Of a stretch of 64,000 nucleotides of DNA, positions 1 through 64,000 are shown piece after piece. The stretch spans positions 1-64,000 of the forward strand of contig JAFLTO010000015.1 in the NCBI GenBank assembly GCA_022510425.1. The letters are read 5' to 3'. This DNA comes from Muribaculaceae bacterium (GTDB lineage: Bacteria; Bacteroidota; Bacteroidia; Bacteroidales; Muribaculaceae). Numbering within the stretch: position 1 is the first letter of the stretch; each line of letters begins with the position of its first letter. Both the position numbers and the translations under genes were made by a program. Below the pieces are notes generated by a model. It worked only from the letters and a program-made list of their open reading frames with translations. It was not told the DNA's origin and did no database searches.

Positions 1-296
1 ATATAATCGCTGTAATACAAAAATACTAAAGGCCGGTTCTTCTGTAACAGTTGAACCGGTCTTTGTAAATCTACAAAAGTACAGATCCCTGAACACCTCT
101 AAAAGGTGTACTTCAGTTTATGCTTACTCTTTTCGAATTCCTCCTGAGTTATCACCAGCTTAACTAAATTAAAAAGCCGCCAGAAAAATTTATGTTTAAT
201 CTGACAGCTTCTTGTTACTCAATATGTGTTGGATTTATCCCAACATATATTTATCGATAGCTAATTGTCTTATTTTTCTGTCTTAATTTAATGTCC

Positions 297-1580
297 TTAA
301 TTGAATTCGGAAACTTTTTCCAACACAACATTACCATCCACATACTTGGCAGTAATGTATTTAGTAATCTTAGACTGCCCGTCCTGTACATTGACTTTGA
401 AAACTCCCTCTCCTTCATAGGATACTGTAACATCATGCGATCCGATACTTTCACTATCCTCAGAACGGAAAATCCAAACTCCTAAACCATCATTTTCACC
501 CGTATTTTCTTCATATTCTTTTCTTAGAGTTGATATCAAACTAGGAGAAAGATGTTTTTCATAATAGCTTTTATCAGATGATAAATTCTGGGTTCCAAAA
601 ACATATTTCCGATAGAACTCCTTTATAAAAACCTTAATTTCATCTACATGTTGACCTGCAGTATTTGCTGCTTCTTCATTAATTTCACTTACAGTTGCAT
701 ATGTAGCAGGATTGTTTATATTAACTCCAGGATTCTGTTTTAGGAAATCGTTATATTCATTACCATTGAAATCACCCATAAATACTAATACACCGGCAAT
801 AGATTGATTTTTTGGTAAAATTTGAGCAGAAATAGCCACATTATAATTATGAAAATATTTATAAAGATTTTGGTCTGTTACAACAAATACATGGCTTTCG
901 TCAGGCATAAGATTGACACCCGGTTCAACATAAAGCTTCGAATTATTTAACCCGGGTCCATAGGCTACATTTATTTCCAAATTATATTCATCTCCTTTAA
1001 TCTCATGATTAAGTTGATTGGTCAGTTTGGCACTTATCTTCACATTATTTCTAAGGCCTTCAATATTATTTCCAGCCACCCAATGAATATCCTGATAATT
1101 AACAACAAGTGACTCTCCATTTTTATTATATGTTTGTTCCGTCAGAAACAAAGTGTATTTTGATGGTTGGAAAAGTAAATCCAATTGGTAATCATCAATT
1201 TTCTTTACAGGGACTCCTGTAAGCTGGGCCAATTGAAAGACACTTGGATCAAGTTTAACTATACCTCTACTATTGATAATTTCCGCTTCCTTATTATCTT
1301 TCACATCAATATAAAGAAGTTGTCCACCTGGTTCATATTCTGCTACATATATTGAATCCTGAAGATTGACTTTGACCTTTTTATAATCTAAAGAATCTAC
1401 CACATTTGAAACCTTCATTTTCGACACAAGAGGATATAAAGAATTTACAGCTGAAAGATCCTTATCATTTACCGCCAATGCAAATTCCTTTGCAACTCTT
1501 TCCGCTTCGCCTTTCTTGCTATCGCAAGAAACTGTTAGCAATAAAAATATTCCACTAATTAAAAAAAGTTTTGTGTGCAT
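297..1580 (-). CDS. hypothetical lipoprotein
   Basis: 427-aa ORF with lipoprotein signal (LLLTVSCDS). Confidence 0.8.
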   Translation of the reverse strand: MHTKLFLISGIFLLLTVSCDSKKGEAERVAKEFALAVNDKDLSAVNSLYPLVSKMKVSNVVDSLDYKKVKVNLQDSIYVAEYEPGGQLLYIDVKDNKEAEIINSRGIVKLDPSVFQLAQLTGVPVKKIDDYQLDLLFQPSKYTLFLTEQTYNKNGESLVVNYQDIHWVAGNNIEGLRNNVKISAKLTNQLNHEIKGDEYNLEINVAYGPGLNNSKLYVEPGVNLMPDESHVFVVTDQNLYKYFHNYNVAISAQILPKNQSIAGVLVFMGDFNGNEYNDFLKQNPGVNINNPATYATVSEINEEAANTAGQHVDEIKVFIKEFYRKYVFGTQNLSSDKSYYEKHLSPSLISTLRKEYEENTGENDGLGVWIFRSEDSESIGSHDVTVSYEGEGVFKVNVQDGQSKITKYITAKYVDGNVVLEKVSEFN

Positions 1581-1677
1581 ATTTATTAATGTAAATATAG
1601 ATAAAGATCACTTATACTAAAAATAACTGATAGTCTTTATCTTAAAATGAAAAAGGTTTTTGTATTAGTTTAATTAT

Positions 1678-2583
1678 TTATTTAAACTTTTGCAAGTCTT
1701 TTAGATAATCAGCATTGATTTTTTGATATTTCACTATTATAGAAGGATCGTCACATTTGTTGGCCAATTCCATTATTTTTGTTGCTTGAGCAGTGCACTC
1801 ACTTGTTTTTTGTATTAATTCTAAGTTAGCATCTGTGTCTCCTTCTTTTACTTTTTTGGCCAATGCTAATGCCTCTTTAGTAAGAGTTTTGTATTGCTGA
1901 AGTGCTTTTTCACATTCTTCTTTTATATCTTCAGTTGTTCCAGCTGAAGAGTTTTCTTCAAAGTCATAACCGGTTATTTCTTCAGTTTCTACTGAAACTG
2001 TTTCTATTTCTTCAATAGGAATTTCCATAATATTTTCTTGAAGGACAGTGGAAGAACCTCCTCCTTTATAAGCTATAAATTTAGCAGACCTGGAATTAGG
2101 CTTTACCACTAAATATTTGCCTCTTTTACATATTTGATTCCAATGTTCTTGACTGTCATCTTCTTTCCATTCTTGAAGAGTCTGAGATTCTTGCATTCTA
2201 GCTCTTGTCGAACCTGGTTGTATAACATAATGAAATTCACCATTATCCCAATCATAATCGTAATCTATATGGTATGACGGGAGATCTGAAATTTCAATGT
2301 GATCCTCATCTTCAACCGTAACAGATAATCCAAAACTATAATCTGAGGCAACGCTTTTATTAACCTTAATAGACAATGAAGAAACTAAACTTTTTACATT
2401 TTCACCATCTTCTTTTTCATCTATTAATTTTATTGTAGCCTCATTATCGGAAATACTTATAAAGTTACCTAATTGACCAAGTTGAGGGTCAACTGTTAAC
2501 GTTACAGAATTGGAGTCACTTCCTCCGCAGGAAGCCAATGTGACGAGTATTGATATACTCAAAAAAGTTTTAATCTTTTTCAT
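1678..2583 (-). CDS. hypothetical lipoprotein
   Basis: 301-aa ORF with lipobox (LVTLASCGG). Confidence 0.8.
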   Translation of the reverse strand: MKKIKTFLSISILVTLASCGGSDSNSVTLTVDPQLGQLGNFISISDNEATIKLIDEKEDGENVKSLVSSLSIKVNKSVASDYSFGLSVTVEDEDHIEISDLPSYHIDYDYDWDNGEFHYVIQPGSTRARMQESQTLQEWKEDDSQEHWNQICKRGKYLVVKPNSRSAKFIAYKGGGSSTVLQENIMEIPIEEIETVSVETEEITGYDFEENSSAGTTEDIKEECEKALQQYKTLTKEALALAKKVKEGDTDANLELIQKTSECTAQATKIMELANKCDDPSIIVKYQKINADYLKDLQKFK

Positions 2584-3409
2584 TTAATTTATCTTGAAAT
2601 GATGATACTCTTTCTTGTATTAGTTTAGTGTATTTTGCTTCCATCTCCTTATATTTTTTCGTTTGTTCCGGAGAAAGAGTTTCAGGATATTTTATTAATT
2701 CTTCGTTTAATTCTTTTGATAGATTTAATAATATTTCAGCTCTATTGGTAATGGCAGTAAAATTATCAGGATCCACATTTGCGGGATTTAATATACCTTC
2801 ATATATTTGTGAATAAAGGTTAAGTATCTGATCTCCACTGATCCCTTTTTCCTGGGCTGTTCTTGCAATTTCTCCCCATGTTTCCCAAGAAAGATTTCCT
2901 GCAATGCCAATAGGCATAAAGTAATTTATTGATTTTATAGTTTCAGCTATTTTATCGTCTTCATCTGCTTTATTCCGATATGTAAATGTAAAAGAATCAG
3001 TAGATCCCTTTTGTCTCTTTAAAAATTCATAAAATCGGAGAAGTTCCGGTCTCTCAAGATCAAATTTGATTCCATAACCTTGCTTTTCAAAATCTTTATC
3101 ATAAAAAACTATACTTGTTGCCACAGCTGTAATTTTCTCGTCTGCTTCTTCTGTGGTCATCTCCTTAAGTTCTGGTATTTCGAAATTAAGAACCAGATTT
3201 ACTGTAAAATTTAGTTCTGCAGAATCATTGCTATTGTTTTTGTAAGTTCTATAGCTTAATTCAGCTTGGGTGTTTACAAGGGAAATCAAATTCTTTAAAT
3301 TACCATCTTCATAGATAGTAACTAAAGATTCAATGTCTTTCCCACCTTTTGAGCAGGCACTAAATAGTAGCCCTATTATCATTAAATTTAATAAAAAAGT
3401 TTTATTCAT
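2570..3409 (-). CDS. hypothetical lipoprotein
   Basis: 279-aa ORF with lipobox (GLLFSACSK); overlaps the next gene by 14 bp. Confidence 0.8.
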   Translation of the reverse strand: MNKTFLLNLMIIGLLFSACSKGGKDIESLVTIYEDGNLKNLISLVNTQAELSYRTYKNNSNDSAELNFTVNLVLNFEIPELKEMTTEEADEKITAVATSIVFYDKDFEKQGYGIKFDLERPELLRFYEFLKRQKGSTDSFTFTYRNKADEDDKIAETIKSINYFMPIGIAGNLSWETWGEIARTAQEKGISGDQILNLYSQIYEGILNPANVDPDNFTAITNRAEILLNLSKELNEELIKYPETLSPEQTKKYKEMEAKYTKLIQERVSSFQDKLNEKD

Positions 3410-3506
3410 AATTCATAATTATTAAGCGACTAAATTCATATAACAGTAAGATTTAATTCGCCATTATTCATATTAAATTACAATAATGGCCTTCTATTAG
3501 ATGCTG

Positions 3507-3740
3507 AACCAACATAGTTTACTAAGCCGGTTTATTATTTACACGAATCCATTTATATTTTACATTTCCATGATAAGTGATGTCTGTAACCCATTTATAC
3601 CATGTATTATTTCCTATCTGATCATCTTCTCTAAGAGTTAGTCCCAATTCCTTTAGCATTTGAAATTTCATTCCAGTTTTAATATTACTCCTTGTGGCAT
3701 TTATAACATTGGCCTTAAATATTTCGCATAATGTTTATTC
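3507..3740 (-). pseudogene. decayed 3' fragment of a paralogue of the 624-aa protein at 4005-5879
   Basis: Nucleotide similarity to 4021-4255 (e.g. ttattatttacacg.atccat.tatatttta and ccatgataagt.atgtctgta) with no intact ORF. Confidence 0.75.
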
Positions 3741-3754
3741 CAATGATCATTCTT

Positions 3755-3960
3755 TAATTAACCTTAATCAATAAAGAAGATACAAAAGATTTTACATCTT
3801 CTCCTTCTCCGATTTCTTTTCTCTCAATCAAGTTACTGTTGTTTCATTGTAATTAACGTATATAAAATTACCGAGCTGTCCTAAATGAAGATCCACAGTT
3901 AAAGTTACTAAGTTTGTGTCCTTACTTTCACATGATGTAAGAAGAAGAAACCTCGATAAT
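3755..3960 (-). pseudogene. decayed 5' fragment of a paralogue of the 301-aa lipoprotein
   Basis: Similarity to 2360-2540 (taaccttaat.., ataaa.ttacc.a.ctg.cc.a..tga.g.tc.ac.gtta), frame broken. Confidence 0.65.
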
Positions 3961-4004
3961 CCTAAAATGATATGAGACTAATTTATAGGATAGTTTTATT
4001 TTAT

Positions 4005-5879
4005 TTAAAATAAGGAGGTCTTGCGACTTGTTCCTACATAATCAATAACACCCGTTTTATTATTTACACGGATCCATCTATATTTAATATCGCCATGATA
4101 AGTTATGTCTGTAGCTAACTTATACCAAGTATAATTTCCGATCTGATCATCTTTTGTTAGTGCACAGTTCATATCAATTAGCATTTGTAATTTCATTCCA
4201 TTTTCAATATTTCCAGCAAGTGCTTTGTCAACATTGGCTTTACCATATAGATTGTATAATTTCTGAAGAAGAGCTTTCCCTGCTTTTTGTCTTTCTTGTT
4301 GAGCCAAAGTCTCATTTTGACTATTTACATATTGATATTCTTGACCAGAAACGGTAGTTAGTATCCCATCGCCATATAACAGATTTCCATTATTATATCC
4401 CCTAATAAAATTATTAATAACATTCAAACCATTACTACCATGATCTCCTACGAAAATATTACCATTAGGATGAGAAACCCGATATTTAGATGCCTCTGGA
4501 AAAACTTCTATTATTGTACCATCCTGTAAGGTCAAATGAGCCTTTTTCACTGATCCTCCACTGAAACTTATATAATCATCATTTTTGAAACTTACTTCAG
4601 TATAGCTGCCCTTATCTACAGAAATAACCTCAAAATTAGGAATTCTCAATTCTCTAATACCATCAGGATTTAATCCAGTCTTAGTTATTTTATAATATTG
4701 AGGCGATTTACTATCACTAAAATCATAACCATATTTTAAAGTTGCAAGATTAGTATTAGGAATAACTGTTTGGATATAATAAAACTCTAAATCAATTTGT
4801 TTTTTAGTTCCATCTGATTTAGTGTATTCAAAATACATCTTATCAAGATCTTTTTCTGCTTTATGATTAATTCCTTCAATTCTACCTTCTAATGGCTCAT
4901 TAAAATATTCATATCCTAACCCATACAGTTGATTTACGCTTTTTATCTTTTTATCATCATTTAGATTTATTTCTTCTACACTTCTAGTATTCAACCATTT
5001 AGTAATCATTTCATCTCCATTAGGGAATAATACACTATCATTAATCCCACTTCCTTTTAAGATTACACCATCTGGTAAAGTTATTTGATAATCGCCGATT
5101 ACATTGGCATCATATTCTAAATCTTGATCTGCACCTTTCTTTAACGATAGAGTTTTATCATCTCGTTTATCTTTAGGTTCTACAAAAGAGGCAAAGTCGC
5201 CATTAGATTTTTTTATAAATCTTATTCCTTCCTTATAATGTTCAATAATGGTTCCGTCATCTAAATTGTCAGTTCTTTCTAAAGTAAATCCTGCTTTTTC
5301 CGGTGTAGTATATAAAGATTTTTCAAAAGCTTGTTGAGCTTGAGATTGTTTCTCCTCTAAATAAGATGTGGTAAGAGCCAAGGGGTCTTTTGAAGGATCA
5401 AGCGTTACATAGATATTTTTAAGAATCGCACTGTTGAATCCGTAATTATCACTCACTCCTGTTACAGACGTCACTACTGCAGCCCCTTCTAAATCAAATA
5501 TTGTCCACTCTCCATTAGTTGGAAGAACTTTTTTCTTAGTCTTTTTCCCTTTTTCTGTAATATCAAAACCATTTGAAATCACTATTTCGTCTTTTTCTAT
5601 GTTTGGCACTCCATTATTCATATTAAAACGTTGTAAATGAAGGGCGGTAAGAGGAAGAAACTCACTTGCATTCTTTTTATAAGCTAATTTTGAAACAAAT
5701 CTCAAATCAGAATCATTTGTTGAACCCGGAAAGATAGTATTATTAGCCAGTTTATATGTATCCTTAAGATAATCTTGAAGGCTTACCCAGTTTTCATCAC
5801 TCGTTTGAGAGTAGAGCTTAAACGGAAGAATAGTCACAAAAGTAACTACTATCAAAAATGTGAATAAAAGCTTTTTCAT
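4005..5879 (-). CDS. hypothetical secreted protein
   Basis: 624-aa ORF with signal peptide. Confidence 0.8.
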   Translation of the reverse strand: MKKLLFTFLIVVTFVTILPFKLYSQTSDENWVSLQDYLKDTYKLANNTIFPGSTNDSDLRFVSKLAYKKNASEFLPLTALHLQRFNMNNGVPNIEKDEIVISNGFDITEKGKKTKKKVLPTNGEWTIFDLEGAAVVTSVTGVSDNYGFNSAILKNIYVTLDPSKDPLALTTSYLEEKQSQAQQAFEKSLYTTPEKAGFTLERTDNLDDGTIIEHYKEGIRFIKKSNGDFASFVEPKDKRDDKTLSLKKGADQDLEYDANVIGDYQITLPDGVILKGSGINDSVLFPNGDEMITKWLNTRSVEEINLNDDKKIKSVNQLYGLGYEYFNEPLEGRIEGINHKAEKDLDKMYFEYTKSDGTKKQIDLEFYYIQTVIPNTNLATLKYGYDFSDSKSPQYYKITKTGLNPDGIRELRIPNFEVISVDKGSYTEVSFKNDDYISFSGGSVKKAHLTLQDGTIIEVFPEASKYRVSHPNGNIFVGDHGSNGLNVINNFIRGYNNGNLLYGDGILTTVSGQEYQYVNSQNETLAQQERQKAGKALLQKLYNLYGKANVDKALAGNIENGMKLQMLIDMNCALTKDDQIGNYTWYKLATDITYHGDIKYRWIRVNNKTGVIDYVGTSRKTSLF

Positions 5880-5898
5880 TTCGTTATTTCTTAGTTTT

Positions 5899-6495
5899 TT
5901 AATTATATATTTTCAATTCATATTCTTTTGTGATATCTATTCCATCTTTAATGAAATATTCTTTCATTATACAGAGGATATTTTCAATATGAATAGGAGA
6001 AAGAGAAGGGAAATACTTCCTAAATTTTTCAACTGGCAATCTCTTTTCTTTAATTCTTTCCCCTAAAAGTATTTCTGCTCCCTGCTTTGCACCACGAGAA
6101 AGATAAACAAACTCTTTTGGCTGGATCCCAATGGCATTTCCAATCCTTTTTGCTACATCAAATACCGTAAGATCACCTACATATTTAAAATTATGAATAG
6201 TCTCCTCGACATTTTCATATAAATCCTCAAAGTCTTTATAATTATTATTCCAATGTTTAGCATCCATTAATTTTGATACTACTTTATCGTAAGCTTCTTT
6301 ACGCCATATAAGATGTTTTTGATGAGCATTTCTTAATAGGGCTCTCGCTTTCTCCTGATCCTTATTCTCGGGAAAAAGAATGATCTCTTTTGTTTCTTCT
6401 AATTCTTTTTTAAGAGGTAAAGTAATATTATTAATATAGAAATCAACTAATTCATCTAATGAATCAAATTTTCTTTTTATTTTTTTAGATTTCAT
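5899..6495 (-). CDS. hypothetical protein
   Basis: ORF with likely start at MKSKKIKRKFDSL. Confidence 0.6.
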   Translation of the reverse strand: MKSKKIKRKFDSLDELVDFYINNITLPLKKELEETKEIILFPENKDQEKARALLRNAHQKHLIWRKEAYDKVVSKLMDAKHWNNNYKDFEDLYENVEETIHNFKYVGDLTVFDVAKRIGNAIGIQPKEFVYLSRGAKQGAEILLGERIKEKRLPVEKFRKYFPSLSPIHIENILCIMKEYFIKDGIDITKEYELKIYN

Positions 6496-6790
6496 CAATT
6501 GAAAATTTTTTATTTCTTGCAAAGATAGGTTAAGGAATTGTAAAAAGCTATGAATCAGCGTGTCGGATGTTGTCGCAATTCGAGTCCAATTTGGACACAT
6601 TTAATTCCCAGAAAATCAAATTCACCCCAAAGCCAACCTGCCTCGCTGAATTACAAACATGCTCACCCCATTATACACCGGATTCGCATAGATTCAGTTT
6701 TTTCCTATATCACCTATCTTATTTCCCTTCGAAGAGGTCACGGAAGAAGTTGAAATGCTGAATTTTCATATATTGACAAATCGTATTTTA

Positions 6791-6867
6791 CTTGTTTTCA
6801 GAATATTAGGCTAAAACTTTGCATTTATAGCATTTTTAAGACCTAAAACTTTGCATTTATAGCATTT
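6791..6867. repeat. 77-bp perfect direct repeat, left copy
   Basis: Identical to 8217-8293; contains two copies of ctaaaactttgcatttatagcattt. Confidence 0.95.
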
Positions 6868-6899
6868 AATATTTACATTTGCATATATATTAGGGTTTT

Positions 6900-8186
6900 A
6901 TGGATTTTATAAAGATACTTGCTGAACAAAAAGAAGAACTTCATTCAATCAATCTTGATAAATTAGTAAAAAGAGCTGAAGAAAAAGACATTGATCTTGA
7001 CAGTAAATTTGCTCAAGTAGTGATCGGGGTCAGAAGATGTGGGAAATCCACTCTATGTCAAAAGGTGTTGATTGAACATAATGTAAAATTCGGATATATA
7101 AATTTTGACGATGACAGGTTAATAGGTCTTAAAGCTGAACATTTCGACGAACTTCTTTCTGCTTTGTATAGACTGAATGGTGATTTTTCCCATCTTTTTC
7201 TTGATGAAATTCAAAATATCGAGCATTGGGAATTATTTGTAAACCGACTGCTCAGACAATCTATAAAACTTTTAATAACCGGAAGTAATGCAAATCTTTT
7301 AAGTGGAGAATTGGCCACACATCTAACCGGCCGATACAATTCTATCGAATTACTACCATTTTCTTTTTCTGAATACTGTGAGGCTAAATCAATAAGTAAT
7401 AACCAGTTCACTACAAAAAGCAAAGCTCTCTTAAAAAAAGCGTTTGATGAATATCTGTTACGAGGAGGCTTTCCGGAAATAGTTGAGGGGAGTGCCCCTA
7501 AAAATTATGCTATGAATCTTTTATCCACAATAGTAAATAAAGATGTAGCTCGTAGGTATCGTGTGAAATACACTGATGTTTTATGGAAACTTACAAATGT
7601 ATTGTTGGAAAATACCGGAAGAATTATTTCTCCTGCTAATTTGGCAGAGGAACTTGGTGTGAAATCATATCATACAATTGAAAAATATATTGAATATCTC
7701 GTTAACGCTTATTTAATTGTACCAGCCAAAAAATTTTCTACCAAATCAATTGAACGGAAAAATTCTTCCAAATCTTATGCCATCGATATGGCTTTTATTT
7801 CCCAACACGGAGATAAATTTCAAAGTGAAGATTTAGGATGGAGAATTGAGAATATTGTGGCGTTGGAATTGATAAGGAGAAAGCCCAGAACCAATGTTGG
7901 GGAAGTGTATTTTTTAAAAAAAGGAAGAGAATTTGACGTGGATTTTGTGCTGACTGATAGCTCAAGAATAACAGAACTTATTCAAGTGACTTATGATTTT
8001 AAAGATCCTTCTATAAAACTATTTAATAGGGAAATTGGAAATCTTATAAAAGCTTCTAAAAGTACAGGATGTAAAAATCTTACATTAATTATAGGAGAAG
8101 GGGAACCAAAAGAAATTATTAAGGAGGGATTGACTGTAAAAGTAAAAATGATTGAGAACTGGTTGTTAAATCCTTTCCATAATTAG
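6900..8186 (+). CDS. AAA_14/DUF4143-type ATP-binding protein
   Basis: 428 aa, Walker A GVRRCGKST, 'LLFLDEIQNIEHWE'-like Walker B (HLFLDEIQNIEHWE). Confidence 0.85.
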   Translation: MDFIKILAEQKEELHSINLDKLVKRAEEKDIDLDSKFAQVVIGVRRCGKSTLCQKVLIEHNVKFGYINFDDDRLIGLKAEHFDELLSALYRLNGDFSHLFLDEIQNIEHWELFVNRLLRQSIKLLITGSNANLLSGELATHLTGRYNSIELLPFSFSEYCEAKSISNNQFTTKSKALLKKAFDEYLLRGGFPEIVEGSAPKNYAMNLLSTIVNKDVARRYRVKYTDVLWKLTNVLLENTGRIISPANLAEELGVKSYHTIEKYIEYLVNAYLIVPAKKFSTKSIERKNSSKSYAIDMAFISQHGDKFQSEDLGWRIENIVALELIRRKPRTNVGEVYFLKKGREFDVDFVLTDSSRITELIQVTYDFKDPSIKLFNREIGNLIKASKSTGCKNLTLIIGEGEPKEIIKEGLTVKVKMIENWLLNPFHN

Positions 8187-8216
8187 GAATTACAAGATTA
8201 AGACTGAATTAACCAT

Positions 8217-8293
8217 CTTGTTTTCAGAATATTAGGCTAAAACTTTGCATTTATAGCATTTTTAAGACCTAAAACTTTGCATTTATAGCATTT
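8217..8293. repeat. 77-bp perfect direct repeat, right copy
   Basis: Identical to 6791-6867. Confidence 0.95.
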
Positions 8294-8367
8294 TGCGATA
8301 AAGATTTGAAGGACCATTTCCCTTCGGAAAGGTCGCGGAAAAATCATGGTTGAGTATATTTGCATCA

Positions 8368-8385
8368 GACGTGGCACGCCACGTC
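8368..8385. repeat. perfect palindrome GACGTGGC-AC-GCCACGTC
   Basis: 8-bp arms with a 2-nt centre, read directly. Confidence 0.7.
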
Positions 8386-8585
8386 CCTACAATCGTTTGA
8401 TTTTCAATTATAATTTTAATTTTGGGGAACTATCGGGATAATCATATAAAATATTTAGGCAACAATAGATTTATGGCTGAGGATTGCCATAAAGTCATGA
8501 AGATATCAGAGAAGTATGGAAATAAATAAAAGTATATATTTTTTCGTTATTAAGTAGGATGTAAAAAGTAATCTTTTTCGGATAA

Positions 8586-9788
8586 ATGTCAGCAATAAAG
8601 AAACCTAATCTGTTAGTATTAATTATATCAGCCATTATTGGAGGTATACTTTGCGGATGGTGGATGAATGAATCCGCAACACGTATTTTTGTTACATTCA
8701 ATTCCCTCTTCAGTAATTTTTTAGGTTTCTGCATTCCCTTAATAATTATAGGATTCGTCACTCCGGCTATTGCCGATTTAGGATTAAAAGCCGGAAAGAT
8801 GCTGTTAACCACTGTAATTTTGGCTTATGGAGTGACTCTGGGAGCAGGTTTGTTAAGTTATTTTGTAAGCGACAGTTTCTTTCCTTCAATGTTAACTGTA
8901 GAAACAATAGATTCCACCATTGAAGAAGCTCAGGTATTGCCACCATATTTTAACATCGCGATGCCTCCTCTTCTTGATATAATGTCAGCTTTACTTTTAT
9001 CTTTTCTTGTAGGCATAGGCCTGACCCGGATTAATTCTGAATCCAACACTATAAAGAAAGGATTCATGGAATTTCGTGAAATCGTTTCTTGGATAATCAG
9101 AAAGATTATTGTGCCTTTATTGCCTGTGTATATTTTCGGGATATTCCTCAAGATGTCGTATTCAGGCGAGGTAAACTCTATTATGGTAGATTTTTCAAAA
9201 GTTATACTTGTAATTTTTGTGTTGCATCTTGTATGGCTTTTTGTTCTATATCTGGCTGGTAGTTTCTTCTCGAGGAAAGAGAAAAATCCCTTGAAATTAT
9301 TATGGACCATGCTTCCTGCATATTTCACCGCTTTGGGTACCTCTTCATCAGCGGCTACCATACCTGTAACTTTGCGCCAGACTATCAAAATGGGGGTGAA
9401 TGAAGATATAGCAGGATTTACGATTCCTTTGTGTGCCACAATCAACCTTTCGGGAAGTGCTTTGAAAATAGTAGCTTGTTCGGTAGCTCTTATGATAATG
9501 AAGGGTATGCCTTATGATTTTGGAATGTTCGCCTACTTTGTGGCAATGATGGGTGTAGCTTTGGTGGCTGCACCGGGTGTACCCGGTGGTTCCATCATGG
9601 CAGCTTTAGGTCTTTTAACCTCAATCATTGGATTTTCAGAGAGTGACTGCGCATTAATGATTGCTCTATACATTGCTATGGATAGCTTCGGAACAGCATG
9701 TAATGTCACCGGAGACGGTGCTATATCCTTGGTGGTTGACCGCTTCTTCTCAAAAAAAGCTTCTTCCTACCAGCCAGTTTTCAACTAA
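8586..9788 (+). CDS. dicarboxylate/amino acid:cation symporter
   Basis: 400 aa, multi-TM, GTSSSAATIPVTLR motif of the DAACS family. Confidence 0.9.
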   Translation: MSAIKKPNLLVLIISAIIGGILCGWWMNESATRIFVTFNSLFSNFLGFCIPLIIIGFVTPAIADLGLKAGKMLLTTVILAYGVTLGAGLLSYFVSDSFFPSMLTVETIDSTIEEAQVLPPYFNIAMPPLLDIMSALLLSFLVGIGLTRINSESNTIKKGFMEFREIVSWIIRKIIVPLLPVYIFGIFLKMSYSGEVNSIMVDFSKVILVIFVLHLVWLFVLYLAGSFFSRKEKNPLKLLWTMLPAYFTALGTSSSAATIPVTLRQTIKMGVNEDIAGFTIPLCATINLSGSALKIVACSVALMIMKGMPYDFGMFAYFVAMMGVALVAAPGVPGGSIMAALGLLTSIIGFSESDCALMIALYIAMDSFGTACNVTGDGAISLVVDRFFSKKASSYQPVFN

Positions 9789-11394
9789 ACGACACACCGT
9801 AGTCGGAGCGGTCGAGGTTGCGGTAGCCGATGGCTTCGGCTATATGATGCGACAATACCGGTGCATTCACAACTGATGAAAGAGATGTAGAATATTCCGG
9901 AGAGGTGGGTGATGCAAGATTCTGTGCCGATTCCAAGTCCGCTATTGTGCGGGCTACTCGCAGGATACGGTCGAAAGATCGGGCACTCATATTATTTTTC
10001 TCCATCCTTTCCTTCAATTTTGAAAGTCCAGATGGATCTGGCCATGCATATTTCCTTAACAACCTTGTATTCATTTGGGAATTGGAATAGACCCCCTTGT
10101 CTCCCTTGAACCTTTCTTGCTGGATTACTCTGGCTTTAACCACCCTATCTCGTATTACAGAACTACTCTCTGCCGGAATCGTGTTGGCTATATCATCGAA
10201 TTCAACAGGCTGTATCTCTATCTGTATGTCGATACGGTCCATCAACGGTCCTGATATTTTGTTCATGTATTTGTTTACCTGTCCGGGCATGCAGGTGCAT
10301 TTCTTCTTGGGATGACCGTAATAACCGCATGGACATGGATTCATGGAGGCTATCAACATAAAAGATGCCGGATAACTCACCGTATATTTGGCTCTTGCAA
10401 CTGTAATGGTTCTATCCTCTATGGGTTGGCGTAAAACTTCCAATACTGATCTTGGAAATTCAGGAAATTCATCTAGGAAAAGAACTCCGTTATGAGCCAG
10501 ACTTATTTCTCCAGGCATGGGATTGGTGCCTCCTCCTACCATTGCAACAGGGGAAACTGTGTGATGGGGAGTACGGAAAGGACGACGTGTCATCAACATC
10601 GACCCCCGAGAAAGTTTACCTGCCACAGAATGTATTTTAGTGGTTTCCAAAGCTTCTCCCAAACTTAAAGGCGGAAGGATGGTGGGCACTCTTTTGGCCA
10701 TCATTGATTTGCCCGCACCAGGAGGACCTACCATTAAAAGATTATGACCACCGGCACAGGCCACTTCAAAGGCTCTTTTCACACTATCCTGACCTTTCAC
10801 CTCAGAAAAATCTATATCGAAAAGAGCTGATTCATTGGCAAAAATTTCTCTTGTATTGATCAGTGTAGGTTGAAGATCGGAGGCTTCAGCAAGAAGTGCT
10901 ATAGCTTCTGCAAGATTTTTAACTCCAAAAACCTCCACCTTGTTTATCACAGCAGCCTCTGTTACATTTCCTTCGGGCACAATAAGCCTTTTGAATCCCA
11001 TTTCCCTGGCTTTTATAGCCATAGGAAGGGCCCCTCTTACCGGCAAAACCGAACCATCGAGTGATAGTTCCCCCATAATCATATACTCATCCAATTTTTT
11101 TTGAGGCACCTTAATCACTTCATGAGCGGTAAGCACTCCCAATGCCATCGGAAGGTCGAAAGAAGCTCCCTCTTTTTTCACATCTGCCGGCGCAAGATTT
11201 ATTATTGTTCTTCTATGAGGAAAAGTGACACCACTATGATTTACAGCCGACACCATTCTCTGCTGACTCTCTTTTACTGCAGTGTCAGGCATTCCCACTA
11301 TTGAGAAAATTGCTCCTTTATCGCCAAAGGTTTCAATAGTGACAGGAAATGCATCTATTCCTTGTATTGAGGCTGAATATATCTTGGTGAGCAT
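9781..11394 (-). CDS. YifB family Mg chelatase-like AAA ATPase
   Basis: 537-aa ORF: GPPGAGKSMMAKR, LAPADVKKEGASFDLP, FPEFPRSVLEVLRQPIEDR. Confidence 0.95.
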   Translation of the reverse strand: MLTKIYSASIQGIDAFPVTIETFGDKGAIFSIVGMPDTAVKESQQRMVSAVNHSGVTFPHRRTIINLAPADVKKEGASFDLPMALGVLTAHEVIKVPQKKLDEYMIMGELSLDGSVLPVRGALPMAIKAREMGFKRLIVPEGNVTEAAVINKVEVFGVKNLAEAIALLAEASDLQPTLINTREIFANESALFDIDFSEVKGQDSVKRAFEVACAGGHNLLMVGPPGAGKSMMAKRVPTILPPLSLGEALETTKIHSVAGKLSRGSMLMTRRPFRTPHHTVSPVAMVGGGTNPMPGEISLAHNGVLFLDEFPEFPRSVLEVLRQPIEDRTITVARAKYTVSYPASFMLIASMNPCPCGYYGHPKKKCTCMPGQVNKYMNKISGPLMDRIDIQIEIQPVEFDDIANTIPAESSSVIRDRVVKARVIQQERFKGDKGVYSNSQMNTRLLRKYAWPDPSGLSKLKERMEKNNMSARSFDRILRVARTIADLESAQNLASPTSPEYSTSLSSVVNAPVLSHHIAEAIGYRNLDRSDYGVSFS

Positions 11395-11424
11395 AATATA
11401 GAGATAAAGTATAATGGATATGGG

Positions 11425-12486
11425 TTAAGGGTTTAAGGTGGAATCCTTGGAGTTGAAAAGAGTGCGATATTCTGTAATTGCATCTGAAAGTTCCGTTCCT
11501 CTATAAGATTGCACTCCTTCTTTATTGAAAACAATATAGTAAGGTATGGCAGTCACCTTGAATTTCATCATGGTAGGATCCGTCAGTCCAGTAGGCGACC
11601 AAAATCTTTTCATCTCCTTAAATAAGGAATCTTTTTTCATAGCGTTCTTCCAACCTATGGAATCTATATCCAGACATACGTCAGCTATTATTCTCAAGGA
11701 ATCAGGAAATTCTTTTTCCAATGACTTGATAGAATCAATTATTACCTTTCTATTGGTATATCCCGTCTCCCAAAACAATAAAAATATGGGATTCTTATGA
11801 TCTATGAAAAGAGTGTCGCCTCCTTTTTTTGCCGATCTCATTACCATACTCTCAAGACGGGCAGGATAAGAATAGGAATGATATATCTGGTCGGTCCTCC
11901 CTATCATTCCTAACCATTCAGGATCCTTAGCATCTCCTTTCAGCATACCCATAAGTTCTTCATATCTTCTTTCCTGCACTTTTCTATTGAAATAGCACAG
12001 CATAAGAATTGTTGAAACAGGGTTTTCGGGATTTTCCTCAACAAAACTTCCCACAGCCTTATTGACACTGTCCGGAGTGCATTTCACCATTATTTCCTTA
12101 TTCTCTATTCTCCATTCAGAAAGAGTTTCATTTATCAAATTACCCCTTACTTCCCAATCCAAAGGATCTTTGTTTTCTCCTGAAATTTCAATTTTATTGT
12201 TTCTTTCAGCATAAATCACCAAAGGAAGCACTGAAGCACGTTGGGTGATATAAACAATGGTGGGGCGTTTTGTGTAGCCTTTCAAGTCACATTTACCCTC
12301 TCTAACTGAAGCCACAGCCTGTATGGTTCTGCCCCCTTTTGTGTCGGAAGCATAATAATTTACATTATAATTTTCAGTGACATCTGTAGCCAACTGAAAT
12401 TCAAGATTGAATTCATTTTTACCACAGGCAGTAAAAACCACCAGCGACAATAAAAAAAGATAGCGTATTAAGGATACCATACGCAA
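11425..12486 (-). CDS. thioredoxin-like lipoprotein
   Basis: 353-aa ORF with lipobox; C-terminal thioredoxin-like 'VTAIPYYIVFNKEG'. Confidence 0.65.
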   Translation of the reverse strand: MRMVSLIRYLFLLSLVVFTACGKNEFNLEFQLATDVTENYNVNYYASDTKGGRTIQAVASVREGKCDLKGYTKRPTIVYITQRASVLPLVIYAERNNKIEISGENKDPLDWEVRGNLINETLSEWRIENKEIMVKCTPDSVNKAVGSFVEENPENPVSTILMLCYFNRKVQERRYEELMGMLKGDAKDPEWLGMIGRTDQIYHSYSYPARLESMVMRSAKKGGDTLFIDHKNPIFLLFWETGYTNRKVIIDSIKSLEKEFPDSLRIIADVCLDIDSIGWKNAMKKDSLFKEMKRFWSPTGLTDPTMMKFKVTAIPYYIVFNKEGVQSYRGTELSDAITEYRTLFNSKDSTLNP

Positions 12487-12566
12487 AAATACAATTTTTT
12501 TACTAATTTTGGATTCTAACTCATATACTTATTAAAATACAGACAGATAAAATTTATAAAACAGCG

Positions 12567-13274
12567 ATGAAATACAACCGCATACTTTTAAAACTCTCCG
12601 GCGAATCCCTTATGGGAAAGCAGGGCCATGGAATAGATCCCGACCGATTGAATTCCTATGCCAGCCAGATACAAGCTGTGTCCAACAAAGGAGTACAGAT
12701 AGGTATAGTGATCGGAGGGGGCAATATTTTCCGAGGCCTCTCAGGAGCAGCTAAAGGATTTGACAGGGTGAAAGGCGATCAAATGGGCATGATGGCCACT
12801 GTGATCAATTCTCTGGCACTCAGTTCAGCTTTAGAAGCTATCGGTCAACCGGCTAAAGTATTTACAGCCATACCTATGTTTCCTGTTGGATACCCTTATT
12901 CAAAATGGGAAGCCATCAAAGCCATGAAAGAGGGTAGTATAGCTATTATGAGTTGTGGCACCGGGAGCCCTTATTTCACCACCGATACCGGTTCAGCTCT
13001 TAGAGCCATTGAAATAGAAGCCGATGTCATGCTAAAAGGAACACGAGTGGATGGTGTTTACACTGCAGATCCGGAAAAAGACCCTTCGGCCAAAAAATTT
13101 GATAAAATCACTTATGATGAAGTGATAGCAAGAAACCTGAAGGTGATGGATATCACCGCAACAGCCCTATGTAAGGAAAACGATATGCCAATCTATGTTT
13201 TCAATATGGACAAGGAAGGCAATCTTGAAAAAATGATCGAAGGGGAAAATGTGGGAACTCTCGTCTGCAATTAA
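12567..13274 (+). CDS. pyrH: UMP kinase
   Basis: LLKLSGESLMG, GGGNIFRG, DVMLKGTRVDGVY. Confidence 0.97.
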   Translation: MKYNRILLKLSGESLMGKQGHGIDPDRLNSYASQIQAVSNKGVQIGIVIGGGNIFRGLSGAAKGFDRVKGDQMGMMATVINSLALSSALEAIGQPAKVFTAIPMFPVGYPYSKWEAIKAMKEGSIAIMSCGTGSPYFTTDTGSALRAIEIEADVMLKGTRVDGVYTADPEKDPSAKKFDKITYDEVIARNLKVMDITATALCKENDMPIYVFNMDKEGNLEKMIEGENVGTLVCN

Positions 13275-13319
13275 ATTTAAAATTCAACTTTATACTATTA
13301 ACTTTAAAACATATACACC

Positions 13320-13877
13320 ATGGAAGTAAAAGATTATCTCGACAAAGCCAAAGAGAATATGGAGATGGCCGTGGAATATCTTGACGATGCTCTGGCTCAT
13401 ATCAGAGCCGGGAAAGCTTCTCCACGTCTGCTGGATGCAATAAGAGTGGATTATTACGGTTCTAAGGCTCCTATTTCAAATGTAGCTAATGTTTCAGTGC
13501 CTGATGCCCGCACCATAGCCATCACCCCTTGGGAAAAGACAATGTTTAAAGAAATAGAAAAGGCTATAATCAATTCCGACCTTGGCATCACTCCGGAAAA
13601 CAACGGTGAAGTAATTAGACTATCCATACCTCCTTTGACAGAAGAAAGACGTAAACAACTCGTGAAACAAAGCAAGGCTGAAGCTGAGAATGCTAAAGTG
13701 TCAGTGAGAAACGCGCGGCGTGACGCTATAGAGGGTCTTAAAAAGGAAATAAAGAAAGGCATGAGCGAAGACGTTGAAAAAGACGGAGAAGCCGAAGTTC
13801 AAAAACTTCATGACAAATACATGAAGAAAATCGACGAAGTATTCGCAGCCAAAGAAAAAGAAATTCTCACTGTCTGA
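13320..13877 (+). CDS. frr: ribosome recycling factor
   Basis: 185 aa; [29 protein letters not shown]. Confidence 0.97.
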
Positions 13878-14400
13878 ACTCCACCATCTTCCAAAGAGCT
13901 ATCCCCACACTCACGGATACATTTAATGAATGTTTCACACCGTGTTGAGGTATCTCTAAGATAATATCAGCCAAATCCACTATTTCTTGACTTACACCCT
14001 CAACTTCATTACCAGCCACAAGAAGATATTTAATATCTGAAGAGGGTATAAAATTTTGAAGAGGGATGCTTCCGTGAGCCTGTTCGAGCACACATATGAG
14101 CCATCCCTCTTTTTTCATATCTTTCACCGCCGTTAAAGCACTTTCACAATACCTCCATTTCACACTCTCTTCAGCTCCCAAAGCTGTTTTGGATATTTCA
14201 GGATGAGGAGGGCAACCAGTGATTCCACATAATATCACTTCAGAAATAAGAAAAGCATCGGAGGTGCGAAACACTGACCCCACATTATACATCGACCTTA
14301 CATTATCAAGCAAAACAGCCACCGGCAACTTCTCCATCTGTAGATACTGACTCACACTGCAGTTGGTAAGTTCGAAGATATTTTTCTTTTCCCTATCCAC
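13867..14400 (-). CDS. SpoU/TrmH family RNA methyltransferase
   Basis: [31 protein letters not shown]. Confidence 0.9.
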
Positions 14401-14412
14401 CTTTATTTCCCC

Positions 14413-15360
14413 TTAATTACTCATTTCCAACATCCGTTGGATAGGTTTCACTGCTTTTTCGGCTATTTCCTTTTCCATGATGATTTCGGGGGTTTCATCC
14501 CGCAGACATTCATACACTTTCTGAAGAGTATTTATTTTCATGAAATCACATTCATTGCACTGGCATTCCGAATCTTCAGCAGGAGCCGCAAGGAAAGTTT
14601 TTTGTGGACATTTATTCCTCATTTCAAAAAGAATGCCACTTTCGGTAACTACAATATATTCCTTGGAATCATCTTTCTGAGCGAAATCCAATAAAGCAGC
14701 TGTGGATCCCACTTTATCAGCTATCAATTGAAGCGGCCTTCTGCATTCAGGATGGACCAATATTTTGGCATCAGGATGCTCTTTTTTCATCTCTATAATC
14801 TTTTTAAGAGAGAAACGGTCGTGAACATGGCAGGCTCCTTTCCATAAGAGCATATTTCTTCCGGTGACACTATTGATATATTCACCCAAGTTGCGATCGG
14901 GTCCGAATATTATTTTTTCATCCTCCGGAAGTTTTTCCACAATCTGACGGGCATTGCCCGAAGTCACCACAATATCAGTGAGAGCCTTAACAGCTGCCGA
15001 TGTATTTACATAACTTATCACAGTATGTCCGGGATGGGAGTCTACAAATTCTTTGAATTCCACAGGGTCGCAGCTGTCTGCCAATGAACAGCCTGCTTTA
15101 GTGTCAGGTATCAGCACTTTTTTTTCAGGGCAAAGAATTTTGGCCGTTTCCCCCATAAAATGCACACCACACATCACTATTATATCAGCATCAGTTTTTG
15201 CCGCTTGTCTGGCCAATGCAAGAGAGTCGCCTATAAAATCAGCAATTTCCTGAATTTCTTCCCGCTGATAATAATGAGCCATGACAAGAGCGTTTTTCTC
15301 TTTTTTTAGTTTATTGATTTCTTCACGAAGCCATTCAACGCTTTTTGTTTCAGACCCCAT
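14413..15360 (-). CDS. nadA: quinolinate synthase
   Basis: AHYYQREEIQEIADFIGDSL, VHPEC, CPQKTFLAAPAEDSECQCNEC. Confidence 0.97.
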   Translation of the reverse strand: MGSETKSVEWLREEINKLKKEKNALVMAHYYQREEIQEIADFIGDSLALARQAAKTDADIIVMCGVHFMGETAKILCPEKKVLIPDTKAGCSLADSCDPVEFKEFVDSHPGHTVISYVNTSAAVKALTDIVVTSGNARQIVEKLPEDEKIIFGPDRNLGEYINSVTGRNMLLWKGACHVHDRFSLKKIIEMKKEHPDAKILVHPECRRPLQLIADKVGSTAALLDFAQKDDSKEYIVVTESGILFEMRNKCPQKTFLAAPAEDSECQCNECDFMKINTLQKVYECLRDETPEIIMEKEIAEKAVKPIQRMLEMSN

Positions 15361-15830
15361 TTTTTTATTTTTTATTTATTAGTTAATTATAAAAATTTAA
15401 ATTTTAAATAATATGAAAAATAAACAACAAAAAAGGATGTGGATAACTACTATAACTTTTTTATGAAAAATTTGGATTTTATAGTTTTAGTTTCCTTTAG
15501 TGCATTTATCTTCATGGTTTCTACAAGTATAAATTTTGATTATTAGTGAAATATGAACTTTATATACATCTTGTAGATAACTGCAAATTTAATAAATTCC
15601 GCAAAAAAGACAGGGTTTTATTGTGTAAAAGATATCCTGAAGAAGTCAAAAAGCTTGAAAAAAACTTTTCTTTTTTATTCTCATTTTTTTATTTGCAAAA
15701 ATCATTTTTTGTTTTGGATATAAGAAAACTAAAAAACTAAAAAAATTAAGAGGTTTTCTTATAGATTAATTTTGATTAGGAATGAAACAGGATTTACACA
15801 AGTTATCTACAGGTTAATGAATAAGAAACG
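15361..15830. other. AT-rich non-coding region with three DnaA-box-like 9-mers
   Basis: TGTGGATAA (15438-15446), TGTAGATAA (15572-15580), TTATCTACA (15803-15811). Confidence 0.5.
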
Positions 15831-16030
15831 GGAGCTACGGGATTTCTCCTGCCGCCCCCGCAACATCAAGGTTACGAAAAGGTTATATTTTCTACCCGGG
15901 AAAATACTTCCCGCACATCATGAAAGGTTGCTATAAATTACCCGGCCGGCAAAAGGCTATTGTTTACATCTTATTGCCGACCGGGATGATTTTTTTCTTT
16001 TCATAACTCAGACAAAATCTCTTCACTTAA

Positions 16031-16200
16031 TGCTTCTTGGCATCCATCTTTAATAACTCCCGCGCTCTTAGGCATCCGGTGAGGCTCGATGTGCACTCGT
16101 TGCTTGTCTGTGAAAATCCTTTCTTCTCCGTGCTTGGCATCCACTTTTAAAAGATCCGTGCTCTGGGGCATCCGGGTTGGCTTTCAGTGTGCTCTCGCTT
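16031..16200. repeat. two imperfect ~72-bp tandem units
   Basis: Units at ~16031-16105 and ~16129-16200 share cttggcatcca.tttaa.a..tcc..gctct..ggcatccgg...gct....gtgc.ctcg. Confidence 0.75.
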
Positions 16201-16352
16201 AGCGGTTCGGAACATCCTTGTCACATAATTATAACTCATGAAGGGTTAATTAGGTTCACGAACATTAAAAAATTTTTCAAAAAAAATTATTAATCCATTA
16301 ATAATTTAATTAATAGACTGAAAACTAATAAGATATAAAAATTGTAGGACTC

Positions 16353-16955
16353 CTAAGAATTAGTGGCTCTTTCCGTTTCAATAGAGGAAGAAAGATCTGA
16401 TTTGGAAGAACTCTTTTTACGAGTGATAAAATCTATAAAAGCTATGGCTTTTGAATCGAAATTAGATTTATGATATACAAAATTTCGTTGAAGCACGAAA
16501 TTCCAACCCAAAGAAACAATACCGGAGACAGCAAGACGAGCAGCTGCAAAATACCCGTCGGGTTTAAAACCTATAGTTTCAAGCCAAGGCCAATGCATAA
16601 GTCCATAATAAAGAAGTTCAGTGCCAAATGAATTCAGCAGCAGGCTTCCCACCCATACCAAAGCATATTTCACTATCACAGCCTTCCACGGGCAAGAATT
16701 TGCATGAAAAGTGAATCTGTAATTTAGCACACAATTTATCACACCCCCCACAAAAGCCCCTATAGCAGTGGAAGCCCAGGGAGCGAAATGAGCGAAAGCA
16801 AAAAGCACGAAAGCCGTGCCCAGGTCAATCCAGGAAGCAAATTGGGCTGCACCTGCCGACCTTATGAAAGTGAACACAAGTTGGTCACTATTAATAATGT
16901 TTGATCCTATTTTCTTTACTTTCTCATTCATGGGCAAAGAAAACCACTTATGCAA
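16353..16955 (-). CDS. GtrA family membrane protein
   Basis: 200 aa, four TM segments, 'GGVINCVLNYRFTFH'. Confidence 0.85.
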   Translation of the reverse strand: MHKWFSLPMNEKVKKIGSNIINSDQLVFTFIRSAGAAQFASWIDLGTAFVLFAFAHFAPWASTAIGAFVGGVINCVLNYRFTFHANSCPWKAVIVKYALVWVGSLLLNSFGTELLYYGLMHWPWLETIGFKPDGYFAAARLAVSGIVSLGWNFVLQRNFVYHKSNFDSKAIAFIDFITRKKSSSKSDLSSSIETERATNS

Positions 16956-17082
16956 AAATACATTGAAAATTCCATAAAGACAAACAACTAAAATTTCATC
17001 CCAATGTTGCTTTTTTATAATTTGTTATTGGTTGGTTGTCATGGATAATGTAAATTTGCAATGTAAACCCAAAGGAGGATAC

Positions 17083-18969
17083 ATGGACCCGCTAAAACAT
17101 GAATGCGGCATTGCAATGATCAGGCTTTTAAAGCCAATCTCTTATTATAAAGAGAAATACGGGAGTTATGCCTGGGCTCTCAAAAAGCTATATCTTCTCA
17201 TGGAGAAGCAACACAACCGCGGTCAGGAAGGTGCCGGTATAGGGGTTGTGAAGCTGCACGCTCTGCCGGGGTCGGAATTTGTTTTCCGTGAAAGAGCTTT
17301 AGGAACGCAAGCTATCAGAGAAATTTTTGATAATATTGGTCCCGAACTTGAAAAAATTCAGCTGGAACATATGTCACCTCAAGACGTGGAGCAAAAAGCT
17401 CCTTTTGTTGGTGAGATATACCTTGGTCACCTCAGATATAGCACAACCGGAAAATCGGGCATGAGTTATGTCCATCCTTTCTTGCGCAGAAACAACTGGC
17501 CGTCGCGAAATCTTCTTCTATGTGGAAATTTCAACATGACCAACGTGGATGAGATTTTCAAGAAAGTGGTAGAAAAAGGTCAGCATCCGCGTATCTATAG
17601 CGACACAGTGATGCTGCTGGAACAATTAGGTTATGCCTTGGATAAGGAAAACCATAAGGTTTATAGAAAATATCGAGATACTCTTCCTGAACTGGAAATC
17701 ACCAAAAAGATAGAAGAGGAGATAGATATAAAAGCAGTCTTGAAGGCAGCTGCACCTACATGGGATGGGGGTTATGTGATATGTGGCGCCACCGGTTCGG
17801 GAGATATGTTCGCCCTTAGAGATGCAAAAGGAATACGCCCTGCCTATTATTATCAAGATGAGGAAGTGGTGGTGGTGGCTTCAGAACGACCGGTGCTTCA
17901 AACCGTGTTCAATATAGCCCGAAAAGATGTAAAGGAACTGGAACCGGGATTTGCCATAACTGTTACTGCAAAAGGAAAAACTGAAATTTCCCAAATATTG
18001 GATGCCACAGGCCATCAGAAATGCTCCTTTGAAAGAATTTATTTTTCACGGGGAAGCGACGCCGATATTTATCAGGAAAGAAAACAGCTTGGCAAGAACC
18101 TTGTGCCCGAAATTCTTGAAAAAATAGGTAATGATATAGACCACACTGTTTTCTCTTTCATACCCAATACCGCTGAAGTGGCTTTTATAGGCATGATTGA
18201 AGGTCTTGAATATCATTTGAACAACCTTAAGATAGAAAAAATCCTTAAGGCCCGAGACAGAAATGCCCTGACTGATGAAAGAGTAAAGAAAATAATAGGA
18301 CAAAAGCTCAGGATAGAAAAAATAGCCATAAAAGATATCAAGCTTCGCACATTTATAACCGAAGGTGAGTCGCGCGATGAACTTGCCGCCCATGTATATG
18401 ATGTCACTTACGGATGCGTGGCAAACAATGAAGATAATCTGGTGGTGATAGACGACAGTATAGTGCGAGGCACTACCTTAACTCAGAGTATCCTTAGAAT
18501 TCTTGACAGGCTGCATCCTAAGAAAATAATTGTAGTGAGTAGCTCGCCACAGGTGAGATATCCCGACTATTATGGCATAGACATGTCAAGTCTGGGTGAA
18601 TTTGCTGCGTTCCGTGCCGCAATCGCTTTGCTGAAAGAGAAAGGAATGGAACATGTGATAAAGAATGTGTACGAAAGATGCTTGGAAATGGCCAAACTTC
18701 CCGACAATCAACAGGTGAATTGTGTAAAGGAGATTTATGCTCCCTTCTCACAACAGGAAGTGGCGGCCAAAATGGCTGAAATGTTGACTCCTCCAGGCAC
18801 TCATGCAGAAGTGAGATTGATATTCCAGACTTTGAAAGGTCTCCATGAAGCTATTCCGGGTCACCAAGGTGATTGGTATTTCTCAGGCCACTATCCCACT
18901 CCGGGAGGCGTAAGATTGGTCAACAAGGCTTTTGTGGCATTCTATGAAAAGAAAAATCCTCGAAATTAA
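17083..18969 (+). CDS. amidophosphoribosyltransferase-like protein
   Basis: Internal MDPLKHECGIAMIRL start with Cys nucleophile; PRPP loop VVIDDSIVRGTT. Confidence 0.9.
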   Translation: MDPLKHECGIAMIRLLKPISYYKEKYGSYAWALKKLYLLMEKQHNRGQEGAGIGVVKLHALPGSEFVFRERALGTQAIREIFDNIGPELEKIQLEHMSPQDVEQKAPFVGEIYLGHLRYSTTGKSGMSYVHPFLRRNNWPSRNLLLCGNFNMTNVDEIFKKVVEKGQHPRIYSDTVMLLEQLGYALDKENHKVYRKYRDTLPELEITKKIEEEIDIKAVLKAAAPTWDGGYVICGATGSGDMFALRDAKGIRPAYYYQDEEVVVVASERPVLQTVFNIARKDVKELEPGFAITVTAKGKTEISQILDATGHQKCSFERIYFSRGSDADIYQERKQLGKNLVPEILEKIGNDIDHTVFSFIPNTAEVAFIGMIEGLEYHLNNLKIEKILKARDRNALTDERVKKIIGQKLRIEKIAIKDIKLRTFITEGESRDELAAHVYDVTYGCVANNEDNLVVIDDSIVRGTTLTQSILRILDRLHPKKIIVVSSSPQVRYPDYYGIDMSSLGEFAAFRAAIALLKEKGMEHVIKNVYERCLEMAKLPDNQQVNCVKEIYAPFSQQEVAAKMAEMLTPPGTHAEVRLIFQTLKGLHEAIPGHQGDWYFSGHYPTPGGVRLVNKAFVAFYEKKNPRN

Positions 18970-18991
18970 TTGTATCAGATATAAGGAATAA

Positions 18992-20614
<1,623 letters not shown>

Positions 20615-20635
20615 TAAACTTAACTCTGTTAAACA

Positions 20636-20669
20636 AAACCCTCACTATGTAATTCCATGGTGAGGGTTT
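20636..20669. terminator. bidirectional hairpin terminator
   Basis: aaccctcac / gtgagggttt between convergent genes. Confidence 0.8.
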
Positions 20670-20692
20670 GCTTATTCTAAACGGACTATTTT

Positions 20693-21946
20693 TTATTCTT
20701 CGTATCTGATCTTTGCTTTGCGGATCACTTTCCAGCAACCTCCTTCAAACACGGCTGTACCCGAGGTTTCAGTGATGATACGTGAAACATCGTAAGTGTC
20801 ATACAAATCATGACCGGTGCAGGCTGTTTCGAGATATTCTTCGGGATTAGATAAAGCCAAACTCCATGCCGCAGGTGAATCAGCTACTCTGAAAGTCCCG
20901 GTAAAACCATCTGAGGTGTCAAGCACAAACACTGAATGGCCCGCATTGAGAGTTCTGTCAGCTCTTACAAAAATTCCTCTTGCATTGGCTCTTCCTAAGA
21001 AAATGGTTCTTAATACGGGTCGGTTGGAAGGTGTTTCTTTTGATTCGGGTCTTCTTGGAGATGGCTCGGCTTTAGAAGCTGCTTTCAAAGCACCGATTTC
21101 TGAAGCCATCGCATCCAATTTCGTCTTTAGTTCTGAATTTTGTTTTGTGGCTGCTTCAAGTTTTTTCTTCAACATTGAGATTTCCACATCCTTGTCGGCC
21201 ACTAAGGATTCATAATGCTCTAATTTGTCCAAGTCTTCCTTTTGATGGTAGGCCTCATTTGAAGATTGATTACCGGTTTTCTTCATCACATTGGCAGCAT
21301 ACACCACTAAAGCCACAACGATAGCCACCAAAATTCCTAAGACCATAATATAGACCCAGGTATAATTTGTGGCTTTTTCCACATTTAATTCTTCATCTAA
21401 ATTATCATCATTTTCCAAGATAGGTGAAGCTGCCATGGATCCCAAACTGTCTAATGAAGTTAAGTTATTTTGGGAAGAGGCCGTGTCAGAGGGTTGCACA
21501 TGTGCAACAGGAGTGGTTGGAGAAGACGTGCCTCCCCCTTCAGCCTGAGGGGGTGCAATAGTCATTTTATTAATTTGAGAACGGGCACGAAGTCTTCCTC
21601 CACGTCCTTTTTCCAATAATCCTTTATTTTGAAAGGCGGTCACAGCCCAATATTCCACCAATTTTTCTTTATTCCAGTCTTTATAATCGGTAGGCACAGG
21701 AATGGCCTTGAAAGCCTTGATGTTTTCTTTCTCTTTTGGTTTTAGACTTGCCTCAAGTTCTTCCATGGTTTTGGGATTGAGGTCATCAAGGTAGCCGGAA
21801 CCATCGTTGGCATATCTAATATAGGCCTTTGCCGCAATGGTTCGAGCTTGTTCCATTTCCTTTTGTGTCACGGCTAATGCCAAAAGAGGCAAGAACATAA
21901 CCAGAAATGCCAAAATAGTTTTAAATTTCAAAATTTTCTTTATCAT
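20693..21946 (-). CDS. hypothetical membrane protein with coiled coil
   Basis: 417 aa, signal peptide, internal TM segment. Confidence 0.75.
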   Translation of the reverse strand: MIKKILKFKTILAFLVMFLPLLALAVTQKEMEQARTIAAKAYIRYANDGSGYLDDLNPKTMEELEASLKPKEKENIKAFKAIPVPTDYKDWNKEKLVEYWAVTAFQNKGLLEKGRGGRLRARSQINKMTIAPPQAEGGGTSSPTTPVAHVQPSDTASSQNNLTSLDSLGSMAASPILENDDNLDEELNVEKATNYTWVYIMVLGILVAIVVALVVYAANVMKKTGNQSSNEAYHQKEDLDKLEHYESLVADKDVEISMLKKKLEAATKQNSELKTKLDAMASEIGALKAASKAEPSPRRPESKETPSNRPVLRTIFLGRANARGIFVRADRTLNAGHSVFVLDTSDGFTGTFRVADSPAAWSLALSNPEEYLETACTGHDLYDTYDVSRIITETSGTAVFEGGCWKVIRKAKIRYEE

Positions 21947-22018
21947 ATATAATTTTCTCCTTTTCTAACACAATCCCTTCATCATTTATTTATAAATCTC
22001 TTATCCCTTATATTGGTA

Positions 22019-23398
22019 TCACATTTCCTTCCTAAGGCGTGCTACAGGGATGCCCTTTCTGTCTCTATATTTAGCTATGGTTCTTCTTGACACATCATAA
22101 CCTTTATCAAGCATTTCAAGACGTATTTTCTCATCGCTAAGAGGATGTTTCTTATCCTCTTTATTTACTATCTTAGTAATCTCAGCTTCGATTTTTCTGT
22201 TGGTGAGAACTTCCACGTCTTCAGAATTTTCAGAACCGATAGAGTCACTGAAAAAGAATCTCAAAGGGAAAACACCCCAGGGAGTATTGACATGTTTATT
22301 GGTAGTGGCTCTTGATATCACAGAAAGATCATATCCTGTGAGGGCTGCTATATCCTTGATCATCATAGGTTTCAGCCTATAGATATTTTGGGTGAGGAAA
22401 TATTCTTTCTGAATTTTCACGATTGCAGTCATCACATTGATCAAGGTGTCTTGTCTTTGTTTCAGAATCTTTATGAAATCGCGAGCGTCATTATAACGAG
22501 ATATTATAAATTCGTTTCCTTTTTTTGCTCTTCTATTTGCACTTGCATTGAGTTCTGCCACTGCTTCGGAAAATGTCCTGTCTATGGTTAGTTCCGGTAT
22601 GCGGTTGTTGGTTGAAATAGAGATTTCACCATCTTCCACATTCACATTTAGATCCGGCACAATCACATTAGAGGTATCGAGTGAAGAGGTAAAGATTGTT
22701 CCGGGTTTTGGATTCAGACTTTTGATCAGATCCACAGCCTGTTTCACTTTTTCAGGCGGCAATTTAAGTGAGGTCACCAGTTTATGAGAATGTTTCATAG
22801 AAAACGCCTCAAACTGATTGTCGATAATATTGAGGGCATCCTTCACTGTCTGAGTGGGTGGCATATGAATCAATTGTAGACGCAGACATTCCTTTAAATC
22901 AGCTGCTCCAACCCCATAGGGTTCAAAATCCTGCACTGTTTCTAAAGTTTTTTTAGCAGTTTCTTCATCTACAATGATGCCGGGTCCGAAAGCCATATCG
23001 TTTATGATTCCGCTTAAAGGCCGGCGAAGATACCCATTGGTGTCAATGTTTCCAATGATATATCGGGCCATAGTTCTCTCAAGATCGGGCATAGTTCTTT
23101 CAGAGAGTTGCCTTAACAATGCATCTAATAGAGTTTCCCCGGTGTCGGCAGGTGAGAAATCATATGCTTGGTCTTCCTGAGGGGTGTTTTGTGAATATAG
23201 CCTGTAACGCGGTATCTCTTCCTGTGCCACCGGTTGGTCTTCATCCACTTCCAAAGCCGGATTCTCTTCAAGTTCACGATCTATGGCTTCTTCCAATTCC
23301 GGGGCAGTATATTCCAATAATTTAGTAAACCGGAGCTGCTGTTGAGAAAGCCGCATCACGGTCTTTTGTTCAAGTGCTAATGATTGGTCGGAAGCCAT
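22019..23398 (-). CDS. rpoN: RNA polymerase sigma-54 factor
   Basis: SRRTIAKYRDRKGIP (RpoN box-like), N-terminal Q-rich region I. Confidence 0.95.
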   Translation of the reverse strand: MASDQSLALEQKTVMRLSQQQLRFTKLLEYTAPELEEAIDRELEENPALEVDEDQPVAQEEIPRYRLYSQNTPQEDQAYDFSPADTGETLLDALLRQLSERTMPDLERTMARYIIGNIDTNGYLRRPLSGIINDMAFGPGIIVDEETAKKTLETVQDFEPYGVGAADLKECLRLQLIHMPPTQTVKDALNIIDNQFEAFSMKHSHKLVTSLKLPPEKVKQAVDLIKSLNPKPGTIFTSSLDTSNVIVPDLNVNVEDGEISISTNNRIPELTIDRTFSEAVAELNASANRRAKKGNEFIISRYNDARDFIKILKQRQDTLINVMTAIVKIQKEYFLTQNIYRLKPMMIKDIAALTGYDLSVISRATTNKHVNTPWGVFPLRFFFSDSIGSENSEDVEVLTNRKIEAEITKIVNKEDKKHPLSDEKIRLEMLDKGYDVSRRTIAKYRDRKGIPVARLRKEM

Positions 23399-23546
23399 TG
23401 TTTTAACATTACCTTGTTTTACTTTGCGAAATTAGGAAAAAAAAAGATAAAAAATTGTGGGTAACGTAAAAATTGTGTAATTTCGCAACTTGTAGGGAAA
23501 TAGGGAAAAAGTTACAACATAAAAACAAAAAATTTACAACTAAAAA

Positions 23547-24227
23547 ATGGCATCCCATAGAGATAAACATCAGGAGGAGACCGCAATTGACCGTATGAAC
23601 TCTCATCTCACTGATGCAAGCAGTAAAATAGCAGACAACAAGAAAATTATAATCATAGCAGTCGGCATCATTCTTGTGGTGGCGGCTTTCGTGCTAAGTT
23701 ACTTGTTTATTTATAAAAACCCACATGTTGAGAAGGCATTCGAGGCTTACAACGGAGTGGAAACCCAAGCCTTAAATGATTCAACAGCCGCAGCACAATA
23801 TATGGAAGTGGCTGACCAATATGGCAGTGATGATGCCGGTAAATTGGCTGCATTAAGTGCAGGCGAGGCTCTTTATAATCAAGGTAGATATGAAGAAGCT
23901 GTTAAATATCTTAAAAAATTCTCGACAAAAGATGATATCCTTGAAGCCAATGCCCTCGTTCTCACCGGCGATTGCTATGTAAACCTCGAGAACTACGACG
24001 AAGCGATCAATTATTTCCAGAAAGCTATAAGAAAGGCTAACGGTAATCCGCAAATCGTGCCAAGAGTGCTCCTTAAGGAGGCTAATGTGTATGACGCTCA
24101 AGGCAACTTCGGTAAAGCTCTTGAATGCTATCAACAGATAAAAAACAATTTCCCGGAATTTAAATTGGGTAATGGCATGGAAATGGATGCCTATATAGCA
24201 AGGGAAATTGCAAGAATGGGCGAATAA
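23547..24227 (+). CDS. TPR membrane protein
   Basis: 226 aa, TM helix plus TPR repeats. Confidence 0.85.
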   Translation: MASHRDKHQEETAIDRMNSHLTDASSKIADNKKIIIIAVGIILVVAAFVLSYLFIYKNPHVEKAFEAYNGVETQALNDSTAAAQYMEVADQYGSDDAGKLAALSAGEALYNQGRYEEAVKYLKKFSTKDDILEANALVLTGDCYVNLENYDEAINYFQKAIRKANGNPQIVPRVLLKEANVYDAQGNFGKALECYQQIKNNFPEFKLGNGMEMDAYIAREIARMGE

Positions 24228-24283
24228 TTATCTCTGAAGTTTTTCAGACTTCATAAAATAATAAAACACTTGCTTATTTTATG

Positions 24284-24319
24284 AAAAGGGGCAACATCCT
24301 TAGGGGTGGGTGCCCTTTT
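24284..24319. terminator. hairpin terminator between convergent genes
   Basis: aaaaggggca...tgccctttt. Confidence 0.75.
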
Positions 24320-24347
24320 CTATTGTAATCCTTATTCCAAACTTTCC

Positions 24348-25238
24348 CTAAGTCAACTTCTTCCCTAAAGCTCCTGTTTTGGGTCGGTGGTGTAAGGCCT
24401 TAAATTTTTTAGAACCTTCATTAAGTATCCGGTTACCCTCTTCATCCAAAAATGTCTCCCGGAATTTCTCCCAGATGTACTCAATCGCTTCGTCAGAGGG
24501 ATGCGAAAGATCGGAGGCATAAAATCTATAATCCCGCAAATCATCAAGCATTATTTCATAGGCCGGGAAATAAAAACATTTGTCATCATATTTGCATATT
24601 TCCTCCACACCTAATTGTAACACTGCTTTTGAACGTGAATTACCCACAAAACCATTCTTTAGATGTCTCACGGGACTCACAGTGAATATTATAGCTATAT
24701 CCGGAAATCTCTTTTTAAGGCTTTCGATTAAAACATGCCAATAGATGAAAACATCGCCTTCCGACATTCGCTTTTCATAAAACAATTCTGAGGGTTGTTT
24801 ATGACAATTCCCTACTATGCTTTCGTCTTTCTTTAGATGATAACATATGGAAGTGCCGAAAGTCACTATCAAAACCTTTCCTTGACTGAGGTTTTCAAGA
24901 AATTCTTTTTGACGGTTTAAAAATTCCTGAATACAATCTTCCTTAATGCGGGATGAAAAAGAGGAATCAAAGCAGTGGGAATTCCAGATTCCTCTGAATT
25001 CAAACAGAGTTTGTTCAAATCTTTCATAACCCTTTTCAAGATCGAGCATCAAGTCTATGGCCTTGCATATGGAAAAAGGATTATATAGGGTTCCGAAGGG
25101 ATTCACGGCTTTCCAAAGATGCTCCCTCATTTTTTCAGCTATATTTTCCGAAAAACAAGAGCCTGCCATCACCACAGGTTTCAGAGGCGATAATGTCAGA
25201 GAAGATCTCTGGCTTAAGTATTCTGTCCTGAATTTCAT
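24348..25238 (-). CDS. GSCFA domain-containing protein
   Basis: 296-aa ORF; MAGSCFSENIAEKM, YDTFGTSI-like region (IVTFGTSICYHL). Confidence 0.85.
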   Translation of the reverse strand: MKFRTEYLSQRSSLTLSPLKPVVMAGSCFSENIAEKMREHLWKAVNPFGTLYNPFSICKAIDLMLDLEKGYERFEQTLFEFRGIWNSHCFDSSFSSRIKEDCIQEFLNRQKEFLENLSQGKVLIVTFGTSICYHLKKDESIVGNCHKQPSELFYEKRMSEGDVFIYWHVLIESLKKRFPDIAIIFTVSPVRHLKNGFVGNSRSKAVLQLGVEEICKYDDKCFYFPAYEIMLDDLRDYRFYASDLSHPSDEAIEYIWEKFRETFLDEEGNRILNEGSKKFKALHHRPKTGALGKKLT

Positions 25239-26767
25239 TCTTTGTTGAGCTCCAGAAGATTTTCCATCATTTCACGGCTGTTGCTGAGTCGGGGCACTTT
25301 CCTTTGGCCACCCAATTTATGGGATCCCTTGGTCTTAAGCCAGTCATCAAACACTCCTTTTCGTGCATTGACTATTTCTGGCATTTCAAGGAATATATTT
25401 CCGGAACGTTTAGCATCGTAATCTGAATTTAATTTTCTGAGTTCATCATCCAATGTAACGATGAAGGCCTTGATGTCGGAGGGTTGTTTATCCCACTCTA
25501 TAAGCCATTGATGTCTACCCTTCTTGTTTCTTTTAGCATACACCGGAGCCGCTGTATAATTCAATATGTTTGAGTTATGGATATGACAGGCAGCCGCTAT
25601 TGCCCTTTCGGCATTGTCTTCCATTAGTTCTTCTCCGAAGGCATTGATGAATGCGCCGGTTCTTCCGGCTATTCTTATCTTCACCGGATTTATAGAAGAG
25701 ATCCTCACAGTATCTCCCAGTCTGTATCTCCAAAGGCCGTTGCTTGATGTGATCACCATTTCATAGGTATGATCTGGCTTGACTTCCCACACAGGAATTG
25801 GATCGGAATCAGGTTCCGTCACAGGTATGAATTCATAGAATACGTCTCTGTCAATTATTAATAGCATCCCCTTGTCGTCGGGATTGTTTTGCACTGCGAA
25901 AAATCCTTCAGAGGCATTATAGGTTTCAAGGAAATGCATGTCGAGCCCCTTGGTGATTTCCAGATATTCATCTCTATAAGGTTCAAAGGAAATTCCCCCG
26001 TGGAAAAATACTTCCAAACCGGGCCAAACATCTTTCAGACTTGTGGCTTTCTTGTTGTCAAGAATATGTCTGAGCACTGTGAGAAACCATGATGGCACTC
26101 CTGAAATATTGGTGACATATTCTTTTGAGGCTTCCTCCACAAGCGCCGGAAGCTTTTGGTTCCAGTCACTTAGAAGAGCAGTTTTCTTAGACGGCACTCT
26201 CACAAGTTCAGCCAAAGGAGTGATATGGTTGATTAGTGTGGCGCTTAAATCCCCGATATGGATTGTGCCTGCAGGGATGTTTAATGTATTGGAAAAAGAT
26301 CCTCCTAAAATAAAACCTTTACCGGCAAACATGTGGCTTTTGGGGTTGTTGTTGAGGTAATGAGCCACAGCATCTTCCCCTCCCCTATAATGGTTGCCTT
26401 TAAGGGAATCATCGGTGATTGGAAGATACTTTGATTTTCCTCCGGACGTGCCCGATGACTGGGCGAAATTCCTGCACACACCCGGCCATAGAATATCCTT
26501 CTTGCCTTTGATCATTTTCATCACGTCTTCGCGTATATCTTCGTAATGAACTGTAGGCACTTTTTTTGAAAATTCTTTATACGGATCTTTACAATTTGCT
26601 ATCTCGGCAAATCCGTATTTTTTGCCTATTTCAGTTTGGGATGCCCGTTTTAAATGGGATGTAAGCAAATCTCGTTGAATTCTCTCCGTGTTGCCTTTCC
26701 AATAATCCACTCTTTTTGCTATCCTCGTAAAATAAGGTCGTACTATGGGGGTAAAATCTATCCTCAT
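25235..26767 (-). CDS. GH3 auxin-responsive promoter family protein
   Basis: AQSSGTSGGKSKYLPIT, ETYNASEGFFAVQ, GLWRYRLGDTVRI. Confidence 0.9.
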   Translation of the reverse strand: MRIDFTPIVRPYFTRIAKRVDYWKGNTERIQRDLLTSHLKRASQTEIGKKYGFAEIANCKDPYKEFSKKVPTVHYEDIREDVMKMIKGKKDILWPGVCRNFAQSSGTSGGKSKYLPITDDSLKGNHYRGGEDAVAHYLNNNPKSHMFAGKGFILGGSFSNTLNIPAGTIHIGDLSATLINHITPLAELVRVPSKKTALLSDWNQKLPALVEEASKEYVTNISGVPSWFLTVLRHILDNKKATSLKDVWPGLEVFFHGGISFEPYRDEYLEITKGLDMHFLETYNASEGFFAVQNNPDDKGMLLIIDRDVFYEFIPVTEPDSDPIPVWEVKPDHTYEMVITSSNGLWRYRLGDTVRISSINPVKIRIAGRTGAFINAFGEELMEDNAERAIAAACHIHNSNILNYTAAPVYAKRNKKGRHQWLIEWDKQPSDIKAFIVTLDDELRKLNSDYDAKRSGNIFLEMPEIVNARKGVFDDWLKTKGSHKLGGQRKVPRLSNSREMMENLLELNKE

Positions 26768-28170
26768 ACAGCCAATTCAAGTTTTTTCTTTTTAATGTGT
26801 TTGATTTGTATTGTCAGCATTATAGCTGTCACAACCGCTGCTGCAAAGTCGCAAACGGGATAACAAGACCAGACTCCGTTGAGACCGAATCTTGGAGGCA
26901 AGATGAGCAGCATGGGTATCATGAATATTATCTGTCGGGTAAGGGAAAGGAATACGGCTCTTCCTGCCATACCCAAACTTTGGAAAAAGTTGGTGCCAAC
27001 TATCTGGAAGCCCACCATCCAGAAGGTGAGAGTGGTGATTCTCAAACAATTTATGGCACAATTTATCTGAGCCTCGTCTTGCATAAAAGCCGCAGCGATT
27101 ATACCCGGATTGAAAGCTCCCACAAGGCTGCCGATTGAAGTGACACATACACCACTGATAATGGCAAGCCGTAAGGTGGCAAACAATCGGTTAAGTTTTC
27201 CCGAACCGTAATTGTATCCCAGGATTGGTTGCATACCTTGGCATATACCGATCACGACGAAAACGAATATCGTGACAAAACGATTGAAAACAACTACGGA
27301 TGCAATTGCGTCATCACCACCATATTTAAGAAGGGAATTGTTTACAATGGCATTGATTGCGGAGCCGGCTACATTGATAAGAAAAGGAGACATACCGATG
27401 TAAAGGATTGCCTTTATCACCTTCCAATCAAGTTTGAATGTACCTCTCACAAAGTGTAAAGTGACATCTTTCTTAAAAAAATGGCTCATCACGAAGAAAG
27501 CCGTCACAAGCATTGAAATATCAGTGGCTATGGCTGCTCCCTTGATACCCCACTTAAAACCGAATAAAAATAAAGGGGCAAGAATTGCATTCATTCCGGC
27601 TCCTATCATGTTTGTGTACATGGCTCTGCTCGGATAACCCGTGGCACGCATAATATTGTTGTAGGAGAAAGTGAGGTTCATCAGTACCATTCCGGGCAAA
27701 ATCCAGAGCATGAATTCACGTGCATATGGCAGTGAATTTGGTGACGCTCCAAACATTTTCAAAATCGGTGTGATGAATATAGCGAAGAGTGTGATATATG
27801 CGATTCCGATAAATACTGTGAGTTGCACTGAATTGCCTAAGATTATCTCTGCCTGCCGTTTGTTGTCTTGCCCCATTACAATGCTCACCCTTGTAGCGGC
27901 TCCGGCACCTATAAGCATACCCAGTGCGGTGCCCAAGTTCATCACTGGAAAGGTGACTGCTATCCCGCTCACCACATTCGGATCGTCGATTGCATGGCCG
28001 ATAACAATAGAGTCGATTATATTATATACAGCTGTCACCACAGTGCCTACCACTGCCGGCAGGCTGTATTTCAGGAGCAGGCGCCATATCTTGGCATTAC
28101 CCAGTTCCTGCAGTCGCTCATGAGGCGTTTCAGTGGTGGCGTTTAGCGGCATATTAATGAATTTTTGCAA
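26764..28170 (-). CDS. MATE family efflux transporter
   Basis: 468 aa, 12 TM, MATE signatures. Confidence 0.92.
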   Translation of the reverse strand: MQKFINMPLNATTETPHERLQELGNAKIWRLLLKYSLPAVVGTVVTAVYNIIDSIVIGHAIDDPNVVSGIAVTFPVMNLGTALGMLIGAGAATRVSIVMGQDNKRQAEIILGNSVQLTVFIGIAYITLFAIFITPILKMFGASPNSLPYAREFMLWILPGMVLMNLTFSYNNIMRATGYPSRAMYTNMIGAGMNAILAPLFLFGFKWGIKGAAIATDISMLVTAFFVMSHFFKKDVTLHFVRGTFKLDWKVIKAILYIGMSPFLINVAGSAINAIVNNSLLKYGGDDAIASVVVFNRFVTIFVFVVIGICQGMQPILGYNYGSGKLNRLFATLRLAIISGVCVTSIGSLVGAFNPGIIAAAFMQDEAQINCAINCLRITTLTFWMVGFQIVGTNFFQSLGMAGRAVFLSLTRQIIFMIPMLLILPPRFGLNGVWSCYPVCDFAAAVVTAIMLTIQIKHIKKKKLELAV

Positions 28171-28202
28171 ATTTACTTATTTAGACCCCATTCCACAAAA
28201 AA

Positions 28203-28228
28203 GCGGCAAGTGTATTTTCACCTGCCGC
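28203..28228 (-). terminator. terminator of the aquaporin gene
   Basis: gcggcaagtg/cacctgccgc; T-run on the minus strand. Confidence 0.75.
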
Positions 28229-28254
28229 CTTATATATTTATTGTCTAATCTTAT

Positions 28255-29076
28255 TTAGAGAGGAGCATCAAGTTCCGCGCTTTCAGGCTTGAAGTTGCAG
28301 ATTCTCCAGGCATAAGCTGCAAGCATTGCACCGACAGCAGGACCTACTACCATCACCCAGAATGTACACCAAGAAAGAGCGTTCGGATTGAACAATGCCG
28401 GACCAAAACTACGAGCCGGGTTAACTGAACAGTTGTCTACCGGAATACCAACGATATTTACAAGGCCTAACGCAAGACCGATGGCAATGCCGGCGAATTT
28501 ACCATAACCCTTCTGAGCGTCGGTGGAACCGAGCACAACGAAAACGAAGAGGAAGGTGAGAACTATTTCAGACACAAGAGCCATCCAGACTGTTGCTCCG
28601 GGTTGAAGCACATTGGCTGCATATTGTACTTCTGTCACAGCGGCCTGAGTGCCATCAGGAAGTGTGGCCATGCCATTGGCAACATGGCTTGCAGGAGCTG
28701 CGATGCCAAAGGTATCGTTGATCAAATATGTTATGCCACCGAAGCTGTAGGGGAAACCGTCGGAGCTGAATTCTACCAGGAGCCATAGGAACCAGGCACC
28801 TACTGTTGCACCAATCAATTGTGCGATTACATACCATACGAAGTCTTTCACGCTCATTCTCCCGCTGACAAACATAGCGAAAGATACTGCCGGGTTTACG
28901 TGGCAACCGGATATGTTGCCAATAGCATAACATAGGCACAACAGCACGAGGCCGAAACATAGCCCGATACCTAATACGCCGATTGATGGTCCTGCCAATA
29001 CCGCACTGCCGCACGCTAACAGAACCAGGAACATCGTTCCAAGGCCTTCGGCGAAATACTTTTGAATACTATTCAT
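28255..29076 (-). CDS. MIP family channel (aquaporin)
   Basis: Two NPA boxes (HVNPAVSFA, SVNPARSFGPA); start taken at MNSIQKYFAEG. Confidence 0.92.
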   Translation of the reverse strand: MNSIQKYFAEGLGTMFLVLLACGSAVLAGPSIGVLGIGLCFGLVLLCLCYAIGNISGCHVNPAVSFAMFVSGRMSVKDFVWYVIAQLIGATVGAWFLWLLVEFSSDGFPYSFGGITYLINDTFGIAAPASHVANGMATLPDGTQAAVTEVQYAANVLQPGATVWMALVSEIVLTFLFVFVVLGSTDAQKGYGKFAGIAIGLALGLVNIVGIPVDNCSVNPARSFGPALFNPNALSWCTFWVMVVGPAVGAMLAAYAWRICNFKPESAELDAPL

Positions 29077-29257
29077 TATTTTTGTTTTTAAGGTTATTGT
29101 TTTCTTTTGATGTCGGGTTAGATTATCTTGAGGGCGCACTTTCCCTCTTGAAGAAACAAAATTAATTAAAATCTCACAATCACCAAACCCAAAGTAAATT
29201 ATTTTCAAATTTCATTTAATTTCACTACTTTTAATCTTCTTCAGCCGGATCTTATTT

Positions 29258-29794
29258 ATGCTATATCCTTCTCCTTTCGGGCCTATTTACTTGAAATCTT
29301 TTCAAGGTTCAATTATATTTTGTAATTGGATCTCACCGGATTGCCTTGGTAAATTATTAAAGATAGAATCAATTGCCGGAAACCAACAGACATCATCTGA
29401 AGATGCCGGTGTGCTCAATGAGGCCATTGGTCAGCTCAATCAATATTTCTCCGGCGTCAGAAAAGAATTCGATCTTCCTTTAACATTGATCGGCACAGAG
29501 TTTCAAAAGAAAGTATGGCAATTGCTACCGACTGTTGCCTATGGATCAACTATCTCCTACAAAGAATTATCCCAACGTTTTGGTAATCCCAAGGCTGTGA
29601 GGGCCATTGCCCGGGCTTGTGGAGCCAATCCATTGGCTATTATCCTCCCTTGCCATCGCATTGTGGCCTCCGGCGGAAAAGTAGGTGGATATACCGGCGG
29701 AATCGATAAAAAACTTGAACTTCTCACCCTCGAACAATCCTTTCTCCCTGAAGACGATTTGACTCTTTTTTCTCATTCCAAAAATAACAATTAA
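29258..29794 (+). CDS. methylated-DNA--protein-cysteine methyltransferase
   Basis: LPCHRIVASGGKVGGYTGG active site. Confidence 0.93.
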   Translation: MLYPSPFGPIYLKSFQGSIIFCNWISPDCLGKLLKIESIAGNQQTSSEDAGVLNEAIGQLNQYFSGVRKEFDLPLTLIGTEFQKKVWQLLPTVAYGSTISYKELSQRFGNPKAVRAIARACGANPLAIILPCHRIVASGGKVGGYTGGIDKKLELLTLEQSFLPEDDLTLFSHSKNNN

Positions 29795-29884
29795 ATTTGT
29801 GTAAACATTTGATAATAAAGCCTCCTGAATTAGTTGAATATCGACTATAAGACAGGGTGATGGAGTTTCGAAAATAAAATAAAT

Positions 29885-30937
29885 ATGAAGCAATATTCTT
29901 TTTGTTTGGTAGTGTGTTTGAGCGGCCTAATGTTGCTCTCGCAAGGTTGCAGGCAAGAAACAGTTAAAGAGGATAAATTGAAGAACGTGGTTTTAACAGG
30001 AGTCACTACTTTGTCGGCAGATGGTTCCACTAATTATCCCGGAGTAGTGGAGGAAGGAGCCAGTGTCGGTGCCGCTTTCATGGCAGAAGGGAAAATTGGA
30101 TCTATATTGGTGAAGGAGGCAGACCGTGTTAGAAAAGGACAGCTTATCGCCACTCTTGATGACAGCGACTACCGAATCGGCGTATCCCAGCTCGAAGCTC
30201 AGTTCAATCAGTTGACCAAAGAAAAAGAACGTATGGATGCAATGTTTGAGAAGCAGAATATTGCACCAAATGATTATGAGAAATTCTGCACCGGATACGA
30301 GCAGATGAGACTTCAGCTCGAAATGGCTCAAAGAAAATTAGACTATACCCGGCTTTATTCGCCGGCAGATGGATATATCTCCACTAAATATCTTAATGTT
30401 GGTGAGTTGGTTGGTGCCGGCACTCCGGTTTTCAATATTATTGACGACACTCATCTTAATGCTATAGTTGATTTGCCAGTGGGGGTGTATCTTAACAAAG
30501 GCAATATCCTCTCGGCTAAGGGAAATGTACCGGGCATTAATGGCGATATTCCACTGGCTTTAGAAAGTTTCACACCGGTTGCTGACAATAATATGCTCTA
30601 CCGCATGAAGCTCTCAATTCCGGCTTCCTATGCTAAAGAGCTTACCTCCGGTATGAATATTTCAGTTTGGCTCACAACGAAAGAAGACACAAATTCAGAG
30701 ACTATGGTACCTTCGAGGTCAATATTTTCTGATGGAGGCCAAACCTATGTTTGGATTTTCAACTCTTCAGATTCCACAATTACCAAAAAACCGGTAAAAA
30801 TTGAAGGGGCTCCGGAGGGTCGTATGAGTATCGTCAATGGTCTTTCAGGTAATGAATCTATTGTTGAGACGGGGGTCAAACAACTTTACGAGGGTCAGAA
30901 AGTGAACGTGTTGAACCGTAAAGATATCGGTATCTAA
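29885..30937 (+). CDS. RND efflux periplasmic adaptor
   Basis: Lipobox, HlyD-like domains, upstream of an RND pump. Confidence 0.9.
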   Translation: MKQYSFCLVVCLSGLMLLSQGCRQETVKEDKLKNVVLTGVTTLSADGSTNYPGVVEEGASVGAAFMAEGKIGSILVKEADRVRKGQLIATLDDSDYRIGVSQLEAQFNQLTKEKERMDAMFEKQNIAPNDYEKFCTGYEQMRLQLEMAQRKLDYTRLYSPADGYISTKYLNVGELVGAGTPVFNIIDDTHLNAIVDLPVGVYLNKGNILSAKGNVPGINGDIPLALESFTPVADNNMLYRMKLSIPASYAKELTSGMNISVWLTTKEDTNSETMVPSRSIFSDGGQTYVWIFNSSDSTITKKPVKIEGAPEGRMSIVNGLSGNESIVETGVKQLYEGQKVNVLNRKDIGI

Positions 30938-30939
30938 GA

Positions 30940-33900
30940 ATGGAAAAACTCACAAAATTCTTTATGCAACGCCAGACATTGTTCTGGTCGTTGATGGTAT
31001 TGATAGTCGCGGCAGGAGTGTTGACTTATATCCGTATGCCTAAGCTCGAAGACCCTGCTGTGTCGGTGAAACAAGCCTCTGTGGTGGTTTTATATCCGGG
31101 AGCCGAGACTCAACGTGTGGAAAAAGATGTTGTGACCGTCCTTGAGCAACAACTTCGTGCGCTTCCGGATGTGAAGAAGATTTCGAGCACTGTAAAACCG
31201 GGCCAAGCCTTGATAACGGTGGAATTCAACTATGAGACCCCTATCGATGAGGTGGAGCAACACTTCGACTTGTTGCGTCGTAAAGTGGCAGACACCGAAA
31301 TGTTGCTGCCTCCCGGGGTTATGAGTCCTATCGTGATAGACGATATGATGGATGTGTATGGCATCTTCTATGCCCTCAGTGGTAAAGATTACACTATAGA
31401 AGAACTGGAAACTTTTGCCAAGACCCTGAAGCATGAAATTATGACTGTGAAGGGAGTAAAGCGTGTTAACATTGGTGGTGCCAGTCGTGAGGTGATAGAT
31501 ATAGCATTCTCCCCGGAGCAGATAAGACAGGATGGAATGTTGCCTATGTTGATTGCAAGTGCCTTGCAATCAACCACTAAAGCCATCAATGCCGGGAAAA
31601 TAGACAATGGATCCGACCGACTGTCTATTAATGTCACTAAAGGAGCTTCCACTGTTGAAGAAATTTCTGACATCGTAATTAATCTGCCCGATGGTAAGAA
31701 AACTCGTATTGGCGACATTGCAAAAGTAAGCCGTCATGAGGCGGAGTCATCCACAGGGGGATTTTATCTTAACGGTGACCCGGCAATTGTCATACTTGTG
31801 GCAATGGAGAATTCAGCAGTGGTGCCTGATGTCGGGGCGGAAGTGGATAAAATTGTCAATAACACTCTTTCTATGCTCCCGGTTGGTCTTACAATAGATA
31901 AAGAATTCTTCCAACCCGATCAAGTGAATGAGGCCGTATCTTCCTTTATCATAAACCTTATAGAATCGGTGCTTATTGTAGTGTTTGTGCTTATGATAGC
32001 CATGGGATGGCGATCGGGACTGATAATAGGACTCGGACTTATCCTGACTGTCTTGCTCTCTTTCCCTATTCTGTCTTCTTTAGGCACGACATTGCAACGT
32101 ATTTCCCTGGGGGCTTTCATTATTGCTATGGGTATGCTCGTGGATAATGCTGTAGTGATAATGGACGGAATTATGGTAGACCGAAAGAGGGGTTTGCCAA
32201 AATCAGTATATCTTTATCGGATAGGTAAACAGACCGCCATGCCGCTATTGGGTGCAACTATTATAGCTGCGGCCACTTTTCTGCCCATATTCCTTACAAG
32301 CGGCACAGTAGGCGAATTTGCAGGAGACCTTTTCTTGGTGGTATGTGTAAGTCTGCTGGTGAGTTGGGTCCTGGCTCTTATTCAGGTGCCTGTATGTGCC
32401 GACCAATGGCTTAATCCCAATGATATCAAGGGTGATATTGAGGGTCAACCAAAGCTTAACCGGGTGCAGAGAATGGTAAAAAGGTTGGTGGAATATCTTA
32501 TCCGTCATAAGTCAATAGCCATCACAGCGGCGGTGCTTCTCTTGGCGTGTGCCGGAGGCGGTGTCTTTTTGGTGAAAAATGTATTTTTCCCCGATTTTAA
32601 TTACGACCAATTTGTGCTTGAATGTTATTATCCGCCTGAGAGCAATCCTGATGCTGTAAGAGAACGTATGTTCCAGCTTTCAGACAGCATAATGTCGGAT
32701 AAAGATGTGCGTAATGTTGCAATAAGCCTTGGAGGAGCTCCGGGTAGATATTGCCTTGTACGTCCTGTGCCTGAAGGTGGCGACGATTATGCTGAATTCA
32801 TAGTACAATGCAAAGATTACCATGCCGTGCAACGTCTTGCCAAGGAAATGACTTCCAAACTTCGTGAAATAGCTCCTGAAATTTATATCAGGGCACGAAA
32901 ATATAATTTCTCGGTGTCATCATCCCATTTGGTGGAAGTGGAGTTTGCCGGACCCGATGCCGCAGAATTACGACGTCTCAGCGAAAAAGCTGCAAATATA
33001 ATGCGCAACTCTCCTTATGTTGACCCCTATACTGTGCAGACAAACTGGAATGATCCCTCTCGACAATTGTCAGTGGCCTATTCCGCTCAATCGGCAGCCC
33101 GTGCCGGAGTTAATAGAGAAGATGTGGGGAATGCCCTGATGGCTGCCACAGATGGTTACACTGTTGGTGTGATAAGCGATAAAGACAATCTTATACCAAT
33201 TAACATAGTGATACGCGACAATGGTAAAAAGCTTTCAGACCTGTCGAATATCCCTGTATGGACCATGATGAATGTAAACCTTTCCGACAAAGATATAGAA
33301 GGATTGATCCGAGGCTCTTTAAGTCAGGAAGATATTCGTAAAAAGATGTTCGTAACCACCACGCTTGCAAATTGTGTCGACAGCATAACTACCATTTTGG
33401 ATGAATCGCTGATCTATCGCTACAACGGACAGAGGGCAATACAGGTGGAATGCGACCCCGATCCATATAATCCCGAAGCCACGCCCGACAAATTGTTGAG
33501 ATCGGTAAAATCAGAGATTGAAAAGATAAAATTGCCAAATGGCTACACAATGCGCTTTGTGGGAGAAAGCGAGGTGTCAGACGATGCTATGGGCAAAGTG
33601 TTCCAGAATCTCCCCGTAATGGTGGTGATTCTGATAATAGTGCTGTTGTTATTGTTCAACAACTGGCGTAAACTGGCGGTTATCATCTTGTGCTTCCCCT
33701 TTGTGTTGTGTGGCATTGTTCCTGCATTGCTTTTAACGGACACTCCGTTCACTTTCCTTGCCATTCTGGGTTTGATGGGTCTTGTGGGCATGATGATGAA
33801 GAATGCCATAGTGCTCGTGGATGAAATAAATGCTCTGACCACTCAACAGCGCTTAGACCTTTTTCCGGCAATAGTGCAAGCCACCTTATCGCGTGTGCGC

Positions 33901-34080
33901 CCGGTGCTTCTTGCTTCATTTACCACCGTGGCCGGTATGATACCTCTTGTGAGCGATCCGATGTATGGGCCCTTGGCTGTTACAGTCATCGGGGGGTTGA
34001 TAATTGGCACAATGGTTACGCTGCTTTTCCTCCCGGTGCTTTATTCTCTGTTTTTCAATGTTAAAGCTCAGAAAAAATGA
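30940..34080 (+). CDS. RND family efflux permease
   Basis: 1046-aa AcrB-like protein. Confidence 0.95.
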   Translation: MEKLTKFFMQRQTLFWSLMVLIVAAGVLTYIRMPKLEDPAVSVKQASVVVLYPGAETQRVEKDVVTVLEQQLRALPDVKKISSTVKPGQALITVEFNYETPIDEVEQHFDLLRRKVADTEMLLPPGVMSPIVIDDMMDVYGIFYALSGKDYTIEELETFAKTLKHEIMTVKGVKRVNIGGASREVIDIAFSPEQIRQDGMLPMLIASALQSTTKAINAGKIDNGSDRLSINVTKGASTVEEISDIVINLPDGKKTRIGDIAKVSRHEAESSTGGFYLNGDPAIVILVAMENSAVVPDVGAEVDKIVNNTLSMLPVGLTIDKEFFQPDQVNEAVSSFIINLIESVLIVVFVLMIAMGWRSGLIIGLGLILTVLLSFPILSSLGTTLQRISLGAFIIAMGMLVDNAVVIMDGIMVDRKRGLPKSVYLYRIGKQTAMPLLGATIIAAATFLPIFLTSGTVGEFAGDLFLVVCVSLLVSWVLALIQVPVCADQWLNPNDIKGDIEGQPKLNRVQRMVKRLVEYLIRHKSIAITAAVLLLACAGGGVFLVKNVFFPDFNYDQFVLECYYPPESNPDAVRERMFQLSDSIMSDKDVRNVAISLGGAPGRYCLVRPVPEGGDDYAEFIVQCKDYHAVQRLAKEMTSKLREIAPEIYIRARKYNFSVSSSHLVEVEFAGPDAAELRRLSEKAANIMRNSPYVDPYTVQTNWNDPSRQLSVAYSAQSAARAGVNREDVGNALMAATDGYTVGVISDKDNLIPINIVIRDNGKKLSDLSNIPVWTMMNVNLSDKDIEGLIRGSLSQEDIRKKMFVTTTLANCVDSITTILDESLIYRYNGQRAIQVECDPDPYNPEATPDKLLRSVKSEIEKIKLPNGYTMRFVGESEVSDDAMGKVFQNLPVMVVILIIVLLLLFNNWRKLAVIILCFPFVLCGIVPALLLTDTPFTFLAILGLMGLVGMMMKNAIVLVDEINALTTQQRLDLFPAIVQATLSRVRPVLLASFTTVAGMIPLVSDPMYGPLAVTVIGGLIIGTMVTLLFLPVLYSLFFNVKAQKK

Positions 34081-35381
34081 AAATAAGAATTTTAACCCTG
34101 CTGATTGGATGTAATGCCTGCTTATCTGTAGCTGCCCTTGATTTATCGCTCAAGGAGTGTCGCGAGCTGGCTCTGCAAAACGACGAAGATATGCACATTG
34201 CACAAAACAGGGTAGCACAGGCTGATCTTGATAAGGGTATAGCCAAGACCGGCTATCTTCCAAAATTCGATATTAACGGAGGTGCTTTCTATCTTACCCC
34301 AAACCCTTCTATGGGGTCTACGATGGATATTCAGATGCGTGGAGTGTATATGGCTGGAATTAGTCTGATGCAACCCGTTTATACCGGAGGAAAGATAATA
34401 ACCGGTAACAAACTTGCCTCCATAGGAAGTGAAGTCTCACGATATCAGTTGGATGCGACAAGAATGGATATTATAGCGGATGCAGAAAAGAGTTACTGGA
34501 TGTATGTGGCGGTGCTGTCTAAGATTGATATGATAAATTCTTATATATTACAATTGGATTCGATATATTCTTATACTAAAACAGCATATGAATTAGGACT
34601 TACAACCAGGCTTAGCCTCGAGCGTGTTGAGTCACGTCGTTCGGAGTTGGACTACCGGCTTCGGCAGGCTCAATCGGGAGCCGATATTTGCCGGATGGCG
34701 CTATGTCGAATCATTGGAGTGGATGAATTCACACCTATTGTTCCTACTGAAAGTCTCGATAATATGAGCCATTCCGAAAATTCTTTTGCAGGAATAGACA
34801 ACCGGCCCGAATTGCTTATGTCACAGAAAAATATTGATGTGAAAAAGCTCGATGTGAAAATGGTTCTCTCAGATTTCTTACCTCTTGTGGGGTTGCAGCT
34901 TGGCTGGAATGCTTTCGGCAATATGAAGATGACAAGCTATACTCCCTTGCAGGATGGAACGATGTATCCTTTCTCTCAAACCATTGACTATCGTGGTTTT
35001 GTAGGTGCTGTATCTGTATCCATACCTGTTTTTCATTGGGGAGAAGGATATAGAAAAGTGAAAAAAGCCAAAATTGAAGTGGAGAATGCCACTTTATCTT
35101 TTGAACGTAACAGGAAGCTTATGGAACTTCAGGCACGTCAGGCATATAGCAATTATATTGACGGCTATGACCTGATAGTGACGGCTACAAAAGCCTTGGA
35201 TGAAGCTCAGAATAATCTCACCTCCATAACAGATCAATATAGAAGCGGCCTAATGACTCTCACGGATTTACTTGAGGCTCAAGCTCAATGGCAAACTTCA
35301 TATGCCAATTTGATAGAAGCCAAGACCCAATATAAAATAAACGAAGTGGATTACCTCCGAAACGTTGGATTACTTGAATAG
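34077..35381 (+). CDS. TolC family outer membrane protein
   Basis: 434 aa; ATGA overlap with the pump gene. Confidence 0.92.
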   Translation: MKIRILTLLIGCNACLSVAALDLSLKECRELALQNDEDMHIAQNRVAQADLDKGIAKTGYLPKFDINGGAFYLTPNPSMGSTMDIQMRGVYMAGISLMQPVYTGGKIITGNKLASIGSEVSRYQLDATRMDIIADAEKSYWMYVAVLSKIDMINSYILQLDSIYSYTKTAYELGLTTRLSLERVESRRSELDYRLRQAQSGADICRMALCRIIGVDEFTPIVPTESLDNMSHSENSFAGIDNRPELLMSQKNIDVKKLDVKMVLSDFLPLVGLQLGWNAFGNMKMTSYTPLQDGTMYPFSQTIDYRGFVGAVSVSIPVFHWGEGYRKVKKAKIEVENATLSFERNRKLMELQARQAYSNYIDGYDLIVTATKALDEAQNNLTSITDQYRSGLMTLTDLLEAQAQWQTSYANLIEAKTQYKINEVDYLRNVGLLE

Positions 35382-35465
35382 CAACGGTGTATTTCCCTTT
35401 AATAATGAACCGTCGTTAGCCTTTGACTTTAAAAACACAAAAAACGCAAAAACTTTCCATATGAA

Positions 35466-35497
35466 TTTGGTGGAATGAAAAATTCTCCCTAAATTTG
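35466..35497 (+). promoter_or_regulatory. Bacteroidetes promoter of tRNA-Phe
   Basis: TTTG-N20-TAAATTTG. Confidence 0.7.
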
Positions 35498-35543
35498 CAC
35501 TCGCAATGCAAAGGAACTATCCTGAAATTGCAAAACATGGCAT

Positions 35544-35616
35544 GGTGTCATAGCTCAGTTGGTAGAGCAAAGGACTGAAAATCCTTGTGTCCCCGGTTCG
35601 ATTCCTGGTGACACCA
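35544..35616 (+). tRNA. tRNA-Phe (GAA)
   Basis: Full cloverleaf, anticodon loop ctGAAaa, acceptor ggtgtca/tgacacc. Confidence 0.95.
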
Positions 35617-35626
35617 CAGAAAACAA

Positions 35627-35659
35627 AACCCAAGTAATTGATTATCAATTACTTGGGTT
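35627..35659 (+). terminator. tRNA-Phe terminator
   Basis: Perfect 16-bp inverted repeat aacccaagtaattgat/atcaattacttgggtt followed by a T-run. Confidence 0.85.
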
Positions 35660-35873
35660 AAATTTTTGTCTTCAACTCTTCAAATTTGAAGGCATTTTGA
35701 AGGCAACTTCAAAAATACTTCAAAAAGTTTCTGAAATCAAAACATGCCGTCACAGCTGGATTTAGCAACCATTTCCATTATTCATCCAAAGAGAGTTTCA
35801 AATAATCTTCGCTTATTTTCTCTTTTTTTCACAAGCTTTCTTTATCTATACTTGATCTATAACTGATTGACAT

Positions 35874-35904
35874 TTTGTCAGATTGTAAAAAATCTGTAAT
35901 TTTG
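35874..35904 (+). promoter_or_regulatory. promoter with no evident gene, overlapped by palindrome TGACATTTTGTCA
   Basis: TTTG-N19-TAATTTTG; palindrome at 35868-35880. Confidence 0.6.
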
Positions 35905-36479
35905 TCTTTACAAGCCTGAACAAAGCCCCAGGTTGGGGATGAGGGAGGGCGAGCAGACATTTTGGGAAAGCGTTTGCTGACACTTGATTCTTGAAGGCAT
36001 AAAATTCGCAGCTTTCAAATCTCAGTCAAGGATGAAGTAACAGCAGATGCCAGCGAATATGATGTATTTGCATGGGAAATGATGTGGACCAACATCGTTT
36101 CCTTGTTCGTATACATATTTTGTTGGTTTCTGCGTAACTCGTTTACTGAGATAGGGTAATGAGAAGACCTTATGCCATAGGACGAGTAACAGTACAGACT
36201 CCTACGCTTTTTTATTTTATAACCTAACATTTTTCATTCTTTTCAGGGGAGTCTATAAGAATTTTTATTTGAAATCCCAGTTCTCCTCTCAATATACCTT
36301 ATTGGAATAAACAACAGGTCTTTGTTTTTCCATTTCCGAATAATAAATAATATAAGCATGCAGCACTTACCCTCTTACTCTCTTCTTACAAATCACATAT
36401 TGTAGAGTTTTCAACCAATAAAATTCTTGTTATAAGGTTCGATTAGGGTAACAGCAAAGGAACCACCGGAATCAATTCT

Positions 36480-36686
36480 CCGTCTTCTTCAGTAGTTAAG
36501 ATCACCGGCATCAACAATGCTGTTTTGATTTCCGGAGGTGAAGGCAAACAATTCCAAATTTATTCAATCGAGGGTCGCCTGATAAAATCTTTCAGGGCAG
36601 AAAGCGATGCTGAAAAAGTGAGCCTTGTACCCGGATGGTATATCGTATTTACCGAAGGAATTTCAGAAAAAGTGATTGTTAAATAA
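36480..36686 (+). pseudogene. orphan C-terminal sorting-like domain of a lost secreted protein
   Basis: Translates to SSVVKITGINNAVLISGGEGKQFQIYSIEGRLIKSFRAESDAEKVSLVPGWYIVFTEGISEKVIVK*, like the C-termini at 40597 and 43459. Confidence 0.8.
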
Positions 36687-36700
36687 AAATTAATCCTGAC

Positions 36701-39700
36701 ATGAAACTATTTTCAACATATAAAAGAACAGCTGCATTTTTTGCTGCTATCCTGACTACAACAGTCCTGTCTATCCCGGCTTTCAGTGCCGTCGGAGATA
36801 CATTAAGCGACAGTTACTTTCAATATGAAGTAACTGATGAAGAAAATTTAACCTGTAAACTCACAGGTCTTCTTAATACTACAGTTACCGGCACCTTAAC
36901 AATTCCATCCTTAGTTTATGACAATTCAAATATCAAGCAATATAAAGTGACTTGTATTGCAAGCAGAGCTTTTGATGGAACCATTATGGGATCTGCCACA
37001 ATAAAAATCGGAGATAATGTGGAAATAATAGAAAGCTATGCATTCAACGGTGTTAAGGCTTTTACAGGTCTCCTAAAAATACCCAATTCTGTAAAAATTA
37101 TAGGAGAATACGCCTTTTATAGTTGTACAGGTTTTGAATCTATAGAATTAGGTGAAAATGTAGAATCTATAGGAAATTATGCTTTCTTTGAATGTTCCGG
37201 ACTTAAGGGTTCACTTATCATTCCTGACAAAGTTAAGACAATTGGGGAAAAAGCTTTCTATCAACTTAATTTTGATGGTAATCTTACTCTTGGGAAAAGT
37301 TTGGAGAACATAGGAGAATCTGCATTTGCCCAAACGAAATTTAAGGGAAATCTTATACTGCCATCAAATTTACAAACCATGGGTACAGATGCTTTCTTTA
37401 GTTGTAATGGTTTTACCGGTTCCTTGGTAATACCTGATGAAATAAAGACAATAGAGGAGGGTGTGTTTGCTAAGTGTTCGGGGTTTAATGGTACGCTTAC
37501 ACTTGGTGAAGGTTTAACACAAATAAAGGCAGGTGCTTTTTATTATTGCTGGTTTACCGGCGATTTGATAATCCCTAAAAACATAAAATCAATTGAAGGC
37601 GAAGCTTTTTACAATGGAAAATATAATAATCTTATTTTACAGAGTAATACAACCTTAGGCGGAGTTTCTACAGGAAGATTTAACAAAAATAAAGTTTTTG
37701 ATAGCATTGATTTTAAATCAATAACTTGTCTGAGTGAACTGCCTCCCTCTGCCGGGGGAGCTGAATTTTCTAATCATATTTACGAGTATGCAGATTTATA
37801 TGTGCCGAAAAACGCTTTTTCAAGATATAGCCAGCATAGTGAATGGAAAAAATTCAGTTTTTTTCACTTTATTGTGCCAGTGTCTTCAGTAACAGTAAAT
37901 TCATCAAAAAATAGTTACAAAGTAGGGGAAACCATAACTTTAACCACTACAGTATCTCCATCGGACGCAACAAAACCACTCGATACGTCTTGGACTTTTT
38001 CAAACAGCATTGTATATCCTAAAGAAAATAATGAAAGCTTTATTGCATGTAATAAAGGTACAGTTGAAATTACTGCTAAAGTAACTAATGAAGTTACCAT
38101 AGGAGGTGTGGAAGGAACAACGACAATAAATATTCAGCCAAGTTATATTGAAGCCGATAAAACTTTCTCAGCCATCAAAGCAGGTCAAACAGCAACTGTT
38201 AAGTTAAATGTGGACGAAAATCTCGATGACACTTTCTCTTATTCCGGTTTTGGATTCAAAATTACATTGCCTACAGGAGTAAAGGTGAAAAGTGTTACAA
38301 CTTCTGAATCTCTTTCTAATTTTACAACCCTATCATCTACAGATAAGGATGGTAACTATATAGTGAATTCTTATGCTTCTGATGCGGTACCCTCTTCAAT
38401 TAAGGAGGCATTCCTAACCCTCACTTTGGAAGCTGAAAAATCGGTTAAAGCCAATAACTTGGCTTCCCTTAAAATTTCAGAAGTGATATTTACTTCTCCG
38501 GAAGCAATGGATATTAATTTCGATGATTCGGAGGAATATACTTTCGAAATTATAAACACTCCTATTACAGATGAAGATATCACTGTAAATAGTTCTGATA
38601 GGGAAGACAACGACAATCTCCCCGACAATGATGAAACAAAACGTGATTTCAATGAGATTTATGTCAATGAGAAAATCACTTATACGGCAGAGGTAGCTGA
38701 AACAGTGACAATAAAGGAACTTAAATGGCAACTCATAGACGACACCGATATTGTTTCAATAAAAGATAATGGAGACAACTCTGTCGACGTAACCGGTCAA
38801 AAATTAGGCACTGCCAAATTGAAGGCGGTATCCGAGGCTTATCCTGAATTCAGTTATGAACTCACGGTTAATGTAATCCCGATGCCGGTAACTGTTCACA
38901 TAAAGGTTCTGGAAAACACCGATCTCAAGAATCTGAATGTGGATGATGAAGTTGAGCTGATATACACCCTTACGCCGGATAATGAATTGTTGACCGGCAA
39001 AATCAACCTCGCCTGGAGGGCAACTTCTGCTACAAATAGCATATCGGTTGAAAATGGAAAGATAACAGCCAAGGCCCTTGGCGATGCCAGTGTCATTCTC
39101 ACAGCTTCTTACGTAAATACATACGCAGCCGACAAATATAAAACCGTACCGAATGATCAGGTAGAAGTAAAAGTAGTACCGGTACCTGCAGACGAAGTTA
39201 CGGTTACTGTAGCTCCTTCTGTGACTGGTAAAGATGCTGAAGTTGTCGTGGGTGAAAGTTTAGAACTTTCCGTAGCTATTTCACCGGATGAAACTTACAC
39301 GGGTCCGGTTGATATCTCATGGAGCTCAGCCGATAATGAAGTGCTCTCCGTAAACGCCGGTGCTGACGGAAAAACTTGCACCGTAACTGCAAAAAAATAC
39401 ACCGAAAATAAGGTGAAAGTAACCGCTACAATCACTTATGATACTGACAAGGTTGTAACCGGTGAAATCGAGGTCACAATTCTTCCAAAGGCAGCAGAAT
39501 CAGTTAATATAACTGCAGAATTTTTAAAGAGTTGTACACATACCGATCATATAAAAGTAGGTGAAGAACTGCAGTTCATAGCCGAGGTACTTCCTGAAAT
39601 CACAACTTTCAAAGATGTGGAATGGAAAGTGGAAGACCCTGAATATGCTTCAATTACCCCTGATGGTATTTTGACAGCCATCAAGGCCGGGACAACCAAT

Positions 39701-40597
39701 GTGGTTGCAACTGTGAAGAATACTTCAGTAACTAAGAAATTTGCCCTCTTTATAACTGAAGGTATCCAAGGCGATGCCAATGACAATGGCAGCGTAAATA
39801 TCGCAGACGTAGTGGCTATCCGTAATGAGGTACTTAAAAACGAAGAATCGGAAAATGCCAACTTCTGCCATGCAAATGCTGATATCGACGGCGCCAACGG
39901 GATTGAAGTGTTAGATCAGGCAGCTGTACTCAACTATGTATTGACCGGTAGCTTTAACGCTACTTCTGAAAACACACGCGCCGCAAATGTAATCACAGGG
40001 TGCCTCACTGCTGATAATTTCGATTCTCAAAAGGGAAAGACCGACATCAGCGTTGCACTTGACAATCCTTCAGATTTCATCATACTCCAGGCCGATATCA
40101 TGATTCCTGCAGGTATGTGTGTGGAAGAAATTAAAACCGGCAAGCAAGCTGACGCCCACAATCTTTTCTACAACTATATCGAAGAGAACATTCTTAGGAT
40201 TGTGCTTGATTCACCTTACAATCAGAACTTCAGCAACAGCAATGGATCTTTGTTCTCTCTCTCGGTTTCGATGGATCAAAATTGCGGTGACCTGCAAATA
40301 AGCAATATTGTGGCTGCCGATAGAAATATCAACCGTCGTGAACTTACTTTCAGAGGTGGCCATGACGATGGTTCTACTTCAGTAAGTATGGAAACTGAAG
40401 ACGGATTTAAAGTCATGACAGTACAAGGTGGTATAACCATACTTAACGGTCAAGGTAAAAATATCTCTATTTATTCTATTGACGGAAAACTGATAAAATC
40501 GCTCAATCCGGTTAAAGACAGAGAAACTCTCTATCTTGCTCCCGGCGTTTATGCAGTGATAAAGGATAATCAGTCTGTCAAAGTAAACGTGAAATAA
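36701..40597 (+). CDS. BspA-like LRR / cohesin-like / Ig-like / dockerin-like secreted protein
   Basis: LRR_5-like repeats, Big-type Ig repeats, GDANDNGSVNIADVVAIRNEVL dockerin-like segment, C-terminal sorting-like domain. Confidence 0.8.
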   Translation: MKLFSTYKRTAAFFAAILTTTVLSIPAFSAVGDTLSDSYFQYEVTDEENLTCKLTGLLNTTVTGTLTIPSLVYDNSNIKQYKVTCIASRAFDGTIMGSATIKIGDNVEIIESYAFNGVKAFTGLLKIPNSVKIIGEYAFYSCTGFESIELGENVESIGNYAFFECSGLKGSLIIPDKVKTIGEKAFYQLNFDGNLTLGKSLENIGESAFAQTKFKGNLILPSNLQTMGTDAFFSCNGFTGSLVIPDEIKTIEEGVFAKCSGFNGTLTLGEGLTQIKAGAFYYCWFTGDLIIPKNIKSIEGEAFYNGKYNNLILQSNTTLGGVSTGRFNKNKVFDSIDFKSITCLSELPPSAGGAEFSNHIYEYADLYVPKNAFSRYSQHSEWKKFSFFHFIVPVSSVTVNSSKNSYKVGETITLTTTVSPSDATKPLDTSWTFSNSIVYPKENNESFIACNKGTVEITAKVTNEVTIGGVEGTTTINIQPSYIEADKTFSAIKAGQTATVKLNVDENLDDTFSYSGFGFKITLPTGVKVKSVTTSESLSNFTTLSSTDKDGNYIVNSYASDAVPSSIKEAFLTLTLEAEKSVKANNLASLKISEVIFTSPEAMDINFDDSEEYTFEIINTPITDEDITVNSSDREDNDNLPDNDETKRDFNEIYVNEKITYTAEVAETVTIKELKWQLIDDTDIVSIKDNGDNSVDVTGQKLGTAKLKAVSEAYPEFSYELTVNVIPMPVTVHIKVLENTDLKNLNVDDEVELIYTLTPDNELLTGKINLAWRATSATNSISVENGKITAKALGDASVILTASYVNTYAADKYKTVPNDQVEVKVVPVPADEVTVTVAPSVTGKDAEVVVGESLELSVAISPDETYTGPVDISWSSADNEVLSVNAGADGKTCTVTAKKYTENKVKVTATITYDTDKVVTGEIEVTILPKAAESVNITAEFLKSCTHTDHIKVGEELQFIAEVLPEITTFKDVEWKVEDPEYASITPDGILTAIKAGTTNVVATVKNTSVTKKFALFITEGIQGDANDNGSVNIADVVAIRNEVLKNEESENANFCHANADIDGANGIEVLDQAAVLNYVLTGSFNATSENTRAANVITGCLTADNFDSQKGKTDISVALDNPSDFIILQADIMIPAGMCVEEIKTGKQADAHNLFYNYIEENILRIVLDSPYNQNFSNSNGSLFSLSVSMDQNCGDLQISNIVAADRNINRRELTFRGGHDDGSTSVSMETEDGFKVMTVQGGITILNGQGKNISIYSIDGKLIKSLNPVKDRETLYLAPGVYAVIKDNQSVKVNVK

Positions 40598-40666
40598 AAT
40601 TAAGTCGTAAATTTTCAAAGAGGAAATAAAACGGTAAAAATAAAACTCATAAATATATTTGATTTT

Positions 40667-43459
40667 ATGAAAATCAATAGTCTGATAAGTAAATTTTCAC
40701 TGTTTGGGGCTCTCTTTCTCTCCAACACAGCCTTTATATACGCCCAAGACACGAATGTGCAGAAGCCTGAGTTCTCTGTTGATAATTTCTCAATCACAGC
40801 CGGGAGTTCTGTAAACAATATTGGGGTGAACATCAGTTTGCCACAGAATACACAATCTATCACTTATAGCGGTTTTCAGTTTGATATAACTCTCCCGGAA
40901 GGAATCACTTTGGACAATATATCGGCCAATTCCAATCTTTCAGGCATTACACTACGGAGTGCAAAACTAAACACCGGCAACACATGGAGAGTGGCAGCAT
41001 TGAATTACGAAGCCAATACCACGTATACCGTGACCCAAGAGGTTGTATATCTCAATCTGTCAGCCGATAAAACTGTTGCAGCAACCACCGATGCGAAAAT
41101 ATCCTTCACCGATGCATTGTTGGTTGCTCAGGATGCTACAGATATTGATTGCTCCAATTCCTCCTCTAATTTCACAATAGTGAACGTCCCGATCACAGGC
41201 ATAGAGATTGTTCCCGGCAATTCTTCAGCCGGCTCCTCCTCTCATGCCAACAATCAAATATACATTGACGAAGAAATTGAATATACCGTAAAAATTACTC
41301 CTTCCAATGCTACAATAACTGATCTGGAATGGACACTCACCCAGACTGATGATTTCGTTTCTTCTTCAGATATCACCAATGGTAAGAAACTTACAGGCTT
41401 GAAATTCGGCGAAGCTACCTTGACAGCAAAGTCATCTATATATAATGTCACAGGGGAATTTAAGGTGAATGTAGTGCCAATGCCTATTGAAAAGGTAACT
41501 GTTACTGCCGGGAATGTATCATTGGAACCGGAGGGCACCACAACTCTTACGGCTGTAGTGACACCAGCCGAGAAATACACCGGACCGGTCTCTATAACAT
41601 GGTCGGCAGATAATTCAGGTCATGTTTCCGTGAATCCGACCACAGGTGTTGTGACCGCTGTATCTGTCGGCAAGGCTGTGGTGACCGTTACTGCAACTTA
41701 CGATAACGGTAAAACCGCTACCGGAACTATTGAAATCACGGTTATTCCTATTTCTTCCGATAAGGTTACGGTAAAGGTTTCATCCTCTGATGGCGATGCC
41801 TCAAGCGACGGCTCTATTTCTATTGTACCAGGTAAATCTAAACAGCTGAACAGCTATATCTCACACGATACCAAATATACCGGGGAAATTACCACAACTT
41901 GGACTTCCTCAAATTCGAGTGTATTATCTGTTGATAATGCCGGATTAATAACTGCTAACAAATATGACAACCAAACCGTGACTGTGACTTCTACCGTGAA
42001 GTATGGAAATTATACTGTAACCGGCAGTATCAAAGTTAATATCACGCAGGTACCCATTGAATCTGTGACCGCCTCCGCTCAAAAGACAGAAATCAATATA
42101 GGGGAAAGCATCAATCTTTCAGCCGCAGCTTCTCCTGCCACTACTCTTACAGGTAATGTTAATTACACCTGGAAGACCGCAAATACCGACTTAATAACTC
42201 TCGGCTCCGATGGCAAAGTGACCGGTAAAGCTCCCGGAACTGCAACTATTACCGTTACAGCAGCCAACAATGTAAGCTCGAAGGAGGGTATAATACAAAT
42301 AAAAGTGCTTGCCACACCGGCAGAGTCTATTGAAATACAAACGCTATCTCTGGAAAGATATGCTAACAAAGATATTATCAAACTCGGTGAAACTTTAAAC
42401 TTCAAGGCAACCATATATCCGGAAAATGCCACTTACAAAGATGTGGAATGGTCGGTTGACAATCCTTCCATAGCCACCCTAACCTCAACTACCGGCGAAT
42501 ACGACATGATTTTGACTGCTAAAAGCTTAGGAAATGTAGTGGTGACTGCAAAAGTGAAAGCTACTCCAACAATATTAGCTACCTATAATATCTCTGTGGT
42601 AAAAGAGGTTCTCGGTGACGCCAACGACAATGGGATTGTCAATATCTCTGACCCACTGGCTGTAGGTAACGAAATCGTGGCCCTGAAGAATAATACTGTA
42701 TCAAAAAATGCAAAATTCAGTTTCATAAATGCTGACGTGAATATAGATAAAATCATTGATGTAACCGACCAGGCTCTTATCACGGATATGCTCTACGGTC
42801 TCTTTGATCCTTATCAACCCACCACGCGGACCCTCAACAACGATTTAATCTATTTTTCCGACTCTCTTGTTGCAGATGATTTCAAGGTGAATGAAGGAAA
42901 TGTGGAAATCGGGTTTAAACTCGACAACCCTTCCGATTACATCATCCTACAAGCTACAATTCATCTTCCGGAAAATATGAGGTTGTCTGACATTGCGAAA
43001 GGCCCGCAGGCTGCAAATCATGAATTTATTTACAGTATTAATGAAACCAACGACCTTACAATAGTTATCTATGCAATGCCGAACACATCTTTTTCCAACC
43101 TCTCAGGAAATCTGTTCTCTATTGTGGCAGAGGCATCCGATAACACCGGCGATATCTTTGCGGAAGATATAATCGTTGCCGACAATTCCCGCAGAAAGTA
43201 TGTATTGGATTTCAGAGGCGGCCACAATCAAGACACCACAGGCATCTCATCGGTTGAGACAGAATCTTTCTCTGTGATCAGTTCTCACGGCAGTCTGACA
43301 ATTATTAATGCTGCCGATAGGTTAGTAAACATATATTCTGTAAACGGTCAGCTGGTGAAATCTTTAGTGCCGGCGTCACGAAATGAGTCCGTGTATCTTT
43401 CTCCGGGCATTTACATCGTTAATTCAGGCGAGTCAACTTTCAAAGTAATTGTAAAATAA
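40667..43459 (+). CDS. cohesin-like / Ig-like / dockerin-like secreted protein
   Basis: 930 aa; GDANDNGIVNISDPLAVGNEIV; C-terminal YSVNGQLVKSL. Confidence 0.8.
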   Translation: MKINSLISKFSLFGALFLSNTAFIYAQDTNVQKPEFSVDNFSITAGSSVNNIGVNISLPQNTQSITYSGFQFDITLPEGITLDNISANSNLSGITLRSAKLNTGNTWRVAALNYEANTTYTVTQEVVYLNLSADKTVAATTDAKISFTDALLVAQDATDIDCSNSSSNFTIVNVPITGIEIVPGNSSAGSSSHANNQIYIDEEIEYTVKITPSNATITDLEWTLTQTDDFVSSSDITNGKKLTGLKFGEATLTAKSSIYNVTGEFKVNVVPMPIEKVTVTAGNVSLEPEGTTTLTAVVTPAEKYTGPVSITWSADNSGHVSVNPTTGVVTAVSVGKAVVTVTATYDNGKTATGTIEITVIPISSDKVTVKVSSSDGDASSDGSISIVPGKSKQLNSYISHDTKYTGEITTTWTSSNSSVLSVDNAGLITANKYDNQTVTVTSTVKYGNYTVTGSIKVNITQVPIESVTASAQKTEINIGESINLSAAASPATTLTGNVNYTWKTANTDLITLGSDGKVTGKAPGTATITVTAANNVSSKEGIIQIKVLATPAESIEIQTLSLERYANKDIIKLGETLNFKATIYPENATYKDVEWSVDNPSIATLTSTTGEYDMILTAKSLGNVVVTAKVKATPTILATYNISVVKEVLGDANDNGIVNISDPLAVGNEIVALKNNTVSKNAKFSFINADVNIDKIIDVTDQALITDMLYGLFDPYQPTTRTLNNDLIYFSDSLVADDFKVNEGNVEIGFKLDNPSDYIILQATIHLPENMRLSDIAKGPQAANHEFIYSINETNDLTIVIYAMPNTSFSNLSGNLFSIVAEASDNTGDIFAEDIIVADNSRRKYVLDFRGGHNQDTTGISSVETESFSVISSHGSLTIINAADRLVNIYSVNGQLVKSLVPASRNESVYLSPGIYIVNSGESTFKVIVK

Positions 43460-43524
43460 AAATTTATAAAAAGGGTATGCCATGGCTTTAATGACATATC
43501 CTTGTCTTTTTTTATAACCAAAAC

Positions 43525-46500
43525 ATGAAACGCTTTTTCCTTAATTTGAAACTGTTGATGGTAATGCTGTTGTTACCGGCAGTTTCCTTAGCGAATGCTC
43601 AAAGTGAGGGTAATTTATCCGTTTCTTTTTCTTCCGGGAACATCTCTATTGATTCCGGGGAGGATCAGGAAATAGGAATAGTGGTTTCCAATCCTTCAGC
43701 CATTAAATTTATAGGTTTTCAGGGTGACCTGGTAATTCCGGTGGGTCTTGAACTCAAATCTCTTTCCTTGGGGAGTGCCCTTCAAGAATCAGGTTTTAGT
43801 CTCCGTCCCATAGTCACCAATCCGGTGACCGGCAACGTGAGATTGACCCTTACTGATTTCAGCCTTGTCGGTTCGGAAATCACTTCGGGAGAAATAATAA
43901 AACTGACCTTGGTAACTACCGCCGGAGTAAATCCCGCGAATGTCACTCTTTCTCTCCGTGACATCCTTTTCACCGCTGAGGATGGAAGTGATATGAACTT
44001 AACGGGCTCACCTGCCACGGACGTGGATATAAAAGTGCCAGCTTCGGGAATTTCTTTGGATGCAAAAGACCTTACTATAGAAATCAGGGAATCAGTGTAC
44101 CTTACAGCAACAGTCACTCCCTCCAATTCTTCTGACACAGATATTATATGGACTTCAGATGCTCCCGGGATTGCATCCGTAGACAACGGTAAAGTGACCG
44201 GTGTGTCTGTCGGTACGGCCAATATAACCGCAACTTGTGGCAATGTGTTTGCCACATGCAAAGTTACGGTAAAATATCCGATGCCTACTTCTATAGCTGT
44301 CTCTTCCGAATCGCTTGCATTAAAAGAGGGTGAGACATCAAATCTGACATATACTCTTACTCCTTCAGATGCCGTCACAACCGTGACATGGACTTCTGCT
44401 GACTCTTCCGTTGCAACAGTCGATAATACCGGCAAGGTGACAGCCATCAAGGAGGGTCAGACTTCGATAACCGTGACCACGGCCGAAGGTCAGACAGCTA
44501 CCTGTACCGTGAAGGTTTCAAAGAATATAGTCATAGTTTCGAACATAACTGTTACTCCTTCTACAGCTCAGGTTAAGGTCGGTGAGACAGCTACTCTGAC
44601 TGCCACAGTCACTCCGGACAACGCAACTGACAAGACTGTGACATGGTCTACTTCCGACGCTTCTGTTGCAACTGTGGTTAATGGTGTGGTTACAGGGGTA
44701 AAGGTCGGGTCTGTGACTATTACAGCAACAGCCTCTAACGGCAAGAGTGCTTCGGCCACCGTGACCGTTACTCCTCCCTCTCCCACCGCGATTTCGGTTT
44801 CTCCGACGACACTCGCTCTCAAGGAGGGTGAGGACGGTCAGCTGACAGCCACACTTACTCCGGCTGATGCTGCCACCACCCTCACATGGACAAGCAGTGA
44901 TCCTTCAATCGCTACTGTGGACAACACCGGCAAGGTTACTGCCCTCAAGGAGGGTCAGGCAGAAATAACGGTTTCAACTGCCGAAGGTCAGACAGCAACT
45001 TGTTCGGTTACTGTTTCAAAGGATATAATCGTAGTTTCGAACATAACTGTTACTCCTTCTACAGCCCAGGTTCAGGTCGGAAAGACTATCACACTCACTG
45101 CAACCGTTTCGCCCGAGAACGCTACAGACAAGTCTGTAACATGGTCAATTTCTGACGCATCAGTGGCAACCGTCAACAACGGAGTAGTGACAGGGGTCAA
45201 GGCCGGCGTGGTTACAATAACTGCAACCGCCTCAAACGGCAAGAGTGCTTCGGCCACCGTGACCATTACTCCTCCCTCTCCTACCGCGATTTCGGTTTCC
45301 CCCACAACCCTCGCTCTCAAGGAGGGTGAGGACGGTCAGCTGACAGCCACACTTACTCCTTCAGATGCTTCCACCACCCTAACCTGGACAAGCAGTGGTC
45401 CTTCAATCGCTACTGTGGACAACACCGGCAAGGTTACTGCCCTCAAGGAGGGTCAGGCAGAAATAACGGTTTCAACTGCCGAAGGACAGACAGCAACTTG
45501 TTCGGTTACTGTTTCAAAGGATATAATCGTTGTTTCGAACATAACTGTTACTCCTTCTACAACTCAGGTGAAGGTCGGTGAAACCGTAACCCTCACTGCT
45601 ACCGTAACTCCGGACAACGCAACTGACAAGACTGTAACATGGTCAACTTCTGACGCATCAGTGGCAACCGTCAACAACGGAGTAGTGACAGGGGTCAAGG
45701 CCGGCGTGGTTACAATAACAGCAACCGCCTCAAACGGCAAGAGTGCTTCGGCAACCGTGACCGTTACTCCTCCCTCTCCCACCGCGATTTCGGTTTCTCC
45801 GACGACACTTGCTCTCAAGGAAGGTGAGACAGGTCAGCTGACAGCCACACTGACTCCGGCTGATGCTGCCACCACACTTACCTGGACAAGCAGCAATCCT
45901 GCAATTGCAACAGTCGATAACATCGGTAAGGTAATAGCCCTCAAGGAGGGTGAAACCTTAATTACCATTGAAACAGACAATGGTTTTTCAGCTACCGTTA
46001 CAGTCAAGGTAAGCAATAATATAGTGGATACTACAGATATAATCCTCAGTGCGGAAGACATATATCTTCTTGCAAAAACCTCCTATAGCCTCATAGCCCA
46101 GATAATACCGGATAATGCTACCAACAGACAAGTGACATGGAGAAGCAACCATGAGGAAATCGCCGAAGTTAATGCCGATGGTGTAGTGACCGGAATTAAA
46201 GAAGGAAAAGCCATAATAACTGCAATATGCGGCACTGCTTCAGCTAATTGCCAGGTAACGGTTTTCAGTCCAATAGAAATAACTGTCGACCCGGCAGAGG
46301 ACACTACCCAAGGAAACGAGGATGATTCTCCTGCTGATAATACAGAAAACGGAGGTGCAATTATCGGCAATGATGTTTACGTAAGGATCGGTCAGACTGC
46401 CTCGATAAACCTTACATTGCCCGATAATCTTTCAACCGTACCCCGGTTAAAATGGTCGCTTGAAGCCGGAGGCGAAAAGCTTGTAGATTTAAATGTCAAT

Positions 46501-48084
46501 GAAAATACTTTGGGTGCTTCTATCACCGGTAAACAACAAGGTGAAACTGCATATAACGTTTCATTGTGGGACAACGATGATGTTATAGTCAATGGCAAGA
46601 TAACTGTCATTGCAGAGACTCCCATGACATCTCTGACGGTAAATCCCTCCGCCATTGATTTTATGCTCGGAGATCAACCCATACAGCTTGAAACACAATT
46701 TACCCCTGAGAATGCTTCAAACACCTCTATAGTATGGATAAGCAGTAACCCGGATGTGGCGACCGTATCACCTGAAGGTATGGTGACACCGATTGCCGAA
46801 GGCGAATGTCTCATTACTGCCACTGCCAATGATGGAAGCGGGTTGAGCGCAACCTGTCAGGTGACTGTAACTTCTATTCCTGAAATCACAATCGAGGTTT
46901 CACATTCTCCGGACTTCATCACGGTAAATTCAGGCGACAACGTGACTTTATGGGTGAATGCAGCCGGAGGAAATCCCGAAGGATGGAGCTTCCTATGGAC
47001 TTCAGAGGGTCAGGTAATAGCTAATGAAAATTCTATTTCCTTTATTGCCGTGAATGACTATGATACTGCACTTCAGACTATCTATACAGTAAACATAACC
47101 AATGAATTCAATGGCCTGATAGTTTACTCAGAAAACTTCAACTTTACAGTAGAAGTATTGCCCGTCATTATCCTCCCTGATGAAGAAGACCTCGATATTT
47201 CAGGAATCAATGTATCGGATGATTCTTCATTGATCAAAATCAGAGAAGGAAATAATCTCACTTTGAGCGTCAAGGAACCGACAGGTGGTTTTGTTGACAA
47301 TTGGGATTACCTTTGGAGGGACAATAATCAGACAATAGGAACGGGAAGGACAGTAGAGACCACGGCCACTATGCCGGCAGGTAGTAGCAAAGAGATTTTT
47401 GAAAACCTCTATTCTGTAACCCTCTCTAATTATAGTCCGGAAGGTGAATTATGGGCAGAAAAAACAATTTATCTTAAACCTGTAAACGTTTACCGTCGTC
47501 CTCAGACTCCGGCTCAATTGCTTCGTAAAGGCAATGGCAGTTCCTGCACATTTATTACCATGATGGATCTCAACGACAGTCAGATAAGTGAAAACGGATA
47601 TAATTTCGTGTATGGATATATTGATCCTGAAGGTGAAAACCATGTCTTGACATCCACACCTAACCGATATTGCCATATCACATCATCAATCTACCATAAT
47701 AGTGCCAACAAATTCTGGGTATATGCCACATGGACTTACGAAGATGGAAGTGTGGTAAGCAGCGGACTTCGATATCTGAACGGTGAAGCAGATGAAAAAT
47801 TCGATGCTTCCGATTTTAGCCTGCAAACCAAGGGACTCGACGCAACTAATACGGATAACTGGATAAGGAATTATAATGGATCGATTCTTATAAATGTCGA
47901 AAGTAATGACGATGTAACAGTCACCGTACATACCTTCTCCGGCAGATGTGTGTATTCGCAAAGTTTTGAAGGAAGTGGCGTGATAAGCAAAATCCTTAAT
48001 AAGGAGAATCTGGTTCCGGATTTCTATATCGTGACTGTGATTTCCGGTAAAAACAAGGTGTCGAAAAAAGTTGTAATACGTTAA
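43525..48084 (+). CDS. giant Big_2 Ig-like repeat secreted protein
   Basis: 1519 aa with tandem bacterial Ig-like domains. Confidence 0.85.
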   Translation: MKRFFLNLKLLMVMLLLPAVSLANAQSEGNLSVSFSSGNISIDSGEDQEIGIVVSNPSAIKFIGFQGDLVIPVGLELKSLSLGSALQESGFSLRPIVTNPVTGNVRLTLTDFSLVGSEITSGEIIKLTLVTTAGVNPANVTLSLRDILFTAEDGSDMNLTGSPATDVDIKVPASGISLDAKDLTIEIRESVYLTATVTPSNSSDTDIIWTSDAPGIASVDNGKVTGVSVGTANITATCGNVFATCKVTVKYPMPTSIAVSSESLALKEGETSNLTYTLTPSDAVTTVTWTSADSSVATVDNTGKVTAIKEGQTSITVTTAEGQTATCTVKVSKNIVIVSNITVTPSTAQVKVGETATLTATVTPDNATDKTVTWSTSDASVATVVNGVVTGVKVGSVTITATASNGKSASATVTVTPPSPTAISVSPTTLALKEGEDGQLTATLTPADAATTLTWTSSDPSIATVDNTGKVTALKEGQAEITVSTAEGQTATCSVTVSKDIIVVSNITVTPSTAQVQVGKTITLTATVSPENATDKSVTWSISDASVATVNNGVVTGVKAGVVTITATASNGKSASATVTITPPSPTAISVSPTTLALKEGEDGQLTATLTPSDASTTLTWTSSGPSIATVDNTGKVTALKEGQAEITVSTAEGQTATCSVTVSKDIIVVSNITVTPSTTQVKVGETVTLTATVTPDNATDKTVTWSTSDASVATVNNGVVTGVKAGVVTITATASNGKSASATVTVTPPSPTAISVSPTTLALKEGETGQLTATLTPADAATTLTWTSSNPAIATVDNIGKVIALKEGETLITIETDNGFSATVTVKVSNNIVDTTDIILSAEDIYLLAKTSYSLIAQIIPDNATNRQVTWRSNHEEIAEVNADGVVTGIKEGKAIITAICGTASANCQVTVFSPIEITVDPAEDTTQGNEDDSPADNTENGGAIIGNDVYVRIGQTASINLTLPDNLSTVPRLKWSLEAGGEKLVDLNVNENTLGASITGKQQGETAYNVSLWDNDDVIVNGKITVIAETPMTSLTVNPSAIDFMLGDQPIQLETQFTPENASNTSIVWISSNPDVATVSPEGMVTPIAEGECLITATANDGSGLSATCQVTVTSIPEITIEVSHSPDFITVNSGDNVTLWVNAAGGNPEGWSFLWTSEGQVIANENSISFIAVNDYDTALQTIYTVNITNEFNGLIVYSENFNFTVEVLPVIILPDEEDLDISGINVSDDSSLIKIREGNNLTLSVKEPTGGFVDNWDYLWRDNNQTIGTGRTVETTATMPAGSSKEIFENLYSVTLSNYSPEGELWAEKTIYLKPVNVYRRPQTPAQLLRKGNGSSCTFITMMDLNDSQISENGYNFVYGYIDPEGENHVLTSTPNRYCHITSSIYHNSANKFWVYATWTYEDGSVVSSGLRYLNGEADEKFDASDFSLQTKGLDATNTDNWIRNYNGSILINVESNDDVTVTVHTFSGRCVYSQSFEGSGVISKILNKENLVPDFYIVTVISGKNKVSKKVVIR
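44289..46012 (+). repeat. tandem repeat, 498-bp (166-aa) period
   Basis: gtttcgaacataactgttactccttct at 44536, 45034 and 45532, exactly 498 bp apart. Confidence 0.9.
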
Positions 48085-48097
48085 ACTGAAGATCCAT

Positions 48098-49057
48098 ATG
48101 AAAAGTTTAATCAAATATACATTAGTGGCACTATCGGCAACGGCAGTAGCCACTCCCCTTTCAGCTCAGACTGAGGAGGAAGAAGAAATCATAATCTATG
48201 AGATTAAAGAAACTTCCGGTTCAGACAAGACCGAGGGATCTATCTTTTCAATAAAACTTAGTGCCAATATCGGTTTGGGCAATACTCTCCAAGCCAAATA
48301 TTCTCTTAACTCGATGACTCAGAAGTCAAATTCCGGAGATTATTCAGTGGAATTCGGCTGGAAGTTCTGGGAAAAGAAAAACAACAGTCTCGAATTGTTT
48401 GCAGGTCTTGGGTATAGCCCGGTGTCAACAAAACTTAACATTGGCGACATCAGCTATAATTACAATGCGCCTGCTTCGGCTGATATGGACGGAGACACTT
48501 ACATCCGGTATTACGAGCTGAAAGATTTGGAACAAAAGATTTCCTTGAGCCGGCTTACCATACCTCTTTATCTAAGATACACCTTTAAATGCAACGATCT
48601 GATCGGTATTTACGGGGATTTAGGTTTCAGACTGGGATTTCCGGTAAATTCTTCAATCTCTTCCATAAAAGGGAGTTCCTATAGCTATGGTATTTATCCG
48701 CAATATGAGGACCTGAAGATTGATGAAAGTTATCTTAATGATTTCGGCCAGACAAACCTTGAAGACAGCTATAAGTCAAAACCTGACCATAATTCCTTCT
48801 CCGCTTCTTTCCTTGTGGGAGCCGGAGTGGAATTCAATATCATAAGGCAACTTTCTTTAGGGGTAGGAGTGAGATATGATCTGGGATTTGCCAACTTATA
48901 TAAAAACAAAGATATCTCCGGCAAATTCACTTCCGAAACAGCTCCTGTGACCTATACAGTTAAGGATGGACAGACCATCAAACCCTTAAGTGACTGGTTA
49001 AAATCTTCCAAGTTGTCACAAATAGCAATCAATATAGCTTTGACCTATAGATTTTAA
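48098..49057 (+). CDS. outer membrane beta-barrel protein
   Basis: 319 aa, signal peptide, C-terminal aromatic residue (LTYRF). Confidence 0.8.
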   Translation: MKSLIKYTLVALSATAVATPLSAQTEEEEEIIIYEIKETSGSDKTEGSIFSIKLSANIGLGNTLQAKYSLNSMTQKSNSGDYSVEFGWKFWEKKNNSLELFAGLGYSPVSTKLNIGDISYNYNAPASADMDGDTYIRYYELKDLEQKISLSRLTIPLYLRYTFKCNDLIGIYGDLGFRLGFPVNSSISSIKGSSYSYGIYPQYEDLKIDESYLNDFGQTNLEDSYKSKPDHNSFSASFLVGAGVEFNIIRQLSLGVGVRYDLGFANLYKNKDISGKFTSETAPVTYTVKDGQTIKPLSDWLKSSKLSQIAINIALTYRF

Positions 49058-49156
49058 TTAAGGTATTGATTTCTCATGGAGAGGGAGCCTCTTGGCTTCC
49101 TTTCTTTATTTTACAATTGCTGTTCGATAAAATTTCAAATCAATAAATTTACTGGG

Positions 49157-49196
49157 CTCAATCGTAGAAATAAAGCGGTTGAGTCCAAATTTTTTA
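49157..49196 (+). terminator. hairpin terminator
   Basis: gggctcaatcg/cggttgagtcc with T-run; G-U pairs on +. Confidence 0.65.
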
Positions 49197-49209
49197 AATT
49201 GCAAGCCCT

Positions 49210-49416
49210 TCAATCAAAAAGGGAAGGTTGCGGAGGTGGATTATTAGAATTTTCAAGAATAATTTCCCAGTCTTTTTCAGGGTGATTGAAAAGGCTGTAA
49301 AAATCCACATAATACATCATGTTTATCCTTACCATAGTGGCAAGTCCCGAGAAACTCCATTTACGTCTGAGACCTTTCTGCATGACAATAAGCAGGAGAT
49401 TTGCTATCAAAGTCAC
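49210..49416 (-). mobile_element. IS4-like transposase C-terminal remnant
   Basis: KGLRRKWSFSGLATMVRINMMYYVDFYSLFNHPEK resembles Bacteroidetes IS transposase C-termini. Confidence 0.55.
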
Positions 49417-49858
49417 CCAAATCTACCTTGACTCCTTTGACAATGAACAGATAGATGAGGGGAAGTATACAGGAACAACTTCAATGAGTGTTGAAGGTAT
49501 CTGGCAAGGATTGAAAGTTTTTGAATCAACTGACATTGATAGAAATTCTTTCCGTAATGGAACCATGAAAGGAATTAAGCGTACCGTCAGAACCAATGGA
49601 AAATGTTTAGGACATAGGAAAGGTATAAACGGTAAAGAACTGTTAGGATATATTGACGCAAGAAAAGAGATTTATGTTCCCTCTTATAATTGGGTACTGG
49701 AGAATAAATGTCAGGAACAAATTAAGAAGATCAGAATAATGTCACAATCTAAACCAGTAATTCTTTTGGATTAAGATACTAATGATGATGTAGAGAATCC
49801 GACCAAGCCATTATCCCATGCTTCTCTAATCAAGAAATTTATTGAGGAAAACAAATGA
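49405..49858 (+). pseudogene. DUF6939-like protein, 5'-truncated with an in-frame TAA
   Basis: TSMSVEGIWQGLKVFE...MKGIKRTVR...LGHRKG..GKELLGYIDARKEIYVPSYNWVLE...VILLD[TAA]DTNDDVENPTKPLSHASLIKKFIEENK*. Confidence 0.7.
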
Positions 49859-50085
49859 AAGATATTTTAAGAATGTTGTTAGCCATTGGACTAGTATTGA
49901 TTGCTTTAGTAATCTTTTCAGTCTTTGACATTACATCTTTAAAATTATTGATATTATTAGGCGTAGGGATGGTTATTGCCTTTATAATCGCAGGAGTTCA
50001 AATATTCCTTGACCGAAAAAATCTGGCAAAACTGGATGAGATAGGCTTGAAGGATACGGATAATGAAAAACCGACACAAGGATAA
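49855..50085 (+). CDS. small membrane protein
   Basis: 76-aa ORF, two hydrophobic segments. Confidence 0.6.
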   Translation: MKDILRMLLAIGLVLIALVIFSVFDITSLKLLILLGVGMVIAFIIAGVQIFLDRKNLAKLDEIGLKDTDNEKPTQG

Positions 50086-50124
50086 TATAAGAGAAATTAT
50101 TAACTTTGCAGAAAGGGAATTGCT

Positions 50125-50427
50125 ATGAAACTGATAGAACTGAATATAGAGAAAATCTATGAACTTTGCCGTAAATATAAGGTAAAGACACTTTCCGTGT
50201 TTGGTTCTATCCTGACCGACAGGTTCAATGACGAGAGCGATGTGGATTTCTCTGCAACTTTCTATCCGGAAGAAGATCCTCTTGTTTCTGGAGATAATTT
50301 TATAAATCTTTATATGGAATTAGAAAAATTGATGGGCAGGAAAATTGATTTAGTTTCAGAAGAAGCAATTCGGAACAAATATTTTAAAGAAGAACTTGAA
50401 GAAACCAAACAATTAATATATGGATAG
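50125..50427 (+). CDS. MNT nucleotidyltransferase (MntA-like antitoxin)
   Basis: GSX10DXD motif: GSILTDRFNDESDVD. Confidence 0.88.
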   Translation: MKLIELNIEKIYELCRKYKVKTLSVFGSILTDRFNDESDVDFSATFYPEEDPLVSGDNFINLYMELEKLMGRKIDLVSEEAIRNKYFKEELEETKQLIYG

Positions 50428-50761
50428 GAAACTCAAGAAATATTTAGAGGATATAAGACTGGCCATTGAAGACATCGAATCTTTTTTGGCTCAAAGGCCA
50501 AGAATGTACTCAGTATTTCTTGAAGATTCTATGTTCAGAAGAGCTATAGAAAGAGAAATTGGAATTATAGGAGAGGCAATGAACCAAATATTAAAACTTG
50601 ACCCAAATATTTCAATCACTGATGCAAGAAAAATAGTCGGTACAAGAAATTATGTAATTCATGCCTATGATACTCTTCGCCCAGATATGATTTGGGATAT
50701 TGTTATTAATGATATACCGATACTTAAGGAAGAGGTAAATGCATTATTATCTGAAAACTAA
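50420..50761 (+). CDS. HEPN domain protein (HepT-like toxin)
   Basis: RX4HXY motif RNYVIHAY; overlaps the MNT gene. Confidence 0.88.
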   Translation: MDRKLKKYLEDIRLAIEDIESFLAQRPRMYSVFLEDSMFRRAIEREIGIIGEAMNQILKLDPNISITDARKIVGTRNYVIHAYDTLRPDMIWDIVINDIPILKEEVNALLSEN

Positions 50762-50949
50762 TTTATGGTAGTTTTCCAATTATTTTTGTTACTTTTGTAA
50801 TTGGGAAATGTGTCAGAATGATTAGACATAAATTCCGAAGAGAACAATAAACATTTATTAACAAATACATTCTGTTTAAACTGAGGTTTAAACCAGACAA
50901 AAATTAGGTAACAATACACTCACTAACTGCTTAGTTGGGATAAAAGAAA

Positions 50950-51065
50950 GGTGTTATAGCTCAGTTGGTTGTCTCTGAAAGATGAGCGAAGCGAGTCTTT
51001 TAGAGACCGAAGAGAGCAAAGGACTGAAAATCCTTGTGTCCCCGGTTCGATTCCTGGTGACACCA
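50950..51065 (+). tRNA. tRNA-Phe(GAA)-like gene with a 43-bp D-loop insertion (probable pseudogene)
   Basis: Matches 35544-35616 except one acceptor-stem change (C to T, still able to form G-U) and insertion 50970-51012; D, anticodon, T and acceptor arms retained. Confidence 0.85.
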
Positions 51066-51166
51066 CATAGAAAAACCTAATTTGTTGTTATATATCAAAT
51101 TAGATTTTTGTTGTATTTAAAAAATGTCATTTTCGGTCTGCAACGTGACCATGGTTGAAAAATCTG

Positions 51167-51382
51167 ATGGAAAACAAGGAAGTTCTCGAGTTTGTGACAT
51201 ACTGTATAAGTAAGTTGGGTCAGTTCCTAAACATGTCCCAACGAGATGTTTATATACGATTAAAAAAATCAGGTATCCTTGACGGGTATATCATTCACTG
51301 TTACGATATACTCCACACCTTTGGTTCACGTTATCTGATGGAAGACATAACTGAATATATGAGGGAGAAAGGTGTTCTATGA
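51167..51382 (+). CDS. DUF3791 domain protein
   Basis: Small helical protein immediately before a DUF3990-like gene. Confidence 0.65.
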   Translation: MENKEVLEFVTYCISKLGQFLNMSQRDVYIRLKKSGILDGYIIHCYDILHTFGSRYLMEDITEYMREKGVL

Positions 51383-51822
51383 TACTTTACCACACGTCAT
51401 ACACCACGATAGAAAAACCAGACATTTCACACTCACGGGATTTTCTTGATTTCGGTAAAGGTTTTTACCTTACCCATTTACGGGAACAGGGAGAAAGATA
51501 TGGTGTCAGGTTTACAAGACGTGGGAAAGATAGTTGGTTGAACATCTATGATTTCGATTATAGTGACACAGACTGGAAAGTATTGAGATTTGAAACTTAC
51601 GACAAGGAATGGTTGGACTTTGTGTCAAAATGTAGGGTTGGATTGGACTGTTCTGACTATGACATGGTTGTGGGAGGTATTGCGGATGACAAGGTCATCA
51701 GGACACTAGACAGATATTTCAACGGAGAAATTAGTGAGGATGAAACACTGGGACTGTTGAATATGAAAGACCCAATATCCAGTATTGTATCAGGTCACAG
51801 GAAATGTTGGACAGTTGTCTGA
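51379..51822 (+). CDS. DUF3990-like (ADP-ribosyltransferase-fold) protein
   Basis: LYHTSYTTIEKPDISHSRDFLDFGKGFYLT. Confidence 0.75.
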   Translation: MILYHTSYTTIEKPDISHSRDFLDFGKGFYLTHLREQGERYGVRFTRRGKDSWLNIYDFDYSDTDWKVLRFETYDKEWLDFVSKCRVGLDCSDYDMVVGGIADDKVIRTLDRYFNGEISEDETLGLLNMKDPISSIVSGHRKCWTVV

Positions 51823-51844
51823 AACATAAGGAAAGTGTAAGACT

Positions 51845-52063
51845 ATGACAGACGAAACTACGATAGTATTGAGGGGTGAGAAAAATGCTGGTATAATACG
51901 TTCGATGTGTGAACTGTATGGTCTTGACATGGGAACATCGACAGACATTTTTTATAAATCTGATACATCTACACTGATAGAAGAGAAAGTGTCAGACCTC
52001 CATTGTAGGAGTGATAGATACCTTGCGACCCTTGTGATGGATGAGTTCAAAGAGAAATACTAG
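51845..52063 (+). CDS. small DUF3791-like partner
   Basis: 72 aa, '...DIFYKSDTSTLIEEKVSDLHCRSDRYLATLVMDEF', same operon. Confidence 0.6.
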   Translation: MTDETTIVLRGEKNAGIIRSMCELYGLDMGTSTDIFYKSDTSTLIEEKVSDLHCRSDRYLATLVMDEFKEKY

Positions 52064-52095
52064 ACTGATTAAATATTATAGTCCCCCTTTATAAA

Positions 52096-52390
52096 TTAAC
52101 GTGAGTTCGACATAAAATTAGAATAAAGAAGGCCAGGGATTATCTACTAAATCAAGATTAATTGAGGATTTCTTAGGTTGAAAACTTTGCAGAAGTCATC
52201 GACAAGACAGAAAATTTCGGTAATTTAGGCTTCAGTAAACATGGCGTAAAGGTTTGTCAATCTTGTAAACAGGCACTATAAAATTACCTAAATTTACCCA
52301 TATTTACAAGTAAATCAGCCAATTAGTTAACCCTGAATGGCTGGTTTATCCTTATATAATTATTGTCTTCTTATATCGAACTCACGTTAA
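52096..52390. mobile_element. MITE-like or internally deleted IS with terminal inverted repeats
   Basis: ttaacgtgagttcga (52096-52110) and tcgaactcacgttaa (52376-52390), perfect 15-bp TIRs. Confidence 0.75.
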
Positions 52391-52478
52391 ATTATAATCT
52401 GTCAATAAACTAATTGTTCCCCAATTGGGCTATATTCTAATTAAAATTTTCTATCTTTGCAATCTAAATGATATCACA

Positions 52479-52730
52479 ATGGATATAGCATTAGAAAAGA
52501 AAGCACATGTCTTCAGACTACCTGTCTATCTCTTGGAGAAATTAAAGGAACTGGCTGAAAAAGATAGAAGAAGCCTTAATAATTATGTGGAAGGTCTTCT
52601 ATTGGATGCAGTCTTTCATGAACCCAATGAGGTGACTTTACAAGCCTTGAAAGATGCCAAAGAGGGAAAGACTGAAGGACCTATTGATACAAGCAGTGTA
52701 GAAGCCATGCTTAAATCAATGGGATTATGA
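52479..52730 (+). CDS. RelB/RHH-like antitoxin
   Basis: MDIALEKKAHVFRLPVYLLEKLKELAEKDRRSLNNYVEGLL; upstream TATCTTTG -7 box. Confidence 0.7.
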   Translation: MDIALEKKAHVFRLPVYLLEKLKELAEKDRRSLNNYVEGLLLDAVFHEPNEVTLQALKDAKEGKTEGPIDTSSVEAMLKSMGL

Positions 52731-52861
52731 AGAATATCAGATATACATCCCAATACAAGAAAGACTTAAAAAGATTTCTTAATCACCCAAAGAAACTCAA
52801 GGCACTTCAAGAGGTAATTGACAAATTAAGGAATGAGGAGGTTTCCCCTTGCTATAACTAA
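52727..52861 (+). pseudogene. truncated RelE/YafQ-like toxin (44 aa)
   Basis: MKNIRYTSQYKKDLKRFLNHPKKLKALQEVIDKLRNEEVSPCYN*; ATGA overlap with the antitoxin. Confidence 0.7.
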
Positions 52862-52928
52862 CTTCTACCGGACCTAGTTTGTCTTTCTTTTCTTATGGTG
52901 AATCTTACAGTATAGATTAAAAAATCCA

Positions 52929-64000: not shown

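Follow-up and report, generated by a model that had tools for sequence, protein, structure and literature searches.

Why would a genome carry, besides an intact tRNA-Phe gene, a second copy whose D-loop is expanded by a long hairpin? The question is raised by a locus in the window, a 64,000-nucleotide stretch of Muribaculaceae DNA (contig JAFLTO010000015.1). Reading of the sequence bore out the first-pass annotation of a tRNA-Phe(GAA) copy with a 43-bp hairpin insertion in the D-loop at 50950..51065 (plus strand). The insert (tgtctctgaaagatgagcgaagcgagtcttttagagaccgaag; 50970..51012, plus strand) is placed between D-loop position 20 and A21 and consists of the hairpin GTCTCTGAAAGATGAGC-GAA-GCGAGTCTTTTAGAGAC followed by CGAAG. 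The hairpin itself is real, but its stem exceeds the 12 bp first assigned to it: 13 bp are followed by a tandem GA/GA mismatch and by 2 bp that close a GAA loop. Folding of the insert alone as DNA gave a z-score of -4.0, with 0 of 200 shuffles folding equally well.

The intact tRNA-Phe(GAA) lies at 35544..35617 (plus strand) and is listed by both ARAGORN and Rfam, each of which missed the hairpin copy. As had been noted from the letters, the two differ in the acceptor stem by a single change, C to T at position 6, which leaves a T.G pair in an acceptor that otherwise pairs normally. The AT-rich hairpin terminator described downstream is present at about 51078-51112, and the reported lack of a promoter just upstream also held: there is no TAnnTTTG box within 90 bp upstream of the hairpin copy, and the native promoter of the 35544 copy, TAAATTTG, is found 54 bp ahead of it.

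The full 118-bp copy was used to query the DNA of 100 relatives. It matched full-length relatives that carry the insert, including one from another family (G081, Barnesiella), and also a copy elsewhere in the same genome, which is a tRNA-Met(CAT). With a covariance model (R1) built from three isotypes, which scores the window copy at 130 bits, more of these hairpin-bearing tRNAs (hp-tRNAs) were found in Bacteroidales, and a DNA pattern search added Parabacteroides, Phocaeicola and Coprobacter secundus 177. The family comprises 25 loci in 23 Bacteroidales genomes, with the isotypes Phe, Met, Lys(CTT), Lys(TTT) and Gly(CCC). Three loci belong to the window's own genome, where the genome-wide search for the 43-mer proposed earlier gave no other full copy but two diverged hp-tRNAs, Met(CAT) (contig C1, 10373-10488) and Gly (contig C15, 2229-2334). 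A GACTnnnAATC anticodon arm, considered for a while to be common to all isotypes, was dropped as a hallmark once Gly(CCC) had been found. In a sample of 398 genomes of the phylum, no hp-tRNA was found outside the Bacteroidales at a threshold of 1e-18, which is strict, so that weak or short types may be missed. Viral contigs contained no hp-tRNA, and plasmid and phage collections yielded ordinary tRNA 3'-half matches only; the matching 'plasmids' that were inspected resemble chromosomal contigs. A match in Neptuniibacter (L115) was put down to chance and one in 'Merdimonas' (L125) is likely to stem from a mis-binned Bacteroidales contig.

The genomic context of the family shows a recurrent arrangement, from which we conclude with high confidence that the hp-tRNA represents the right attachment site (attR) of an island integrated into a tRNA gene by a tyrosine recombinase. 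An intact tRNA of the same isotype is located 1.6-19 kb upstream, on the same strand, in 14 of the 14 contigs that reach both ends; in G001 the upstream tRNA is Lys and the hp-tRNA is Phe, which counts against the reading. In complete members an integrase of ~400 amino acids (with the domains Arm-DNA-bind_5, Phage_int_SAM_5 and Phage_integrase) starts within about 200 bp after the intact tRNA. Downstream of it are genes for large unclassified proteins, a DUF3871 protein and one resembling RadC, along with cargo of various kinds; the island proteins that were scanned included none recognised as belonging to conjugation. Pairs of arm-like repeats, spaced by 12 bp, occur at both ends of the element, and their sequences vary together per element (GTGTAAACC in most Phe and Lys members, GTTTTAACC in Met and GTGTCAACC in Gly). 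The 54 bases at the 3' side of the tRNA are identical between partners in 7 of 11 pairs, including that of the window, and in the rest the identity is interrupted by mutations or offset in count. Directly behind the hp-tRNA of G001 and that of G499 comes the left end of an element, as in the attP junction of a circle or in a tandem array. We also observed, about 1-19 bp ahead of most hp-tRNAs, a common motif, similar to AACTnnnCTGATTCATAA, which extends into the 5' strand of the acceptor.

The association could be predicted as well, by searching with the integrase alone and then looking for an hp-tRNA at the end of the element. Integrases found beside tRNA-Lys(TTT) in G276 and G116 belong to elements that both terminate in an hp-tRNA-Lys. 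Likewise, an integrase beside tRNA-Gly(CCC) on contig C11 of the window's genome led, via a search with the Gly gene, to the hp-tRNA-Gly on C15 mentioned above, bringing the hp-tRNAs predicted and then found to three. A clean empty site seen from two sides was found neither in the Barnesiella relatives, where synteny is lost, nor via the flank of G132, for which close relatives are too few.

In the window, the sequence behind the hp-tRNA (51067..51369, plus strand, including the AT-rich terminator) is 92.4% identical over 304 bp to that directly after an intact tRNA-Phe in the relative G024, and this flank is therefore native to the host; the comparison covers the 3' side only, as the G024 contig begins at the tRNA. 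On the other side, 35431-35508, upstream of the intact tRNA-Phe, matches the sequence upstream of tRNA-Phe in relatives. In a test named beforehand, lack of other insert copies and of an empty allele was to weaken the idea of a mobile element; relatives of the insert do exist, though only inside tRNA mimics, and G024 supplies the intact tRNA-Phe with the same flank.

Towards its right end the element contains two cargo genes, encoding an MNT-type nucleotidyltransferase (antitoxin-like; 50125..50427; Pfam Polbeta/NTP_transf_2) and a HepT-like ribonuclease (50420..50761; Pfam PF01934), relatives of which are also found immediately upstream of the hp-tRNA-Phe in G001 and G081. These are followed by the right-end arm repeats GTTTAAACT and GTTTAAACC (50874..50894), which have the 12 bp spacing seen in other members and at left ends, and which start 83 and 71 bp ahead of tRNA position 8. 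Further upstream, at 49403..49774, a remnant of an integrase C-terminus (49409-49462, VTQIYLDSFDNEQID) runs into a DUF6939 gene (Pfam and sequence comparison; all these features on the plus strand). The remnant measures 18 amino acids, 13 of which are identical to residues 378-395 of the integrase of G210, and 49409-49458 also matches integrase-gene DNA of other family members. Judged from this 18-residue C-terminal remnant of its integrase, the element in the window is old and eroded. Another MNT gene, the start of which is nearly identical, is found at 61196-61513. Other neighbours include a DUF3990 gene (51379-51822) in the native tRNA-Phe flank, apparently preceded by a small ORF, and three adjacent minus-strand genes (53413-58504) with repeated motifs of the type EKEYLEEYRACLxDD...RRLLxRLA that form one BLASTP cluster.

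The interval between the two tRNA copies (35618..49402, plus strand) encodes BspA-type LRR/Big_2 proteins (36701-48084) and an OMP (48098-49057), as assigned with Pfam, and neither left arms nor an intact integrase were recognised in it. In G248, two flanks of tRNA-Phe 3' ends match the flank at 35600-35709. One of them lies behind a mere 15-bp piece of the tRNA-Phe 3' end (L104, 543-560), so that this piece shares its flank with the intact tRNA of the window, which suggests that a second type of element is stacked at tRNA-Phe. Because left arms are lacking and the flank matches G248, the 15.4 kb between the window tRNAs probably hold more than one insertion and are composite. Since the left end has no recognisable arms or integrase, the window hp-tRNA-Phe is paired with the 35544 copy partly by analogy.

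The sequences show how such a scar is built. A tyrosine-recombinase island splits the tRNA gene, and the left end of the island brings a new 3' half and a terminator, by which the host tRNA stays intact; the 35544 copy would be this reconstituted tRNA on the attL side. The right end carries the pair of arm repeats together with a 5' half that imitates a tRNA and contains the D-loop hairpin, in the window the element-supplied stretch 50950..51012 (acceptor 5' strand GGTGTTA, TAGCTCAGTTGGT and the hairpin insert). This half is joined to the displaced 3' half of the host gene, which runs from the D-stem 3' strand to the 3' end (51013..51067; both on the plus strand) and forms the attL/attR direct repeat. 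The same junction in the circular form would be attP. The crossover would be located in the anticodon arm, the customary place for integrases of this kind; those that target tRNAs commonly recombine within the anticodon loop (PMC8371274).

The hairpin has recognisable rules. Its position is constant across the family, between D-loop positions 20 and 21, and three architectures occur. Types A and B have a D-loop of 50-51 nt with the common core AAAG-(A)T-GA-GC-loop-GC-GA-R-CTTT and an outer 6 bp that is variable yet paired, whereas type C is a plain hairpin of 11-12 bp in a D-loop of 39-41 nt. The loops read C-GNA-G or C-GNNA-G in most members. In the alignment, 90.5% of the cells of the whole structure are paired, versus 74.9% in shuffles, and 151 cells are changed on both sides, versus 52 in shuffles, counts that are not independent events since the rows are related; at the third pair of the hairpin stem A-U, C-G, U-A and G-C all occur. 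This covariation supports that the hairpin truly forms, be it as a cruciform, in a single strand or as RNA. When folded as DNA, neither strand was consistently better (15 vs 10) and no strand preference was apparent. Around the hairpin of L035 (contig C17 of G000, about 13.4-13.7 kb) there are dense palindromic TTCAGTGGCTCCGCCACTGA repeats, with the same GAGCGAAGCGAG core in the hairpin.

What the hairpin is kept for is a separate question. A small palindromic mobile element that jumped into an existing tRNA-Phe gene, one of the readings offered initially, would account for the palindromic nature of the insert. Yet across five isotypes and numerous lineages the insert occupies one place in the D-loop, at the right ends of islands, its stem sequences differ between members, and apart from short core matches no copies were found outside tRNAs in genome-wide and collection searches. 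On these grounds we rejected this origin as scarcely credible, so that of the initial idea the involvement of a mobile element stands and the jumping palindrome does not. It is also rather improbable that the hairpin is a passive fossil, which entered one ancestral attP and has merely been inherited, with template switching instead of selection keeping the stem. Decayed copies (in Coprobacter, Parabacteroides and G102) would fit such a history, as would the hp-tRNA-Met of G132 (L133, 11992-12107), the core of which is inverted and the stem perfected, as a template switch or a local inversion would produce. However, conserved mismatches (A.C and the tandem GA) persist, the hairpin is kept in every element that has both ends, and the two spacing classes are held across lineages.

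More has to be weighed for an expressed, functional RNA, a tRNA with a fifth arm or a tRNA-like regulator carried by the island, for instance as a back-up resistant to tRNA-cutting enzymes. The insert occupies the very site at which a tRNA can accommodate additional bases, and hardly any variation is seen in the D-arm 5' strand. Both observations speak against a reading as DNA only and would follow just as well from an RNA role. In addition, the hairpin covaries, tandem GA and GNA/GNNA loop are conserved in most members, the RNA fold of the whole window copy reaches a z-score of -4.5, and an MNT-HepT pair adjoins three of the Phe copies. On the other hand, the TAnnTTTG box is present in 0 of 22 hp-tRNAs versus 9 of 11 intact partners. 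Relative to the tRNA of the host itself, 28 of 77 positions in the acceptor 5' strand have changed, versus 2 of 143 for positions 8-20; position 1-72 is unpaired in 10 of 30 aligned tRNAs and the D-stem 3' strand is broken in some members. Neither the absence of the box nor the drift of the acceptor would be expected of a tRNA gene maintained for use in translation. We thus regard a functional RNA as unlikely; the D-loop expansion pointed out at the start is a real, conserved structure, and its reading as a functional or processed tRNA is weakened by the same two features.

The missing promoter box and the acceptor drift lead us to read the hairpin mainly as a part of a DNA recombination site, and we infer that hairpin and conserved D-arm stretch would belong to the site of the element. 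Hairpin and nearly invariant TAGCTCAGTTGGT would then be structural parts of this site, the hairpin being extruded or folded between arm sites and core and kept for site function or directionality, and the attR product would be at most weakly transcribed and not required as a working tRNA. Between tRNA position 8 and the nearer of the right arms, distances group around 40, 60 and 70 bp, and about 11 bp separate the two insert-length classes. These steps are close to a helical turn, but with few independent classes they are suggestive only. As a whole, the explanation by an attR scar in which the hairpin serves at the DNA level is probably correct. That attP even depends on the extruded or single-strand-folded hairpin in the tRNA mimic, as a structure-dependent site of the lambda type, is a tentative and rather doubtful extension. 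If true, attP would work only in a given DNA state (the supercoiled circle or the transferred strand), a new way of controlling integration and directionality.

These results delimit, in gut Bacteroidales, a family of islands that target tRNA genes, and a search of the open-licence literature gave no description of attachment sites with a hairpin in a tRNA D-loop, nor of DUF3871 islands. With the hp-tRNA as a sequence signature, mostly skipped by standard tRNA finders, the right ends of such islands can now be mapped. The results also raise the question of why an attachment site would retain, within a tRNA mimic, a hairpin that covaries, and whether this hairpin is read as DNA or as RNA.

In usual tRNA-targeted islands the distal site normally holds a 3' fragment of the tRNA only. 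The hp-tRNA elements share with tRNA-targeted islands and ICEs that use lambda-type integrases the integrase directly after the tRNA, the direct repeat of the tRNA 3' part, the reconstituted tRNA on the integrase side and the arm-type repeats at both ends, but differ in supplying a tRNA-like 5' half with a conserved D-loop hairpin. The integrase presumably resembles the CTnDOT/NBU-type integrases of Bacteroides, with which it has the arm-binding, SAM-like and catalytic domains of a tyrosine recombinase in common. Within the Bacteroidota, the 10K island of Riemerella is an example of a tRNA-targeted island (PMC6764341). A conserved imperfect hairpin within an attachment site for a tyrosine recombinase is also found in integron attC and in the attP of CTXphi (PMC4792948, PMC3089051); in contrast to these, the hairpin of the hp-tRNAs lies beside the presumed core and is not the core itself. 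The carrier is thus an ordinary integrase island, and the unusual part is the conserved, structured tRNA mimic.
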